Part shown: one piece after another, positions 1 to 64,000 of the stretch
Layout: each line of letters opens with the position of its first letter
Numbering within the stretch: position 1 is the stretch's first letter
Assembly (NCBI GenBank): GCA_004134985.1
Contig: REGQ01000004.1
Span: 124,001 to 188,000 of the forward strand
Length of the DNA stretch: 64,000 nt
Source: Paenibacillaceae bacterium
GTDB taxonomy: Bacteria > Bacillota > Bacilli > Paenibacillales > Paenibacillaceae
Direction of reading: 5' to 3'
Notes under the pieces: model-generated
Databases searched by the model: none
The model's input: only the letters and a program-made list of their open reading frames with translations
What the model was told of the DNA's origin: nothing
Made by a program: the position numbers and the translations under genes

Positions 1-276
1 GTTACAGAAAGCGGCGTATCCCTGGTAGACTTCTGGGCGCCATGGTGCGGACCTTGCAAAATGCAGCTCCCAATTGTAGAAGAACTGTCCGGCGAGCTTG
101 CTGGCCAAGCATCGATCGGTAAAGTAAACGTGGATGAGGAGCCTGAATTGGCTTCACAATTCGGCGTAATGAGCATTCCTACACTCATTTTGTTCAAAGA
201 CGGTCAACCCGTTGACAAAATGGTAGGCTTGCAAAGCAAAGACGCTTTGAAAACCAAAATCTCCAACCAACTGTAA
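1..276 (+). CDS. trxA: Thioredoxin, 3' part (5' end outside window)
   Basis: The reading frame is open from the first base of the window to TAA at 274-276, so the start codon and the first residues are missing. The translation contains the thioredoxin active site WCGPC (encoded at about 40-57), preceded by VDFWAPW, and later the cis-proline segment SIPTLILF and the helix ending. Thioredoxins are about 105 residues; about 91 are seen here, so only some 12-15 are lost. The protein is a cytoplasmic dithiol-disulfide reductant for ribonucleotide reductase, methionine sulfoxide reductases and other targets, recharged by thioredoxin reductase. A strong hairpin terminator follows, so this is the last gene of its transcript. 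Confident family assignment; which paralogue it is cannot be told from a partial sequence. Confidence 0.95.
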
Positions 277-326
277 TCTGCTTTCGGCAGATGAACACAA
301 GCAATAACTGCTGGTTAACGGCAGAC

Positions 327-370
327 AAGAACCCTGTTTCTTCCCAAAGGAGGAACGGGGTTCTTTTTTT
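327..370 (+). terminator. Rho-independent terminator after trxA
   Basis: The left arm AAGAACCCTGTTTC (327-340) pairs, with G-U pairs, with GGAACGGGGTTCTT (352-365) and is followed by a run of nine T. It closes the thioredoxin transcript before the next gene. Confidence 0.9.
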
Positions 371-449
371 TATATTCTGTTGCAACAAATTACCATTCGA
401 CTGCGTTTAGACTTATAGGAATATCATTCATTATGGGGAGGGTTCACAC

Positions 450-2906
450 TTGAAGCATAAGAAAAATAAGAAATCTTCGAAAAAACAGGTTCTTTTGACG
501 TTATCTACTGCCTTGGCATTGACAACAGCATTGCCAGCAGCGGCGCATGCCGATGAGCGAATATATAGCAGCGCTGCAGGCCAGCAATCACTGCCGCCCG
601 CTGAGTGGACACCAGCCAGCAAAGCAGAAGGGCCGCAGACGTCAGTCACTTCGGACCAAGGCGGGTCTGAAACACAGACTGAATCGCCGGACAAAGCAAA
701 GATAAGCAAAGAGAAAGCGGTTTCTCTGGCCAAGGAACTTGTCAGCATTCCCGATGACTACACATTGCAGAGCACATCTTTTAATACCGAAACGTTATCA
801 GCAGGCAAGCGTACGGTCTGGAACCTCTATTTTGCAAAAAAAGTGAAAAATAGAAACGTCGGCAGCATCAATGTATCAATCGATGCTACAAGCGGGGAGC
901 TGCGAGGCTATTCAACGTATTTGGATGATCCTACCCGCAAGCCGGTCTATCCTCCCAAGGTTGACCGTGCTGCAGCACAACAGATTGCAACGGAGTTTAT
1001 TGGCAAAGTCAGTCCGAAATACAAGGATGAGCTCGTTTATAATGCGGATTTCGGCATTGAGTTCCGTCCCCCGCTGAACGGTGACGTCCGTTATTCCTTG
1101 CGGTACGACCGGCTTGTCAATGATGTTGCCTTCAAGGACAACTTTATCGATATTGAAGTGGACGGCGAAGGCCATATTATGCAGTATTCGATTCGCTGGG
1201 ATGATACCGTCACCTTCGACAATGAAAAGCCAGGCATTACGCTGGAACAGGCAACAGCCAAAATCCGCGAACAGGCCGCCCTGGAACTCAGCTATCTTAC
1301 GAATTACAATATAAAATCACCTGCGGAGCCGCATTTGACCTATAGCATGCCGTCGTTTATGCTGAGTGCCAAGGATGGCAGCGTCTGGTCGCCTTATGAA
1401 CAATCGCGCAAGCCGAATACGACAAAACCGGTTAATGAATCGTCATTGGGAGCCAAGCCAACCGGCGGCAAGAAGCTGGATGCGGAGCAATCAGCAGCAG
1501 CAGTGAAAGCGGCCTTTACGCTCCCGGAAGGAGCCGAGCTTACTGACAGTGGCTTCAACGAATACGAGAACGAGTACACAGGGCGAACGGTTTCCGCCTG
1601 GAATTTGAACTGGTCAATCAAGAAGGACGGCAAGCAGGCGGGCTCTGCATGGGCATCGATTAACAGCCAAACTGGGCAAGTAACCAATTACTCCTATTAC
1701 ATGGATAACGATTACGCGCGCCAAAGCGGTCAGAAAATAACCACAATAACATATGAAGCGGCAGAGAAGAAAGCTTTGGAAGTCATCAAGAAGCAGCTTC
1801 CGGGCTACGTGCACGAGCTTTACTTGCAAGATGACAGCGAACGCTATGCTACTTACAGCAAAGAAGATGTGGACAGCATCCGGGACTACTCATTTTCATT
1901 CCAGCGCCGGGTTAATGGCGCCCTCGTTGATAGTGATGGGGTTTATATATCCGTTAATGCGATCACCGGGGAGGTCAGAAACTACAATGTACAACTCTCT
2001 GATTTTGCTTTCCCGGCCAGCCTGCCGAGCGTCATCAGCAAGGAGAAGGCAATTGACGCTTTCATGGACTATTACAAGGTTGAGTTGACCTATGTGTCCC
2101 CAGCATTGTGGAACGGGCATCCAATCCCGTTCGAGAAATACAATTTGATGGTTGCGGCCGGAGAAATTGCACCGGGTGCAGGAGGAGAAGGCGGCACGCA
2201 GGAGAAAGCGAAACTGGTTTACAGACTGGTGGAGCGTCCGTTGGACGAGCGGGTTTTCCTTGACGCACAGACAGGCGAATGGCGTGACCTGAATACAGGG
2301 GACAAGACAGAACTGGTCAAACCGCAGGCAAGCGACATTGTCGGTCACTGGGCAGAGCGCGAGCTTGGGATGATGGTTGCCTACAAGGCGCTTGATCTTA
2401 CGGACGGCAAAGTCAATCCGAATGCCATTGTAACCCGCGGCGAAGTGATCAAGATGCTCGTCTTGTCGATGAACAGCGGGCGCAGGCCTTATTATGAGGC
2501 AATGAACAGTTCAGCGGACGCCTCATTCAAAGATGTGGGAAGCAGCAATGCTTATTTCCTTTACGTAGAGAGCGCCGTTGAGCAAAATCTGATTGATAAG
2601 GGAGACGGTTCCTTTAATCCGGAGGGCAAGGTGACGCGTGAGGAAATGGCAGAACTGATCGTACGCGCACTCGGTTACAATACGCTCGCCAAGCGTGAAG
2701 GCTTGTTCGATGTCAAGTTTAAGGATGCAGCGGACATTGAGAACAAAGGTCAGGCGGCAATCGTAGCCGGACTGAAGATTATGTCACAGAACGCGGCAGG
2801 CAACTTCCAGCCTAAGCGCGAGGTGACGCGTGCAGAAGCATCGGCAGCATTTTTCCGCTTTCTCCAGGCGCGCGCCGATCTTCAGGAAGCGCCGCTTCGC
2901 AACTAG
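450..2906 (+). CDS. Secreted SLH-domain protein with YcdB/YcdC-type repeats
   Basis: The start is TTG at 450, about 7 bases after GGGGAGGG. The first residues are very basic and are followed by a hydrophobic core and AHA-DE, a classical signal peptide cut near residue 34. The body (residues about 85-600) holds at least two copies of a PepSY/YcdB-like unit, recognisable by 'SxEKAVxxAKxL', a 'W.L.F' strand and 'xxTGxVxxY' turns. Three S-layer homology domains follow at about 628-690, 691-745 and 756-806. SLH domains bind pyruvylated secondary cell-wall polymer, so the protein should sit on the outer face of the wall; csaB at the far end of the window encodes the pyruvyl transferase for such a polymer. 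The role of the YcdB repeats is not established. It is monocistronic between two terminators. Confidence 0.85.
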   Translation: MKHKKNKKSSKKQVLLTLSTALALTTALPAAAHADERIYSSAAGQQSLPPAEWTPASKAEGPQTSVTSDQGGSETQTESPDKAKISKEKAVSLAKELVSIPDDYTLQSTSFNTETLSAGKRTVWNLYFAKKVKNRNVGSINVSIDATSGELRGYSTYLDDPTRKPVYPPKVDRAAAQQIATEFIGKVSPKYKDELVYNADFGIEFRPPLNGDVRYSLRYDRLVNDVAFKDNFIDIEVDGEGHIMQYSIRWDDTVTFDNEKPGITLEQATAKIREQAALELSYLTNYNIKSPAEPHLTYSMPSFMLSAKDGSVWSPYEQSRKPNTTKPVNESSLGAKPTGGKKLDAEQSAAAVKAAFTLPEGAELTDSGFNEYENEYTGRTVSAWNLNWSIKKDGKQAGSAWASINSQTGQVTNYSYYMDNDYARQSGQKITTITYEAAEKKALEVIKKQLPGYVHELYLQDDSERYATYSKEDVDSIRDYSFSFQRRVNGALVDSDGVYISVNAITGEVRNYNVQLSDFAFPASLPSVISKEKAIDAFMDYYKVELTYVSPALWNGHPIPFEKYNLMVAAGEIAPGAGGEGGTQEKAKLVYRLVERPLDERVFLDAQTGEWRDLNTGDKTELVKPQASDIVGHWAERELGMMVAYKALDLTDGKVNPNAIVTRGEVIKMLVLSMNSGRRPYYEAMNSSADASFKDVGSSNAYFLYVESAVEQNLIDKGDGSFNPEGKVTREEMAELIVRALGYNTLAKREGLFDVKFKDAADIENKGQAAIVAGLKIMSQNAAGNFQPKREVTRAEASAAFFRFLQARADLQEAPLRN

Positions 2907-2972
2907 GACAGCTGTTTGCAGGCAAGGAACAACTGCTTTGGTCAACAAAGGAGTTGCGAGGGGAATATTGGG

Positions 2973-3004
2973 AAAGCCCTGGCGAGCATTCGCCGGGGCT
3001 TTTC
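2973..3004 (+). terminator. Hairpin terminator after the SLH protein gene
   Basis: AAAGCCCTGGCGA (2973-2985) pairs with TCGCCGGGGCTTT (about 2990-3003). The T-run after the stem is short (TTTC), so termination may be incomplete. Confidence 0.7.
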
Positions 3005-3075
3005 ATGCGGAGGGACATCGGGTATAATTGCGAAAGATTAGAATAGAGGAATTACTTTAGAGGAGTTGTTAATGC

Positions 3076-4176
3076 ATGGCGCTTTCTTGTGGAATCGTCG
3101 GTCTGCCGAACGTAGGCAAATCGACGCTGTTTAATGCAATTACCCAAGCTGGCGCGGAATCGGCGAACTATCCGTTCTGTACGATCGATCCGAATGTTGG
3201 TGTTGTTGAAGTTCCCGATGAGCGTTTGGATAAGCTTACTGAACTTGTAACGCCAAACAAGACGGTGCCGACCGCGTTTGAATTTATTGACATTGCCGGT
3301 ATTGTGAAAGGGGCCAGCAAAGGCGAGGGCCTCGGCAACAAGTTTCTGGCTCATATTCGTGAAGTGGATGCAATCGTTCATGTTGTCCGCTGTTTTAAAG
3401 ATGACAATATTACCCACGTTTCGGGAAAAGTCGACCCGCTGAGCGATATTCAGACAATCAACCTGGAGCTTGTGCTGGCGGATTTGGATTCCGTAGAGAA
3501 GCGTATCGATCGTTCTCGCAAGAACATGAAGGGCGGCGACAAGAAATACGCCCAGGAAGTGGAATTGCTAGAGCGGATCAAAGAAGCGCTGTATGAGGAC
3601 AAACCGGTTCGCGCGCTCGATTTGAGCGATGAAGAACTGCTGCTCATCCGCGATCTGCATCTGTTGACGATCAAACCTGTGCTTTACGCGGCGAATGTAA
3701 GCGAAGAGGAAGTGACCGATACGGACAACAATCCGTACGTTCAAATTGTCCGCGAGTTTGCTGCGAGTGAAAATGCCGAGGTTGTGCCGATCAGCGCCAA
3801 AGTAGAGGCTGAAATTGCCGAGCTTGAGGGCGAAGACAAGGCGATGTTCCTTGAGGAGTTGGGCTTGGAAGAGTCCGGTTTGAACCGTCTGATCAAGGCA
3901 GCCTACAAATTGCTCGGATTGTATACGTATTTCACTGCAGGCGTGCAGGAAGTGCGCGCTTGGACCATTCGCAAAGGGACAAAAGCGCCTGGCGCGGCAG
4001 GTGTCATTCACACTGATTTCGAGCGTGGATTTATTAGGGCAGAGGTCGTTTCCTATGAAGATCTCGTTGCTGCCGGCTCGATGAATGCAGCGAAGGAAAA
4101 AGGACAGCTGCGTCTTGAAGGCAAGGAATATGTGGTTAAAGACGGCGATGTTATGCATTTCCGCTTCAATGTTTAG
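3076..4176 (+). CDS. ychF: Redox-regulated ATPase/GTPase YchF (Obg family)
   Basis: 366 residues, the usual length for YchF. The P-loop GLPNVGKST is at residues 8-16, the switch/DxxG region is [20 protein letters not shown], and the C-terminal TGS-like domain includes '[21 protein letters not shown]'-type sequence typical of the family. YchF is a ribosome-associated, ATP-preferring Obg-family P-loop protein linked to stress responses. The start chosen is ATG 3076 ([11 protein letters not shown]), the conserved beginning; another ATG four bases upstream is out of frame. A weak AGAGGAG lies at 3058-3065. The gene stands alone here, whereas in B. subtilis its homologue yyaF lies elsewhere, so the junction with the prfA cluster is not the Bacillus arrangement. 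Confidence 0.95.
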
Positions 4177-4668
4177 ACTATAGCCTAACGGCGTACAAGC
4201 GGCTTCGTTTCCTGCGGGAGGGCGAGGTCGTTTCGGCGTGCGCTTGCAGCCAACTCAACTTTTAGTTCACACCCTAACTCCATTTCTTTCTGCACCGTGC
4301 GGTAGGGTGATACGTTGGCAGTTGAGCCGCAGCCTTGCACACTATCACTCGTTTTCCTTGTACACCCTAACTCAGGTTGTGAGGAATGGCCAGCAGATTG
4401 GGTGCGGCGGTTGCTGTGCTTTGAAGTTGCGGGTTTGCGGCCCGCCAGCCGTGTTGGCGGAGATAGGGTATACAGCTGCAGCAGCAGCACTATACAGTGC
4501 GAAGCTAGAATTTGCAAAGCTAAATGAAAGGCAATAAAATGCAACACTTTTGCAGCTAGCAGGATGCATTTTGCAAAAAATAAATGGAACGTCTGTCCTT
4601 ATGATCTGCATACGCTATTGAGGCGCTTGATGCCATTATGCGGGACGTATTCGAAAGTCGACCGAATG
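4177..4668. other. Gene-free stretch between ychF and prfA
   Basis: No open frame here has a convincing ribosome site or family resemblance. Visible items are a 12-base direct repeat ACACCCTAACTC (near 4271 and 4360), an inverted pair AAAATGCA/TGCATTTT near 4536 and 4565, and a C+A/G-rich patch around 4430-4460. I see no terminator with a T-run after ychF. Most of the stretch remains unexplained. Confidence 0.5.
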
Positions 4669-4677
4669 TGATATAAT
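4669..4677 (+). promoter_or_regulatory. Extended -10 promoter for prfA
   Basis: TG-A-TATAAT at 4669-4677 is a perfect extended -10 element. No good TTGACA lies 16-18 bases upstream (ATTCGA at 4649). It would start transcription near 4684, about 85 bases before the prfA start. Confidence 0.6.
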
Positions 4678-4767
4678 AATAAGACTGATAACTCGAAAAC
4701 AGTGAGCCGCGAATTTTTCTGGAGCAGCGCAAAGCGGCCGCTAATGACTATAGGAGTGTGTGAGAAC

Positions 4768-5844
4768 ATGATGCTGGACCGATTGCAGGCGCTGGCCGAC
4801 CGCTATGAGAAACTTAGCGAGTTGCTTTGTGACCCGGATGTGGCGAATGATTCGCGGAAACTTCGCGATTATTCCAAGGAGCAGTCTGATTTGCAGGAGC
4901 CGTATAACGCGTTTATGGAATATAAAGAAACCAGTGCCCAGTATGAAGAAGCCAAGCTGATGCAAAATGAGAAGCTTGATGACGAGATGCGGGAAATGGT
5001 CAAGATGGAGCTTGAGGAACTTGGCGAGCGGAAGACGCAGCTTGAGGAGCAAATCCGCTTGTTGCTGCTGCCTAAAGATCCGAACGATGATAAAAATGTG
5101 ATCGTTGAGGTGCGCGGCGCGGCAGGCGGCGACGAGGCCGCACTGTTCGCTTCCGACTTGTATCGCATGTACACCAAATTTGCTGATTCCCAAGGCTGGC
5201 GCACTGAAGTTCTCGATGTCAGCGAGAACGACCTGGGCGGCTATAAGGAAATTATTTTTATGGTCGTTGGCAAGGGCGCATACAGCAAGTTGAAGTTCGA
5301 GAGCGGGGCGCATCGCGTACAGCGTATTCCGGTTACAGAATCCGGGGGGCGTATCCATACATCGACCTCAACGGTAGCGGTAATGCCTGAAGTGGAGGAA
5401 GTGGAAGTGGAAATCCTCGACAAGGACATCCGAATCGATACGTTCTGTTCCAGCGGAGCGGGCGGACAGTCCGTAAATACGACAAAATCTGCTGTGCGTG
5501 TTCTCCATGTGCCTACAGGCATTATGGCAACTTGTCAGGATGGCAAATCGCAAAATGAGAATAAAGCGAAGGCGCTGCAGGTGCTTCGTGCCCGGATTGC
5601 CGATATTCAACGGCAGGAAGAGGAAGCGAAATATGCCGGCGAGCGCAAAAGCAAAGTCGGTACTGGCGACCGCAGTGAACGTATTCGCACCTATAACTTT
5701 CCGCAGAGCCGCGTCACCGATCACCGGATCGGCCTGACGATGCATAAGCTTGATCAGATTATGAACGGCGATATGGGGGAGATTGTGTCTTCGCTCACGA
5801 TTGCCGAGCAGGCTGAGCTGCTTGAGAAGGAGAACATGGCCTAA
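4768..5844 (+). CDS. prfA: Peptide chain release factor 1
   Basis: 358 residues from ATG 4768 ([16 protein letters not shown]). A GTG at 4702 would add 22 residues, but the conserved N-terminus begins at 4768/4771, with AGGAG at 4752-4756. Domain 3 carries the peptidyl-hydrolysis motif GAGGQSVN and the RF1-type codon-recognition tripeptide PVT (in [10 protein letters not shown]), so it reads UAA and UAG. It acts in the ribosomal A site to release the finished protein. Its stop codon is immediately followed by the ATG of prmC, whose product methylates the glutamine of the GGQ motif: a translationally coupled, functionally linked pair as in most bacteria. Confidence 0.97.
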
Positions 5845-6987
5845 ATGAATCGGGAACAATTCGAACGAACTTTCGGATTAGTGTACTCCCCCAAATTGAC
5901 CATACGAGAAGCCTGCTTGCAGGCTTCTTCTGCATTGGAGTCAGCGGGCGTGCCGGAGCCGCGAAGCCATGCGGAGCTGCTGCTTATGCATCTGCTTGGA
6001 ATGGAGCGTTCAGCGCTGCTTCGTGATTATTATGATCCGATGCCGGAAGCCCGATGGGCGGCATGGCTGGAACTGCTTTCCCGCAAGGCATCGGGAGAGC
6101 CGCTTCAGTACATTACGGGGGAGCAGGGCTTCTACGGGCTTGACTTCCATGTGCAGCCAGGTGTGCTCATTCCGCGACCGGAGACAGAGCTGCTGGTGGA
6201 AGCTGTGCTGGAAGCGGCTGAGCGTCTATGGCCTGTGCAGCAAAGAACGGAAGATGCGTGCGCGGATGCTGGGACAGCGAAGCAAGCAACGGGAGATGTA
6301 CGCGCGGACGATGTGCCAGGGCAGCAAGCAACGGGAGATGCGTGCGCGGATGATGCGACAGCGAAGCAATCGACAACGGCGGATGAGGCTTGCCCTCCGC
6401 AGCCGCCTGCGCAAGCTGCACACCCGCTGACGGTGCTCGACATCGGCACCGGCAGCGGCGCAATTGCCGTGACGCTCGCTGTGCAGCGTCCGGCATGGCG
6501 CATCTGCGCGTCCGACCTGTCGGAGGACGCGCTCGCAGTCGCCCGCGTGAACGCCGACCGCCACCTGGTGGCGGATCGGGTAGCGTTCACGCAGGGCGAC
6601 CTGCTCGGGCCGTTCGCGCAGGCGCGGCCCGGCGATGTCGGCAGCGGCCCAGGGGCGATGAGCGGGGTCCGCGCCGACATCCTGGTGTCGAACCCGCCGT
6701 ATATTCCGGCGGGTGATCTGGCGCATTTGGAGCGCGAGGTGCGCGACTACGAGCCGCGCCTTGCGCTGGATGGCGGCGAGGACGGGCTGGAGCCGTATCG
6801 CCGGATACTGGCCCAGATCCCGGCGCTTGCCGCGCCGCCGCGCATTGTGGCCTTTGAAGTGGGCATCCATCAGGCCCGCGAGGTCGCAGACATGCTGCGG
6901 CGCTATGGCTTTTGGCAAGAAGTAGAGATTGTTCGGGACTACGCCGGCATTGAGCGCCATGTAATTGCCATCGCTGTTGAGCATTGA
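5845..6987 (+). CDS. prmC: Release factor glutamine methyltransferase with an enlarged linker
   Basis: 380 residues against a usual 280-290. The N-terminal helical domain (about 20-115) ends in the conserved 'GEQGFYGLDFHV...IPRPETELLVE'. The Rossmann domain begins with VLDIGTGSG (SAM binding) at about 200 and carries NPPY at 283-286, the substrate-glutamine site. Between them lies a low-complexity insert of about 60 residues, including three 14-residue repeats (residues 137-178). A second Gly/Ala/Pro-rich expansion is at about 254-275. From 6400 to 6900 the DNA is clearly GC-richer than its neighbours. All catalytic motifs are intact, so the enzyme should still methylate RF1/RF2. ATG 5845 directly abuts the prfA stop. 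Confidence 0.93.
   Translation: MNREQFERTFGLVYSPKLTIREACLQASSALESAGVPEPRSHAELLLMHLLGMERSALLRDYYDPMPEARWAAWLELLSRKASGEPLQYITGEQGFYGLDFHVQPGVLIPRPETELLVEAVLEAAERLWPVQQRTEDACADAGTAKQATGDVRADDVPGQQATGDACADDATAKQSTTADEACPPQPPAQAAHPLTVLDIGTGSGAIAVTLAVQRPAWRICASDLSEDALAVARVNADRHLVADRVAFTQGDLLGPFAQARPGDVGSGPGAMSGVRADILVSNPPYIPAGDLAHLEREVRDYEPRLALDGGEDGLEPYRRILAQIPALAAPPRIVAFEVGIHQAREVADMLRRYGFWQEVEIVRDYAGIERHVIAIAVEH
6253..6378 (+). repeat. 42-bp tandem repeat, 3 copies, inside prmC
   Basis: Units start at 6253, 6295 and 6337, exactly 42 bp apart, and encode DACADAGTAKQATG, DVRADDVPGQQATG and DACADDATAKQSTT. The period is a multiple of three, so copy-number changes would keep the reading frame. Confidence 0.9.
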
Positions 6988-7070
6988 TCCAGGTACACAG
7001 GAAAGTGGTCAAGCACTGATTTTGGTTTTGAGCCAAAATCACTGTACGAAAAGATTTGCTAGATTCATAG

Positions 7071-7100
7071 GTTTACGAAACGAGAGTGGCGGACATACTT
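7071..7100 (+). promoter_or_regulatory. Candidate sigma-F promoter of spoIIR
   Basis: GTTTA (7071-7075), 15 bases, then GGACATACTT (7091-7100). Compared with the forespore sigma-F pattern GywTA-N15-GgnrAnAnTw, one defined position differs. spoIIR is a sigma-F gene in B. subtilis. Just upstream a 9-bp perfect hairpin (TGATTTTGG/CCAAAATCA, 7017-7041) without a T-run separates it from prmC. Confidence 0.6.
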
Positions 7101-7167
7101 GGAACATAGACGTTCCGGAACGCAAGCTGATGCACCGACGGGTGCAACGAGAGGGGCTTGTGTCACA

Positions 7168-7848
7168 ATGGTCATCCGCAATCATTCCCGTTTTTCATTC
7201 CGTAAATCGTATGCTTATCTCTTTTTCGTACTGGTAGTGCTGTTAATGAGTTGGGAAGGGCATCGGATTGATGCTGCAGTTATAGAAGGTGGAATTCCGC
7301 AAGAATCGATTCGACTTAGAATTCTGGCCAATTCGGATTCACCGCAAGACCAAGCTGTGAAAAGACATGTCCGCGATGCCATTGTGGCTGAACTGGCCGC
7401 CTGGGTTGACGGTCCCCAGACGATTGAAGAGGCGCGTGCCAACATGCAAGCCCGTCTGCCGGAGCTTGAGGCGCTGGTTGCCAAGGAGCTGCAGGATCGC
7501 GGATTTCAATATACATCGAAGGTTGAGTTGGGTGTTGTCGACTTTCCGACGAAAATGTACGGCAGCAGAGTGTATCCAGCTGGAGATTATGAAGCTTTGC
7601 GTGTATCGCTGGGCAATGCGGAAGGCCAGAACTGGTGGTGCGTGCTGTTCCCACCGCTCTGCTTCGTAGATGCGATGAGCGGCGAGGCAACTGCAGCTCC
7701 GCAGGCTGATAGCGAGGCCGTCGTTGCAGTGTCGGCAGATGCCGCAGCGGATGCTGGAACTGAGGATGCGCAAGCACCGCAAATGAAATTTTTCCTTTGG
7801 GAGCTGCTTGAGTCATTCATCGACTTTGTTCGCAATCTGTTCAGCTAG
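7168..7848 (+). CDS. spoIIR: Stage II sporulation protein R
   Basis: 226 residues from ATG 7168 (MVIRNHSRF), with GAGAGGGG at 7150-7157; the frame is open further upstream but without a better start. One membrane-spanning or signal segment (about 15-32, 'YAYLFFVLVVLLMSW') precedes the family signature 'ESIRLRILANSDSPQDQ' and 'VKRHVRD'. SpoIIR is made in the forespore under sigma-F, exported to the intermembrane space, and triggers the SpoIIGA protease that matures pro-sigma-E in the mother cell. The C-terminal region contains a Glu/Ala-rich spacer (about 170-205) before a conserved-looking 'FFLWELLESFIDFVRNLF' tail. Position between prmC and ywlC matches B. subtilis. Confidence 0.92.
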   Translation: MVIRNHSRFSFRKSYAYLFFVLVVLLMSWEGHRIDAAVIEGGIPQESIRLRILANSDSPQDQAVKRHVRDAIVAELAAWVDGPQTIEEARANMQARLPELEALVAKELQDRGFQYTSKVELGVVDFPTKMYGSRVYPAGDYEALRVSLGNAEGQNWWCVLFPPLCFVDAMSGEATAAPQADSEAVVAVSADAAADAGTEDAQAPQMKFFLWELLESFIDFVRNLFS

Positions 7849-7895
7849 GAAATGCAGACGGATATACCGTGTAACGTAAGGAGCAAGAGAACCCT

Positions 7896-9350
7896 ATGAT
7901 AACAACGACGATATGGTCCATGAAAAGCAGCCGCTACGCCCCGCCCCGCCCTATTGCACAATATGGGGCGGGTGTTCGCGCAGAAAACCAGGCAGACATG
8001 GAAGAGGATGAACTGCGAACCGCAAACGCAGCAGAAGATGCAGCGCAAGCTGAAAAAGCGGATGAAGCGGCCATTTTAGAGGCAGGCAAGCAAATTGGCA
8101 GCGGTGGGGTTGTGGCGTTCCCTACTGAAACCGTCTACGGTCTGGGGGCTGATGCGCGCAGCACGGCCGCTGTAGAACGAATATTTCAGGCCAAGGGAAG
8201 ACCGTCAGACAACCCGTTGATCGTACATATTTCGGATCGGGGGCAACTGGCGGATTTTGTTGCCGATTGGAACGAGCTGGCTTCACGGCTTATGGATCGC
8301 TTTTGGCCGGGACCGTTGACAATAGTACTGCCTGTTCGCGAGGGCGCCGTTTCGGAGCGGGTCACAGCGGGGCTGGATACGGTAGCGGTCAGAATGCCTG
8401 ATCATGAAGTTGCCCTGCGGCTGATCGCTGCCGCACAGTGTCCGGTCGCAGCGCCGAGCGCCAATCGATCAGGCCGACCCAGCCCGACGCTTGCTTCCCA
8501 CGTAGCTGAAGACTTGTCGGGTTATATCGACGGTATTGTAGATGGCGGAGCGACAGGCGTAGGTCTGGAATCGACGGTTATTGAAATTGTATCTGACGAT
8601 ACGGTTCGTATTTTGCGCCCCGGCGGAGTTACCGCAGAGCAGCTTGGTGAAATAGCGGGCTGTGTTCTGGATGAAGAAGACGAAAAAACGGAAGCGACCA
8701 AAGATATAAAACCCGAGGACGCCTTGTCGGCATTAAGCGAAGTTGGCGTATCGACAGAAGCTGGTGTGCCAGCCCGATTGGGTGTGTCGTCCAAAGACGG
8801 TATGCCCGCTCAAGTCGGCGTGTCGTCCAAAGACGGTGTACCCACCGAAGTTGGTGTGTCGTCCGAAGACGGTGTACCCACCGAAGCTGGTGTGTCGTCC
8901 AAAGACGGTATGCCCGCTCAAGTCGGCGTGTCGTCTGGAACTGGAGATGCGGCCGTTGTCTTGCAGGAGACCCAGGCACCTCGTTCGCCGGGGATGAAAT
9001 ATACGCATTACGCGCCGCGAGGGTCGATGCTGCTTGTTGAGGGAGAACCGTCTGCTGTCCAGGCATACATTAACCGCCAGCTTGCGGAAGCGAATGCGCG
9101 CGGCGTTAAGACAGGGGTACTCACTTATGATGAGCATATTGCTGAGTATCAGGATGCGCATCTGGCATTGGCCTGCGGAAGTCTGGGGGAACTGGAATCG
9201 GCAGCCAGGCAGTTATATGCTGTGCTGCGTGAGTTCGATGCTTGCGAAGTGGAAGCGATTTGGGCGGAAGCTTGTTCGCGAGCTGGCATTGGCCAGGCAC
9301 TGATGAACCGTCTAACCAAAGCAGCAGGACACCGCATTGTTAGAGTTTGA
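7896..9350 (+). CDS. ywlC: L-threonylcarbamoyladenylate synthase, Sua5 type, with repeat-filled linker
   Basis: 484 residues, against about 345 for typical bacterial Sua5/YwlC proteins. After an atypical Ala/Glu-rich leader (about 1-55) comes the TsaC/YrdC domain with 'VAFPTETVYGLGADA', 'KGRPSDNPLIVHI' and 'SAPSANRSGRPSPT'. The conserved linker motif PGMKYTHYAPRG and the Sua5 C-terminal domain (about 375-484) follow. The extra length is mainly five 12-residue repeats (residues about 284-343) inserted just before that linker motif. The enzyme makes threonylcarbamoyl-AMP from threonine, bicarbonate and ATP for t6A37 in ANN-decoding tRNAs. AGGAG at 7878-7882 supports ATG 7896, though the spacing is long and ATG 7920 is possible. 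Function should be intact because the insertion is in a flexible interdomain segment. Confidence 0.92.
   Translation: MITTTIWSMKSSRYAPPRPIAQYGAGVRAENQADMEEDELRTANAAEDAAQAEKADEAAILEAGKQIGSGGVVAFPTETVYGLGADARSTAAVERIFQAKGRPSDNPLIVHISDRGQLADFVADWNELASRLMDRFWPGPLTIVLPVREGAVSERVTAGLDTVAVRMPDHEVALRLIAAAQCPVAAPSANRSGRPSPTLASHVAEDLSGYIDGIVDGGATGVGLESTVIEIVSDDTVRILRPGGVTAEQLGEIAGCVLDEEDEKTEATKDIKPEDALSALSEVGVSTEAGVPARLGVSSKDGMPAQVGVSSKDGVPTEVGVSSEDGVPTEAGVSSKDGMPAQVGVSSGTGDAAVVLQETQAPRSPGMKYTHYAPRGSMLLVEGEPSAVQAYINRQLAEANARGVKTGVLTYDEHIAEYQDAHLALACGSLGELESAARQLYAVLREFDACEVEAIWAEACSRAGIGQALMNRLTKAAGHRIVRV
8745..8924 (+). repeat. 36-bp tandem repeat, 5 copies, inside ywlC
   Basis: Units begin at 8745, 8781, 8817, 8853 and 8889, plus a partial copy at 8925. 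They encode GVSTEAGVPARL, GVSSKDGMPAQV, GVSSKDGVPTEV, GVSSEDGVPTEA and GVSSKDGMPAQV. Units 2 and 5 are nearly identical in DNA, which suggests recent duplication or gene conversion. Confidence 0.95.
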
Positions 9351-9512
9351 GTACTCAAAGCAGCAGGACGCCACATTGTTAGATTTTGCGGCTCAAAGCA
9401 GCAAGTGCCGTGTCGTTAGCGTCCAATTATTCAAACACAGCTGGACCCCGCATGGTTAGAGTCTGAGCACTCAAAACAGCAGCACATCGAGGCATTAAAG
9501 TCATATGCAATC
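9318..9512 (+). repeat. 38-40 bp degenerate tandem repeat starting in the 3' end of ywlC
   Basis: Units begin at 9318, 9357, 9395, 9433 and 9473, each opening with AAA(G)CAGCAGGAC-like sequence followed by CATTGTTAGAGT-like sequence. The first unit contains the last codons and stop of ywlC; the others are non-coding and progressively diverged. Confidence 0.8.
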
Positions 9513-9646
9513 AAACCCCTCATCTCACCTTGTATATAATCCTTCCTTTCAGAGCGCCTCATGCCCCCTTGCCCGATAGCTTGGTCATGTTTCATGCCTT
9601 GTCCGCATATGATCAAGAAGAACGGAAGGGATACGGGGGTGGAATA

Positions 9647-10216
9647 ATGATTGAGGCTGGCTTGCATACGCTGCATACAGGCCAACTGCTGACAATTATA
9701 ATTATGGCGTTCGCTCTGGGGATGGATGCGTTCTCGCTTGGCATTGGAGTTGGATTGAAGGGCATACGGCGGCTTGATATTATTAAACTTAGCCTGGTCA
9801 TCGCCCTCTTTCATATCGCAATGCCCTTGCTAGGAATTTTCGCCGGGCAATATATGAGCCAATTGCTTGGCAATGTGGCGACCCTGGTCGCCGGGCTGCT
9901 GCTGCTGCTGTTGGGCGCGCATATGATTTATAATTCTTTTCGGGGCGGCGCTTCAAGTTCATTTGATTACCGCACAGCGTGGGGAATGCTTATTTTTGCG
10001 TTCAGTGTCAGCATCGATTCTTTTTCCGTTGGCGTCTCGCTGGGGATGTTTGCAGCCGACCTTCTGTTGACAATTTGCATGTTCGGGTTGTTCGGAGGGG
10101 TAATGTCTGCGGTCGGTCTGATTCTGGGCAGACGAGTCAGCCAGAATCTTGGCGACTACGGTGAAGCTTGCGGCGGCGTGATCTTGCTTGCTTTTGGCGT
10201 GTTGTTTTTAATATAG
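9647..10216 (+). CDS. mntP: Manganese efflux pump MntP (YwlD)
   Basis: 189 residues from ATG 9647, with GGGGGTGG just upstream; the frame extends to 9530 but the extra residues do not look like the family. Six hydrophobic helices are visible. The paired acidic motifs of MntP are both present: 'ALGMDAFSLGIGVGL' in helix 1-2 and 'SVSIDSFSVGVSLG' in the second half. It exports Mn(II) across the cytoplasmic membrane and prevents manganese toxicity. A TATAAT lies at 9535-9540 without a matching -35, so the gene may have its own promoter or be read from ywlC. I saw no yybP-ykoY manganese riboswitch in the leader. Confidence 0.93.
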   Translation: MIEAGLHTLHTGQLLTIIIMAFALGMDAFSLGIGVGLKGIRRLDIIKLSLVIALFHIAMPLLGIFAGQYMSQLLGNVATLVAGLLLLLLGAHMIYNSFRGGASSSFDYRTAWGMLIFAFSVSIDSFSVGVSLGMFAADLLLTICMFGLFGGVMSAVGLILGRRVSQNLGDYGEACGGVILLAFGVLFLI

Positions 10217-10260
10217 AGAAGTTGTGGTAAAGTGTAGGTAGCATGCAGTAGAAGGGGGTT

Positions 10261-10860
10261 GTGCACGGGGTGCGTATTTTGTTAGTTTGCACCGGCAATA
10301 CTTGTCGTAGTCCGATGGCTGAAGCTTTGCTTCGCAATCTTGTCCAAGAAACAGGACAGGCTCACGAAGTGAGGTCAGCCGGCGTATCTACAGTGGACGG
10401 TCTTCCGGTATCCGAATATGCAGTGGCAGCGCTCAGAGAAATGGAGATTGAACATTGCGGAGCTTCACGGGCGATCAATGCGGAAACCGTTGCCTGGGCT
10501 GATCTGATTCTGACAATGACTGCTGGGCACAAGCGCAGCTTGCTGGAGAGGTACCCGCAAGTGGTGGACAAATCCCATACGTTGAAGGAATATGTGGAAG
10601 ATGATGCAGAGGTGCTTGGACATATTGCAGAGTTGGAAGGGCTTTATACGGACTTGCATATGAAACAGGCGCTTGGCGGTCAATTAAGCGATTCAGAACG
10701 CGCACGCTTGCTGCAACTGGAGCGCTCTATCCCAAGTTTTGATGTAGCCGATCCGTTTGGCGGCTCCCGGGAGCAATACCGGATGACGGCGAAGCAAATT
10801 AAGGATGCTTTGGATAAGCTTGTGCGCAAAATCCGTTCCACATCGTTTGATCAGAAGTGA
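10261..10860 (+). CDS. ywlE: Protein arginine phosphatase (YwlE-type LMW phosphatase) with insertion
   Basis: The P-loop is CTGNTCRS. The threonine in place of the usual isoleucine of tyrosine phosphatases (CLGNICRS) is the hallmark of arginine-phosphate specificity in B. subtilis YwlE, so this should reverse McsB arginine phosphorylation. The general-acid loop is DVADPFGGS near the end. At 199 residues it is about 45 longer than YwlE; the extra block (residues about 119-158, LGHIAELEGLY...LERSIPSF) sits just before the acid loop. The start is GTG at 10261 or GTG at 10270; the second would give the same P-loop numbering (Cys7, Thr11) as YwlE but has a longer spacing from GAAGGGGG (10250-10257). 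Likely cotranscribed with mntP. Confidence 0.9.
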   Translation: MHGVRILLVCTGNTCRSPMAEALLRNLVQETGQAHEVRSAGVSTVDGLPVSEYAVAALREMEIEHCGASRAINAETVAWADLILTMTAGHKRSLLERYPQVVDKSHTLKEYVEDDAEVLGHIAELEGLYTDLHMKQALGGQLSDSERARLLQLERSIPSFDVADPFGGSREQYRMTAKQIKDALDKLVRKIRSTSFDQK

Positions 10861-10926
10861 TCTGCCTGAAGGAAAACGGGGCAGGATTGTTTGATGAAGC
10901 GGGATGAGCAGTTGGGCAAAGAAGGA

Positions 10927-10955
10927 TTGATTTTTGAGAGGGTATCCGTTATGAT
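10927..10955 (+). promoter_or_regulatory. Sigma-A promoter ahead of the ZTP riboswitch
   Basis: TTGATT (10927-10932), 17 bases, TATGAT (10950-10955). Transcription would start near 10962, just before the aptamer. Confidence 0.7.
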
Positions 10956-10973
10956 ATAACTAATATAAGACGG

Positions 10974-11047
10974 ATCCGGTGTAACTGGCGACGGAAGTGG
11001 GTAACCACGATGGAGCATCGGAACATACGGCCGGTCGCCTGGGCAAA
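10974..11047 (+). promoter_or_regulatory. ZTP (pfl) riboswitch aptamer controlling rpiB-ywlG-glyA
   Basis: The leader shows the conserved pfl layout. P1 is CCGG (10976-10979) with CCGG (11031-11034). The core is ACTGGCGA. A stem-loop GTGG-GTAA-CCAC lies at 10997-11008, a small stem GATG-GAG-CATC at 11009-11019, and the 3' signature TCGCCTGGGCA at 11035-11045. GGCGA (10987-10991) can pair with TCGCC (11035-11039), the pseudoknot of this class. ZTP riboswitches sense the folate-stress alarmone ZMP/ZTP and switch on one-carbon genes, often glyA or folate enzymes. Here glyA is the third gene of the downstream cluster. A terminator follows immediately, so control by transcription termination is expected, with ligand favouring read-through. 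Confidence 0.88.
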
Positions 11048-11084
11048 GAGCAACATGCAGCTATGCATGTCCTGCTCTTTTTTT
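11045..11084 (+). terminator. Regulated terminator of the ZTP riboswitch
   Basis: AAAGAGCA (11045-11052) pairs with TGCTCTTT (11073-11080), with an inner ATGCA/TGCAT palindrome, then a T-run. It begins right at the 3' edge of the aptamer, as expected for an expression platform. Confidence 0.85.
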
Positions 11085-11179
11085 CGTCTTTTGGGCAAAA
11101 TCAGGTATAATAAAACCAGATGCCCGATCTTTAAATGTGCAGTATGCGGTCGGGAGATTGAATAAGGAGGGTTTACCGA

Positions 11180-11647
11180 ATGAGAATTGCTATCGGCGCA
11201 GACCATGCAGGCTATCGGCTCAAGGATGTTGTCGTCCCTTATATTAAGTCGCTCGGTCACGAAGTTGAAGATTACGGCTGCGATTGCGACCAGTCGGTCG
11301 ATTATCCCGATTATGCTCTTCCGGTCTGTCAGGCAGTGGTGAAGGGTAATGCTGACCGCGCTATTCTGATCTGCGGCACAGGGATCGGGATGTCCATTGC
11401 GGCGAACAAAATTCATGGCATTCGTTGTGCGCTTGTCCATGACATGTTTTCAGCCAAGGCCACCCGTGAGCATAATGATACCAATGCGCTTGCGCTTGGC
11501 GAGCGGGTCATCGGTCCAGGTGTTGCACAGGAGATTATTCGAATTTGGCTGGAAACGCCATTTTCTGAAGGCGAGCGCCATGTCGGCCGTGTGAAAAAAC
11601 TGGCCAACCTGGAAGAAGCCTACCCTGCACAATCCGCACAGTCCTGA
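11180..11647 (+). CDS. rpiB: Ribose 5-phosphate isomerase B
   Basis: 155 residues; AAGGAGG at 11164-11170 precedes ATG 11180. Family motifs are 'MRIAIGADHAGYRLK', 'YPDYALPVCQAV' and 'ICGTGIGMSIAANK', whose cysteine is the catalytic base of RpiB, followed by 'HDMFSAKATREHND'. It interconverts ribose 5-phosphate and ribulose 5-phosphate, supplying PRPP for purine and pyrimidine synthesis. It is the first gene behind the ZTP riboswitch, a sensible position because ribose phosphate and one-carbon units are both purine precursors. ywlG begins 20 bases downstream. Corresponds to B. subtilis ywlF. Confidence 0.95.
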   Translation: MRIAIGADHAGYRLKDVVVPYIKSLGHEVEDYGCDCDQSVDYPDYALPVCQAVVKGNADRAILICGTGIGMSIAANKIHGIRCALVHDMFSAKATREHNDTNALALGERVIGPGVAQEIIRIWLETPFSEGERHVGRVKKLANLEEAYPAQSAQS

Positions 11648-11667
11648 TTGGAGGAACGGTAACCAAG

Positions 11668-12315
11668 ATGAGCGCTCTGAATTTCAGACAGTTGACCGGG
11701 CAAGTTGAAACGGTTGTGAGGGAAGTCGCTGCTGCTGCCAATCTGGCATCAGGGCAATTGCTGGTTATTGGCGCCAGCACCAGTGAAGTGGCGGGGCGCC
11801 ATATCGGCACAGCGGGGACATTGGATGTTGCCCGCAGCATCTTTGAAGGCGTGGAGAATGTCCGGCAGGATATAGGCTTTCTCCCGCTCTTTCAATGCTG
11901 CGAGCATTTGAATCGCGCCCTGGTCACGACCAGGGATGCGGCTAACAGATACGGTCTGGACGAGGTGTCAGCTGTTCCGGTGCCATCGGCAGGCGGTTCG
12001 CTGGCTGCCCACGCTTATCTCAGTTTGAGTGACGCGTGTCTGGTGGAGCATGCTCGCGCCCATGCAGGCGTTGATATCGGCGACACTTTCATCGGCATGC
12101 ATCTTCGGCATGTAGCCGTTCCGGTGCGCCCTTCGATACGCAGCATTGGCGGAGCTCATGTGACAATGGCCTGGTCAAGACCGAAGTTGATTGGCGGTGC
12201 GCGCGCGGTGTACACACAGCCAGGTGTCAGCGCGTCAGCCCTGGAGACTTCATCGTCTGAATTGAGGCAGGAAGCCGCATCTTTTACTGATAAGCAGCTT
12301 AATACCTGTGACTGA
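11668..12315 (+). CDS. ywlG: TIGR01440/DUF436 family protein YwlG
   Basis: 215 residues; GGAGGAACGG at 11649 precedes ATG 11668. The sequence matches the YwlG family seen between rpiB and glyA in many Bacilli: 'GASTSEVAGRHIGTAGT', 'IGFLPLFQCCEHLNRALV', 'AGGSLAAHAY' and 'GDTFIGMHLRHVAVPVRP'. The double cysteine and histidine in 'FQCCEHLNR' are conserved-looking and could form a metal or active site, but no biochemical function is established. It lies in the riboswitch-controlled cluster. The C-terminal 25 residues are Ser/Glu-rich and probably disordered. Confidence 0.88.
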   Translation: MSALNFRQLTGQVETVVREVAAAANLASGQLLVIGASTSEVAGRHIGTAGTLDVARSIFEGVENVRQDIGFLPLFQCCEHLNRALVTTRDAANRYGLDEVSAVPVPSAGGSLAAHAYLSLSDACLVEHARAHAGVDIGDTFIGMHLRHVAVPVRPSIRSIGGAHVTMAWSRPKLIGGARAVYTQPGVSASALETSSSELRQEAASFTDKQLNTCD

Positions 12316-12457
12316 GTTTTTGTCTCGCCGGCCTTGCTTTTGCCTATTGTGAGGCTGCCAGACCGGCTGGACGGTGAAGTCAGTTACGCTCATTTATATA
12401 ACATAGATGTAACAGGCAACATCATCATACGAAACACCAGGAGGAGAAGAAGAGAAA

Positions 12458-13705
12458 ATGGAAAACTTGAGAAAGCAAGATCCAGAAATTACGAAAGCGA
12501 TTGGCCTTGAATTGCAGCGCCAACGCGATAACATCGAACTGATCGCTTCGGAGAACATCGTGAGCGAGGCTGTTCTAGAGGCGATGGGTACTGTATTGAC
12601 CAACAAATATGCGGAAGGCTACCCGTCCAAGCGGTTTTATGGCGGATGCGAGCATGTAGACATTGTTGAATCCATTGCACGCGACCGTGCGAATGAATTG
12701 TTTGGCTCCGAGCATGCCAACGTACAACCCCATTCAGGCGCGCAAGCGAACATGGCTGTTTACCTGGCGACACTCAAGCCTGGCGATACTGTACTCGGCA
12801 TGAACCTGTCCCACGGCGGTCACTTGACGCACGGCAGCCCTGTTAATGCTTCTGGCTTGCTCTACAATTTTGTGGAGTACGGCGTAGATAAAGATACATT
12901 CACAATCGATTACAACGAAGTGCGCAAAGCAGCTTTCAAACACCGTCCGCGGATGATCGTTGCCGGTGCCAGTGCTTACCCGCGCATTATCGATTTTGAG
13001 AAAATTGCGAAGATCGCAAATGATGTTGGCGCACTGTTCATGGTAGACATGGCGCATATTGCCGGACTGGTTGCTGGTGGACTTCACCCGAGCCCAGTGC
13101 CGCATGCTCATTTTGTAACGACAACAACGCACAAAACATTGCGCGGTCCACGCGGAGGCTTGATTCTTTGCCGCAAAGAATGGGCTGCTGCTATCGATAA
13201 AGCGGTATTCCCGGGAACGCAAGGCGGGCCGTTGATGCACATTATCGCTGCCAAAGCGGTTGCGCTTGGTGAAGCTTTGCAGCCTTCGTTCAAAGAGTAC
13301 GCTCAAAACGTAGTAAGCAATGCGAAAGTATTGTCTGAAGCGCTGATCGAAGAGGGCTTGAACCTGGTATCCGGCGGAACAGATAACCACTTGATGCTGA
13401 TTGATACACGCAGCCTTGGCATTACAGGTAAAGAAGCGGAGCATGTGCTTGACAGCATCGGCATTACTGCCAACAAAAATGCTATTCCTTTCGATCCTAC
13501 CAGTCCGTTTGTAACGAGCGGCATCCGTCTTGGCACGCCTGCGGCAACGTCGCGCGGCATGGACGCAGCAGCAATGAAAGTGATTGCTGAAGCGATCGGC
13601 TTGGCGCTCAACAATCCGAAAGACGAAGCAGTATTGAAGCAAGCTGAAGGCAAAGTGCGTGATTTGACTGCGAAATTCCCGCTTTACCCTGAACTGTCCT
13701 ATTAA
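12458..13705 (+). CDS. glyA: Serine hydroxymethyltransferase
   Basis: 415 residues with AGGAGGAGAAG upstream of ATG 12458. PLP enzyme of the fold-type I class: '[23 protein letters not shown]', '[11 protein letters not shown]', and the Schiff-base lysine K226 in [14 protein letters not shown]. It converts serine plus tetrahydrofolate to glycine and 5,10-methylene-THF, the main one-carbon entry for purines and thymidylate. That links it to the ZTP riboswitch at 10974-11047, since ZMP accumulates when formyl-THF is short. The 142-base gap after ywlG has no T-run terminator. The codon bias is toward common codons, as expected of a highly expressed gene. A terminator follows at 13805. Confidence 0.97.
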
Positions 13706-13804
13706 TTCCGAAATTATAAAGCTTGGCACCAATTCGTTTTTTTTCCACCTGCCAAACGGCTCGCTTCCTCCGTCAGAAGGATGACGAAGCCGTTTGCGCT
13801 TATC

Positions 13805-13840
13805 CGGGATGCTCGCTGTAGATGCGGGCATCCCGTTTTT
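13805..13840 (+). terminator. Terminator after glyA
   Basis: CGGGATGC (13805-13812) pairs with GCATCCCG (13828-13835), followed by TTTTT. A second hairpin, CAAACGGCT/AGCCGTTTG (13753-13797), lies just upstream without a T-run. Confidence 0.88.
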
Positions 13841-13897
13841 ATTGTATATTATTAATGGACATGACCAGCCGTATGGCGGGCACTCAAATGACTGCTA

Positions 13898-13925
13898 TTG
13901 ACAACTTGACGATGATTGCTATGAT
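13898..13925 (+). promoter_or_regulatory. Sigma-A promoter for the oxidoreductase gene
   Basis: TTGACA (13898-13903), 16 bases, TATGAT (13920-13925), starting transcription about 28 bases before ATG 13959. Confidence 0.75.
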
Positions 13926-13958
13926 GAAACATGATAAGAGTGCTTTGGAGGGAATGGG

Positions 13959-15005
13959 ATGGAAACACTTGGAGTAGGCCTGATTGGTTACGGGCTGGCG
14001 GGGCAAACTTTCCATGCACCGGTAATCAGCAGTGTTCCCGGCTTGAAGCTGCATGCAGTAGTGGAGCGCAGCGGGGAACGTTCACTGGAGAAATATCCTG
14101 AGATAAAGCTGCTTAGAACTGCGGAAGAACTGGTACAAGATCCGGATATTTCGCTGGTGGTCATTGCTACGCCAAATGCTGCGCACGCGAAATTGGCCAA
14201 GTTGGCGATGGAGCATGGCAAGCATGTTGTTATTGACAAACCATTTACTGTATACTCCAGCGAAGCGGACGAGCTGATAGCGGTTTCGGAGCGGCAAGGC
14301 GTCGTGCTGAGCGCATTTCATTACCGGCGCTGGGATGGTGACTTCCTTACAGTCAAGCAAATTGTTGAAACCGGGACTTTGGGGAAGGTTGTCGAGTTTG
14401 AATCTCATTTTGACCGTTATACACCATTTGCTGCCGGGGATGAAAACTGGCGCAATGAGCAACAGCCTGGCTCCGGTGTGCTGTACGACCTTGGGCCGCA
14501 TTTAATCGATCAGGCGCTTGAGCTGTTCGGGAAGCCGCGTCGGCTGTTTGCCGATGTTCGCGCCCAGCGGCCGGGAGCTGTAGTGGACGATTATTTTGAA
14601 GTGGTGCTGGAATTTGATGAGGTTAAGGCAATACTTAAGGCAGGCTCCCTTGTTCGGGAACTGGGTCCGCGTTTTACGCTTCATGGCACGAAGGGATCAT
14701 TCGTGAAGTACGGGCTTGATCCGCAAGAGGATGCGCTCAAGAGCGGTCAGACTCCGGCGATGCCAGACTGGGGCCGCGAGCCGGAGCAGCAGTGGGGCAA
14801 ACTGAATACCGAATTTTCCGGCCTTCATGTCATTGGCGCAGTAGAGACACTGCACGGTTCCTACCAAAGCTATTATGAAGATATTTATAATGCCATTGTC
14901 AGCGGGCGGGAGCCCGCGGTTAGCGCCAAGCAAGCGCGCGAAATTGTTGTATTGATTGAGAAAGCAGTTGAAAGCAGTGCTCGTCGGGAAATGATTGAGC
15001 TTTAG
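13959..15005 (+). CDS. Gfo/Idh/MocA oxidoreductase, IolW/YvaA-like
   Basis: 348 residues. N-terminal Rossmann domain with GLIGYGLAGQTFHAP (dinucleotide binding, residues about 6-20), then 'GKHVVIDKPFT' carrying the family EKP-like lysine, and 'LSAFHYRRWDGDFLTVK'. The C-terminal domain has 'GSGVLYDLGPHLIDQAL', 'HGTKGSFVKYGLDPQEDAL' and 'HGSYQSYYEDIYNAI'. Overall it most resembles the YvaA/IolW group, NADP-dependent scyllo-inositol 2-dehydrogenases, but related members act on other sugars, so the substrate is uncertain. GGAGGG precedes ATG 13959. It has its own promoter and interrupts the B. subtilis-like glyA-upp adjacency, so it is probably a lineage-specific insertion of a gene. Confidence 0.85.
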   Translation: METLGVGLIGYGLAGQTFHAPVISSVPGLKLHAVVERSGERSLEKYPEIKLLRTAEELVQDPDISLVVIATPNAAHAKLAKLAMEHGKHVVIDKPFTVYSSEADELIAVSERQGVVLSAFHYRRWDGDFLTVKQIVETGTLGKVVEFESHFDRYTPFAAGDENWRNEQQPGSGVLYDLGPHLIDQALELFGKPRRLFADVRAQRPGAVVDDYFEVVLEFDEVKAILKAGSLVRELGPRFTLHGTKGSFVKYGLDPQEDALKSGQTPAMPDWGREPEQQWGKLNTEFSGLHVIGAVETLHGSYQSYYEDIYNAIVSGREPAVSAKQAREIVVLIEKAVESSARREMIEL

Positions 15006-15080
15006 AGCATTGCACCAGCGAAACGATGCTGAGCCGCCAACAACGGCGCAGCCGTTTACGCATTTAGCAGGGGGAGAACT

Positions 15081-15710
15081 ATGGGAAATTTGTTCGTTTG
15101 CGAACATCCGCTTATTCAGCATAAGCTGACGTTTATTCGCGACAAGGAGACTAGCACAAAGGATTTTCGTGCTTTGGTGGATGAGGTAGCCACGCTGCTT
15201 GCCTATGAAATAACGAGAGATGTTCCGCTGGAAACGGTAAAGGTACAGACGCCGGTTGCAGAAGCTGAAGGTTACATTGTCGCTGGCCGGATGCTTGGAC
15301 TGGTGCCGATTTTGCGCGCTGGACTTGGTATGGTAGACGGTGTGTTGAAGCTGCTGCCAACCGCTAAGGTAGGGCATATCGGGCTGCAAAGAAATGAGGA
15401 GACGTTGAAGCCGGCCGAATATTATGTGAATTTGCCTGTGGATGCTGCTGAGCGCACGATGATTGTCATCGATCCGATGCTGGCTACCGGCGGTTCTGCC
15501 AATGAGGCGATTTCCGCGCTTAAACGGCGCGGCTGCCGTCATATCAAGCTGATGTGTCTTATCGCTTCGCCAGAGGGTGTACAAGCGGTGCAGGAGGCGC
15601 ATCCGGATGTGGATATTCACTTGGCTGCGGTGGACAAAAAGTTGGATAGCCGGGGCTATATTGTACCCGGATTGGGCGATGCAGGAGACCGGATTTACGG
15701 CACCAATTGA
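15081..15710 (+). CDS. upp: Uracil phosphoribosyltransferase
   Basis: 209 residues, the standard length. AGGGGGAG precedes ATG 15081. The family's '[22 protein letters not shown]' opening, the uracil/PRPP loop '[19 protein letters not shown]' and the C-terminal '[17 protein letters not shown]' are all present. It salvages uracil with PRPP to UMP in the cytoplasm. The order glyA-(oxidoreductase)-upp-mnaA-atp follows the Bacillus arrangement apart from the inserted genes. No terminator separates it from mnaA, 59 bases downstream, so the two may be cotranscribed. Confidence 0.96.
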
Positions 15711-15769
15711 TTTGAGACAGGGCGCTTTCGTTAAATAGTCAGCCCTGGAATGATTAGGAGTGAAGTAAA

Positions 15770-16921
15770 ATGTCCAGATTGAAAGTAATGACAATATTCG
15801 GCGTTCGTCCCGAAGCGATCAAGATGGCGCCGCTGGTGCTTGAACTGCAGCGCCATCCCGAACAGATTGAATCGATCGTCTGCGTGACGGCACAGCACCG
15901 GGAATTGCTGGACCAGGTACTGGAAGTGTTCAATATCCGTCCTGATTATGATCTGGATGTGATGAAAGACCGCCAATCCCTGAATGAAATTTCAATTAAG
16001 GTGCTGCAGGGGCTGGAGCCGGTGCTGCGCGAAGCGGCGCCGGATATCGTTCTGGTGCACGGTGATACGCTGACCACTTTTCTGGCGAGCTATGCTGCCT
16101 TCTTGCAGCAGATCAAAGTGGGCCATGTCGAAGCAGGCCTTCGTACATGGAACAAGCTGTCGCCTTACCCGGAAGAGATGAACCGCCAGCTCACTGGCGT
16201 GCTTGCTGACATTCATTTTGCTCCGACGCAGTGGTCGGCGAACAACTTGCGCAAGGAGAACAAAAATGAGCAGGCGATCTATGTAACGGGCAATACGGTA
16301 ACCGACGTGTTCCGATATACCGTTGCCGAACGCTTCGAGCATCCGCTGCTTGAATGGGCAGCTGGAAAGCGGCTTATTCTGATGACGGCTCATCGCCGCG
16401 AGGCGCAAGGGGAGCCGCACCGTCAAATTTTCCGTGCAGTGAAACGAATTGCCGATGAGTTTGAAGATGTTGCAATTGTATATCCCGTTCATCCGAGCCC
16501 GGCAGTTAAGGAACCGGCGAATGAAATTCTTGGCGGGCATCCGCGAATCAAGCTGACCGATCCGCTTGATGTGGTGCAGCTTCATAATTTCTATCCGCAT
16601 ACGCATCTCATTCTGACAGATTCCGGCGGCCTTCAGGAAGAAGCGCCTTCTTACGGGGTTCCGGTGCTCGTGCTGCGCGACACGACAGAGCGTCCGGAAG
16701 GCGTCGATGCCGGCACGCTGGAGTTGACAGGCACAGACGAGGACAAGGTGTACGAGCGGGCGCATGCACTGCTTACGGATCAGGAATTATATCTGCAAAT
16801 GAGCCAGGCAGCCAACCCTTATGGGGACGGGCGCGCTTCCGAGCGCATTGTACAGGCGATTTTGCATCACTTTGGACGCAGCGCGGATCGACCTGCGCCC
16901 TTCACCCCTTCGCAGCAATAG
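15770..16921 (+). CDS. mnaA: UDP-N-acetylglucosamine 2-epimerase (non-hydrolysing)
   Basis: 383 residues; TAGGAGTG precedes ATG 15770. WecB/MnaA motifs: 'VMTIFGVRPEAIKMAPLV', 'VCVTAQHRELLDQVL', 'VLVHGDTLTTFLASYAAF', 'VGHVEAGLRT', 'MTAHRREAQGEPH', 'LTDSGGLQEEAPSYGVPVLVLRDTTERPEGV'. It equilibrates UDP-GlcNAc and UDP-ManNAc in the cytoplasm. UDP-ManNAc feeds wall teichoic-acid linkage units and, in SLH-bearing Bacilli, the ManNAc that is pyruvylated by CsaB in the secondary wall polymer. csaB and two SLH proteins in the same window make the second use likely. A hairpin follows at 16926. Confidence 0.95.
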   Translation: MSRLKVMTIFGVRPEAIKMAPLVLELQRHPEQIESIVCVTAQHRELLDQVLEVFNIRPDYDLDVMKDRQSLNEISIKVLQGLEPVLREAAPDIVLVHGDTLTTFLASYAAFLQQIKVGHVEAGLRTWNKLSPYPEEMNRQLTGVLADIHFAPTQWSANNLRKENKNEQAIYVTGNTVTDVFRYTVAERFEHPLLEWAAGKRLILMTAHRREAQGEPHRQIFRAVKRIADEFEDVAIVYPVHPSPAVKEPANEILGGHPRIKLTDPLDVVQLHNFYPHTHLILTDSGGLQEEAPSYGVPVLVLRDTTERPEGVDAGTLELTGTDEDKVYERAHALLTDQELYLQMSQAANPYGDGRASERIVQAILHHFGRSADRPAPFTPSQQ

Positions 16922-16925
16922 CAAG

Positions 16926-16955
16926 TTAGCCGTACCGTGCAAGCGGCACGGCTAA
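16926..16955 (+). terminator. Hairpin after mnaA without a T-run
   Basis: TTAGCCGT (16926-16933) pairs with ACGGCTAA (16948-16955). The following sequence is AGCTG rather than T, so it may be a weak terminator or an mRNA 3' stabiliser. Confidence 0.45.
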
Positions 16956-17247
16956 AGCTGTATCGGCAGCCTATGGGATAAATTGTCGAAAGAAGGGCTG
17001 AGATGGACGGTGGACACTGCTCATTTTGGAAAGATGAGGAAGGGAAATTTGCATGAATGGGAACATTCATTTTGCCATCAAGCTGACATCGCTTTCGTTC
17101 ACAAAAAATTCACAATTGGCCAGATGCAGAGTTTGCCGGGGAAGGATACAGCGTACAGTGCTACTGTACGGTTATCCATACGGGAAAATCCAGATTTATC
17201 AAGGGTTTGGCGAATCGAGTTCACTAAATGTTTGAATTTAAATCAAT
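16956..17247. other. Gene-free leader region before the ATP synthase promoter
   Basis: An open frame at 16983-17273 has no good ribosome site and no family resemblance. The one clear item is a perfect 8-bp hairpin CGTACAGT-gct-ACTGTACG at 17152-17170. A smaller TGAATG/CATTCA pair lies near 17053-17070. The function of either is not known. Confidence 0.4.
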
Positions 17248-17277
17248 TGACAAACCTTGCGTCGCTTCGATAAAATA
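17248..17277 (+). promoter_or_regulatory. Sigma-A promoter of the atp operon
   Basis: TTGACA (17248-17253), 18 bases, TAAAAT (17272-17277). Transcription would begin near 17284, about 20 bases before the first atp ATG. Confidence 0.8.
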
Positions 17278-17303
17278 TATGAGGATTGACAGGGGTATAC
17301 GAT

Positions 17304-17525
17304 ATGAATGGAAAGAACAATCGGGACAATCCGTTGCGTGCAGCCGGTCTGGTTACCGCAATGGGGCTCAATATCGCAATTTGTATGGTTCTGGGTTATT
17401 TTGTCGCAGACTGGCTGGGCGGTTCACGAGGCTGGGTTGTCTTGGGTCTTGTTGTCGGTCTGACAGTCGGTATCCTATCCTGTGTCGTACTTGTCAGAAA
17501 GATTCTGGAGGATCCCGATGGATGA
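17304..17525 (+). CDS. AtpZ/AtpI-family small membrane protein
   Basis: 73 residues from ATG 17304 with AGGGG at 17291-17295; an upstream in-frame TTG at 17286 lacks a ribosome site. Two hydrophobic helices ('AGLVTAMGLNIAICMVLGYFVADWL' split by a short turn, and 'GWVVLGLVVGLTVGILSCVVLV') fit the AtpZ (formerly Fo-gene-cluster AtpI-like) family that heads many Firmicute atp operons. Family members are implicated in c-ring assembly or in Mg/Ca transport, but the role is not settled. It overlaps the next gene by 8 bases, implying translational coupling. Confidence 0.85.
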   Translation: MNGKNNRDNPLRAAGLVTAMGLNIAICMVLGYFVADWLGGSRGWVVLGLVVGLTVGILSCVVLVRKILEDPDG

Positions 17526-17883
17526 CATTTTAAACCCTGCCCGGCGTTCAGCGTTTTACTTCATAATAGTCTGCGTGCTGTTATGGTTTGTGTTTCCTGA
17601 CGGGAAGACGATAGCTGCGGGTTTGCTGCTTGGCTGCTTTGTAAGTCTCATGAATGCGCTTTTGTTGCGGAGGCGAATTGAACTGATCTCGCTTTATTTA
17701 AGCGGTCAGTATCATCGTCGTGTGGGACTGGGCATGGGCATCCGCTTTGCTTCGGTGCTGCTTGCAGCAATGGTTGCACACAAGTACCCCGCAATATTCA
17801 ACTTGCCGTCGACATTAGTATCCAGCTTCTACGTTTCAATTGCCGTTTATGTAACCGCATTTGTACGTAATGTAAGAAAATAA
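17518..17883 (+). CDS. atpI: ATP synthase subunit I (AtpI)
   Basis: 121 residues from ATG 17518 with CTGGAGG at 17505-17511, so the ribosome site lies inside the upstream gene. Four hydrophobic segments are visible ('AFYFIIVCVLLWFVF', 'TIAAGLLLGCFVSLMNALLL', 'GLGMGIRFASVLLAAMVA', 'LVSSFYVSIAVYVTAFV'). Position directly before atpB and the hydrophobic pattern fit AtpI, the non-structural chaperone that helps assemble the c-ring. Sequence conservation in this family is low, so the call leans on context. Confidence 0.82.
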   Translation: MDDILNPARRSAFYFIIVCVLLWFVFPDGKTIAAGLLLGCFVSLMNALLLRRRIELISLYLSGQYHRRVGLGMGIRFASVLLAAMVAHKYPAIFNLPSTLVSSFYVSIAVYVTAFVRNVRK

Positions 17884-17908
17884 TAGCGGAAAGGGGTGAA
17901 ATAACTGA

Positions 17909-18730
17909 ATGCATCATTTTCCTGTAGTGAATTTTAGTGGGGTGGGGTTTGACCTTTCGTCACTTCTGGCAATTACGGTGTCCGCTTTGCTCGTATTTGT
18001 CCTGGCAAGGGTGGCTGTGACGAATCTGTCTTTGCACAATCCTTCCAAGCTACAGAATTTCATGGAGTGGGCGGTCGAGTTTGTACATGGCATGGTTGCA
18101 AGTACGATGCCGCTTAAGCATGCAAAAAGATTTATTACACTAGGTTTGACGCTCATCCTCTTCATCTTTGTTTCCAACCTGCTCGGCTTGCCGTTCGGTG
18201 TTGTGACAGAGGTTAAAGATGATCATCATGGAGCAGTCACAGCGTTTGGGATGGAAATCATGAGTGAAGCGGAGTACGAGAAAGAGCATGCCGCTGGCAA
18301 GCACGTCGCTTTTGCGTGGTGGAAATCGCCAACAGCCGACCTTTCCGTAACAGCCGGACTCGCGTTTACTGTATTTCTTATCATCCATTTGGCGGGTTTG
18401 TTCACCAACACCAAGCATTATATCAAACACTATTTCCAGCCTTTCCCGATATTTCTGCCACTTAACATTATCGAGACCATTTCCAGACCAGTAACGCTCG
18501 CAATCAGGCTCTTTGCGAACATTTTTGCAGGTGAAGTGTTGATCTCGACGATTTTGATGCTTAATTGGGTAGGGATTCCGTTGCTTGCCGTTTGGCAAGG
18601 CTTCAGTATATTTGTCGGCGCGATCCAGGCTTTCCTGTTTACCATCCTTACGATGGTTTATCTTGCGGGAGCCACGGTTCATGAAGAGCATGATGATCAC
18701 GCTGAACATGCAGGTCATGAAAAACATTAA
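17909..18730 (+). CDS. atpB: ATP synthase Fo subunit a
   Basis: 273 residues, about 30 longer than B. subtilis AtpB. AAGGGGTG precedes ATG 17909. Five to six transmembrane helices are visible. The essential arginine is in 'SRPVTLAIRLFANIFAGEVLI', which faces the c-ring glutamate during proton transfer. Two polar segments stand out: a loop of about 50 residues with 'EVKDDHHGAVTAFGMEIMSEAEYEKEHAAGKHVAFAWW'-type composition (about 90-140), and a C-terminal tail with many His, Glu and Asp residues. Both are probably extracytoplasmic or terminal and are common additions in Paenibacillus-type subunit a. Second core gene of the atp operon. Confidence 0.95.
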   Translation: MHHFPVVNFSGVGFDLSSLLAITVSALLVFVLARVAVTNLSLHNPSKLQNFMEWAVEFVHGMVASTMPLKHAKRFITLGLTLILFIFVSNLLGLPFGVVTEVKDDHHGAVTAFGMEIMSEAEYEKEHAAGKHVAFAWWKSPTADLSVTAGLAFTVFLIIHLAGLFTNTKHYIKHYFQPFPIFLPLNIIETISRPVTLAIRLFANIFAGEVLISTILMLNWVGIPLLAVWQGFSIFVGAIQAFLFTILTMVYLAGATVHEEHDDHAEHAGHEKH

Positions 18731-18764
18731 CCACCGTATGAGCCTGATAAACGGGCTGTTGTAA

Positions 18765-19046
<282 letters not shown>

Positions 19047-19151
19047 TATTTTCTCAAAGCTATACCAAGGCGGGGATGGTGAAAGCCTCCACGCCTTCGT
19101 TATGATTGGCTTATTTTGAAAGATAACCCCTTGCGGAAAGGAGTGTCAGCT

Positions 19152-19637
19152 TTGGATTTTCAATGGACATCGACAGTGTACGCGATCCTTGCCTTCGGCC
19201 TGTTATACTGGCTGTTGAGCAAGTATGCGTTTGGGCCGCTTTTTGGCATTATGGAGAAGCGCAGAGAAATGGTGCAAGAGCAAATTACAACAGCGGAGAA
19301 TAACCGCAAAGCTTCTGAGAAGTTTTTGGTTGATCAGCAAGCGGCGCTCGAACAAGCGCGCAAAGACGCTTATGATATTATCGAGCAAGCCAAAACAACG
19401 AGTGTCAAGCAAGCCGATGACATCGTTAAGACAGCTAAAGTGGAAGCTACACGTCTGAAAGACGAAGCTGTGAAGGATATTGAGAGTGAAAAGAACAAGG
19501 CAATCGCTGTTTTGCGTGGCGAAGTTGGCGGATTGTCTGTAAAAATTGCTTCAAAAATTATTGAGAAACAAATCGACGAGAAGTCGCAAGAGAAATTGGT
19601 TGGCAATTACCTCAAAGAGGTAGGAGGCCGCTCATGA
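19152..19637 (+). CDS. atpF: ATP synthase Fo subunit b
   Basis: 161 residues if translation starts at TTG 19152, which has GGAAAGGAG at 19135-19143 and 8 bases of spacing. In-frame upstream TTG 19116 and GTG 19143 are less well placed. One N-terminal membrane helix ('STVYAILAFGLLYWLLSKYAF') is followed by a long charged coiled coil rich in Glu, Lys and Ala, which forms the peripheral stalk, and a C-terminal delta-binding segment. The stop overlaps the ATG of atpH by four bases (ATGA). Confidence 0.93.
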   Translation: MDFQWTSTVYAILAFGLLYWLLSKYAFGPLFGIMEKRREMVQEQITTAENNRKASEKFLVDQQAALEQARKDAYDIIEQAKTTSVKQADDIVKTAKVEATRLKDEAVKDIESEKNKAIAVLRGEVGGLSVKIASKIIEKQIDEKSQEKLVGNYLKEVGGRS

Positions 19638-20182
19638 GCCGTGAAGCGATCGTAGCAAAACGATATGCAAAAGCGTTGTTCGAGCTTGCGCAGCAGCATG
19701 GCGTCGCTGCGGACGTTGAGGGACAATTGCAAGTCGTTGTTGAAGTGATTGATGGCGATGCTTATGTATCCAAGTTTTTTGCCTCTCCGAATATTGAAAC
19801 AGGCAAGAAAGTTGCCCTGCTTCAGAAAGCATTGAACGGCAAAGTGTCTGACTTGTTGCAAAATACGCTCGGTCTGCTGATTGAACGGGGGCGTCTCTCC
19901 GCTCTTGGTGAAATCTATACAGCATACAAACAGGTCGCTGGTGATGCGCTTGGCCAAGCGGATGCTGTTGTATATACAGCCACTTCGCTTTCAGATGAAG
20001 ATCTGGCGAAGACGGCGGTGCAGTTCGGAGCAATTACCGGCAAGAAAATTCGTGCTGTGCAAGTTGTAGATCCTGCGCTGCTCGGCGGAGTTCAAGTGCG
20101 TATCGGCGACCGTTTGTATGACGGCAGCTTGTCCGGCAAGCTCTTCAGGTTGGAAAAAACATTGAAATCACAAGCACTGTAG
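19634..20182 (+). CDS. atpH: ATP synthase F1 subunit delta
   Basis: 182 residues. Typical opening 'EAIVAKRYAKALFELAQQ' and C-terminal 'PALLGGVQVRIGDRLYDGSLSGKLFRLEK', the signatures of the OSCP/delta family. It sits on top of the F1 head and links it to the b-subunit stalk. ATG 19634 overlaps the atpF stop, with GTAGGAGG just upstream, so the two are translationally coupled. Confidence 0.95.
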   Translation: MSREAIVAKRYAKALFELAQQHGVAADVEGQLQVVVEVIDGDAYVSKFFASPNIETGKKVALLQKALNGKVSDLLQNTLGLLIERGRLSALGEIYTAYKQVAGDALGQADAVVYTATSLSDEDLAKTAVQFGAITGKKIRAVQVVDPALLGGVQVRIGDRLYDGSLSGKLFRLEKTLKSQAL

Positions 20183-21712
<1,530 letters not shown>

Positions 21713-21912
21713 TAAATTATATATAGACTGGCCGCCCAGCAGTGCGGTCAGTTGAACGGTCAGTTTTGCGATAAACACCAGGCTTGGACCTGGCTCTGAC
21801 TGGCCCTCCCGCGGTCGATACGTAGCTGATGCGTATAGCTAACAGCATAAGTGCGCGTTGATCACGGGGCCAAGGCAGTGCTGTGGTCGGGCAACGAAGG
21901 CGGGTGAAACAA
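21713..21912 (+). other. Hairpin-rich atpA-atpG spacer
   Basis: Two hairpins are visible: ACTGGCCGC (21727-21735) with GCGGTCAGT (21744-21752), and CCAGG/CCTGG (about 21779-21793). A 9-base direct repeat CGGTCAGTT is at 21745 and 21757. There is no T-run, so a terminator is unlikely. Possible roles are mRNA processing or setting alpha:gamma stoichiometry. Confidence 0.4.
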
Positions 21913-22779
21913 ATGGCTAAAGGTATGCGCGATATTAAACGCGAAATCAAGAGCAAAAAGAATACCCAGCAGATTACCAGAGCGATGGAAATGGTGGCTG
22001 CGTCAAGGCTGCGCCGTGCTCAGGAAGCTGCGCAGGCAGCCCGTCCCTATGCAGAAAAGATGAAGGAAGTAGTGGCGAGCATTGCCGCAGGTACCAAAGA
22101 CGTCCAGCATCCGATGCTGGAAACCCGTCCGGTGAAGAAGACTGGTTATCTTGTCATTACATCGGACCGCGGTTTGGCTGGGGGGTATAATGCGAATATC
22201 ATCCGTAAAGTTGTGCAGACGATTCGCGACAAGCATAAATCACCGGATGAGTACGCGCTTTTCGTTATCGGCAGAAAAGGACGCGATTATTTCCGTCGTC
22301 AAGGAATGCCGATCGTTGAAGAAATAACCGGAATTCCGGACTCCCCATCATTTGCAGATATTAAATCAATTGCTTATACCTCGGTCAAGAAGTTCGAGGA
22401 AGGCGCTTATGACGAGTTGTATCTGTTCTATAACGAGTTTATCAACGCCATTACCCAGGTTCCTACCGAGAAGCGTCTGCTTCCGCTGGAGGATCTGGGC
22501 AGCACGGGCGGAGCTAATACAGCAAGCTATGAGTATGAGCCTTCTCCGGAAGGTGTGCTTGCAGTACTGCTGCCGAAATATGCAGAAACGCTGATCTACA
22601 GCGCATTGCTTGACGGCAAAGCCAGTGAGTTCGGTGCTCGTATGACAGCGATGGGCAATGCGACCAAAAATGCGAAGAAAATTATTGGCGAGTTGCAATT
22701 GACTTATAACCGTGCGCGTCAGGCTGCAATTACCCAGGAAATTTCCGAGATTGTTGCCGGTGCGAATGCGCAAGCGTAA
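21913..22779 (+). CDS. atpG: ATP synthase F1 subunit gamma
   Basis: 288 residues from ATG 21913 ([22 protein letters not shown]), with GGCGGGTG upstream; a GTG at 21883 would add ten residues not typical of the family. The N- and C-terminal helices that form the rotating shaft are clear: '[18 protein letters not shown]' and '[40 protein letters not shown]'. '[18 protein letters not shown]' is the conserved Rossmann-like segment. It couples c-ring rotation to catalysis in beta. Confidence 0.96.
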
Positions 22780-22803
22780 GGACATGAAACGAAAGCACTA
22801 TAG

Positions 22804-24228
<1,425 letters not shown>

Positions 24229-24251
24229 TAGCGAGGGCAGGAGGGTTTCAC

Positions 24252-24665
24252 ATGAGCACCTTTTTATTGGAAATCGTCACGCCTGAGCGTAAGGTCTACG
24301 CACAGGATGTTGATATGATAGTTGTCAGAGGCATCGAGGGCGAGCTGGGGATTCTGCCGAATCATATTCCGCTCGTCACTGCGCTGCAAATTGCGCCGCT
24401 TGTTGTGAAGAGGAACAGACAAGATGAAATCATCGCCTTGCATGGCGGGTTTCTGGAAGTCCGCAAGGACAAAGTTGTTATTCTCGCAGAAAGCGCTGAG
24501 CTTCCGGGCGATATCGATCTTGAGCGCGCTCGTGCGGCTAAAGAACGGGCTGAGCAGCGTCTTGGCGGCCGGGCAAGCAATATTAGCCCGGTTGACTATC
24601 CGCGCGCTGAGCTGGCGCTGAATCGCGCACTCAACCGTTTGGATGTCAAGCAGCGTGGCAAATAA
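24252..24665 (+). CDS. atpC: ATP synthase F1 subunit epsilon
   Basis: 137 residues; GGGCAGGAGG precedes ATG 24252. The N-terminal beta-sandwich begins 'FLLEIVTPERKVYAQDVDMIVVRGIEGELGILPNH' and the two C-terminal helices include 'DLERARAAKERAEQRL' and 'RAELALNRALNRLDVK'. The C-terminal helices can extend into F1 and inhibit ATP hydrolysis. It is the last atp gene, closed by a terminator at 24685. Confidence 0.95.
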   Translation: MSTFLLEIVTPERKVYAQDVDMIVVRGIEGELGILPNHIPLVTALQIAPLVVKRNRQDEIIALHGGFLEVRKDKVVILAESAELPGDIDLERARAAKERAEQRLGGRASNISPVDYPRAELALNRALNRLDVKQRGK

Positions 24666-24684
24666 GCCATTATTCGGCACAACT

Positions 24685-24728
24685 AAAGCATCGTCATTGG
24701 AGATAACTCCGATGGCGGTGCTTTTTTT
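24685..24728 (+). terminator. Terminator of the atp operon
   Basis: AAAGCATCGTCATTGGAG pairs (one or two G-U or mismatched steps) with CTCCGATGGCGGTGCTTT around the loop ATAA, followed by seven T. Confidence 0.92.
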
Positions 24729-24916
24729 CATACTCAAGGGAGTTTAAAACTCCGCTTAAACTTTTCATTGCGGGAGTTGATTTATCACGTTTAGAGTTAT
24801 GTATAATGACTCATAGACTTTTTACATATAAAATTAAAAAATATGACCATTTTCCTAGTTTTTATGTTATATTAACGAACATAGATATTACGTTGATAGA
24901 GGCTGGAGGGGATGGC

Positions 24917-27178
24917 ATGTTTGACTGGTTAGGCTTGAGAAAAGGTTTGCCGCTGTGGTGGTCCTGCCGCTTGAATATGCAGTTGAAGCCGGATGTTGAA
25001 GATATTTTCGAGGGGATTGCCGATACCCGTAAAAATCTGCTGACGGCCTGGACAAGCGATTACTGGAGCCATTTGGAGAGGCTGCTGGATCAAATGACCT
25101 CATCTACACAGGAAGGCATGCTCCTCGATCGAAGGAACAAAGAGCTATGGGCCACCCATTGCAGCACTGTCTATGGACGGGCAGAAGATTTTACAGAGTT
25201 GTTCTTGCTGGACAAGGACGGGGCGGTTGTTCATTCGACATATACGAGCCATGAGGGGCAAGTACACGGCTCAGAGAGTGTATTTGCCGCAGGGTTGGAC
25301 TATGCGCAAGCAGAAGAGGGGCGCAAGTGCTTATATGGGCCATACGGCGATGCACTGACTTTGGAAATCGGGGCGCGTTCCTCATCCTTCCATGACAAAA
25401 TGACGTTGTTGTTTATTTTGCCGATTACCGATAATGGACAGTGGCAAGGAGCCTTGTGCGGACGGGTGCCCAATGATGTCATTGGCGATCTGATTCAGCG
25501 TGAATCGGGCCACGTCTATCCGGATTCGGGAGACAATTATATTTTCATGGCCAAACCTTATCTGAACAAACAGATTGCGCCAGGCACGGCTTTGTCGCGC
25601 AGCCGGTTTGAGGACCGGACGTTTACCCACGGAGAGAATCTCAAAGACGGAGTAACGACGGATTGGGGCAAAGTAAGCATTAAAGAACATACGGAACTCG
25701 AAATCGTCTTCAATGATCCGTCCACCGGAGAGCTGCATCCCGGGGTGGCGAATACGATTCGCCATGGCAGCAATCTGTTTGTTTCGTTCCCGGGATATTC
25801 CGATTATCGCCATATTCCGGTCATTGGCAAAGGCGTCACCTTCCAACTGCCGCATTGCCCGGATTTGTGGGGCATGATGTGTGAAGGCGATCTTGAGGAA
25901 GTGTACCGAATTAGAGGAATCGGGTGGCGGCAGTTCAAGCTGCAGCTGGTCAACGCTGCGGTGGTGTCTGTACTGATGGGGGCGCTGGCTTATGCTTTGT
26001 TCCTGCTGCTATCGCCAGCGGTTGCGGCGGTTGCGCTTGGCATCGGGAGCCTCCTGCTCGGCTTGGCCTCCGCCGCTGTCGTCAACAAACGGAGCAGTAC
26101 GCGGATCGTTGACAGCTTGCGCCATATCAATCATTTTATACGGAATAATGCAGAAGGGGCTGGCGATTTGACCGAGCGTCTACAGCCAGGCCAGTTTGAC
26201 AATGACGAGACCAGAGAGCTCTCCAAATGGATAAATAATATGATTGATTCGCTGGAAGGGATTATGCTGCGCGTCAAGCTGGCATCCGAGGATGTGCTAA
26301 GCAGTCAGCAGGGGTTGCATGCTTCTACAGGGATTACGGCAGAATCGACGGAACGGGTCAATGTACAGATCAAAGAAATGATTGGCAGTATGCGTCACCA
26401 ACTGAAGGACATCGATATTGTCAAATCGGCTGCATCGGAAATGAGGGACATGCTGCTTGTACTCGAAGAGAAAGCGGCGGGACAGTTGGGGGTCGCCCAA
26501 GGGGAAGTGATGCGCATTGGAGAGAAGATGGAGCAGATTTCCGAGCGTGTCGCCGAAACGAACGCCACGATCCTTGCTTTTATGGAGACAACGGAGGAAA
26601 TTCGTCAAGTGCTTGGCGTCATCGAGCAAGTTTCCTCACAGACGAACTTGCTGGCGCTGAATGCTTCGATTGAAGCGGCGCGGGTAGGGGAGCATGGTCG
26701 CGGGTTTGCAGTTGTCGCTGCGGAAATTCGTAAGTTGGCAGAGTTGACACGCCGCTCCACAGAAGAGGTACAGGCGATCGTCGGCAAAATTTACGGCAAT
26801 GCAGTGATGGCTTCATCATCCATGGAGGAAGGAACCCGTGTAGTTGCGCAGGGGACCGAGCTGGTGCGGGCGGCCAGCGATATTTTGGGACAGGCCCAGG
26901 AGGAAGAAGTCCGTAAATCGCAAGTCGTCGATGAAGTGATGGAATTGATGGAGAAAATCGCATTGATCAGCGTTCATAACCGAGCGGTATCGAAAGAATT
27001 GGAAGGACGGGTTAATGAACTGGTGTCAGACATCAAGGAGGTTCGCCATACCTCCACGCATGTGGAAGCGATCACCGTGTTCATGCAACAGCTCGTTGGA
27101 CAGTTCAGACTGACCGATAGCCGCAGGAAGGTGCAACGAGGTGCGCTGAGAGGTAATGGGTGCAATGAGGTGCGATGA
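24917..27178 (+). CDS. Methyl-accepting chemotaxis protein with no N-terminal membrane helix
   Basis: 753 residues from ATG 24917 (MFDWLGLRKG), six bases after GGAGGGG; the frame is open back to 24806 without a ribosome site. The first 330 residues form a soluble region resembling a Cache/PAS-like sensor ('FTELFLLDKDGAVVHSTYTSHEG', 'GDALTLEIGARSSSFHDKMTLLFILPITD'). A single hydrophobic hairpin of two helices lies at about 338-388. A HAMP-like segment follows, then the MCP signalling domain with its hairpin tip 'SSQTNLLALNASIEAARVGE' at about 572-592. With no signal sequence or first helix, the sensor should lie in the cytoplasm, unlike classical receptors. It signals to CheA/CheW to steer flagellar rotation. 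The last codons run into a degenerate GTGCAATGAGGT-like repeat, so the C-terminus may be altered. Confidence 0.85.
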   Translation: MFDWLGLRKGLPLWWSCRLNMQLKPDVEDIFEGIADTRKNLLTAWTSDYWSHLERLLDQMTSSTQEGMLLDRRNKELWATHCSTVYGRAEDFTELFLLDKDGAVVHSTYTSHEGQVHGSESVFAAGLDYAQAEEGRKCLYGPYGDALTLEIGARSSSFHDKMTLLFILPITDNGQWQGALCGRVPNDVIGDLIQRESGHVYPDSGDNYIFMAKPYLNKQIAPGTALSRSRFEDRTFTHGENLKDGVTTDWGKVSIKEHTELEIVFNDPSTGELHPGVANTIRHGSNLFVSFPGYSDYRHIPVIGKGVTFQLPHCPDLWGMMCEGDLEEVYRIRGIGWRQFKLQLVNAAVVSVLMGALAYALFLLLSPAVAAVALGIGSLLLGLASAAVVNKRSSTRIVDSLRHINHFIRNNAEGAGDLTERLQPGQFDNDETRELSKWINNMIDSLEGIMLRVKLASEDVLSSQQGLHASTGITAESTERVNVQIKEMIGSMRHQLKDIDIVKSAASEMRDMLLVLEEKAAGQLGVAQGEVMRIGEKMEQISERVAETNATILAFMETTEEIRQVLGVIEQVSSQTNLLALNASIEAARVGEHGRGFAVVAAEIRKLAELTRRSTEEVQAIVGKIYGNAVMASSSMEEGTRVVAQGTELVRAASDILGQAQEEEVRKSQVVDEVMELMEKIALISVHNRAVSKELEGRVNELVSDIKEVRHTSTHVEAITVFMQQLVGQFRLTDSRRKVQRGALRGNGCNEVR

Positions 27179-27217
27179 GGTAATGAGTTGCATTGAGTTG
27201 CTATGAGTCCTACGATG

Positions 27218-27244
27218 AACTGGCCGTGCGGCCGTCCAGTTTAA
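27218..27244 (+). terminator. Weak hairpin after the chemoreceptor gene
   Basis: AACTGG (27218-27223) with CCAGTT (27236-27241) plus an inner CGGCC-type pairing, then TTTAAA. The T-run is short. Confidence 0.4.
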
Positions 27245-27367
27245 ACGAAATGATAAGTATATTCTGGCGTAAACGGCAGCAAAATAAGCTCGAACGAGTG
27301 TTTAGCCATCTCCTGATCAGGGTAAATCGTTTGGGTAGAGGCTAATATCGAGAGGAGAGCGATAATC

Positions 27368-27835
27368 ATGGCAACAAACGCACCGGTAAAGAAAGCAAAC
27401 TCGGCCCAATTGGCTACGGCATTGAACAAGCAGACAGCGAACTGGAGCGTTCTTTACATGAAGCTTCATCACTTTCACTGGTATGTCAAAGGACCGAATT
27501 TTTTTGCACTGCATGCAAAATTCGAGGAACTATACAACGAGGCAACTGCCATTATGGACGAGCTGGCAGAACGGGTGTTGACGATCGGCGAAAAGCCGGT
27601 ATCCACTTTGAAGGAGCAGTTGTCGCTGACATCCATCCAGGAAGCCAAGGGTGGCGAAACGGCGGACCAGATGCTGCAGGCGATCATCAGTGACTTTGTC
27701 CAGGTATCGGAAGAGATGGGACAGGCGGCGAAGCTGGCCGATGATGCAGGAGACTGTGTGACCAATGATCTGCTGATCGGCAAGCAGGAGTGGGTGGAGA
27801 AAACCGTCTGGATGCTGAAAGCTACATTGGATTAA
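27368..27835 (+). CDS. dps: Dps-family DNA-binding / iron-storage protein
   Basis: 155 residues; GAGAGGAGAG precedes ATG 27368. The ferroxidase-site helix 'YMKLHHFHWYVKGPNFFALHAKFEELYNE' has the His, Asp/Glu and Trp residues typical of Dps, followed by 'DELAERVLTIGEKPVSTL'. Dodecameric Dps oxidises Fe(II) with peroxide, stores the iron and protects DNA. The short Lys/Ala-rich N-terminus (residues 1-15) could contact DNA. I did not find a convincing PerR box upstream, so regulation is not shown. A strong terminator follows. Confidence 0.93.
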   Translation: MATNAPVKKANSAQLATALNKQTANWSVLYMKLHHFHWYVKGPNFFALHAKFEELYNEATAIMDELAERVLTIGEKPVSTLKEQLSLTSIQEAKGGETADQMLQAIISDFVQVSEEMGQAAKLADDAGDCVTNDLLIGKQEWVEKTVWMLKATLD

Positions 27836-27896
27836 GCGATCAGCAGTCAGAGCGTAAGCTCAGGATTGCGATTGCGGGTCAGAGCAGGGGCTATAG

Positions 27897-27939
27897 AAGC
27901 CGTTTTGAGGGGGATTGTCCCATTCAAAACGGCTTTTTT
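27897..27939 (+). terminator. Terminator after dps
   Basis: AAGCCGTTTTGA (27897-27908) pairs perfectly with TCAAAACGGCTT (27923-27934), followed by a run of T. Confidence 0.95.
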
Positions 27940-28033
27940 GCGCTGCAGTCAAGGAGGAAGAAGCAATGGTAGTGCAGACGGGAGTGGAAGCTGGAAGCAA
28001 CAGTAATGGCTTAGTGGGGAGTGCGACAAAGGG

Positions 28034-28232
28034 GGCCATGTGGAATTCTAACGCTGATGAGCGGCGCTATTTAGGGAAATTCAGCCCCATAATTATTCTA
28101 AGGAAACTGAGCCACCTTATTTATAGAAAATCACACGATTTTAGTCGTAAATGAGGTGAATAAGCGCTGTGGGAAGCGTTAGAGTTGAAAATGGGTCATT
28201 TGAGGCCATTTAAGAGCTGTGGCAAGCGTTAG
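28034..28232. repeat. Dispersed ~198-bp repeat, copy 1
   Basis: This segment matches 52988-53185 along its whole length in the same orientation, at roughly 80-85 percent identity by eye. It opens GGCCATGTGGAATTCTAACG. The left arm CTAACGCTGATGAGCGGCGC (28048-28067) is an imperfect inverse of two right arms that both end in AAGCGTTAG (28161-28182 and 28211-28232). No open frame is conserved between the copies. It looks like a small non-coding mobile or structured element. Confidence 0.85.
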
Positions 28233-28236
28233 CGCA

Positions 28237-28565
28237 TTGTAGATTTGGTTATTGTGGTGCACCAGAGCTCGCCAAGAGCAGCGGTGTAGATTTGGTTACT
28301 GTTGTGCATCAGAGCTCGTTAAGAGCAGTGGTGTAAATTTGGTTATTGTTGTGCACCAGAGCTCGTCAAGAGCAGTGGTGTAAATTTGGTTATTGTTGTG
28401 CACCAGAGCTCGTCAAGAGCAGCGGTGTAGATTTGGTTATTGTGGTGCACCAGGGCTCGTCAAGAGCAGCGGTGTAAATTTGGTTATTGTGGTGCACCAG
28501 GGCTCGTCAAGAGCGGCGGTGTAGATTTGGTTATTGTGGTGCACCAGAGCTCGCCAAGAGCGGCG
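28237..28565. repeat. 47-bp tandem repeat, 7 copies
   Basis: Units start at 28237, 28284, 28331, 28378, 28425, 28472 and 28519, exactly 47 bp apart. Each has GTGTAGATTTGGTTATTG, a GTGCAC palindrome, and GCTCGTCAAGAGC, which can form a 4-bp stem. Units differ at only a few positions. The period is not a multiple of three and no frame runs through, so the array is non-coding. It starts five bases after the dispersed repeat ends. Confidence 0.95.
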
Positions 28566-28641
28566 CTGCTATTAGGGCATTGTCTCATGCGGTGAAACTG
28601 TTTGTTCGGATTTAATTATTTTACGGGCTAACCTCGCATAC

Positions 28642-28709
28642 AATGGAGAGAGGACAACCGGAACCCGTCTCTCTAAATGGAGAGAGGACAATCGGAACCC
28701 ATCTCTCTA
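28642..28709. repeat. 34-bp direct repeat, 2 copies, each a hairpin
   Basis: Units at 28642-28675 and 28676-28709 begin AATGGAGAGAGGACAA and end TCTCTCTA. In each, AGAGAG can pair with CTCTCT. They differ at two positions. No gene lies here; the nuo promoter is 67 bases further on. Confidence 0.85.
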
Positions 28710-28775
28710 CTGGAAATTTACCTCGGCTAATCCCCCGGATTTTCGCGGGTTTGCATAGACGGAAGTGGAAGGTTT

Positions 28776-28784
28776 TGTTATAAT
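28776..28784 (+). promoter_or_regulatory. Extended -10 promoter of the nuo operon
   Basis: TG-T-TATAAT at 28776-28784; a poor -35 (ATAGAC) lies 18 bases upstream. Transcription would start near 28791, 22 bases before the nuoA ATG. Confidence 0.65.
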
Positions 28785-28812
28785 TGTCATGCCAGCGAAC
28801 GGAGGCGATCAT

Positions 28813-29178
28813 ATGGAGAAGTACATGAACAATTATGTAATTGTAACGATCTTCATTTTGCTTGGAATCCTGCTCCCGGTGGTGGCATTGACTGCCGGCC
28901 GCATTCTTCGGCCTCATAAGCCCAATGAAGAAAAGCGGACGACGTATGAGAGCGGGAACGTACCGGTTGGAGAAGGACAGGTTAGATTCAACGTTCGTTA
29001 TTACTTGTTTGCACTTATGTTTGTCATCTTTGATGTGGAAACCGTTTTCTTATATCCTTGGGCCGTTGCCTATCAGCAGCTCGGCTTGTTTGTGCTTGTC
29101 GAAATGCTGATTTTTGTTGCCATGCTGCTGGTCGGTCTCCTCTATGCCTGGAAGAAGAAGGTGTTGAAATGGAACTGA
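28813..29178 (+). CDS. nuoA: NADH-quinone oxidoreductase subunit A
   Basis: 121 residues from ATG 28813 (MEKYMNNYV), six bases after GGAGGCG; an in-frame ATG at 28765 overlaps the promoter and is rejected. Three membrane helices. The family loop is present: '[24 protein letters not shown]' followed by '[19 protein letters not shown]'. NuoA helps form the quinone-entry region at the junction of the membrane and peripheral arms. It is the first gene of an eleven-gene complex I operon and overlaps nuoB by ten bases. Confidence 0.95.
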
Positions 29179-29687
29179 ATCTCGAATCAATTACCCCCGA
29201 AGAACGCAAAGAATTGGAACGCAATGTGTTTATGGGAACATTGGAGCAGTTGAAGGCATGGGCGCGCAGCAACTCGCTGTGGCCGCTTACTTTCGGATTG
29301 GCTTGCTGTGCGATTGAAATGATGGGCACAGGGGCATCCCACTATGATCTTGACCGGTTTGGCGTCATGTTTCGAACTTCGCCGCGCCAGTCGGATGTGA
29401 TGATTGTGGCGGGGACGGTCACGAAGAAGATGGGGCCGCTGCTCAGCCGATTGTATGAGCAGATGCCTGAGCCCAAATGGGTCATTGCGATGGGCTCTTG
29501 CGCCACGGCAGGCGGTCCCTATGTGAAATCCTATGCAGTTATGAAAGGCGTTGACCAGATTGTTCCGGTGGATGTCTACATTCCGGGCTGCCCGCCCAAT
29601 CCGGTTGCGCTGATTTACGGAATCAACAAGCTCCAAGAGAAGATCCGTTATGAGGCGAAAACCGGAAGGCGGGTGACGAACCGATGA
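29169..29687 (+). CDS. nuoB: NADH-quinone oxidoreductase subunit B
   Basis: 172 residues from ATG 29169 ([14 protein letters not shown]). Cluster N2 ligands are visible: the tandem cysteines in '[16 protein letters not shown]', the cysteine in '[12 protein letters not shown]' and the one in '[16 protein letters not shown]'. N2 is the last Fe-S cluster before quinone. The start lies inside the end of nuoA and the stop overlaps the nuoC start by four bases, so translation is probably coupled along the chain. Confidence 0.96.
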
Positions 29688-30400
29688 GCGAAGCGGGAGA
29701 CAACGGGGTGAAGACGCCTGATCCGGAGGAGACCGAAGCGAAGTCGTCTGTAAAGGGCAGCAGCACGGTGACACCGCCCGAGACGACCATTACCGACGCA
29801 GAAGACGCGGAAGCCGCCAAGGAAGCCAAGCGTCAGGCTGCAGCGGAAGCGCGCGCTGCACGGGCGGCGGCCAAGGCGGCCGCAGAGGCTGAGGCTGCGC
29901 CGGCAGAGCCGAAGCCCCCTTCGCCTAATCAGCCGCGGCTCGAATTGGCAGCCGGGCTGCTGAAAGAAGCTATCGGCGAGTCAGCATTAGAAGAAGCCTA
30001 CATAAATGAATTGAACGGCGATGTGCCGAGTCTGATCGTCAAGCCTGAACATATTCAGGCTGCTGCAGCATTGTTTATGCGTCATGAGTCGCTGGGCTGC
30101 AATTACTTGCGCAATATTTCCGGTGTTGATTATGAGACCCATATGGAAGTCGTCTATCATCTGGTCAATTTGGCAACAAAACATGATTATGTGCTGAAAG
30201 TGCGTTTGGACCGTGAAGCGCCTGCTGTCCACTCCGTAACGCCGCTTTGGGCAACAGCCAACTGGAATGAGCGCGAAATCTTTGATCTCTTGGGCGTACA
30301 GTTTATCGGACATCCGGATTTGCGCCGCATTATGATGTCTGACGACTGGGTCGGCCATCCGCTTCGCAAAGACTATAAGCCGCTTGATTCGGAGGTGTGA
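29684..30400 (+). CDS. nuoC: NADH-quinone oxidoreductase subunit C with long acidic/Ala-rich N-terminus
   Basis: 238 residues. The conserved NuoC core occupies about 85-238 and ends in the family signature '[20 protein letters not shown]' and '[13 protein letters not shown]'. The first 85 residues are Glu, Ala, Lys and Pro-rich, including a run of Ala/Arg/Lys/Glu (about 44-77) that may form a charged helix; E. coli and Thermus proteins lack it. NuoC belongs to the hydrophilic arm next to NuoD. ATG 29684 overlaps the nuoB stop (ATGA). Confidence 0.93.
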
Positions 30401-30406
30401 GCTGCC

Positions 30407-31507
30407 ATGATTCGTACGGAAGAATTGCTGTTGAATGTCGGGCCGCAGCACCCAAGCACGCATGGCGTTTTTCGCATTATTGTCAAGCTGGATGGCGAGA
30501 CCATCACCGAAGCGACGCCTGTCATGGGTTATTTGCACCGCGGGACAGAGAAATTGGCCGAAAATTTGAATTATACACAGATCATTCCCTATACCGACCG
30601 GATGGACTACGTATCAGCGATGACGAACAATTATGTGCTCTGTCATGCAGTCGAGACGATGATGGGTCTGGAGATCCCGGAGCGGGCGGAATTTATGCGG
30701 CTTATCGTCATGGAACTGCAGCGTGTCGCCAGCCATCTCGTATGGTGGGGCACCTACCTGCTGGATATCGGGGCGATGAGCCCGTTTTTGTACGCTTTTC
30801 GCGATAGGGAAATCATTATCGATCTGTTCAATGAACTGTGCGGCGCCCGTCTGACGTATAATTACATGCGTGTTGGCGGCGTGAAGTGGGACGCGCCGGA
30901 AGGTTGGCTGAACAAAGTGCGCGACTTCCTGCCTTATATGACGGGCAGGCTTGCCGAATATGACAAACTGGTTGGGGGCAACGAGATTTTCCTCGCCCGC
31001 ATCCGGGGGATTGGGCGGTATGATGCAGACACTGCGATCAACTATGGCCTTTCGGGAGCAAACTTGCGCTGTACAGGCGTCGAGTGGGATCTGCGCAAGG
31101 CCGAGCCTTACTCACTTTACAGCCAATTTGAGTTCGATGTGCCGATTGCTAGGGAAGGCGACTGCTACGCCCGTTACGTCATTCGGATGGAGGAAATCCG
31201 GCAGAGCTTGCGGATTTTGCAGCAAGCGCTGGAACAGATGCCGTCAGGCGGTGACACCATGGGCAAAGTGCCGCGCGCCATTCGCCCGCCTGCAGGCGAG
31301 ACCTATGTCCGCATTGAATCGCCGCGCGGCGAGATTGGCTGCCATATCGTATCCAAGGGAAAAGCCGAGCCATACCGTTTGAAGTTTCGTCGGCCGTCCT
31401 TTGTCAATTTGCAAATTTTGCCGAAACTGCTCGTCGGGGAAACGATGGCGAATCTGATTACCATTCTTGGCGGGGTCGATATCGTTGTCGGGGAGGTCGA
31501 TTGCTGA
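30407..31507 (+). CDS. nuoD: NADH-quinone oxidoreductase subunit D (49 kDa)
   Basis: 366 residues, separate from nuoC, unlike the fused E. coli gene. The opening 'LLLNVGPQHPSTHGVFRI' contains the conserved histidines near the quinone head-group, and 'MGYLHRGTEKLAENLNYTQ' and 'YTDRMDYVSAMTNN' follow. The end 'ILGGVDIVVGEVDC' matches the family, whose last residues approach cluster N2. It forms the quinone-binding cavity with NuoB. The stop overlaps the nuoH start region. Confidence 0.96.
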   Translation: MIRTEELLLNVGPQHPSTHGVFRIIVKLDGETITEATPVMGYLHRGTEKLAENLNYTQIIPYTDRMDYVSAMTNNYVLCHAVETMMGLEIPERAEFMRLIVMELQRVASHLVWWGTYLLDIGAMSPFLYAFRDREIIIDLFNELCGARLTYNYMRVGGVKWDAPEGWLNKVRDFLPYMTGRLAEYDKLVGGNEIFLARIRGIGRYDADTAINYGLSGANLRCTGVEWDLRKAEPYSLYSQFEFDVPIAREGDCYARYVIRMEEIRQSLRILQQALEQMPSGGDTMGKVPRAIRPPAGETYVRIESPRGEIGCHIVSKGKAEPYRLKFRRPSFVNLQILPKLLVGETMANLITILGGVDIVVGEVDC

Positions 31508-32520
31508 TGGGCGATTTGCTGCTTGAACAATTGACATGGGGCAATGCACTTATATTTTTTCTTTGCGCCGCGCTGCTGATGGTCATTGTGCTCGTTTATG
31601 TTACCTATGCGATATACTTTGAACGGAAGGTCATTGGCTGGATGCAGCTTCGCCGCGGCCCGAACCGTGTCGGTCCGCTCGGCTTGCTGCAGACGGTTGC
31701 CGATATTTTCAAATTGCTTATTAAGGAAGATACAATTCCCCGCAAGGCGGACAGGGTGTTGTTCATTTTGGCTCCCGCGCTTGCTTTTGTGCCCGCCTTT
31801 GCCGTGCTCGCCGTTATTCCCTACACAGACACGCTATATTTCGCCGATCTTAATGTGGGGCTGCTCTATTATTTCGCTCTGTCGGGCATCACGACACTGG
31901 CAATTGTGCTCGGAGGCTGGGCATCCAACAACAAGTATGCGCTGCTCGGGGGGATGCGATCCGCGGCACAGATGATCAGCTACGAAGTGCCGCTGGTCAT
32001 TTCGGTCGTTGGGGTCGTGATGATGTCAGGCAGCCTTAACTTAGGCAAAATCGTCAGCGCCCAAGGCAACTGGTTCTGGGAATGGAATTTTCTCCCTCAA
32101 ATCATCGGATTTGTCGTGTTTATCATCGCGGCGGTATCGGAGTTGAATCGGACGCCGTTTGATTTGCCGGAAGCGGAGTCGGAGCTTGTAGCGGGCTACC
32201 ATGTCGAGTACAGCGGTTTTCGGTTCGCATTCTTCATGTTGACCGAATACGTCTACGTCTATGCGATTGCTGCGCTCGCAACGGTGCTGTTTCTCGGCGG
32301 ATGGCATGCGCCAGCCCCATTCCTTGAATTTGTGCCGGGCATTCTGTGGTTTATGCTAAAGTTTGTTTGTATCGTATTTTTTCTGTTCTGGCTTCGCGCC
32401 ACCTTCCCGCGTGTACGGGTGGATCAGCTGATGGGTTTTGGCTGGAAGGTGCTGCTGCCGCTGGCCATATTGAATATTTTTGTGACGGCAGCCTATCTTG
32501 AGTTTTTCATTAAAGGGTAA
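31507..32520 (+). CDS. nuoH: NADH-quinone oxidoreductase subunit H
   Basis: 337 residues if started at ATG 31507, nine bases after GGGGAGG; an in-frame TTG at 31501 is possible. Eight or so membrane helices. The cytoplasmic loop 'YAIYFERKVIGWMQLRRGPNRVGP' and the acidic segment 'ELNRTPFDLPEAESELVAGYHVEYSG' are hallmarks of NuoH, which anchors the peripheral arm and forms the entrance of the quinone chamber. Confidence 0.96.
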   Translation: MGDLLLEQLTWGNALIFFLCAALLMVIVLVYVTYAIYFERKVIGWMQLRRGPNRVGPLGLLQTVADIFKLLIKEDTIPRKADRVLFILAPALAFVPAFAVLAVIPYTDTLYFADLNVGLLYYFALSGITTLAIVLGGWASNNKYALLGGMRSAAQMISYEVPLVISVVGVVMMSGSLNLGKIVSAQGNWFWEWNFLPQIIGFVVFIIAAVSELNRTPFDLPEAESELVAGYHVEYSGFRFAFFMLTEYVYVYAIAALATVLFLGGWHAPAPFLEFVPGILWFMLKFVCIVFFLFWLRATFPRVRVDQLMGFGWKVLLPLAILNIFVTAAYLEFFIKG

Positions 32521-32535
32521 CGGGGGGAGAAGGGA

Positions 32536-32985
32536 ATGAAAGGATTGTTAGCAGGTTTGGGCGTCACGCTGAAATCATTAACAGCAAAGAAGGTTACGAC
32601 ATCCTATCCCGACGAGCCTTTTCTAATGCCGGACCGCTTTCGGGGAATTCAATATTTCGAGCCTGACAAATGCATTGTTTGCAACCAGTGTGCGCGCATT
32701 TGCCCTACAGACTGCATTACGCTTACAGGCAAGGCGAATCCGGACCCGGAGAAGAAGGGAAAGGTGATCGACACCTTTGATATCAACTTTGAAATATGTA
32801 TTTTATGCGATCTTTGTACTGAAGTTTGCCCGACGGAAGCGATTGTCATGACAGGCAATTTTGAACTGTCGAGCTACAGCAGGGATGAGCTGTTCAAGGA
32901 TATGAGCTGGCTTAGCGGCAATAATCAGCTTGTGCGCAAGGACAACAACAACATTGGCGCGCCAGCGAGGGGGGGCGGCAAGTAA
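32536..32985 (+). CDS. nuoI: NADH-quinone oxidoreductase subunit I (2x 4Fe-4S)
   Basis: 149 residues. Two ferredoxin-type motifs are complete: CIVCNQCARICPTDC and CILCDLCTEVCPTEA, binding clusters N6a and N6b that relay electrons to N2. Because no nuoE, nuoF or nuoG is present in this operon, NuoI is the most distal Fe-S subunit encoded and could be the point where an external donor such as ferredoxin hands over electrons. Confidence 0.96.
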   Translation: MKGLLAGLGVTLKSLTAKKVTTSYPDEPFLMPDRFRGIQYFEPDKCIVCNQCARICPTDCITLTGKANPDPEKKGKVIDTFDINFEICILCDLCTEVCPTEAIVMTGNFELSSYSRDELFKDMSWLSGNNQLVRKDNNNIGAPARGGGK

Positions 32986-32988
32986 GCC

Positions 32989-33504
32989 ATGTTCAATTTT
33001 GAGTTGACAGGCGAGTTTGTCGCATTTTTCGTCTTGGCGATCATTATGATCAGCGGCGCTGTGCTGATGATCAGCTTCACTAAAGTTGTGCACATGGTTG
33101 TCGCGCTGGCGGCAGTATTTCTCGGCATGGCGGGTATGTTCATTTTGCTGGAGGCGGAATTCGTTGCCTTCGTGCAGGTGCTGATCTACGCTGGTGCGGT
33201 TTCCATTCTGATGGTATTCGGAATCATGATGACGAAGCATGATGCGGTGAATGAGGAGCCGGTGCGGCCGCTGCATGAATCTGTGTCCGCGGTTTCTGCG
33301 CTCGTATTGTTCGGAATCTTGTTTTACGCGATCAGAGTTAGCGAGCTTCCTACGCCGGAACAGCTGCCTGTCGTGGAAGATCAAACGATGGAAATCGGCA
33401 AGCTGCTCTATACCGGCTATGTCATTCCGTTCGAGCTGGTGTCGGTGCTGCTGACGGTTGCGTTTATCGGAGCGATTGTCATTGCAAGAAAGGAGGCGGA
33501 CTAA
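32989..33504 (+). CDS. nuoJ: NADH-quinone oxidoreductase subunit J
   Basis: 171 residues, five predicted helices. The conserved helix '[27 protein letters not shown]' contains the pi-bulge region linked to proton pumping in this subunit. It begins three bases after the nuoI stop and ends one base before the nuoK ATG. Confidence 0.94.
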
Positions 33505-33505
33505 G

Positions 33506-33808
33506 ATGCTGTCATCCTATCTGACTATGGCGGCGATTCTTTTCTGCATTGGACTGTATGGGGCGCTTGCCAAGCGCAATGCAGTCATCGTGCTGCTGTC
33601 CGTCGAACTGATGCTCAATAGTGTCAATCTTAACTTGGTCGCCTTTGCCAAGTATGGCGTCCAGCCAGCGCTCACAGGCCAAATATTTACGTTGTTTACG
33701 ATTGCGGTGGCGGCAGCCGAGGTTGCTGTAGGGGTCGCAATTCTCATTGCATTGTTCCGCAGGCGGGGCACGGTTAATGTCGATGAATTTGATGAGATGA
33801 GGAGGTAA
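33506..33808 (+). CDS. nuoK: NADH-quinone oxidoreductase subunit K
   Basis: 100 residues from ATG 33506 ([10 protein letters not shown]), with AAGGAGGCGG upstream; an in-frame start at 33458 lies inside nuoJ before that site and is rejected. Three helices. The conserved membrane glutamates are in '[19 protein letters not shown]' and '[13 protein letters not shown]', as in MrpC-like subunits. Confidence 0.95.
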
Positions 33809-33813
33809 CGGCT

Positions 33814-35691
33814 ATGGATACCGTTTATTCGCAGTATGCGTGGCTTATCCCGGTATTTCCGCTCATCGCATTCCTGATCATTACGGCGCTTGGGCGCGGT
33901 GCCCGTCATGCGGCGGTGCTGATCGCGCTGACCGGCTCATTGCTGCCGTTCCTGTTGTCCCTGCTCGTGCTGATGGAACAGCTTGGCAGTGGAGAGAAGG
34001 AGTACAGCGAGCGCTTTACCTGGCTCGCAATAGGGGATTTTCACCTTGCCATGGGCATTGAGGTGACTCACCTGACCGCATTGATGCTTGCCGTGGTGAC
34101 CTTTATCAGCCTGCTGGTCAACCTATATTCCGCGAGCTACATGAGTAAAGATGAGCGGATCGCTGTCTATTATGGCTATGTGGCGCTGTTTACGTTCGCA
34201 ATGCTTGGGCTGGTGCTGTCTGACAATTTGCTGACGATGTATATTTTTTGGGAGCTTGTCGGCGTGTGCTCGTTCTTGCTGGTAGGCTTCTGGTATGCGA
34301 AGCCCGCGGCGAGAGCGGCTGCGAAGAAAGCATTTATCGTTACCAGAGTGGGCGATGTTGGGCTGCTGCTGGCGATTCTGCTGCTTTTCTGGCATATGCC
34401 GGATCATACGCTGGATTTCGCCAACATCCACAATGTATTTGCCGACGGACAGCATAGTGTCATCGGGGCAGGCATGACGACGCTGATTGCTATTCTGATC
34501 TTTGTAGGAGCAATGGGCAAATCCGGACAGTTCCCGCTGCATGTGTGGCTTCCGGATGCGATGGAGGGGCCTACGCCGATCAGTGCGCTCATTCACGCTG
34601 CTACAATGGTAGCAGCCGGTGTGTTTCTGGTTGTGCGCACTTTTGATATTTTTATGGCATCGCCAGCGGCGATGGAGGTGGTTGCCTACATCGGGGCATT
34701 CACAGCGATCTTCGCGGCATCCATCGCCCTCGTGCAAAGCGACATAAAGCGGATATTGGCCTATTCAACGATCAGCCAGCTCGGGTATATGATGCTGGCG
34801 CTTGGCCTCGGATCGATAAGCGGCGGAGTTTTTCACTTGTTCACCCACGCATTCTTTAAAGCGCTGTTGTTTCTCGGTGCGGGAAGCGTCATCCATGCCT
34901 TACATACACAGAACATTCATGAGATGGGCGGGGTAGGCGCCCGGATGAAAATAACGACCTGGACATTCGGCATCGGCGCACTCGCCTTGATCGGCATTCC
35001 GCCTTTCTCGGGCTTCTGGTCGAAGGATGCGATTCTCACTGTCGCGTTAGCGAATGATCCGCTGCTGTTCGCGGTTGGCGTTGTGACTGCCTTGCTAACG
35101 GCGCTATACATGTCCAGATTGTTCTTCCTGGTGTTCCTCGGCAAGCCGAAGGGAGGCGGGCATGTCCGTGAATCGAACCGGATCATGACCATCCCGCTCA
35201 TTGTGCTTGCTGTGTTCGCGGCAATATCCGGTTTTGTGGAGATGCCATGGAGCGGGCTGGACAGACTCAGCCGATGGCTTCCTGAAACAGTGCCCAATCA
35301 TGATGGCAATGAACTGGTCATGATTATCTCAACGGCAGTCGGCGCGCTTGGCATCTACTTGGGCTGGCTCGTCTATGTGAAGGGCTCCATCGCCCGCGAT
35401 ACGTTCTCCGCCCGCTTGCCCTGGCTGATGCGGCTGCTTGAGCGCAAATATTATATGGACGAATTTTTCCGCTACGGAGTAATCGTTCCGCTCCAATATG
35501 TCGGACGGACGCTCCAGGCGGTAGATGATTATATTGTGGACGGTGTGGTCAGGCTGGTTGCCGCGGGCACGCTCTGGACCGGACGCGGGGTAACCCGCTC
35601 GCATAACGGGCAGATTCAGACTTACGGGCTGCTGACTGCGCTAGGCATTATCGCGCTTCTGATCGCTATCGTCGGAAGGAGGTTCTGGTAA
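33814..35691 (+). CDS. nuoL: NADH-quinone oxidoreductase subunit L (antiporter-like)
   Basis: 625 residues; GAGGAGGTAA precedes ATG 33814. Antiporter-like subunit with many helices. 'FWELVGVCSFLLVGFWYAKP' holds the key membrane glutamate and 'GKSGQFPLHVWLPDAMEGPTP' the lysine/proline signature, followed by 'LIHAATMVAAGVFLV'. The C-terminal part contains the long lateral-helix region and a final anchoring helix. It pumps protons at the distal tip of the membrane arm. The stop codon overlaps the nuoM ATG by one base. Confidence 0.95.
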   Translation: MDTVYSQYAWLIPVFPLIAFLIITALGRGARHAAVLIALTGSLLPFLLSLLVLMEQLGSGEKEYSERFTWLAIGDFHLAMGIEVTHLTALMLAVVTFISLLVNLYSASYMSKDERIAVYYGYVALFTFAMLGLVLSDNLLTMYIFWELVGVCSFLLVGFWYAKPAARAAAKKAFIVTRVGDVGLLLAILLLFWHMPDHTLDFANIHNVFADGQHSVIGAGMTTLIAILIFVGAMGKSGQFPLHVWLPDAMEGPTPISALIHAATMVAAGVFLVVRTFDIFMASPAAMEVVAYIGAFTAIFAASIALVQSDIKRILAYSTISQLGYMMLALGLGSISGGVFHLFTHAFFKALLFLGAGSVIHALHTQNIHEMGGVGARMKITTWTFGIGALALIGIPPFSGFWSKDAILTVALANDPLLFAVGVVTALLTALYMSRLFFLVFLGKPKGGGHVRESNRIMTIPLIVLAVFAAISGFVEMPWSGLDRLSRWLPETVPNHDGNELVMIISTAVGALGIYLGWLVYVKGSIARDTFSARLPWLMRLLERKYYMDEFFRYGVIVPLQYVGRTLQAVDDYIVDGVVRLVAAGTLWTGRGVTRSHNGQIQTYGLLTALGIIALLIAIVGRRFW

Positions 35692-37310
35692 TGCTGACCG
35701 AAATCCCGATTTTAACGCTGATTTTATGGTCACCGCTGCTAGGCGTGCTTGCGGTGCTGCTCCTTCCCGCCAAGAGCCCGCGCCTGCTGCGCACTGCGGG
35801 AATTATAGGGACGCTGCTGCCGCTCTTGCTGGCGTTTTGGCTGTTCGCGAATTATAATCCGGAGCAGGGAGGGGCGGCTTATGAGGAGCAGGCATCCTGG
35901 ATCGAAGTGCCGCTCAATAAGGAAGCCGTGCCTGTCGATGCCCCTCCGGAATTTTACACGTATAATCTGCAATTTGAATACCATCTGGGCGTTGACGGCC
36001 TTTCCTTGCCGCTGCTGCTGCTTGCTGCGCTGGTCACGGCAATGGCTGCTTTTGCATCGGTTTATATCAAAAAGCGCTGGAAAGTATTCTATGTGTGGTT
36101 TTTGCTGCTGGAAGTAGGTATGCTGGGCGTGTTCCTTGCGCGGGATCTCGTTCTATTCTTCCTCTTCTTTGAATTGACGCTGATCGCCTCTTATTTTCTG
36201 ATTGGCATTTGGGGTTCCTATAATAAAGAAAAAGCAGCGAACAAGTTGCTTATCTATAACGGTCTCGGTTCCGCATTAATGCTGATTGCGTTTGTTATCT
36301 TAATTGCCGCTGCGGGCTTCAGCTATACGGAGACGGACAGCGGGCTGCACTTTCTGATCAGCGGCAATTATGATGTTATACTCCAAAATTTGAGCGATCC
36401 GGATGCGCTTGTCCATGCAGCAGGCAGCCCGTTCTATATGTCGGCGGGATTGCAATGGGCGATTTTTATTCTGCTGCTGATTGCGTTTGGCATCAAGCTT
36501 CCGATCTTTCCGTTCCACACGTGGATGCTTAAGGTCCACCTGGAAGCGCCGCCGGCGCTGGTCATGATTCATTCGGGCGTACTGCTTAAAATGGGCGCCT
36601 ACGGTCTGCTCAAGTTCGGCGTATTCCTGTTCCCTCACCAGACAGAGCAATGGGCGGTGCTGCTTGCGGTGCTCGGGGTTATCAATATTTTGTATGGGGC
36701 GCTGCTGGCGATGAGACAGACTGAATTCAAGCTGGTGCTTGCTTACTCGTCGATGAGCCATATGGGCATTGTGCTGCTTGGCATCGCTTCGCTGGGGACG
36801 ATTGGGCTGCAGGGCGCTGTCTTCCAGCTCATCTCGCATGGACTCATATCGGCATTATTGTTCCTGATTGTCGGCAGCTTGTATGAGCGCACAGGCACGA
36901 CGAACATTGCAGAGCTTGGCGGCCTTGCGCGCGCAATGCCATTCATGTCCGGCATATTGCTGGTGGCTGGCCTGGCATCGCTGGGACTGCCCGGGCTGTC
37001 CGGATTCGTCGGTGAGCTGCTTGCGTTGCTTGGACTGTTCGCGACGATGAAATGGCTGACAGCTGTCGCTGCGCTCGGCATTATTCTAACGGCAGTATAT
37101 GTTCTGCGCGCCGTGCTGGGCATCACTTACGGGCCGATTGATGATCGCTATGCAGCGCTCGGAGATGCGCGGCTTGTGGAGAGCTTGCCGATGGTCGTAC
37201 TAACGGCCTTTATTATTCTGCTCGGTGTTTATCCGGGGATTTTGACAAATTCCATGCAGTACAGCTTCGATCTGCTGCTTAACCAATTACATGCAAGGGC
37301 GGGGGGATAG
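35691..37310 (+). CDS. nuoM: NADH-quinone oxidoreductase subunit M (antiporter-like)
   Basis: 539 residues. The opening 'PILTLILWSPLLGVLAVLLLP' and the segments 'FFLFFELTLIASYFLIGIWG' (key Glu), 'IKLPIFPFHTWMLKVHLEAP' and 'MIHSGVLLKMGAYGLLKF' are standard NuoM features. A polar, Glu- and Pro-containing loop of about 40 residues (about 60-100) precedes helix 3 and probably lies outside. ATG 35691 overlaps the nuoL stop. Confidence 0.95.
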   Translation: MLTEIPILTLILWSPLLGVLAVLLLPAKSPRLLRTAGIIGTLLPLLLAFWLFANYNPEQGGAAYEEQASWIEVPLNKEAVPVDAPPEFYTYNLQFEYHLGVDGLSLPLLLLAALVTAMAAFASVYIKKRWKVFYVWFLLLEVGMLGVFLARDLVLFFLFFELTLIASYFLIGIWGSYNKEKAANKLLIYNGLGSALMLIAFVILIAAAGFSYTETDSGLHFLISGNYDVILQNLSDPDALVHAAGSPFYMSAGLQWAIFILLLIAFGIKLPIFPFHTWMLKVHLEAPPALVMIHSGVLLKMGAYGLLKFGVFLFPHQTEQWAVLLAVLGVINILYGALLAMRQTEFKLVLAYSSMSHMGIVLLGIASLGTIGLQGAVFQLISHGLISALLFLIVGSLYERTGTTNIAELGGLARAMPFMSGILLVAGLASLGLPGLSGFVGELLALLGLFATMKWLTAVAALGIILTAVYVLRAVLGITYGPIDDRYAALGDARLVESLPMVVLTAFIILLGVYPGILTNSMQYSFDLLLNQLHARAGG

Positions 37311-37313
37311 ACC

Positions 37314-38909
37314 ATGGCATATAATGACGCAATGGGCAGGCTGACATGGCATGATTTGGCCTATCTCACACCGGAGTTGACACTGCTGATCGCCGCAATC
37401 GTTCTGGCGCTGCTTGATCTGGTGCTGCCAAGCAAGGTGAGCAGGATGTATATTGGCTGGCTCGCGCTCGCAGGACTGCTGACATCGCTCGGCTTTGTTA
37501 TTTCTTTTATGCTGGAGGCGGGCGGTTCATCCCTATCAGGCGTAGGCAGCGCAGAAGCTGGTCCGCTCATACGACTGCTCGGGGACAGTTACCGGATCGA
37601 TGGTTATGCCAATCTGCTTAAAGTCGTCATGCTCAGCGCAGCTTCGCTGATTGTGCTGATGAGTCTCGGCACCGTCCGCAACGACAGCGAGATACCGGAC
37701 AAGGGGGAGTTGTATACGCTGCTGCTGCCAGCGGTGCTCGGAGCGATGATCATGGCGTCATCAGGCGATCTGATTACAATTTTTGTCGGGATGGAACTGC
37801 TTGGCCTATCCACCTACGTACTGGTCGGCATGCGCAAAAACAACGGACCGGGCACCGGCGCTGAAGCGGGATTCAAATATGTAGTGATCGGCGGCATATC
37901 CTCTGCTTTTATTCTGTTTGGCATGTCGTATTTATACGGTGTCACCGGCTCGACGAATCTGGGTCTTATCGGCATGCGGCTCCCGGAGGCCATCGCCCAG
38001 TATAATTCGCTTGTCTATGTCGGCATATTTTTCCTCCTGGGCGGCTTGGCGATCAAAATTGCCGCTGCGCCGTTCCATGCCTGGGCACCTGATGTATATC
38101 AGGGAGCATCCATTCCGGTGGCCGCGTTTCTGGCGGTCGTATCCAAGGCTGCTGCCCTGGCCGTATTGTTCCGGATTTTCTACAACACGGTGCTGCGGGA
38201 CACCGAAGTGTTCACAGGCCAAGGCGCTTCGCTTGGCACGGATGCGTTTCTGGCTTTGAAGGTATTGGCGGCAGCTGCCATGATTGTCGGCACAACAGCT
38301 GCGCTGCGGCAGCATAACATCAAGCGGCTGCTGGCGCTGTCTGGTGTTGCGAATGCTGGCTACCTGCTGGTGCCGATCGGGATTGGGGTAGCTGGCTTCC
38401 ATTCCAGCAATATGAGTGAATGGCTGTTCTATTTCATCGCTTATGCCTTAATGAATATTGGGGCATTTGCCGTGCTGGCGGTCGTAGGGAAGGCGGCGGG
38501 TCATGAGGAGATGAGCGGGTTTGCCGGACTCTATTACCGCGCGCCATGGACGGCTGCGGGGATGCTTGTCCTGGTATTGTCGCTGGCCGGCTTGCCGGTA
38601 ACGGGGGGATTTTTCGGTAAATTGTTTATTTTGCTCGGGGCAGCCCAGATGCGTGACTACTGGCTTGTGGCCATCATGCTGGCAACCACTGTGATCTCCT
38701 ACTACTTCTACTTCTCTATTATACGGCAGATGTTCATGCGTTCGGCAGAAGGGGGCAGTGACATTCGCATCCCGGCAGCGACAGGACTGGTCATTTGGAT
38801 ATGTGTTGCAGCAACGGCAGTATTAGGGGTAACTCCGGGACCAGTACTGGAATGGATCAACAGCAATTTTAATCTTTCGGTTGATCTGTTTATCGGAGGG
38901 TTTAGGTGA
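37314..38909 (+). CDS. nuoN: NADH-quinone oxidoreductase subunit N (antiporter-like)
   Basis: 531 residues. Family segments are 'FVGMELLGLSTYVLVGMRKN' (key Glu), 'GGLAIKIAAAPFHAWAPDVYQGA', 'FLAVVSKAAALAVLFRIF' and 'RLLALSGVANAGYLL'. It is the antiporter-like subunit nearest to NuoK. Last gene of the operon, closed by a terminator at 38965. The full set here is A, B, C, D, H, I, J, K, L, M, N. Confidence 0.95.
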   Translation: MAYNDAMGRLTWHDLAYLTPELTLLIAAIVLALLDLVLPSKVSRMYIGWLALAGLLTSLGFVISFMLEAGGSSLSGVGSAEAGPLIRLLGDSYRIDGYANLLKVVMLSAASLIVLMSLGTVRNDSEIPDKGELYTLLLPAVLGAMIMASSGDLITIFVGMELLGLSTYVLVGMRKNNGPGTGAEAGFKYVVIGGISSAFILFGMSYLYGVTGSTNLGLIGMRLPEAIAQYNSLVYVGIFFLLGGLAIKIAAAPFHAWAPDVYQGASIPVAAFLAVVSKAAALAVLFRIFYNTVLRDTEVFTGQGASLGTDAFLALKVLAAAAMIVGTTAALRQHNIKRLLALSGVANAGYLLVPIGIGVAGFHSSNMSEWLFYFIAYALMNIGAFAVLAVVGKAAGHEEMSGFAGLYYRAPWTAAGMLVLVLSLAGLPVTGGFFGKLFILLGAAQMRDYWLVAIMLATTVISYYFYFSIIRQMFMRSAEGGSDIRIPAATGLVIWICVAATAVLGVTPGPVLEWINSNFNLSVDLFIGGFR

Positions 38910-38964
38910 GGCATTATTACCCGGATTATATGGGTGGCAACAGGATAGGGGACAATAATTTACC

Positions 38965-38994
38965 AGCTGTCAGGGATACCTGACAGCTTTATTT
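38965..38994 (+). terminator. Terminator of the nuo operon
   Basis: AGCTGTCAGG (38965-38974) and CCTGACAGCT (38979-38988) form a perfect 10-bp stem with loop GATA, then TTATTT. Confidence 0.9.
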
Positions 38995-39184
38995 ATGAGA
39001 ATTCTGAAGTAAGATTAATATACAACGCAAGCGTAAAACCGTATAATAGAATGAGCAACTTCACGCTCAGCTTTAACAGACTATGAAAAACGTCGATTTG
39101 CGCGGTCTTTTGTCATAAAATGAAACTAACATTCTAGTTTTTGTCTAGTTGCTTCCCCTAAAATGAACATTAAAGGCCTATACT

Positions 39185-42115
39185 ATGATAAATAGAAAAT
39201 ATTCCGCGTCATTCAGGAAATTAAAACAGCGAACAAGGGCGGCTTTCTCCAGAGAAGCCCCCTCTTTCAGATGTCTCGTTCTGCTGCTGTTGTTCTGTCT
39301 TTTCATACTGCCTTTGCAGAACATGCAAGCTGCTGGAATGGTGCATGGTAAAGTTAATCCAGATGGGCAAGTCAGTCCGTTGACTGAATCTTCAGACCCG
39401 GACGAACCGCGCAGTTGGCTGTTGAAATGGCGGGACCCTGCAGCGGCAGTTGCGCTGCCGGACACCGAAGTGTTGAAGCGCCAGCCAGCAGCGGCGGTTG
39501 AGGTTATCAGGCCTGTCGAAGGCGCAGACACAGAACAGTGGCTTAAACGGCTGAGCGGTCTGCCAGAGGTGGAATACGTCCAGCAGAATGGACGGGTCCA
39601 GGTGCTAACTGCCAATGTGAAGCCGTCTGTTAAAGTGCGTCCGAATGATCCTGAGTTGTCCAAGCAATCGTATCTTGAACAAATTGGCGCAAAGCGGGCC
39701 TGGGAGAAGATTACTCCTGAGACCGATATGAAGATCGCTCTTGTCGACACCGGAATTGATCTCAAACATCCTGATTTGAAGGACAACCTTGTTGAGGGAA
39801 CCAATCTGGTTCGTCCAGGGAGAAGTCCACAGGACGACAATGGACATGGTACGAATGTTGCCGGTGTTATTGCGGCGGCGGGCAATAATGGCGAAGGCGT
39901 AGCAGGCATACTTTGGAAAGCCAAGCTAATGCCCGTCAAGGCGCTCGATTCCGATGGTTTTGGCGATGAAGACCAGCTTGGCGAAGGGGTGCTTTACGCG
40001 GTAAAGCACGGCGCCAAAATTGTGGTGCTCGCTGTCGGGTTGTACCGGGAATCGCCTTATATGCGCGATATTGTCAAGTATGCTGAAAGCAACGGCGTAC
40101 TGCTCGTTGCCGCGACAGGCAATGATGGGGAGAAATATGGCTCCAAGATAGCTGTGAAATATCCGGCCGGTTATCCGACCGTATTGGCAGTAGCGGGTGC
40201 GAGCTCGGACAATAAGCCGGTGAAACGTTCCAACAGCGGTTCCGAGGTGGATATTGCTGCCGCCTGGACAGTATATACGACCAAGCTTGGCGGCGGTTAC
40301 GGCAGGGAAGAGGGCACTTCAATGGCAGCGCCGCAGGCGGCTGCTGCAGCAGCGCTGGTCTGGCTTAAATATCCGTCGCTGAAGCCTTTTCAGATCAGGG
40401 AGATCCTTCGCCAATCGGCCAAGGACATCGGTCCCAAGGGATGGGATGAAGCGACGGGCTACGGCCTGCTTCAGATTGACGCGGCGCTGACGGACAAGTA
40501 CAGCGCCGATGCGAATGAACCGAATAATACCCGGGCAGCATCAACCGTGTTTCCGCTGAACTCGCGCATTGCCGGCCAGCTTGCCGGCGGCGCGGATAAG
40601 GACTGGTTTGTGCTGGACGTCCCGTATGATGGCATGCTTTCCATTCACTTTCAAGGACTGGTGTCCCCAGGCAGCCCAATGCCGCCTGTAATGCTTACGC
40701 ATTACACGGCAACGAAGAAGCATAGCGCAATTGGGGTGAAGATCGGCAGCAAAACAATTGAATGGCCGGTTTCCAAAGGGAAAAATTACATCGAGCTTCG
40801 GTTAAACGATCAAAAGTATGAAGGTCTGCTGCCTTATTTGCTGACTGCTGAATTTACAATCGCTCCGGATGACTTCGAGCCAAATGATAAAATTAGTCAG
40901 GCATCCACGCTCGCGCCGCGCAGCCAGACGATAACCGGCAACTTCCACCAGACTGGAGACCAGGACTGGTTTGTGATGACTTTCACGCAAGGCGGTATTC
41001 TGAATGTGGAGATGTCGACAGATTCGGTGCGCATTGATCCGGCATTTGCGATTGGACGGGCTGGCGAGCCGATGAAAGAGGTGGATGCCGGCCGGGAAAG
41101 CGAGACAGAGAAGTCGCAGCCGATCACAATTACACCAGGCAAGTATTACATTAGAGCGTATAATGCCGTATCCGGCAAGGCAAGTCCGGTGATGGCAGAA
41201 TATAAATTAAAATTTGATTTCCTGATGGTTTATGATGATCCGAATGAGCCGAATGATAAACTGTATGAGGCGACTTCAATGCGCCTTGGCGGCGACTATG
41301 TTGGTGTCATTAACAAGGCTGATGATGTGGACTGGTTCCAGATCCGGCTCAATAATGAAAGCATTGTTAACATGAAGCTTGATGACGTACCGAAAGACCG
41401 CAAGATGAAGCTGGAGGTTTACGACAAAAAGCAGAAGCTGCTCTTTGATATCGCAGCTGCCAAGGGCCATACAACAGCAACAACCAACCGCAAGCTTGCT
41501 GCGGGCGTCTATTATATTAAGTTGACTTCAGACAAGCCGTTCACTGATCAGTATTACCATTTCAGCGTCCATGCGGACCCGATTATTGCAGGTTTCCGTG
41601 ACATACAGGGTCATTGGGCGCAGAACGCAATTGCCGGAATGGCGGACAAGAAATTAATCAGCGGTTATGGAGAGTACCGGTTCGCACCGGATCGTCCCAT
41701 TACCCGAGCCGAGGCAGTCAGCATATTGACGAAAGCCTTCGGCAGCAAAGCCAGCAATTCATCTCCGAAGTTATCGTTCAATGATGTGAAAGCCAGCCAT
41801 TGGGCGCGCAATGCAATTGCATCTGCGGTAAGCCAGGAGTGGGTGAAGGGCTATCCTGACGGGAAGTTTGCACCTGACCGTCCGATTACCCGGGCAGAAA
41901 TGGCCACGATGTTCGGAGCCGCCAACGAGGTCAAAGGTATCGCCTCGGTAACTGCGCCTTTCATTGATGTCAAGGCCGACAACTGGGCAGCGCCAATGCT
42001 GCACGGCTTGAAGAAGACTGGCTGGATCGGCGGCTATCCGGACAATTCATTCAAACCGAATCGCAATGCGAGCCGTGCTGAATTTGCCGCACTTGTGTTC
42101 CGGGCGATTTATTAA
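39185..42115 (+). CDS. Secreted subtilisin-like (S8) protease with PPC repeats and SLH anchor
   Basis: 976 residues. A basic N-terminus and hydrophobic segment (about 28-47, 'FRCLVLLLLFCLFILPL') form a long signal peptide, followed by a propeptide region. The catalytic triad is Asp188 (VDTGIDLKHPDL), His221 (DNGHGTNVAGV) and Ser379 (EGTSMAAPQ). After the protease domain come three pre-peptidase C-terminal (PPC-like) beta domains at about 442-540, 560-665 and 675-775, each opening with an 'EPN(N/D)' and containing 'DWF'. Three SLH domains end the protein (about 802-860, 864-915, 925-976). It is most likely displayed on the wall through pyruvylated polymer. The ribosome site is weak (AAAGG at 39172) and no clear promoter was found. 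Confidence 0.92.
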   Translation: MINRKYSASFRKLKQRTRAAFSREAPSFRCLVLLLLFCLFILPLQNMQAAGMVHGKVNPDGQVSPLTESSDPDEPRSWLLKWRDPAAAVALPDTEVLKRQPAAAVEVIRPVEGADTEQWLKRLSGLPEVEYVQQNGRVQVLTANVKPSVKVRPNDPELSKQSYLEQIGAKRAWEKITPETDMKIALVDTGIDLKHPDLKDNLVEGTNLVRPGRSPQDDNGHGTNVAGVIAAAGNNGEGVAGILWKAKLMPVKALDSDGFGDEDQLGEGVLYAVKHGAKIVVLAVGLYRESPYMRDIVKYAESNGVLLVAATGNDGEKYGSKIAVKYPAGYPTVLAVAGASSDNKPVKRSNSGSEVDIAAAWTVYTTKLGGGYGREEGTSMAAPQAAAAAALVWLKYPSLKPFQIREILRQSAKDIGPKGWDEATGYGLLQIDAALTDKYSADANEPNNTRAASTVFPLNSRIAGQLAGGADKDWFVLDVPYDGMLSIHFQGLVSPGSPMPPVMLTHYTATKKHSAIGVKIGSKTIEWPVSKGKNYIELRLNDQKYEGLLPYLLTAEFTIAPDDFEPNDKISQASTLAPRSQTITGNFHQTGDQDWFVMTFTQGGILNVEMSTDSVRIDPAFAIGRAGEPMKEVDAGRESETEKSQPITITPGKYYIRAYNAVSGKASPVMAEYKLKFDFLMVYDDPNEPNDKLYEATSMRLGGDYVGVINKADDVDWFQIRLNNESIVNMKLDDVPKDRKMKLEVYDKKQKLLFDIAAAKGHTTATTNRKLAAGVYYIKLTSDKPFTDQYYHFSVHADPIIAGFRDIQGHWAQNAIAGMADKKLISGYGEYRFAPDRPITRAEAVSILTKAFGSKASNSSPKLSFNDVKASHWARNAIASAVSQEWVKGYPDGKFAPDRPITRAEMATMFGAANEVKGIASVTAPFIDVKADNWAAPMLHGLKKTGWIGGYPDNSFKPNRNASRAEFAALVFRAIY

Positions 42116-42133
42116 GAAACAAGAAGGGAATGA

Positions 42134-42388
42134 ATGGCGTCTATGCAATCGATCACGAACGCGGCAGGCATGAGCGGGCTGCTGTCCATTGTCGTAACAC
42201 TGTTAAGTATTACATTTGCCTGGTATATTATTCAGGAAATCAAAATGGATAGTTTTGTCAAGCGTCCGAAAAGCCCGCAGGCACGTATGCTGCAATTGCT
42301 GTTGTCGGTTGTGCTCGGTCACGGATTTGCGCGATTTATTCTAGATTACATGGATTGGACCAGAATGTTGCGCTGGCTTGTAGAATAA
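42134..42388 (+). CDS. DUF1146 small membrane protein (YwzB-like)
   Basis: 84 residues with two hydrophobic helices ('GLLSIVVTLLSITFAWYIIQ' and 'MLQLLLSVVLGHGFARFILDYM') separated by a basic loop. The pattern 'ALQ..KlD.f.k.pk.pqar.L..ll.i.lG..vs.FflDY' is that of the DUF1146/YwzB family, which lies between atpC and murA in B. subtilis. Its function is unknown. AAGAAGGGAATG precedes ATG 42134; it starts 18 bases after the protease gene and could be cotranscribed with it, although the family context links it rather to murA. Confidence 0.85.
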   Translation: MASMQSITNAAGMSGLLSIVVTLLSITFAWYIIQEIKMDSFVKRPKSPQARMLQLLLSVVLGHGFARFILDYMDWTRMLRWLVE

Positions 42389-42428
42389 GCTGCTTAAAAA
42401 AAGCGAACAATGGGTAATGAAATAATGC

Positions 42429-42458
42429 TTGTCGATTAGTGATGGAAAATGTTATGAT
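42429..42458 (+). promoter_or_regulatory. Candidate sigma-A promoter of murA
   Basis: TTGTCG (42429-42434), 18 bases, TATGAT (42453-42458). This leaves a leader of about 175 bases before murA, in which I recognised no riboswitch. Confidence 0.5.
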
Positions 42459-42640
42459 GGAGTTTGTGGTTACCGGTAAAAGGTGACATATTTTCTGAAA
42501 GATAACATACGTACTCTTACCCTTAATATAAGCTTATCTTTCATCGCGATTTACTCTGACTTAACGGATTGCAAGCCATGACAAAGCCGTTTGGACTGAA
42601 AATAAAAGTTGAAATCGCAGCGCGCGGGGGGAAAATAATA

Positions 42641-44104
42641 ATGAGCAAAATAATCGTCCGCGGTGGTCAAAGATTATCGGGAAATGTTCGGGTAAGCGGC
42701 GCTAAAAACTCCGTGCTCCCGATCCTTGCAGCCTCTTTGCTGGCAACGGAAGGAGAAAGCCTGATTCATGACGTGCCTCTACTCGATGATGTTATAAATA
42801 TTCACAAAGTTCTGGCTTCACTGGGCGCCAAGATTTCTTACAAAAGTGAAGTGATGCGTGTAGACGCGTCTGGACTTTCATCCGTTGAAGCGCCGTATGA
42901 TCTTGTACGCAAAATGCGTGCTTCGTTTCTGGTGATGGGACCTTTGCTTGCCCGTCTCGGCCATGCTCGAATTTCTTTGCCGGGCGGCTGCGCAATTGGG
43001 ACGCGCCCAATTGACCAACACTTGAAAGGCTTTGAAGCGATGGGAGCCGAAATCAATTTGGGTCAGGGCTATATCGAAGCCAAGACGAGCGGCAAGCTGA
43101 AAGGCGCCAAAATTTATCTCGATGTGGCAAGTGTTGGAGCCACAGAAAATATTATGATGGCAGCCGCGCTGGCAACGGGAACAACAACGATTGAAAATGC
43201 GGCCAAAGAACCGGAAATCGTCGATTTGGCCAACTATTTGAATGCGATGGGAGCCATTGTCCGCGGAGCGGGCACTGACCTTATTCGCATCGAAGGCGTT
43301 GAGCGTCTGACAGGTGTCGCGCATACGGTTATTCCCGACCGCGTGGAAGCCGGAACTTACATAATCGCTGCAGCCATCACTGGCGGCGACGTCTATGTGG
43401 AAGGTGCGATTGCGGATCATCTTGCCCCGGTTATTTCCAAGCTTGAGGAAATGGGTGTCGAAATTATCGAGGATGAGAACGGACTGCGGGTTATTGCTAA
43501 CGAGCCGCTGAGAGCGGTCGATGTCAAAACCTTGCCTTATCCGGGTTTCCCAACCGACATGCAGTCACAGATGATGGCGCTGCTAATGGTTTCCGAAGGC
43601 ACTAGCATTGTAACGGAAACAGTGTTTGAAAACCGCTTCATGCATGTTGAAGAATTTAGAAAGCTGCAAGGCCAGATTAAAGTGGAAGGCCGGAGCGCAG
43701 TTATTAGCGGCAACGTTCCGCTTAGCGGGGCGAAGGTGTGTGCTACTGATCTGCGGGCCGGAGCCGCATTAGTCTGTGCGGCATTGCGTGCGGAAGGCGA
43801 GTCCGAAATTACCGGCGTGCATCATATTGACCGCGGCTATGTGAACCTGATGGCCAAGCTGCAAGGATTGGGCGCCGATATTCACCGCGAGGACGAGCCA
43901 GAGCTTCGTACGGAAGCTGGACAGCGTGCGGAAGAACAACTGCCGGCAGCTGCGGCAGTCGTGACTGTCAGTGAACCGAAGGTGCCCGCAGTTGGGAACG
44001 AGCCAGTGGTAGCGGCACACAGCCAGGCGGAGACGACAACGAGCTACAAGCAGCAGCGCGATTCGGAAGTAAAAGTGTTGAAAGTACAGCCAACCTGGGC
44101 ATAA
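42641..44104 (+). CDS. murA: UDP-N-acetylglucosamine 1-carboxyvinyltransferase with C-terminal extension
   Basis: 487 residues from ATG 42641 ([23 protein letters not shown]) after GGGGGGA; ATG 42569 has no ribosome site. The catalytic cysteine is Cys117 in [11 protein letters not shown], the residue attacked by fosfomycin; '[13 protein letters not shown]' and '[16 protein letters not shown]' are conserved. It transfers enolpyruvate to UDP-GlcNAc, the first committed step of peptidoglycan synthesis. The enolpyruvyl-transferase core ends near residue 425. About 60 further residues, rich in Ala, Val, Glu, Gln and Thr, have no counterpart in the 436-residue B. subtilis MurAA and look disordered. 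A strong terminator follows. Confidence 0.95.
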
Positions 44105-44123
44105 GCTGAATCGAATAAAGTCG

Positions 44124-44158
44124 AAGAACAGACATCGGTCTGTTCTTTTTCTTTTTTT
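44124..44158 (+). terminator. Terminator after murA
   Basis: AAGAACAGAC (44124-44133) and GTCTGTTCTT (44138-44147) form a perfect 10-bp stem with loop ATCG, then two T-runs. Confidence 0.95.
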
Positions 44159-44204
44159 CGCCTCATATCACCGCTCTCGTGGGACGAGCCAGGCTCGTTC
44201 TATC

Positions 44205-44226
44205 CTATCATTGCAGTTCATAGAAT
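44205..44226 (+). promoter_or_regulatory. Possible sigma-E -10 element of spoIID
   Basis: CATAGAAT at 44219-44226 differs at one position from the sigma-E -10 pattern CATACAnT. The -35 region (CTATCC around 44200) is a poor match. spoIID is a mother-cell sigma-E gene in B. subtilis. Confidence 0.4.
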
Positions 44227-44270
44227 AAATTATCAACAACAGGCAATAGAAGGAAAGAGGGTTGATAATA

Positions 44271-45338
44271 ATGAACAGCAGGGCATGGTGGGTGGCGTTC
44301 GGATGCGGAATGGCTGTCATTCTCTGCCTCGCGCCCATAATCATGCAGCAATCGGGAGCAGCAAGCGAGCGATATGACAGTAATGTGCTAGAAGCGATAG
44401 GAGACCAGCATGGCAGCAGCAGTCAGGCAGGCGGGGGGAAGGGGATGCCTTCCTCGAACGGTTCTGCATCTCCAACAGCAAGCAGCGATGCAGCAGATAA
44501 AGCCTCACAGGCTGCGTTGGCAGGTGCAGGCCAGCTGTTGATCGATGTCTATCTTTCAGAGGAAGAGCGGACGGAGCGCGTTCCGCTGGAGCTGTATGTG
44601 CGCGGGGTGCTCGCCGCGGAGATGCCGATTGAATTTGAATTGGAGGCGCTCAAGGCGCAGGCCATTGCCGCCCGAACCTATATTATGAAACATAGAGGCA
44701 GAGAGATTACCGATACACAGCAGCATCAAGTCTATCTATCTATGGAGAAACTGCTTGATTATTGGCCGGAGGAGACGGCTCAAGCGAATTTGGATAAGCT
44801 GGCGCGCGCAGTAGAGGAAACGAAAGGCCAGGTTATTACGTATAAAGGGGAACCGATCGACGCATCCTTCTTCTCTACAAGCAATGGCTTCACTGAAAAC
44901 TCGGAGGATTACTGGGGGAACGAGCTTCCTTATTTGCGAAGTGTGGCAAGCCCATGGGACAAGGCGTTGTCTCCCAAGTATGAGCAGCAGACGACGATGA
45001 AACTGACGGACTTTAACAAGAAGCTGGGTATCGGTAAACAGGGCAATAAGGATATCCAGGTGCTGGACCGAACGCCAGGCCATCGGATCAAGAGCATCTC
45101 TATTGGCGGGAAAGTGTTCAGCGGCCGAGAAATCAGAGAGCGTCTTGAGCTGGCATCAAGCCAGTTTGCTATTCAAATTAAAGGCAAAGAAGCCATTATA
45201 ACGACCTATGGCTATGGACATGGCGTGGGAATGAGCCAATGGGGAGCCAACGGTATGGCGATGGAAGGGAACGCAGCGGAGCAGATTTTGAAACACTACT
45301 ATACTGGCATCACTATCGAACAAGTTTCGAATCTTTAA
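44271..45338 (+). CDS. spoIID: Stage II sporulation protein D (SpoIID)
   Basis: 355 residues from ATG 44271, ten bases after AAAGAGG; TTG 44262 is too close to that site. N-terminal membrane anchor ('WWVAFGCGMAVILCLAPIIM'), then a Ser/Gly/Ala-rich spacer (about 45-85), then the SpoIID domain. 'VRGVLAAEMPIEFELEALKAQAIAARTY' contains the catalytic glutamate, and 'YGYGHGVGMSQWGANGMA' is the C-terminal hallmark. SpoIID is a lytic transglycosylase of the DMP machine that drives mother-cell membrane migration during engulfment. Confidence 0.96.
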   Translation: MNSRAWWVAFGCGMAVILCLAPIIMQQSGAASERYDSNVLEAIGDQHGSSSQAGGGKGMPSSNGSASPTASSDAADKASQAALAGAGQLLIDVYLSEEERTERVPLELYVRGVLAAEMPIEFELEALKAQAIAARTYIMKHRGREITDTQQHQVYLSMEKLLDYWPEETAQANLDKLARAVEETKGQVITYKGEPIDASFFSTSNGFTENSEDYWGNELPYLRSVASPWDKALSPKYEQQTTMKLTDFNKKLGIGKQGNKDIQVLDRTPGHRIKSISIGGKVFSGREIRERLELASSQFAIQIKGKEAIITTYGYGHGVGMSQWGANGMAMEGNAAEQILKHYYTGITIEQVSNL

Positions 45339-45356
45339 AATTAGCAATCACCTCAC

Positions 45357-45385
45357 GTATAAAAGAGAAGCTTCTGGCAACAATG
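45357..45385 (+). promoter_or_regulatory. Candidate sigma-F promoter of spoIIQ
   Basis: GTATA (45357-45361), 14 bases, GGCAACAATG (45376-45385), close to GywTA-N15-GgnrAnAnTw with one mismatch at the last position. spoIIQ is a forespore sigma-F gene in B. subtilis. Confidence 0.5.
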
Positions 45386-45404
45386 GCTAGTGAGGTGATG
45401 AAAG

Positions 45405-46154
45405 ATGAATGAACAACAGAACAAGTCCAATAAGCAAGAAGAAGAGGCTCTCAAATCTGCTTCAGGAGAGCGTACTGCCGTAAAAGGCTCATCATGGAAA
45501 AGGTTGCTGTCGAAAAAATGGGTCTCCCCGGCAGCGTTCATAGCCGCGGCAGCACTCATCGTAACCTTAATGTGGATCTACCAGGGGACGCAAGAGCAGC
45601 CTGTGACGACGAACGAGACTGGCGTACTTACGGAGACCGCTGAAGGGAACGAAGAAGGTGTATTGGCGCCTTCAGAAGAAACAATGGAAGCGGCCGCTAA
45701 AAATGAGCAAATGCAGTGGCCGGTTCTGAACCGTGAAGAATTGGAAGTTTCGACGCCTTTCTACGAGGCCGAAGCGTCAGGCGAAGACCGGCAGGCGGCC
45801 ATCGTGCAGACGGACAATACGTTCACGCCGCATATGGGAATCGATCTGTCACGGCAAGATGATCAAAGCTTTGAGGTCGTCGCTGCGATGAGCGGAAAAG
45901 TCAGCCATGTAAAACTTCACCCGACGAACGGCAATATTGTAGAGATCACGCATCCGAATGGTTTGGTAACAATCTATCAAAGTTTGACAGACGTCCAGGT
46001 GAAAACTGGGGATGCTGTTCTGCAGAACACAATTATCGGAAAAGCGGGACGCAACGAGCTGGAGAAAGACCACGGTGTTCACTTGCACTTTGAAGTACGC
46101 AATGACGAAGAAGCGCTTAATCCGCTAGCATTGTTCTCCGATCTAGCAAATTGA
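45405..46154 (+). CDS. spoIIQ: Stage II sporulation protein Q, LytM/M23-type
   Basis: 249 residues; GTGAGGTGATG precedes ATG 45405. A short cytoplasmic tail and one membrane helix (about 42-59) lead to a LytM domain in the intermembrane space. Position directly after spoIID and the M23 fold identify SpoIIQ, the forespore half of the SpoIIQ-SpoIIIAH channel/zipper. The metal ligands look complete: His143 and Asp147 in PHMGIDLS and the HLH of HLHFEV at 226-228. B. subtilis SpoIIQ lacks the first histidine and is inactive, so this version may be an active endopeptidase as suggested for clostridial SpoIIQ. Confidence 0.9.
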   Translation: MNEQQNKSNKQEEEALKSASGERTAVKGSSWKRLLSKKWVSPAAFIAAAALIVTLMWIYQGTQEQPVTTNETGVLTETAEGNEEGVLAPSEETMEAAAKNEQMQWPVLNREELEVSTPFYEAEASGEDRQAAIVQTDNTFTPHMGIDLSRQDDQSFEVVAAMSGKVSHVKLHPTNGNIVEITHPNGLVTIYQSLTDVQVKTGDAVLQNTIIGKAGRNELEKDHGVHLHFEVRNDEEALNPLALFSDLAN

Positions 46155-46177
46155 GCAATTCCCAAAAGGGAGCAGCA

Positions 46178-46220
46178 GCCAACAGCTTCGCAATCCTTCG
46201 TGGATTGCGAAGCTGTTGGC
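46178..46220. terminator. Perfect 19-bp hairpin after spoIIQ, no T-run
   Basis: The arms 46178-46196 and 46202-46220 (GCCAACAGCTTCG.../...CGAAGCTGTTGGC) are perfectly complementary around loop TTCGT. The following bases are ATGTTCC. It may stop transcription from either side or protect the spoIIQ mRNA, and lies 42 bases outside the inverted-repeat element. Confidence 0.6.
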
Positions 46221-46261
46221 ATGTTCCAGTAAATAAGTGAGTAATAATTCCTATATCATAA

Positions 46262-46288
46262 CAGGTCGCACAATACCGATAGTTCGAC
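46262..46288 (+). repeat. Left 27-bp inverted repeat (putative recombination site)
   Basis: Reads CAGGTCGCACAAT...ATAGTTCGAC. It is the exact reverse complement of 47491-47517; the bases on both sides differ between the two ends. Confidence 0.95.
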
Positions 46289-46414
46289 TTAATAGGCCTT
46301 ACAAACCATATCTAATTATAGGTATTTAGGTCTATATTAACATGGGTTTCAATAGTTTGTCATCCTGATCCTTTGAATTAACCCTATCGCTCAGAAGAGA
46401 TCGTTTCTTTAAAA

Positions 46415-47305
46415 CTATTTGGCGGCAAGCAGATGTTTAATACTTTCCTCTACATAATCTGACGCAGATTTCTCCAATTGCTGTACAGTGTGCAGATAAC
46501 GCTGGGTCGTAGTAATTTCCGCATGACCGAGACTTTCCTGAACCTGCTGCAGCGTGGCCCCTCCCAATAATGCCAACGTAGCATTCGTATGCCTGAGCCA
46601 GTGAGGCGTTACGGTTTTCTGAAGGTTGGCGCTGCTAGAGGCTTGGCGGATAATACGCTCAACCTGCCGCGTTGTAATCGGCAGGAGCTGCACCATGCCA
46701 AAATACTGCCTGCTGTTCTGAATTTCCGACCATAGCATCGGCGGCACTTTGATTTCTCTTGATTTGCCGCCCTTCCCTTTGCGGATACTCACCCAGATTG
46801 ATGTCTCCGCAACATCCTCATAGAAGTCTCTCCACTCTACTGCGATAAGCTCAGATACCCTAAGCCCAAGCATGACAAGCATTAAACCGATCATATAGTT
46901 GCGAACGGATTGCTTTTTAAGTGCGGCAAGCAGCATGGATAATTCATTTTTGGTCAAGTACCGGTGCCTGCTATTGATCTGAATTTTGGGCATGCGGACA
47001 CAAGTTGTCGGATTTTGCTCAAGCAAGCCGATATTAGGATCGCTGCCCCATTTGTATAAAGAGCGGATCGAAGCCATCTGAATGGCAACGCTGGCCGACG
47101 ATTGCGGCCGTTTCCCCAACTCTCCGTTTAACAGCGCCAACTTAAAGTTTTCCACTGCCTGCCACTGGGCTTCCCGAAGCGAAGCCGGATTAATAAACTG
47201 CCGAAATCGTGAGATAGCCAGCCGATAATTTCTTAAGGTGTACGGTGATCTGTCCCTGTAAGATACCAGAAACCTGTCTACAATGATGTCGTCCTTTAAG
47301 AACAC
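46415..47305 (-). CDS. Tyrosine recombinase / integrase, Xer-like
   Basis: 296 residues from GTG 47305, which has a perfect AGGAGGTG seven bases upstream on the minus strand; ATG 47377 is in frame but lacks a ribosome site. An N-terminal SAM-like core-binding domain ('SPYTLRNYRLAISRFRQFI') precedes the catalytic domain. All catalytic residues are present: Arg149 (LGLRVSEL), Lys178/181 in the beta-hairpin RKGKGGKSR, His235 and Arg238 (TPHWLRHTNAT), His261 (ESLGHAEITT) and Tyr270 (TQRYLH). It should cut and rejoin DNA through a 3'-phosphotyrosine. It is oriented against all neighbours and lies inside a 27-bp inverted repeat that is probably its substrate. It is not the chromosomal XerC/XerD by context. 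Confidence 0.92.
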   Translation of the reverse strand: MFLKDDIIVDRFLVSYRDRSPYTLRNYRLAISRFRQFINPASLREAQWQAVENFKLALLNGELGKRPQSSASVAIQMASIRSLYKWGSDPNIGLLEQNPTTCVRMPKIQINSRHRYLTKNELSMLLAALKKQSVRNYMIGLMLVMLGLRVSELIAVEWRDFYEDVAETSIWVSIRKGKGGKSREIKVPPMLWSEIQNSRQYFGMVQLLPITTRQVERIIRQASSSANLQKTVTPHWLRHTNATLALLGGATLQQVQESLGHAEITTTQRYLHTVQQLEKSASDYVEESIKHLLAAK

Positions 47306-47490
47306 TCTCGCACCTCCTGTATTTTTGTGTGAAACAAAACGCACTCTCAAACGATGCAATATGATTGTTGAGGCCATCCTGGCCTTTATTCTGTTATGCT
47401 GACACGATTTTCCTTGCTAGACAAGTAGATTGTTTCAATGCTCTCCTGACACTTTTCGGAAGGTCAAGCAGATTGATTTGGGGTCTGGGC

Positions 47491-47517
47491 GTCGAACTAT
47501 CGGTATTGTGCGACCTG
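47491..47517 (-). repeat. Right 27-bp inverted repeat (putative recombination site)
   Basis: GTCGAACTAT, CGGT, ATTGTGCGAC and CTG in order. The two 10-base arms are complementary at 8 of 10 positions around a 4-base centre. It lies 92 bases upstream of the HD-GYP gene. Confidence 0.95.
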
Positions 47518-47608
47518 CCAAGACGAAGTTAGACATTTGGGTCCAGGCCAATAATGTTTAAGACATACAGCATAAAGAAATAATTGGAAGAGGAGAGGTT
47601 GGTTTAGA

Positions 47609-48820
47609 GTGAGGGAAACGTTGATAAGCATGTTGCGTCCGGGGGATGTCATCGCTCGTTCAATCCGCAATAAGAACGGCCAGACTGTGCTGAAGGAAGG
47701 CACGCCGCTTACCGGTCATTATCTTGACCGGTTGGAGCAAATGGGGATTAAGACAGTCATGATTGAATCGCTGCCGACAGCCAGCGTCCTTGCGCCCATA
47801 GGGAGCAGTCAGGCGGAGTCCTCGCAGAAGGGCCGGCAAGTATCCTCGCAGGCCAATCAGGGAATGATGGTTGTCCAGATGCACCAGGCGACGCCGCAGC
47901 TGCGACGCAAGAATGACCATGTCCAGCAAGAATATATGCTGCATTACCGTGAGCGTGTCAAAGACACGCTGATTCGTGTGATCGAGCCCGGCAAGCTGTT
48001 GGGCCGAATGACGGACGAAGCCCTCGAAAGCCGCTTTCGGCGGGTGTTTCGCAGCATCATGCTTGATATTTCCTCTCATTCCCAGATGGTGGATTATCTT
48101 GCCCAACTGCTGGAGATGGACAATTATTTATTTGAACATTCGATTAATGTAGCGGAATTGTCGTGCATCATGGGGGTAGCTGGCGGATTCGACAGCTCGG
48201 AGCTGCTGGAATTAACAATAGGCGGCTTGATGTTCGACATCGGTATGATCAAGCAGCCGCCGTCGCTTTTGAAGAGTGACCGTAAATTAACTTACGATGA
48301 GCGGATGACCCTGCAGAATCATACGACAGAAGGCTACCGCATGCTGCTTGAAATAGACGGAGTATCCCATAAGGCGGCCCAATGCGCGTTGTTTCATCAT
48401 GAGCGATTCAATGGCAACGGCTATCCGATGCGTGTCAAGGGAATGGAAATTCCGGAAATGGCGCAGATTGTGGCGATTGCCGATGTATTCGATGCGCTTA
48501 TCTCACCCCGTCATCACCGCAGTCCTTTTTCCGAAAGCGAGGCCATTGAATATTTGTTTGCGTCGGGCAACCACTTTTTCAGGGCGGATTTAGTGAATAT
48601 GTTTTTGAAGCAGGTGCTGTTTTTTCCGGAGGCGAGCGTACTTAAATTAAGCAGCGGGCAAGTTGCTGTCGTAACGGCCACAAGTACCGGAATGGCGCAT
48701 CGGCCTATCGTCAAAATTATTAGAGAATCGGACGGAACGGCTGTCGGTTCTCCTTACGAATTGGATCTGGCATTGAACCGGGATATTGTTGTTTTGCACT
48801 CTATTCAGGGGATTGGTTGA
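47609..48820 (+). CDS. HD-GYP-domain protein with altered HD motif
   Basis: 403 residues from GTG 47609, eleven bases after GAGGAGAGG. An N-terminal segment ('LISMLRPGDVIARSIRNKNGQTVLKEGTPLTGHYLDRLEQMGI') of the kind found before HD-GYP domains is followed by a Gln/Ser-rich linker and the HD-GYP domain (about 150-345). HHERFNGNGYP (263-273) is the GYP signature and 'ADVFDAL' its C-terminal aspartate site. However, the expected HDIGK is FDIGM (209-213): the metal-binding histidine and the lysine are both replaced. HD-GYP enzymes degrade cyclic di-GMP; this one may be inactive or act as a sensor. A possible promoter TTAGAC-N17-TAATGT (47529-47557) lies outside the neighbouring inverted repeat. 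Confidence 0.85.
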   Translation: MRETLISMLRPGDVIARSIRNKNGQTVLKEGTPLTGHYLDRLEQMGIKTVMIESLPTASVLAPIGSSQAESSQKGRQVSSQANQGMMVVQMHQATPQLRRKNDHVQQEYMLHYRERVKDTLIRVIEPGKLLGRMTDEALESRFRRVFRSIMLDISSHSQMVDYLAQLLEMDNYLFEHSINVAELSCIMGVAGGFDSSELLELTIGGLMFDIGMIKQPPSLLKSDRKLTYDERMTLQNHTTEGYRMLLEIDGVSHKAAQCALFHHERFNGNGYPMRVKGMEIPEMAQIVAIADVFDALISPRHHRSPFSESEAIEYLFASGNHFFRADLVNMFLKQVLFFPEASVLKLSSGQVAVVTATSTGMAHRPIVKIIRESDGTAVGSPYELDLALNRDIVVLHSIQGIG

Positions 48821-48860
48821 AAATAATTTACTAAAACAGCTTGTCACGCTTGGCTACAAA

Positions 48861-48888
48861 GAATATATACCCGCTCCCCTCATATAAT
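48861..48888 (+). promoter_or_regulatory. Candidate sigma-E promoter of spoIIID
   Basis: GAATATA (48861-48867), 13 bases, CATATAAT (48881-48888). Both halves are one base from the sigma-E patterns kmATATT and CATACAnT. spoIIID is a sigma-E gene in B. subtilis, and its GTG start lies 33 bases downstream. Confidence 0.6.
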
Positions 48889-48921
48889 GTACCAAACTAT
48901 CTCGAGTAGGGAGGCGGGAAC

Positions 48922-49209
48922 GTGCATGATTACATCAAAGAACGGACGATAAAAATCGGCCGCTGCATTGTGGAAACAAAAAATACAGTACGGACGATAG
49001 CCAAAGAATTTGGTGTGTCCAAAAGCACGGTGCACAAGGATCTGACTGAGCGGCTGCCGGAAATTAATCCTGATCTTGCTGACCAGGTAAAGCACATTCT
49101 CGAATATCACAAATCGATACGTCATTTAAGGGGAGGCGAAGCGACCAAAATCAAATATAAGAAAACTGTTACCAAAAAGCGTGAAGTGCTTACTGCCGGA
49201 AAAACATGA
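48922..49209 (+). CDS. spoIIID: Sporulation transcription factor SpoIIID
   Basis: 95 residues, starting at GTG 48922 (MHDYIKERTIKIGRCIVETK) after GGGAGGCGGG; the nearby ATG at 48926 is out of frame. The sequence is nearly the B. subtilis protein through residue 77: helix-turn-helix 'TVRTIAKEFGVSKSTVHKDL', then 'EINPDLADQVKHILEYHK' and 'SIRHLRGGEATKIKYKK', the basic C-terminal region that contacts the minor groove. SpoIIID represses and activates mother-cell genes after sigma-E and before sigma-K. Only the last 15 residues diverge. Confidence 0.97.
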   Translation: MHDYIKERTIKIGRCIVETKNTVRTIAKEFGVSKSTVHKDLTERLPEINPDLADQVKHILEYHKSIRHLRGGEATKIKYKKTVTKKREVLTAGKT

Positions 49210-49405
49210 CTTTTTTTCTACAAAAATAGAGGAATTTCGATTTTCGCAGCGAATACTGAACTAGATAAGCTTTTTTTGACATCCACATTAGTCGGGATCG
49301 GATTTGCCATCGTCAAAGACGGCGTCAGTCGCAGCGGTGTGGCATTTCGGCCATGCAGCCGAAAACAGCTATCGAACATTAATTACGGTGGGGGACTTAA
49401 GAGTT

Positions 49406-50407
49406 ATGTTGAGCAATGATATCGGAATCGACCTTGGGACGGCTAATGTATCCATACATGTGAAAGGGAAGGGTGTTGTACTTGACGAGCCTTCGGTTGT
49501 AGCAATCGAAAGCGACACGAAACGAGTATTGGCCGTTGGCGATGAAGCACGCCGCATGGTAGGCCGCACACCTGGTAATATTACGGCAATCCGTCCGTTG
49601 AAGGATGGGGTAATTGCTGACTTTGATATAACCGAAATTATGCTGAAAGCGTTCATAGACCGTATTGGCGGAAGGAAATGGTACAGCCGCCCGAGGATTC
49701 TGATATGCGCTCCAACTAATATAACATCAGTGGAACAGAAGGCGATTCGCGAAGCGGCGGAACGCAGCGGCGCTCGCGAAGTCTTTCTGGAAGAAGAGCC
49801 TAAAGCGGCTGCGATCGGGGCTGGAATGGATATATTCCAGCCTAGCGGCAACATGGTAGTCGATATCGGCGGCGGCACAACGGATGTAGCCGTCCTGTCG
49901 ATGGGTGATGTTGTAACGGCAGCCTCCATTAAGACAGCTGGCGACAAGTTCGACAGTGCCATCATGAGATACATAAAGAACAAGTACAAGCTGCTCATTG
50001 GCGAGCGTACAAGCGAGGATATCAAGATCAAGATCGGTAACGTCTCGAAGGATGGGCGCCGGGAAGAGATGGATATTCGCGGCCGTGATATGGTAACAGG
50101 GCTGCCGCTCACAATAACGATCCACTCGGACGAGATTCGTGAAGCGCTGTGGGATTCAGTGTCAAGCATTGTAATTGCAGCCAAGGCGGTTCTGGAGAAA
50201 ACGCCGCCTGAGCTGTCAGCGGATATTATCGACCGCGGCGTCATCCTCACGGGTGGCGGCGCGCTGCTTAACGGATTGGACACGCTGCTTGCTGAAGAGC
50301 TTAAAGTGCCTGTTCTCGTAGCGGACAACCCGATGCATTGTGTCGTCAAGGGCACGGGCATCATGCTCGATAATTTGGATAAAGTGGCTAAGAAACTGAT
50401 CAATTAG
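49406..50407 (+). CDS. mbl: MreB-like actin homologue Mbl
   Basis: 333 residues, the same length as B. subtilis Mbl, from ATG 49406 (MLSNDIGIDLGTANVSIHVKG) after GTGGGGGAC; the frame extends to 49304 without a ribosome site. Actin-fold signatures: phosphate-1 'IGIDLGTAN', phosphate-2 'VVDIGGGTTDVAVLS', adenosine motif 'GVILTGGGALLNGLD'. The membrane-associated filaments guide lateral cell-wall synthesis and cell shape. Its position right after spoIIID and before flhO identifies it as mbl rather than mreB. A TTGACA at 49276-49281 has no convincing -10. Confidence 0.95.
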   Translation: MLSNDIGIDLGTANVSIHVKGKGVVLDEPSVVAIESDTKRVLAVGDEARRMVGRTPGNITAIRPLKDGVIADFDITEIMLKAFIDRIGGRKWYSRPRILICAPTNITSVEQKAIREAAERSGAREVFLEEEPKAAAIGAGMDIFQPSGNMVVDIGGGTTDVAVLSMGDVVTAASIKTAGDKFDSAIMRYIKNKYKLLIGERTSEDIKIKIGNVSKDGRREEMDIRGRDMVTGLPLTITIHSDEIREALWDSVSSIVIAAKAVLEKTPPELSADIIDRGVILTGGGALLNGLDTLLAEELKVPVLVADNPMHCVVKGTGIMLDNLDKVAKKLIN

Positions 50408-50425
50408 TTTTAAGGGAGGGACTTC

Positions 50426-51301
50426 ATGCTCAGAGGACTCTATACAGCAGCTGCCGGAATGGTGACACAGCAACGCCGGCACGATACGGTAACGAACAAT
50501 ATTGCCAACTTGAATACACCTGGGTTCAAGCAGGTTAACGCGGTTTCCAAATCGTTTCCTGACATGCTTGTCTCATTGACCGGTGTTGAGAACCAGCCTG
50601 CCAAGCGGATTGGTGTTATCAATACCGGCGTTTTCGCGGAGGAGAGCCTCTCCATTCACCTGCAGGGCGATTTGTTTCAGACGAACGGAACACTTGATTT
50701 CGCGCTTAGTTCAAACCTGGGCGTTGAGGGTGCGGCCTTCGATGGCTCTGGGAAGTATGTCGATCCGGAGAGCGGCGAGGTGACCTTCCAGCCTCAGGCA
50801 TTCTTTACCGTGCAGGATCGCAATGGCGAGACACGCTATACGAGGGACGGGAAGTTCAGTCTGAATAGCGAAGGTTATCTGGTGACGGGCGACAACTCCC
50901 TCGTGCTTGGGACGAACAATGCACCGATTCGCTTCGCTGGCGACATTGCCTTGGACAATCTTGCGCTTGGGGAAAACCAGCGTTTCGTCGACCGGGTGAC
51001 GGGAGCGGATACGGGAATGCAGCTGCTGATTTCACGTGTTGAAAATCCGAACCTGCTCGTACGCGATGGCAACAGCAAGCTCAGAAATGAAGGCGGCGAA
51101 GAAAATGTGCGCGCGGCCAATGCCGGCGAGTTGGCGACGATTGAAGTGCGTCAGGGGTTTATTGAACGATCCAACGTCGATTCCGCACAATCAGCAGTTG
51201 ATTTGATGGCTGCGTTCCGTGCGTATGAAGCGAACCAGAAGATTGTTCAGTATTACGACCGCAGCTTGGAGAAGGCAGTTAACGAAATCGGCAGAGTATA
51301 G
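50426..51301 (+). CDS. flhO: Flagellar hook-basal body protein FlhO (FlgF/FlgG-like)
   Basis: 291 residues; AAGGGAGGG precedes ATG 50426. The N-terminal rod motif 'LRGLYTAAAGMVTQQRRHDTVTNNIANLNTPGFKQ' and the C-terminal 'SNVDSAQSAVDLMAAFRAYEANQKIVQYYDRSLEKAVNEIG' are the paired coiled-coil segments of axial flagellar proteins, with a beta-domain between ('QAFFTVQDRNGETRYTRDGKFSLNSEGYLVT'). FlhO and FlhP build the distal rod in Bacilli. flhP follows 11 bases downstream. Confidence 0.94.
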   Translation: MLRGLYTAAAGMVTQQRRHDTVTNNIANLNTPGFKQVNAVSKSFPDMLVSLTGVENQPAKRIGVINTGVFAEESLSIHLQGDLFQTNGTLDFALSSNLGVEGAAFDGSGKYVDPESGEVTFQPQAFFTVQDRNGETRYTRDGKFSLNSEGYLVTGDNSLVLGTNNAPIRFAGDIALDNLALGENQRFVDRVTGADTGMQLLISRVENPNLLVRDGNSKLRNEGGEENVRAANAGELATIEVRQGFIERSNVDSAQSAVDLMAAFRAYEANQKIVQYYDRSLEKAVNEIGRV

Positions 51302-51312
51302 GAGGCAGGCAA

Positions 51313-52161
51313 ATGAACAGCTCAATGATTAGCGCTATGGCGTCGATGAACGGGATGCAGCAGAAATTTGATTTGCTTGCCGAGAATATTGCCAATATTA
51401 ATACGGTAGGCTATAAGAGTAAGAATGCATCCTTTCAGGATTTGTTGACTACTTTATATAAGCAGGAAGATTCGTTTCAACAGCCGTCCCGTTTTACTCC
51501 TCCGGGATTTAACCAGGGATGGGGATCGCGTCTGACCATGATGCAGCCAGATTTCTCGCAGGGCGCGCTGCTTACTACAGGCAAAGAAAATGATTTGGCG
51601 ATAGAAGGCAACGCGCTGTTTGAAGTGCAGGTCGACGGCGATGGCGGACGCGCCTACACACGCAACGGGGACTTTCAATATACGGTAACCGATAATACAG
51701 GAAATATGACGCTCACGACAAATGAAGGCTATCCGGTTATCGCACAGCGCAGGAATGCGCAGGGCGTTCTGGAAGATATCTCGATTGTCATTCCGAAGAA
51801 TCATCAAGTTCGAATCGATGCTGACGGTCAAGTAACCGCGGTCTCTGCGGATGGCCTGACGGAGCGCGATCTGGGCAGATTGAAGCTCGTTCAGCCGACG
51901 AAGCCGGCCGTGTTGACGGCAGTAGACGACAACTTGTTTGTGATCGCACCGGGCTTGAATCAAGACGATGTTGTACGTACGATCTTGCCTGGCGACGGTA
52001 CTGAAGCAGCGGTCAGACAAGGGTTCCTGGAACAATCCAACGTTCAGTTGGCGGATCAGATGACGGAGTTGATGATTGTTCAACGGGCTTATCAAATGAG
52101 CGCGCGGGCGCTGACATCGAGTGATACCATGATGGGACTCGCCAACAACCTGCGCGGCTGA
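51313..52161 (+). CDS. flhP: Flagellar hook-basal body protein FlhP (FlgG-like)
   Basis: 282 residues; AGGAGGCAGGC precedes ATG 51313. 'MISAMASMNGMQQKFDLLAENIANINTVGYKSKNASFQD' and the C-terminal 'FLEQSNVQLADQMTELMIVQRAYQMSARALTSSDTMMGLANNL' are the rod/hook terminal motifs, with 'GNALFEVQ', 'AYTRNGDFQYT' and 'QGFLEQSNV' between. It is paired with flhO and placed as in B. subtilis, away from the main fla/che operon. Confidence 0.94.
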   Translation: MNSSMISAMASMNGMQQKFDLLAENIANINTVGYKSKNASFQDLLTTLYKQEDSFQQPSRFTPPGFNQGWGSRLTMMQPDFSQGALLTTGKENDLAIEGNALFEVQVDGDGGRAYTRNGDFQYTVTDNTGNMTLTTNEGYPVIAQRRNAQGVLEDISIVIPKNHQVRIDADGQVTAVSADGLTERDLGRLKLVQPTKPAVLTAVDDNLFVIAPGLNQDDVVRTILPGDGTEAAVRQGFLEQSNVQLADQMTELMIVQRAYQMSARALTSSDTMMGLANNLRG

Positions 52162-52181
52162 TAAGATTGGATGGATTTGAA

Positions 52182-52748
52182 ATGAGTATGGAAAGTCAGA
52201 ATGGACAGCCATATAGGCCGATTTCCGGAACGGGCGGTACGTCGTCCGGTGGAGAGCGCAACCGCGGCACAGTGGCAAGACGAAGCGTGGAATCGCGCGG
52301 CGCGAATGATCAATGGTTGAGCAGTGACAGCGTACGCGCTGCCGGTGCTGGTGCTCCAGGGATGCTGCTATCAGCAGACCAGGGCTATTCCTCGCCCTCG
52401 CGCGACAACCGCGAGCGGTCAGACAGCGACGGAGATGCGCGTAAGGATGCGGCTGAGAAGATTGATGCTGCGGTGAATGCCGGATCACAATCAGGCAATG
52501 CGAAGGATAGCGCTGGCAAAGCCAAAGGGAAAACGAAGTCAAAGGCCAAGGCGCGCAAGAAACGCCCTTGGATTGTCAGGCTTATTTTTTGGCTGATGAT
52601 TAAAAGCATTGCGCCGATTCTGCTTATACTGGCCTTGGCAGGCGGTTTATATTTGGGATATGTCATTCTGGGCAAAGGCTCAATGGATGATGTTTTCGAG
52701 ATCGAAACATGGCGGCACATGTATGACCTTATTTTTTCTGATACCTGA
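52182..52748 (+). CDS. Small membrane protein of the EpuA / 'RNA polymerase subunit beta' family (PF11772-like)
   Basis: 188 residues from ATG 52182 (MSMESQNGQP), seven bases after GGATGGA. The first 130 residues are hydrophilic and low in complexity (Gly, Ser, Arg, Lys, Ala), ending in a Lys-rich run. One strong membrane helix (about 140-165, 'IAPILLILALAGGLYLGYVIL') follows, and the C-terminal 'GSMDDVFEIETWRHMYDLIF' matches the family's GxxxDVFxxxTWxHxxDxI pattern. Proteins of this family are often annotated as RNA polymerase subunit beta, but that name does not reflect a demonstrated function. It follows flhP by 20 bases and is probably cotranscribed. Confidence 0.8.
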   Translation: MSMESQNGQPYRPISGTGGTSSGGERNRGTVARRSVESRGANDQWLSSDSVRAAGAGAPGMLLSADQGYSSPSRDNRERSDSDGDARKDAAEKIDAAVNAGSQSGNAKDSAGKAKGKTKSKAKARKKRPWIVRLIFWLMIKSIAPILLILALAGGLYLGYVILGKGSMDDVFEIETWRHMYDLIFSDT

Positions 52749-52819
52749 TTTGGATAGATAAATAGATAAAGAGTGGAGCAGCGTCCGTGAGGGGGCTGTT
52801 TTTTTATGTGCTTTTATTG

Positions 52820-52874
52820 GAGTTCCATTAAGGTTCCATTGAGCTTCCATTGAGGTTTTTTTTAGGTTCTGTTG
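52820..52874. repeat. 11-bp degenerate tandem repeat, 5 copies
   Basis: Units GAGTTCCATTA, AGGTTCCATTG, AGCTTCCATTG, AGGTTTTTTTT and AGGTTCTGTTG start at 52820, 52831, 52842, 52853 and 52864. No coding role is apparent. Confidence 0.65.
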
Positions 52875-52987
52875 CTATTGCGACGTTGGCGGGGAAGAGG
52901 GCAGACGGGGAACGGATAGTAGTGTGAGCGGCAATATAAGAAGCAGATAGTAGTGTGAGGGCCAGACAAGTAGATGAAGCAAAAGAA

Positions 52988-53185
52988 GGCCACGTGGAAT
53001 TCTAACGCTGATGAGCAGCGCTATTTAGGGAAATTCAGCCCCATAAATATTGTAAGGAAACTGAGACACCTTATTTCTAGAAAATCGCACGAATTTAGCC
53101 GTCCACGGGGGAATAAGCGCTGTGACAAGCGTTAGCGTTGCAAAAGGGCCAATTGAGGCCATATAAGAGCTGTGGCAAGCGTTAG
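52988..53185. repeat. Dispersed ~198-bp repeat, copy 2
   Basis: Same element as 28034-28232 and same orientation. It opens GGCCACGTGGAATTCTAACG, has a left arm CTAACGCTGATGAGCAGCGC (53002-53021), and right arms ending AAGCGTTAG at 53114-53135 and 53164-53185. The 740 bases between the small membrane-protein gene and the remnant at 53491 contain this copy and the 11-bp repeat; the stretch 53186-53490 shows nothing I recognise. Confidence 0.85.
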
Positions 53186-53490
53186 AGCAAGACCCACGAA
53201 TCCTCCGAAATAAAAAGCGCCTTAACAAAGGGGGACTTGACAGTTTGTGAGCTACTACCAGTAATGGACCCAGATGGAACTTGCCGGATCGCAATGAGAA
53301 CATTAGCCATAATTGGGGATACACTCATTGTCAGGGTTTATGCAACGTTAGTGAACATGTGTCCCTTGGGCGCTTGGTAGAGGTATGGCGTGGGGTTGAA
53401 TGCCATGGCTTAGAATTGGTGTGTTTTCGAGCTCTCGTCTCCGTCTCGTCTGGTGTTGTTCGCCCAAGGCGAATCACTCGAGAGGACTGA

Positions 53491-53715
53491 AAATTCAATA
53501 AAGTGCTGCCTGATTATGCAGGCGACTATGTCTTCCGCTCCTCGTATGAAACGATGGTCGATTTGTCGGACAACGCGATTTGGACGAGCCTTCCAGCTGT
53601 GAAGGAAGGACGTCTGATCGAAATTAGTTTTGATTTAAGCTATTATAACGATGTCTATTCACTGGACAAGCAGCTTGATTTTATTGTAGACAGCCTGCTT
53701 GCCACCGTAAAATAA
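53491..53715 (+). pseudogene. C-terminal remnant of an iron-siderophore substrate-binding protein (FhuD-like)
   Basis: After an in-frame stop at 53488 the frame reads KFNKVLPDYAGDYVF, then 'DNAIWTSLPAVKEGRLIEISF' and 'YYNDVYSLDKQLDFIVDSLL'. This is the characteristic C-terminal lobe of Fe(III)-siderophore-binding lipoproteins (about the last 70 of some 320 residues). No signal peptide, lipobox or N-terminal lobe precedes it, and no start with a ribosome site is present. It is a fossil of a deleted gene. The upstream sequence is anonymous, with copy 2 of the dispersed repeat 300 bases away. A good terminator, presumably the original one, remains. Confidence 0.8.
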
Positions 53716-53743
53716 CGGATGAAAACAAGAGATACAAGTTAGA

Positions 53744-53786
53744 GCAACAGCCCCAAAACGGAAAACATCCGCTTTGGGGCTGTTGC
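53744..53786. terminator. Bidirectional terminator between the remnant and the minus-strand gene
   Basis: GCAACAGCCCCAAA (53744-53757) pairs perfectly with TTTGGGGCTGTTGC (53773-53786). It serves both converging transcripts. Confidence 0.85.
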
Positions 53787-53798
53787 TTGTGTACTATG

Positions 53799-55118
53799 CT
53801 AGCCCTTCGTAATAAGCAAAATGCTCGTAACATACTCGTCGGCAAGCTTCACTACTTTTTTGTTGCCAGGAGACACTTGATGCAAAGTTCTGTCTTTACT
53901 AGCGTCTGTATAGAAGATGGCATCCAGGCCATCTGCAGTCATGTATGTGGCCCACTCATCACCTACGAGATTTTTGAGGGATGCGTCAGCGTTGACTGTG
54001 TAGATTCCCTGGCGGGCAAAAATTACTGTATGGGACTGTTTGTCGTCTTTGGCTACATTGTGTGTATAGTACACATCAAATAGCGAAATCCGTTTTGATG
54101 AAGCTACTTTGTAATTGGAAATCGTGTTAACAAATGCCTTGTCGCTGCCGTCTACAATCGCATATTTGTTTTTGGCGATCATTGCAATTTCATAGATAGC
54201 GTTTTGGCTGATGGCAAACGAACGGCCATCTTTGTTAATGATCATTCCTTTGCCAAGCTTGTAATTGTATTCTCCATCAACATCAAGTTTAATTCCTTGG
54301 TTGTACACATAAGAATCCGGTCCGGCCCACAAGCCGGAATACACAGCATTGGCGTCCAGCGGAGATTTGGCGTTCACTGCTTTTGCCTTGCCGCCTTTGG
54401 CCGGTACAGTGTACATTACCATGCAATCCGTGGAGTATACGCGCTCCTCAGGATCTGTATTAATGATCAGATGAACGTTCTTGCCATCGAGGCTCGTCAA
54501 ATGTTCGGATTCGAGCGCTCCTGCAGCGATCCACTCGATCGCGCCTTTTCCTACAGCTGAACGGGAGCCTACCCAGGTTGCGCGGCCATTGCGAATGGCG
54601 TTGAAGTAGACACGCCCTTCTATGACACTGAAGGAAGCGTAGTCCAGATCAATCTTATCTGCGATCAAGGTTGCCTCCGATGCGCGCTGGCTAGTGGAAG
54701 CGGCGCGGTATAGCTTGCCGGTATCATCCACAAAGTAAACGAATTTTCCTGCTGTTTCGAAGGAAACAATTCGTTTGTTGCCGCTAAAGTTGCTCGGCTC
54801 GGCAGCACTGCCCTTCAAAGGGAAGCGAAGCAGAGTCATTGAATCATCGCTTGCATAATAGTACAAGGCATCGCCAGCTTGCTTGAGCTGAGCGCCTTCA
54901 TAGTCGCTGATTAGCAGCTCAGAAGGAGTGCCATCGTTTTTGACGCGGAACAGATCACCGTCGGATAAGTAATAGACAGTTGCAGCCGAGTTGACAGCTT
55001 GCGCGTTAGCGCGGCCGGGTTCTGCGCTCCATACGGTCGCGAGCAAAGCGAACGCAAGCAGAGACAGGGTGACATTTTTCAATAAGTTCGCCATGCGGGA
55101 TGTAGCAGAGATCATCAC
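53799..55118 (-). CDS. Secreted protein with DUF5050-like / beta-propeller-type repeats
   Basis: 439 residues on the minus strand. AAAGGAG lies eight bases before ATG 55118 (complement). A signal peptide ('LLKNVTLSLLAFALLATVWS...GRANA') is cut near residue 40. The mature part consists of repeated short beta motifs of the type 'YYLSDGDLFRVKNDG', 'DALYYYASDDSMTLLRF', 'KFVYFVDDTGKLYRA' and 'GRVYFNAIRNGRATW', resembling DUF5050 or TolB/propeller repeats. There is no membrane anchor or SLH domain, so it is probably released or loosely wall-bound. No function can be assigned. It is divergent from the Ig-like gene, 400 bases away. Confidence 0.7.
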   Translation of the reverse strand: MMISATSRMANLLKNVTLSLLAFALLATVWSAEPGRANAQAVNSAATVYYLSDGDLFRVKNDGTPSELLISDYEGAQLKQAGDALYYYASDDSMTLLRFPLKGSAAEPSNFSGNKRIVSFETAGKFVYFVDDTGKLYRAASTSQRASEATLIADKIDLDYASFSVIEGRVYFNAIRNGRATWVGSRSAVGKGAIEWIAAGALESEHLTSLDGKNVHLIINTDPEERVYSTDCMVMYTVPAKGGKAKAVNAKSPLDANAVYSGLWAGPDSYVYNQGIKLDVDGEYNYKLGKGMIINKDGRSFAISQNAIYEIAMIAKNKYAIVDGSDKAFVNTISNYKVASSKRISLFDVYYTHNVAKDDKQSHTVIFARQGIYTVNADASLKNLVGDEWATYMTADGLDAIFYTDASKDRTLHQVSPGNKKVVKLADEYVTSILLITKG

Positions 55119-55516
55119 AATTACTCCTTTTCATTACCAAGATAGTTAGTTTATCGGAAATCTTCGACGAAATGTTACAGTAATTCGTTGGATGCTGCAC
55201 TTTTTTATCTAAAGATTTATTAAAATCTGACTTCTGTTTCGCTGCCGAAACAAGCGCGCCTGATATAAGCGCAAGTCAAAGCCGTCTAAACTTATGGAGA
55301 TGAATTCGGCAGGATGTCTTCATATCCTCCAACGATATGCCGATAGTATATATAGTAACGTCCAAAATCCGCCTTATGAGCGGGTATCATCAGAATGGAA
55401 GAATCATGTCGCAACGGATCTTAATGAAGCAATGTGAGCAATGAGCAAGGAACAGAGCAAAGTATAGCTTGGCATAGGCAAAGCGGCTTTGTGAGGATGA
55501 GGGGGACAATAATTAA
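55119..55516. other. Divergent intergenic region
   Basis: No gene recognised. An AGATTT/AAATCT hairpin lies at about 55212-55228. A GCCGATAGTATATATAG stretch near 55338 resembles a flagellar sigma-D -10 (GCCGATAA), but no TAAA lies 15 bases upstream. No convincing sigma-A promoter for either neighbour was found. Confidence 0.4.
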
Positions 55517-58138
55517 ATGATGGACAGATTGGGATTGCGGGTGAAGCTGAATTGGCTACTCGTAGCAGCATTGATGGTAGCGCTTGTGCTGCCAGCGGCG
55601 GGAACGGTGAACGCTGCGGCCGGTGATGAGATATCGCGTCTAATTGTGAATAAGAACGAGCTTGCGCTTGAAGCAGGGTCAACATATGCCCTTACAGCAA
55701 CAGCTGTTAAGGTGAACGGCGGTACAGAGGATGTAACGATCAAGACAGACTGGACAAGCGGCAGCACAGCCGTCGCAACCGTCTATGCAGGCTCCATAAC
55801 GGCCAAGGCGGAAGGTACAGCTGTCATTACGGCAACGTACTCTGGCAAGACGGTTATCGTCAATGTGACGGTAAGCAAGAAAGTCAAGGCGCTCACAATG
55901 AACGTCAATGAGTTCGATCTGCGGATCGGCCAGGAGAAGCAAGTTGAGCTGACGGCGATTTTTGAGGATGGTACGAGCGAGTCCGTCACCAAGAAAGCAG
56001 ACTGGTCTGTCGGCAGTTATGCGACCGCAACCGTTGTGAATGGACTTGTGAGCGGCAAGAAATCCGGCCAGACTGAGGTGACGGCTAGATACGGCAATCA
56101 ATCCATCTCCGCAACGGTATCGGTGGAAATTGCCAAACGGCTCGATGTCGAGAACAGTCAGTTGTTTTTGCTTAAAGGGGAAAAAGAACCGATTAAACTA
56201 ATGGCCACTTATCCGGATGGCTCCGTGGATAACGTTACGGACAAAGCGGACTGGGAAAGCGACAACGACAAAGTTGCGGACGCCATCAAAGGCGTCGTGA
56301 CGGCATACGGGACAGGCACAACAACCATTACGGCCAAATACGGCACGAAAACGACCTCTTTTGTCGTGAACGTTGATGCTTCGAAAAAAATAGAAGTCGA
56401 CAAGCAGGACGTGTTTATGAAAACAGGCACATCGAAGGAGCTTGCGCTGAAGGTGACTTACATCGACGGAAAAGTTGAAGATGTCACTTCGGATGCGAAA
56501 TGGGAATCCTCGGATGAGTCCATCGCTTTCGTAACAAAAGGAAAAATCAGCGCCTACAGTCCGGGTGAAGCGACCATAACCGCTTCTTTCGCCGGCAAGT
56601 CAGTTGAAGTTCACGTTGATGTTGATGTGCCGCGGCGTTTGGAGTTGGACAACGACGTTATAGCCATTGGGGTAAATGATCTGAAAAAGCTGAAGCTGAC
56701 GGCGACCTTCGCCGATGGCAGCACAGAGGATATTACCGAAAAGGCGAACTGGACTTCTAGCGACAACGCGATTGTGTTCGTCAAGCAGGGCAGTGTGACC
56801 GGGTACAAGTCCGGGATCGCCCAAGTGACCGCTTCTTACGGTGGACGCCAGATCAAGGCGACCGTCAAAGTAAATGTGCCGAACCGCATTACAGTGGACA
56901 AGGATACAGTTGCGCTGCAAGTAGGCGATACAACAGATTTGAAAGTGTCCGCAGTTTATGAGGATGGGCGTGTTGAAGAGATAACACAGGAAGCGGAATG
57001 GTCGTCTGCGAACAACGATATCGCTGAAGCCCGCAAAGGGACAATAACGGGTATTGCAACAGGCAGCACATCGATAACGGTAAAATACGGCACACGCACC
57101 GTAAACGTTCCGGTATCTGTCGGTGTTATTGAGAAGCTGACGCTGAGCCAGAAGAAAATTCTTTTGGAGAAGGGCAAAGATCAGAAAGCTACGCTGTCTG
57201 TAAAGTATAAAGATGGTTTAACGAAGGATGTAACGGATCAGGCAACATGGCAGTCTTCCGTTTCCGATGTTGCGGATGTGTCGAAAGGATTGATTACCGC
57301 GAATAAAGGCGGTACGGCAGTAATTACCGCATCTTTCGGTGGGGAAAGCGTGTCCTTGTACGTGGAAGTTGATATTGCCAGCTCATTATCTACTTCCTCA
57401 GCGATGGCGCTGCTGGAAATTGGCGAGAATCAGCAAATTACGCTGACATCGACCGATTCAGAGGGCAACAAGCGCAACGTAACGACGGAAGCGGTATGGT
57501 CGGTAAACTCGGCCAAAGTAGCTGAAGTATCCGACGGATTGATCACAGCGCTTGCCAACGGCAAAGCAACCGTAACTGCCAAGTTCGGCGGCAAAACGAT
57601 AACCGTTGCCGTAGAGGTCGGCTCGATTCAGAGGTTGACCGCTAACACAGCCAACCTGGACATGAAATCGGGCGAATCCTATCAAGTTAAACTGACAGCG
57701 CTGCTGGCTGACGGACGGACCAAGGATGTAACCGATTTGGCGGAATGGAAAGCAGGCAACAGCAGAATCATTTCCGTTAATAATGGCAAGATCGAGGCGA
57801 TTAATGCAGGCAAGTCCAAAGTAACGGCCAAATACAATGGCAAAACGATTTCGGTGGCAGTGGAAGTCGATGTCCTGAAATATCTCGATGTATACAGTGA
57901 CAACAAAGTTGCAACCGAGATTGTGCTTAAGAGAGGTCAAACGCTGCAGTTGAGCGGTGTAGCTACGTATTCGGACAACAAAGACCGGGATGTAACGGTC
58001 GATGGATTGTGGAGTTCCTCCAAAGCAACCGTAGCTCATGTGAAGCATGGCCTGCTGACCGCCCAAGGCAAGGGCAAAGCCAACCTGACCTTTAAGTTTG
58101 GCAACAAGACAGCCAAAGTAAGAATCATTGTGGAATAA
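55517..58138 (+). CDS. Secreted protein made of ten bacterial Ig-like (Big_2) repeats
   Basis: 873 residues from ATG 55517, with GAGGGGG 12 bases upstream. A signal peptide ('LLVAALMVALVLPAAGTVNA') is cut near residue 34. The rest is ten consecutive repeats of about 83 residues, each beginning with a short strand such as 'AKRLDVEN', 'SKKIEVDK', 'PRRLELDN' or 'IQRLTANT'. Each continues 'G....L..TA.Y.DG...DVT..A.W.S' and ends 'G.A.ITA.YGGK...V.V.V'. This is the BID_2/Big_2 fold found in bacterial adhesins and surface spacers. No SLH, LPXTG or catalytic domain is present. Repeats differ throughout, so the array is old rather than recently amplified. A structural or adhesive surface role is likely but unproven. 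Confidence 0.88.
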   Translation: MMDRLGLRVKLNWLLVAALMVALVLPAAGTVNAAAGDEISRLIVNKNELALEAGSTYALTATAVKVNGGTEDVTIKTDWTSGSTAVATVYAGSITAKAEGTAVITATYSGKTVIVNVTVSKKVKALTMNVNEFDLRIGQEKQVELTAIFEDGTSESVTKKADWSVGSYATATVVNGLVSGKKSGQTEVTARYGNQSISATVSVEIAKRLDVENSQLFLLKGEKEPIKLMATYPDGSVDNVTDKADWESDNDKVADAIKGVVTAYGTGTTTITAKYGTKTTSFVVNVDASKKIEVDKQDVFMKTGTSKELALKVTYIDGKVEDVTSDAKWESSDESIAFVTKGKISAYSPGEATITASFAGKSVEVHVDVDVPRRLELDNDVIAIGVNDLKKLKLTATFADGSTEDITEKANWTSSDNAIVFVKQGSVTGYKSGIAQVTASYGGRQIKATVKVNVPNRITVDKDTVALQVGDTTDLKVSAVYEDGRVEEITQEAEWSSANNDIAEARKGTITGIATGSTSITVKYGTRTVNVPVSVGVIEKLTLSQKKILLEKGKDQKATLSVKYKDGLTKDVTDQATWQSSVSDVADVSKGLITANKGGTAVITASFGGESVSLYVEVDIASSLSTSSAMALLEIGENQQITLTSTDSEGNKRNVTTEAVWSVNSAKVAEVSDGLITALANGKATVTAKFGGKTITVAVEVGSIQRLTANTANLDMKSGESYQVKLTALLADGRTKDVTDLAEWKAGNSRIISVNNGKIEAINAGKSKVTAKYNGKTISVAVEVDVLKYLDVYSDNKVATEIVLKRGQTLQLSGVATYSDNKDRDVTVDGLWSSSKATVAHVKHGLLTAQGKGKANLTFKFGNKTAKVRIIVE

Positions 58139-58148
58139 CAGATAGAAG

Positions 58149-58186
58149 AGGGCTTGTGCTGAATCAATCAGCGCAAGCCCTTTTTG
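58149..58186 (+). terminator. Terminator after the Ig-like protein gene
   Basis: AGGGCTTGTGCTGA (58149-58162) pairs, with one G-U pair, with TCAGCGCAAGCCCT (58168-58181) and is followed by TTTTTG. Confidence 0.93.
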
Positions 58187-58363
58187 TTTTTGTAACGACT
58201 TATTATGGCGATCTACACGCAATATTTCCGCTCGAATAGCATAAGACGTTAAGCTCGCTACCCGCCAGTAAAATCGACAAATATCATCAGCAAACAGCAT
58301 CCAAGTCTGCTGCAAAGTTTTGTATAGTTTTTTTTTTGTGCGCGTAGCGTTATAATGGAGGCT

Positions 58364-58445
58364 GGGGAACTTTAACAAAAAGAGACCTGACCGTGAGGAT
58401 GCTTCGTTCCCCATAGCCGGCCAAGTCTCCTTATCTCAACCTCCA
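58364..58445. ncRNA. Unclassified structured region, possible small RNA
   Basis: Several complementary pairs interlock: TGGAGG (58356) with CCTCCA (58440), GGGGAAC (58364) with GTTCCCC (58406), and GAGACCTGACC (58382) with GGCCAAGTCTC (58419). The last two cross, as in a pseudoknot. Read on the minus strand, GAGACTTGGCC...GGTCAGGTCTC is followed by TTTTTG, like a terminator. A TATAAT lies at 58351-58356 on the plus strand. I do not recognise it as a known RNA class, and which strand is transcribed is unclear. The remaining 58187-58350 and 58446-58534 show nothing else. Confidence 0.4.
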
Positions 58446-58548
58446 CGACTGCAGTTCATGAAGGGATAGAACTATTATTGGCATAATTACGTCAGATTAT
58501 TACATAAGGCGTATTATTTTTTTTGAAATTTATCGGAGGTGGCTTATA

Positions 58549-58995
58549 TTGCTGAATATTGACCAAATTCAAGAAATTATACCGCATCGGCAGCCTTTTT
58601 TGCTGATTGATCGGATTTTGGAAGTGGAAGCAGGTAAAAGAGCGGTTGGACTGAAAAATGTGACGATGAACGAACCTTATTTTGCAGGACATTTTCCAGA
58701 CTTCCCGGTTATGCCCGGCGTGCTGATTGTCGAAGCGCTGGCGCAAGTGGGTACGGTAGCGATCCTGATGATTGAGGAGAACCGCAAGAAGCTTGCCATG
58801 TTCGCAGGAATTGACGGGTTTCGCTTCCGCGGCCAGGTAAGGCCTGGGGATACGCTCATCCTGGAAGTCGAAATCACCCGCCTGAAGGGGATTGTCGGCA
58901 AAGGACGCGCAACAGCCAAAGTGGGCGACAAGCTTGTGGCTGAAGGTGAGATTATGTTTGCGCTCACAGAACCAAAAGCAGGGGAGGCGAAATAA
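58549..58995 (+). CDS. fabZ: 3-hydroxyacyl-[acyl-carrier-protein] dehydratase FabZ
   Basis: 148 residues from TTG 58549 ([21 protein letters not shown]) with CGGAGGTGG nine bases upstream. The catalytic pair is His48 (in [13 protein letters not shown]) and Glu62 (in [11 protein letters not shown]). It dehydrates 3-hydroxyacyl-ACP in type II fatty-acid elongation. It occurs in B. subtilis (ywpB) near flhO/flhP as well. The stop overlaps the ATG of the phosphohexomutase gene by one base, an unusual pairing for fabZ. Confidence 0.96.
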
Positions 58996-60707
58996 TGACC
59001 CAATTGGAACAGGCAGCAATCCGTTATCAATCGTGGCTCAATGATCCGTTGATTGATGCGCAGACGAAAGAGGAATTGACAGGCATCGCCAGCTTGCCAA
59101 AGGAGATTGAAGATCGATTCTACCGCGAGCTGGAATTCGGGACAGGCGGACTGCGCGGCGTCATGGGCGCGGGTACGAACCGGATGAACGCCTACACGGT
59201 CGGCAAAGCTACGCAAGGACTGGCAGACTGGCTGCTCAGCCAGGGACATGAACAGCCAGCGGTCGTCATCGCGCATGATTCGCGCAATCAGTCGCCTGAA
59301 TTTTCACTGGTGGCGGCGCAAGTACTGGCAGGCAACGGAATTACCGCCTACCTGTTTCCGGCGCTGCGTCCGACGCCGCAGCTGTCATATGCAGTTCGCG
59401 CGCTTGGCGCCCAGAGCGGGATCGTCGTGACGGCAAGCCATAACCCGCCGGAGTACAACGGCTACAAAGTATATGGGTCAGATGGCGGACAATTGATTCC
59501 TGCTGATGCTGAGCAAGTGATTGCAGCGATTCAGGCGCTTCCTGGCTTCAGCGCGATCAAGCGTGTCTCGCGTGAAGAAGGCGAAGCTAGCGGGCTGATT
59601 CGCTGGCTGGATGAAGATGCGGACGAGCAGTATGTTGACACCGTTGTGGCGCAGAGTCTGAATAGCGCGCTGCTGACAAGCGGTGTAGGCGATGACGTTA
59701 CTATTATTTACACACCGCTGCACGGCGCTGGCAATGAGCCGGTGCGTCAAGTGCTGAAGAAAGCCGGATTCGGCAACGTGCTGGTCGTTCCTGAGCAGGA
59801 GCTTCCTGATGGGGGATTCAGCACGGTCAAATCGCCTAACCCGGAAGAGCGCGAAGCGTTCACGCTGGCCATTGCACTGGCGAAAGAGAAGAATGCTGAT
59901 CTGATTCTCGGCACCGATCCAGACTGCGACCGGATGGGCGCGGTTGTCAAAAATAATGACGGCGAATATGTTGTGCTCAGCGGCAACCAGTCCGGCGCAT
60001 TGATGGTGTATTATGTGCTCAGCCAACTGCAGGAGCAAGGTCGCCTGCCGGCCAACGGCGTCGTGATCAAAACGATTGTAACGAGTGAAATGGGGGCAGA
60101 CATCGCCCGCTCATTCGGGGCTGAAGTCGTTAATACGCTGACCGGTTTCAAATATATTGGCGAGAAAATGACGGAATACGACCAAGCCGGGGATAAAACA
60201 TTCCTGTTCGGATATGAGGAAAGTTACGGTTACCTGGCCGGTAATTATGCGCGTGACAAAGATGCTGTTGTCGCCTCCTTATTAATTTCTGAAGCTGCGG
60301 CATACTATAAACGCCAGGGCAAGACGCTGTACGATGTGCTGCTCGAATTGTACGCCAAGTACGGCACTTACCTGGAGGGACTGGAATCGCGCACACTCAA
60401 AGGCTTTGACGGGGTGCAGAAGATTGCCGGTATTATGGAGGCTTGGCGCAATACGCCGCCGCAAGCAGTCAACGGCGTAGAGATTGCACAGGTGCTCGAT
60501 TACTTGCCGGGGCTGGATGGTCTGCCTCCGGAAAACGTTCTGAAGTTTCTGCTTGCTGACGGCTCATGGTTCTGCTTGCGCCCTTCGGGTACGGAACCAA
60601 AAATAAAAGTGTACTTCGCAGTTTGCGGCAAGAGTGGATCCGAAGCTGCCGCGGCGCTTGACGGATTGCGGACAGCCGTAATGGCGCAGGTGGACAATCA
60701 AGCTTAA
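58995..60707 (+). CDS. pgcA: Phospho-sugar mutase (alpha-phosphoglucomutase/phosphomannomutase, PgcA-like)
   Basis: 570 residues. The catalytic phosphoserine is Ser148 in TASHNPPEYNGYK, the metal loop GTDPDCDRMG, the sugar-binding loop FGYEESYGYL and the phosphate-binding RPSGTEPKIKVY, in the order of the alpha-D-phosphohexomutase family. Length and 'YRELEFGTGGLRGVMGAGTNRMN' place it with B. subtilis PgcA, which makes glucose 1-phosphate for UDP-glucose and wall or lipid glycans. ATG 58995 overlaps the fabZ stop and GGGGAGG precedes it. The neighbouring envelope genes (DUF5693, csaB) support a wall-polymer role. Confidence 0.93.
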   Translation: MTQLEQAAIRYQSWLNDPLIDAQTKEELTGIASLPKEIEDRFYRELEFGTGGLRGVMGAGTNRMNAYTVGKATQGLADWLLSQGHEQPAVVIAHDSRNQSPEFSLVAAQVLAGNGITAYLFPALRPTPQLSYAVRALGAQSGIVVTASHNPPEYNGYKVYGSDGGQLIPADAEQVIAAIQALPGFSAIKRVSREEGEASGLIRWLDEDADEQYVDTVVAQSLNSALLTSGVGDDVTIIYTPLHGAGNEPVRQVLKKAGFGNVLVVPEQELPDGGFSTVKSPNPEEREAFTLAIALAKEKNADLILGTDPDCDRMGAVVKNNDGEYVVLSGNQSGALMVYYVLSQLQEQGRLPANGVVIKTIVTSEMGADIARSFGAEVVNTLTGFKYIGEKMTEYDQAGDKTFLFGYEESYGYLAGNYARDKDAVVASLLISEAAAYYKRQGKTLYDVLLELYAKYGTYLEGLESRTLKGFDGVQKIAGIMEAWRNTPPQAVNGVEIAQVLDYLPGLDGLPPENVLKFLLADGSWFCLRPSGTEPKIKVYFAVCGKSGSEAAAALDGLRTAVMAQVDNQA

Positions 60708-60719
60708 GGAGTGGAAGAT

Positions 60720-62960
60720 GTGCTTCAGAAGTTACAACAATGGAACCGCAAGTCTGTAAAATGGCTTTGGGTGCTCGTTATTATCGGAATCATCGCCGCG
60801 GTGCCGCTAGGTGCAAGCCGGGTGCAGATGGAGAAGAGCGCCAAGCAAATTGAGTTTGTATACAATTACCGGGCATTGCTGCAAATCGCTTCTTACCAGG
60901 CAGACCCGCAGCAGTTTGTAGATGAGCATTTGGTTAAAATGCGCGAAGCGGGCATCGGCACGATGTCAATCTTCGAAGGTTCCTTTGATGAACTGATCTG
61001 GTCTGGAAGACTGACGATGTACAATTCTTCGCAAGCCGCATTGCTGCAAGGCAAGGCCGCTACGCTGAACGAAAATTACACGTATGTGCTGTTCGCCGAT
61101 CAACAGGCAGCCGATGTATGGCAACCGATGATTGAAGAGACGTTCGCACGTTATGACATACCTGCTGAGCCGTGGACGTTTGAAGATCGTCCGGGCATGA
61201 TGCTGCGCACACCGATTGAGAACGCAATGGTGAAGCCGCTGCCGTTTGACCCGATGACCATTGCAAAGTTGAAGCAAGCGGGCTTCCACCTGCTGCCCCG
61301 GCTTTCCGATCGGGTACAGCCTTATAAGGCAGAAGAAGCGGAGGCGCTCCTGCAGCAATTTGTAGAGCTTGGCGTCACACGTATTCTGTTCGACGGGGTA
61401 GCGGTGAAAGGCTTCGCCGACAGCGAGAACGAAGTTGCAGAATCCGGTGAAGTGCTGTCAGCGACCGCTGTCGGTGAGACCGAAGCGGAAGGGGCGCCGC
61501 AGCAAAATCTGCGCTCATTCGGACAATTGCTGAAACAGCACGGCATCGGCATCGTCGCAATCGAAAATCTGAAAGTGCCGCAAAAGGGCTTCAACACAAT
61601 CGCTGCTTTGACAGAATACAACGTAACCCGCGTGTATTCTTTGTCGGAAACCGATGCGATGCGTCTGAGTCCAAGCGTCATTGCCGACCGCTTCCTGCTT
61701 GCCGCTAAAGATCGGAACATGAGAATGTTCTATTTGAATGGCGCGCCAGTGCGAAGTGTGGACAAAGCGGCAATTATTCACTCGCTCGACAACATCTATG
61801 ATTCGCTGCAAGGCGACAAAGACGGCGAGACCGAAGGCGCCATCGCGCTGCTCAAATCGTTTGGATTTGACACGGGTGTTGCCAAAGCATTCGATTACAA
61901 GCAGCCTTCCTGGACGAAACCGCTCAAAGCGATTATCGTGCTGGGAGCTGTGGCGATTATCGCCTTGCTGATTGGCGTCTTTATACCGCTCCTGCTGCTG
62001 CCGTCCTTTGTCATCGGGCTGGTTGGCAGCGCCGGATTATTCGTACTTTCCAGTTCAGCTCTGGAGCAGGGACTTGCGCTGGGCGCGACGATTGCGTCGC
62101 CGACGTTGGCGCTTATCTGGGTGACCAAGCGGATTCGCCTTCACACCGACGGCGACCGCCGCACAATTGGTGGGCAATGGGATGCGCCACCGGAACGCAG
62201 CAAAGGCTGGCAAGGTGTTATTGACATGTTCGGCCTAAGCGGCTCAGGGCTGTTCGGCGGACGATGGGTATTCCCGGGAATGAGCGCAGGACGACGACTG
62301 GTGATGGCTGTGGTGCTTTATGTGCTGACAGCAATTCTGACACTTGTCTCTGTTCCGCTGATGGTTGGTCTGTTGAACAACATTACGTACAGTCTTGTTA
62401 TTCAGCAGTTCCGCGGGGTAGCTTTACTGCATCTGGCTCCGATTGCACTGACTGCTGTTTATCTGTTCATCTATACGGGTAATTCGGTAAAAGAGAATCT
62501 GCGCAAACTGCTCAGCTTGCAAATTACGCTGTTCTGGGTCATCGCAGCAGCGGTGCTGGGCGTCGCTGGCATGTACTATCTGTCGCGGACAGGCAATGCA
62601 GGATCAGTATCCGCCATTGAAATGATCTTCCGCAATCTGTTGGAAACGACAATTGGCGTAAGACCGCGCTTCAAGGAATTCCTGTTCGCACATCCTTTGT
62701 TCCTGCTTGGTATCTTCCTGTCGCTGCGCTATCGGGCAGCATGGATTCTAATCATCGTTGCTTCCATTGGACAGTTGTCTTTGGTTGATACTTTTGCACA
62801 TATTCATACGCCGCTCTATATCTCATCTCTGCGTGTTGTACTGGGGCTTGTCCTTGGCGCAATTATTGGCGTGGTGCTTATCGGAGTATGGCAGTTGGCG
62901 GAAGGAGTTTGGCGCAAATGGGCGGTGCAGCGAGGCAAGAACAACAAAGCTACCGTGTAG
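60720..62960 (+). CDS. DUF5693 polytopic membrane protein
   Basis: 746 residues from GTG 60720 (MLQKLQQWNRKSVKWLW), eight bases after AAGGAG; GTG 60711 overlaps that site. One N-terminal helix (about 15-35), then an extracytoplasmic-looking domain of about 360 residues ('EFVYNYRALLQIASYQADPQQFVDEHLVKMREAGIGT...' type start), then about nine helices from residue 400 to the end. The fold of the soluble domain and the context before csaB are typical of DUF5693 proteins in Paenibacillus-like genomes. The function is unknown; the coupling to csaB (43-base overlap) suggests a part in secondary wall-polymer synthesis or export. Confidence 0.8.
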   Translation: MLQKLQQWNRKSVKWLWVLVIIGIIAAVPLGASRVQMEKSAKQIEFVYNYRALLQIASYQADPQQFVDEHLVKMREAGIGTMSIFEGSFDELIWSGRLTMYNSSQAALLQGKAATLNENYTYVLFADQQAADVWQPMIEETFARYDIPAEPWTFEDRPGMMLRTPIENAMVKPLPFDPMTIAKLKQAGFHLLPRLSDRVQPYKAEEAEALLQQFVELGVTRILFDGVAVKGFADSENEVAESGEVLSATAVGETEAEGAPQQNLRSFGQLLKQHGIGIVAIENLKVPQKGFNTIAALTEYNVTRVYSLSETDAMRLSPSVIADRFLLAAKDRNMRMFYLNGAPVRSVDKAAIIHSLDNIYDSLQGDKDGETEGAIALLKSFGFDTGVAKAFDYKQPSWTKPLKAIIVLGAVAIIALLIGVFIPLLLLPSFVIGLVGSAGLFVLSSSALEQGLALGATIASPTLALIWVTKRIRLHTDGDRRTIGGQWDAPPERSKGWQGVIDMFGLSGSGLFGGRWVFPGMSAGRRLVMAVVLYVLTAILTLVSVPLMVGLLNNITYSLVIQQFRGVALLHLAPIALTAVYLFIYTGNSVKENLRKLLSLQITLFWVIAAAVLGVAGMYYLSRTGNAGSVSAIEMIFRNLLETTIGVRPRFKEFLFAHPLFLLGIFLSLRYRAAWILIIVASIGQLSLVDTFAHIHTPLYISSLRVVLGLVLGAIIGVVLIGVWQLAEGVWRKWAVQRGKNNKATV

Positions 62961-64000
62961 CCATCTCCGGCTACTACGGAGTGCGCAACAGCGGCGATGA
63001 AGCGGTGTTGAAATCGATCCTGCTCGCTCTGGAGACGGAAGCGAAGGCGCAGGGCGTACAGATCGAGCCGATTGTACTGTCGCAAGATCCTGCGTGGACG
63101 ACGAAAATGTACGGTGTACAAGCTGTTCATCGGATGCGCCCTGCCGAATTGATCAAGGCCCTGCGCGGCTGCGACGGGCTGATCAGCGGCGGGGGCAGCC
63201 TGCTGCAGGACGCGACGGGAACGAAGACAATTCCCTATTACACGGGCGTCATCAAGCTGGCGCAATGGCTTGGCAAGCCGACGTTCGTGTATGCCCAGGG
63301 AATCGGTCCGGTGAACCGTCGCTGGATGGACCCGATGATCCGCAGCGCGATTCGCAAGAGCGCGTACGTATCCGTGCGGGACCCCGAATCCGCCGCGCTG
63401 CTCGGACGGATCGGCGTCCCGACTGAACGGATCGAGGTTGTACCCGATCCGGTGATGGGACTGCCGCTGCCGCGAGGCGCGGCAGCGGCAGCGAAGCGGG
63501 CCGGCGCATCCGCCGATGAGGCGGGGCGCGTGCCCGTGGTGGGCGTGTCCTTGCGGAATTGGCGCAAGGACAGTGCCGATCTCGAGCGCGCGGCGGCCGC
63601 GCTCGCAGCTCTGGCCCGAAGCCGCGCGGTGCGGCTTCGGTTCCTGGATTTTCATACGCCCGACGATACGGAGGCGTCGGCGTATGTTATGCGTCGGCTC
63701 GCCGCGCTGGGCGACGGCGGGCATGGCAGCAATGCGCCTGCTGGTGCAGGCGGGCATGGCCCCTCTGATGCGCGCGAGCAAGCTGGCGCGTCGGTGGCGG
63801 CCGCGCAGTGGCAGCAGCTTGGGGCGCAGCAGCAAGCGGGCTTGCACCCAGGCAGCACGGCGGAGCGCGCCGAGCCTGGCGAAGATCCGCAGCTGATGCT
63901 GCAGGAAGTGAGCCGCTGCGATATGCTGCTCGGCATGCGGCTGCATGCGCTTATCTACGCGGCGAATGTGGAAGTGCCGATGCTGGGCTTGTCCTATGAC
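62918..64000 (+). CDS. csaB: Polysaccharide pyruvyl transferase CsaB, 3' end outside window
   Basis: The frame is open from ATG 62918 (MGGAARQEQQSYRVAISGYYG), after GAAGGAG, to the last base: 361 codons, with only the C-terminus missing. Motifs: 'ISGYYGVRNSGDEAVLKSIL', 'CDGLISGGGSLLQDATGTKTIPYYTGVI', 'FVYAQGIGPVNRRWM', 'VRDPESAALL' and 'MLLGMRLHALIYAA'. CsaB adds a 4,6-ketal pyruvate to ManNAc in the secondary wall polymer, the ligand for SLH domains. The window encodes two SLH proteins and MnaA, the ManNAc-nucleotide source. Residues about 265-325 are a Gly/Ala/Gln/His-rich insert absent from Bacillus anthracis CsaB, within a visibly GC-rich stretch (63400-63950). Confidence 0.92.
   Translation, partial: MGGAARQEQQSYRVAISGYYGVRNSGDEAVLKSILLALETEAKAQGVQIEPIVLSQDPAWTTKMYGVQAVHRMRPAELIKALRGCDGLISGGGSLLQDATGTKTIPYYTGVIKLAQWLGKPTFVYAQGIGPVNRRWMDPMIRSAIRKSAYVSVRDPESAALLGRIGVPTERIEVVPDPVMGLPLPRGAAAAAKRAGASADEAGRVPVVGVSLRNWRKDSADLERAAAALAALARSRAVRLRFLDFHTPDDTEASAYVMRRLAALGDGGHGSNAPAGAGGHGPSDAREQAGASVAAAQWQQLGAQQQAGLHPGSTAERAEPGEDPQLMLQEVSRCDMLLGMRLHALIYAANVEVPMLGLSYD

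Follow-up and report, generated by a model that had tools for sequence, protein, structure and literature searches.

In Salmonella, the recombinase Hin lies within an invertible DNA segment with an outward-directed promoter at one end, by which a neighbouring gene is switched. The dif sites, at which Xer recombinases have their role at the chromosome terminus, are short dyads with a 6-bp spacer, while insertion sequences and pdif modules provide the models for minimal mobile elements. The location of Hin within its own segment is also named in the available excerpt of PMC5903667. A related principle operates in the pdcB switch (Cdi2) of Clostridioides difficile, where, according to PMC9286219, a c-di-GMP phosphodiesterase gene is under the control of an invertible promoter. 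For some Paenibacillus species, colony and motility variants are described, with their direct mechanism left open in PMC3694910.

The locus analysed here is part of a 64-kb stretch of DNA (64,000 nucleotides, referred to as the window) from a Paenibacillaceae bacterium. Judged from its sequence, the segment 46262–47517 appears to be a self-contained, Hin-like promoter-inversion switch controlling a c-di-GMP/chemotaxis gene, a reading to which a probability of roughly 0.86 is assigned. The tyrosine recombinase would act on the two inverted sites around its own gene and flip the 1.26-kb segment, and a promoter located inside the segment behind the recombinase stop codon would point outward. In state B this promoter would drive the HD-GYP or chemotaxis gene next to the segment; in state A, which is present in the window, it would point away from the target, and a flip would make it face the HD-GYP gene. 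This kind of switch is real and probably active. From the sequence comparison we infer that inversion is the work of this recombinase, that the window copy still flips and that transcription follows orientation, with phase-variable c-di-GMP or chemotaxis signalling as the expected outcome.

Repeat pair, core site and recombinase of the window

A preceding sequence-only reading had described a perfect 27-bp inverted repeat with a recombinase as the only gene in between, and both statements hold. The two arms (Table 1) are complementary at 27 of 27 positions, inverted and separated by 1202 nt, and the recombinase gene is the sole ORF of at least 60 aa that lies wholly inside. By simple arithmetic, a random sequence of 64 kb would contain such a pair with an expected number of about 1e-7. 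When up to 3 mismatches are allowed, the 24-bp core is present twice in the 7.71-Mb genome, both copies belonging to the window pair. A search for the 27-mer elsewhere, which had been proposed as a check, accordingly gave no additional copy in the window genome (up to 3 mismatches), so that the refuting condition of no other copies applies to this 27-mer in this genome. What the genome does hold is a divergent family member, the second one there, whose own sites differ (L077 5065–6231; G000:C8:21189–22076). This second element adjoins another HD-GYP gene and is in the predicted ON orientation. Within each 27-mer, a dyad with 8 of 10 complementary positions and a 4-base centre had been described; the count stands on inspection by eye, but the family instead suggests arms of 9 bp and a spacer of 6 bp. 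In this 9-6-9 layout the minus-strand core of the site at the recombinase 3' end reads GTCGAACTA-TCGGTA-TTGTGCGAC, with complementarity at 7 of 9 arm positions.

Table 1. Features of the element and its surroundings, in window coordinates
Feature	Position	Strand	Basis
spoIIQ, flank on the non-target side; presently convergent with the promoter	45405..46154	+	PF01551; best NCBIfam match SpoIIQ
Perfect hairpin (19-bp stem, 5-nt loop) that separates spoIIQ from the element	46178..46220	.	inverted-repeat search
Recombination site, recombinase 3' end	46262..46288	-	perfect inverted copy of 47491–47517; design as in 117 of 119 distinct elements
Outward promoter-like sequence ATGTTA-17-TATAAT, through the 46262–46288 site toward the spoIIQ 3' end	46315..46343	-	score 9.5; same place and direction across the family
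Tyrosine recombinase	46415..47305	-	PF00589; likely start GTG 47305, longest ORF reaches 47377
Ribosome-binding-site-like GGAGGTG before the recombinase	47311..47317	-	read from the sequence
Recombination site, recombinase 5' end	47491..47517	+	perfect inverted copy of 46262–46288; no further copy in the genome; family site design
HD-GYP-type signalling protein, predicted target, reads away from the element	47609..48820	+	PF13487, E 6.3e-28; family target position
spoIIID, next gene after the target, locus landmark	48922..49209	+	TIGR02844 above cut-off

The recombinase consists of a PF00589 domain (E 1.2e-22) and a SAM-like N-terminal domain (Pfam). The full catalytic set claimed earlier (R, K, H, R, H, Y) is confirmed by alignment, where R, K, H-x-x-R, H and Y fall into columns conserved in 101–102 of 102 members; these are the residues which we take to have the catalytic roles. 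Catalytic domain and conserved residues place the protein among the tyrosine recombinases and not among the Hin-like serine invertases. The best PDB match is XerA (5hxy, E 2.4e-19), and in NCBIfam the scores against XerC, XerD and XerA stay below the equivalog cut-offs (131.2 versus 220, 125.8 versus 335.15 and 114.8 versus 329.6 bits). Because of the ribosome-binding-site-like sequence at 47311–47317 and the point where homology begins, the GTG at 47303–47305 is the likely start codon, rather than 47377. Ka/Ks values of 0.03–0.11 in all ten recombinase pairs tested, one of them with saturated Ks, indicate purifying selection and therefore a maintained gene.

Spread, site design and orientation of the family

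A protein scan of species genomes revealed 36 relatives with 47–57% identity, apart from one with 37%, in records of Paenibacillus, Brevibacillus, Aneurinibacillus, Cohnella, Bacillus and one Bacillaceae MAG; in 35 of these 36 an inverted site pair flanks the recombinase. At E≤1e-70, recombinase relatives occur in 83 of 394 genomes of the bacterial family, with one to three members per matching genome. The resulting 93 loci, the window and 92 others, were chosen by recombinase sequence alone at this threshold. In an order-wide sample, in which the recombinase only was scanned, 58 of 296 genomes contain a relative at E≤1e-60. At 92 of the 93 loci the recombinase is flanked by an inverted pair that scores at least 15, and the elements measure 1061–1351 bp, with three at 1521 bp and a median of 1153 bp. 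The exception is Paenibacillus fonticola (L042/L084), where the sites at 4478–4718 enclose a 241-bp segment and the recombinase is situated just outside. This short segment carries the promoter-like sequence TTGTGA-17-TATAAT pointing at a gene pair for a CheW-like protein and an MCP, and amounts to the same switch in a fim-like layout.

For the site design, spacers of 5–8 bp were tried, with 6 preferred on ties, and L042/L084 were dropped for their differing layout, leaving 119 distinct elements. A 9-6-9 dyad is present in 117 of them, and the arms are complementary at 7 or more of 9 positions in 114 of 119. The 117 dyads comprise 38 spacer types, and in 115 of 119 elements the spacer is identical at both ends, which is what a strand exchange that depends on matching spacers would lead one to expect. 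With many natural recombinase/site pairs of one design and different spacers, the family is useful for studying recombinase-site co-evolution. One locus, L105, displays a 73-bp inverted repeat (4423–4495 and 5558–5630) that includes the recombinase start at both ends, which is due either to an extension of the repeat or to an assembly error.

Orientations were compared among 120 distinct recombinase DNAs, obtained from 129 loci after nine duplicate records had been dropped. Where both flanks are homologous, 231 pairs share the same orientation and 25 are flipped; both orientations are found at 3 of 18 multi-member loci and a single one at the other 15. The window's own spoIIQ/HD-GYP locus belongs to the former type, with opposite orientations in G035 and G036 and the window oriented like G036. 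Between L155 and L161, which represent two species, the flanks are 90.2% and 87.6% identical in reverse and the element is 89.2% identical in forward direction. The alignment blocks overlap exactly at the 26-bp sites, which places the breakpoints on the sites, and the comparison of L168 with L161 likewise breaks within the sites. Since L155 and L168 reside on contigs of 6.5 and 5.7 Mb, an error of draft assembly is an unlikely cause of this flip.

Moreover, both junction types can be observed within each of three single assemblies, G042, G277 (the record of P. daejeonensis L034) and G279 (the record of P. sabuli L032), all of them drafts, which were noticed and picked for contigs ending at or near a site rather than by a systematic scan. 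In G042, the site connects the recombinase 5' end with the HD-GYP flank on contig C2, and with a different flank at the end of contig C20 (43 bp beyond the site, identical). This other flank matches the 3' flank of the relative L150 with 93.4% identity over 1359 bp. In G277, a second flank continues through the site into the first 11 bp on its far side, where an N gap follows; this flank matches the 5' flank of the second element of the window genome with 69.6% identity over 818 bp. In G279, the target flank is joined to both element ends (65 bp plus the site). Assembly error retains a residual chance as the cause in these three drafts. Two further loci are of note: the contig of L017 ends 100 bp past the site, and in L003 (G035) an N gap and a duplicated recombinase start at about 1500–1660 coincide with the site, as though two arrangements had been encountered during assembly.

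In conclusion, the initial suggestion of an invertible segment is supported for the family, in which inverted core sites are combined with both orientations of the segment, by flipped relatives, breakpoints on the sites and both junctions in three assemblies. The counter-case formulated in advance, that only one orientation is ever found, thus fails at family level; the assembly of the window strain itself shows one orientation only.

Target genes and the outward promoter

At 87 of the 93 loci, an HD-type gene (70 loci, assignments Pfam-checked on examples) or a CheW-like gene (17 loci, called by tblastn to one CheW protein) is located within 900 bp on exactly one side of the element and reads away from it. 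Each element serves as its own control through its opposite side and the opposite reading direction, and at none of the 93 loci do genes of this kind read away on both sides. An additional HD-type gene reading toward the element was found at a single locus, L083 of G036, where it is positioned between spoIIQ and the element (7315–8454). The target is on the recombinase 5' side (state A) at 65 loci and on the 3' side (state B) at 22. At L008 the target operon comprises an HD-type gene, an MCP and CheW. The scan detected no HD, CheW, MCP or EAL gene at the remaining six loci; on individual examination, a GGDEF-EAL gene reads away at L143, with which L146 clusters, and a gene for a SecA-like protein of 787 aa reads away at L088, which forms a cluster with L092, L094 and L096 in one genus.

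By its position, the HD-GYP gene 47609–48820, not spoIIQ, is most likely the gene that is switched in the window, and the window is predicted to be in state A, that is OFF for the outward promoter. Among 78 extracted HD-type targets, HD is kept in 65 and the GYP pattern in 72 (first pattern match). In the window target, GNGYP is present and FDIG is found where most relatives have HD, as is also the case in the targets of G035 and G036, so that the H of the HD motif expected for a c-di-GMP phosphodiesterase is missing. Because FDIG replaces HD, the window target may not degrade c-di-GMP and could act as a receptor or regulator rather than as a phosphodiesterase.

The spoIIQ assignment is based on an NCBIfam score of 228.5 bits against a cut-off of 250. 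The six other genomes of the window's genus have spoIIQ beside spoIIID, with neither the element nor an HD gene at this place. Twelve regions around HD-GYP relatives were examined; six of them (G034, G026, G393, G022, G019 and G016) display the order spoIIQ-HD-spoIIID with no recombinase match in the stretch, and the other six showed no spoIIQ. This pattern may reflect either a joint gain of switch and target or a loss in the others. The sporulation setting looks incidental, with relatives carrying the switch beside HD-GYP or CheW-like genes at other loci.

The outward promoter of the window is weak when this copy is taken alone, its score of 9.5 being reached by 18% of 60 shuffles. A stricter promoter scan does not list 46343–46315 and gives an overlapping candidate at 46363–46334 instead. 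Across the family, the mean score of the outward, sigma-A-like promoter is 9.81, compared to 7.48 on the other strand and 7.59 in shuffled sequence (n=93). Scores of at least 8.5 are reached by 88 of 93 outward and 33 of 93 inward stretches, and the spacing is 17 nt in 85 of the 92 elements with a match, 17 being favoured by half a point in scoring. Taken singly, 55 of 93 promoters of these related members attain p≤0.05 (60 shuffles each). An outward promoter that faces the target in one orientation is therefore a sequence feature of the family, weakly developed in the window copy. Terminators were found in 48 of 109 non-target stretches of 400 bp and in 12 of 112 target-side intergenic stretches, the compared lengths being different. 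In the window, the hairpin at 46178–46220 is a possible terminator that has no clear T-run and is not among the terminators of the stricter promoter/terminator scan.

Alternative explanations and comparison with known systems

The window copy could be a former switch that has become fixed, the family still inverting while this copy is locked and its HD-GYP gene has changed its role. The FDIG motif shared with the targets of G035 and G036, the weak outward promoter, the unusually long leader before the recombinase and a consensus assembly in one orientation would all fit such a history. However, neither the 27-bp repeats nor the recombinase with its conserved residues show any damage, the repeats still matching perfectly, and the same locus is flipped in G035, which makes a locked copy unlikely.

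Alternatively, inversion might mainly regulate the recombinase itself, or produce antisense RNA into the other flank (spoIIQ), instead of controlling the HD-GYP gene. A recombinase start could be recognised in 72 of the 92 members examined (L084 being left out; the other 20 have none), and in 70 of these 72 it is 40 bp or less away from the site; the recombinase promoter is thus probably outside the segment and changes on flipping. In addition, the outward promoter of the window currently points at spoIIQ. Against this explanation, it is the HD-GYP or chemotaxis gene that forms the shared partner, whereas the other flank differs between loci, and the hairpin behind spoIIQ may block antisense transcription. 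Furthermore, inward promoters in the flanks are unconvincing: the best ones score 6.81 in target flanks versus 5.16 when shuffled and 7.93 versus 6.00 in non-target flanks (n=107 elements, short, N-containing and unassigned ones dropped), in a stretch which includes the -10-box-like TACAAT of the site. Control of the recombinase or of spoIIQ as the main function is consequently considered quite improbable.

That the locus is a minimal mobile element, in which one recombinase gene between inverted ends transposes or integrates by these ends, is highly improbable and was rejected as the main reading: its patchy presence (83/394 genomes), the six genomes of the genus with spoIIQ beside spoIIID and neither element nor HD gene, and the second, divergent member in the window genome would agree with mobility, but they are outweighed by the same neighbour class in the same outward direction at 87/93 loci, one to three members per matching genome, the precise in-place inversion between L155 and L161 and purifying selection on the recombinase in 10/10 pairs, and the several copies at unrelated sites expected of an insertion sequence or transposon are not seen, the window site having no extra copy in the genome even when up to 3 mismatches are allowed.

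Within the favoured reading of a promoter-inversion switch, the closeness of recombinase start and site in most members, together with a promoter probably outside the segment, raises the tentative idea of a built-in feedback, in which each flip also changes the flank driving the recombinase and thereby sets both the target and its own flipping rate. If true, c-di-GMP and chemotaxis would be governed, across the order, by a switch that is directional and limits itself. The preponderance of state A over state B (65 versus 22) would then be a trace of this feedback, and the window copy, an outlier with its start 185 bp from its own site, would with this long leader be a derived form that has its own recombinase promoter.

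The family provides a concrete candidate for a genetic switch beside c-di-GMP/chemotaxis genes in about one fifth of the family genomes (83/394), and a link to the known Paenibacillus morphotypes is a candidate only. Literature on invertible promoters, invertons and phase variation in Paenibacillus, in a search that covered subscription journals and preprints thinly, contained no account of such a switch. As far as these searches show, a Paenibacillaceae-centred family with a consistent target class and, as a rule, a tyrosine recombinase inside its own segment is new.

The Xer proteins (XerA, XerC, XerD) are the best sequence relatives of the recombinase and share the short dyad core site with its 6-bp spacer. 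Unlike Xer/dif, the protein remains far below the equivalog cut-offs, and its sites are paired, inverted and located beside a target gene, not at the chromosome terminus. An 844-bp invertible segment of Providencia stuartii also encloses a recombinase ORF but is bordered by 14-bp imperfect repeats and belongs to a fimbrial locus, and in Desulfitobacterium dehalogenans an invertible site is found beside an HD-type phosphodiesterase gene, the same target class (both in the available excerpt of PMC5903667). The pdcB switch (Cdi2) of C. difficile resembles the window in placing a promoter inversion before a c-di-GMP gene. As given in the accessible part of PMC9286219, its segment differs by a length of 174 bp, 19-bp imperfect repeats and a distance of 840 bp upstream of the gene; moreover, its target is of EAL type, compared to HD-GYP in the window, and its recombinase is not identified in that part. 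The closest overall resemblance in architecture is to the H segment of Salmonella Hin, with a recombinase inside the segment, an end promoter directed outward and a neighbouring gene that is switched. Hin, in contrast, belongs to the serine recombinases, works with a Fis enhancer and has flagellin genes as its targets (see also PMC3798978), whereas the elements described here combine an Xer-like tyrosine recombinase with predicted c-di-GMP and chemotaxis targets.
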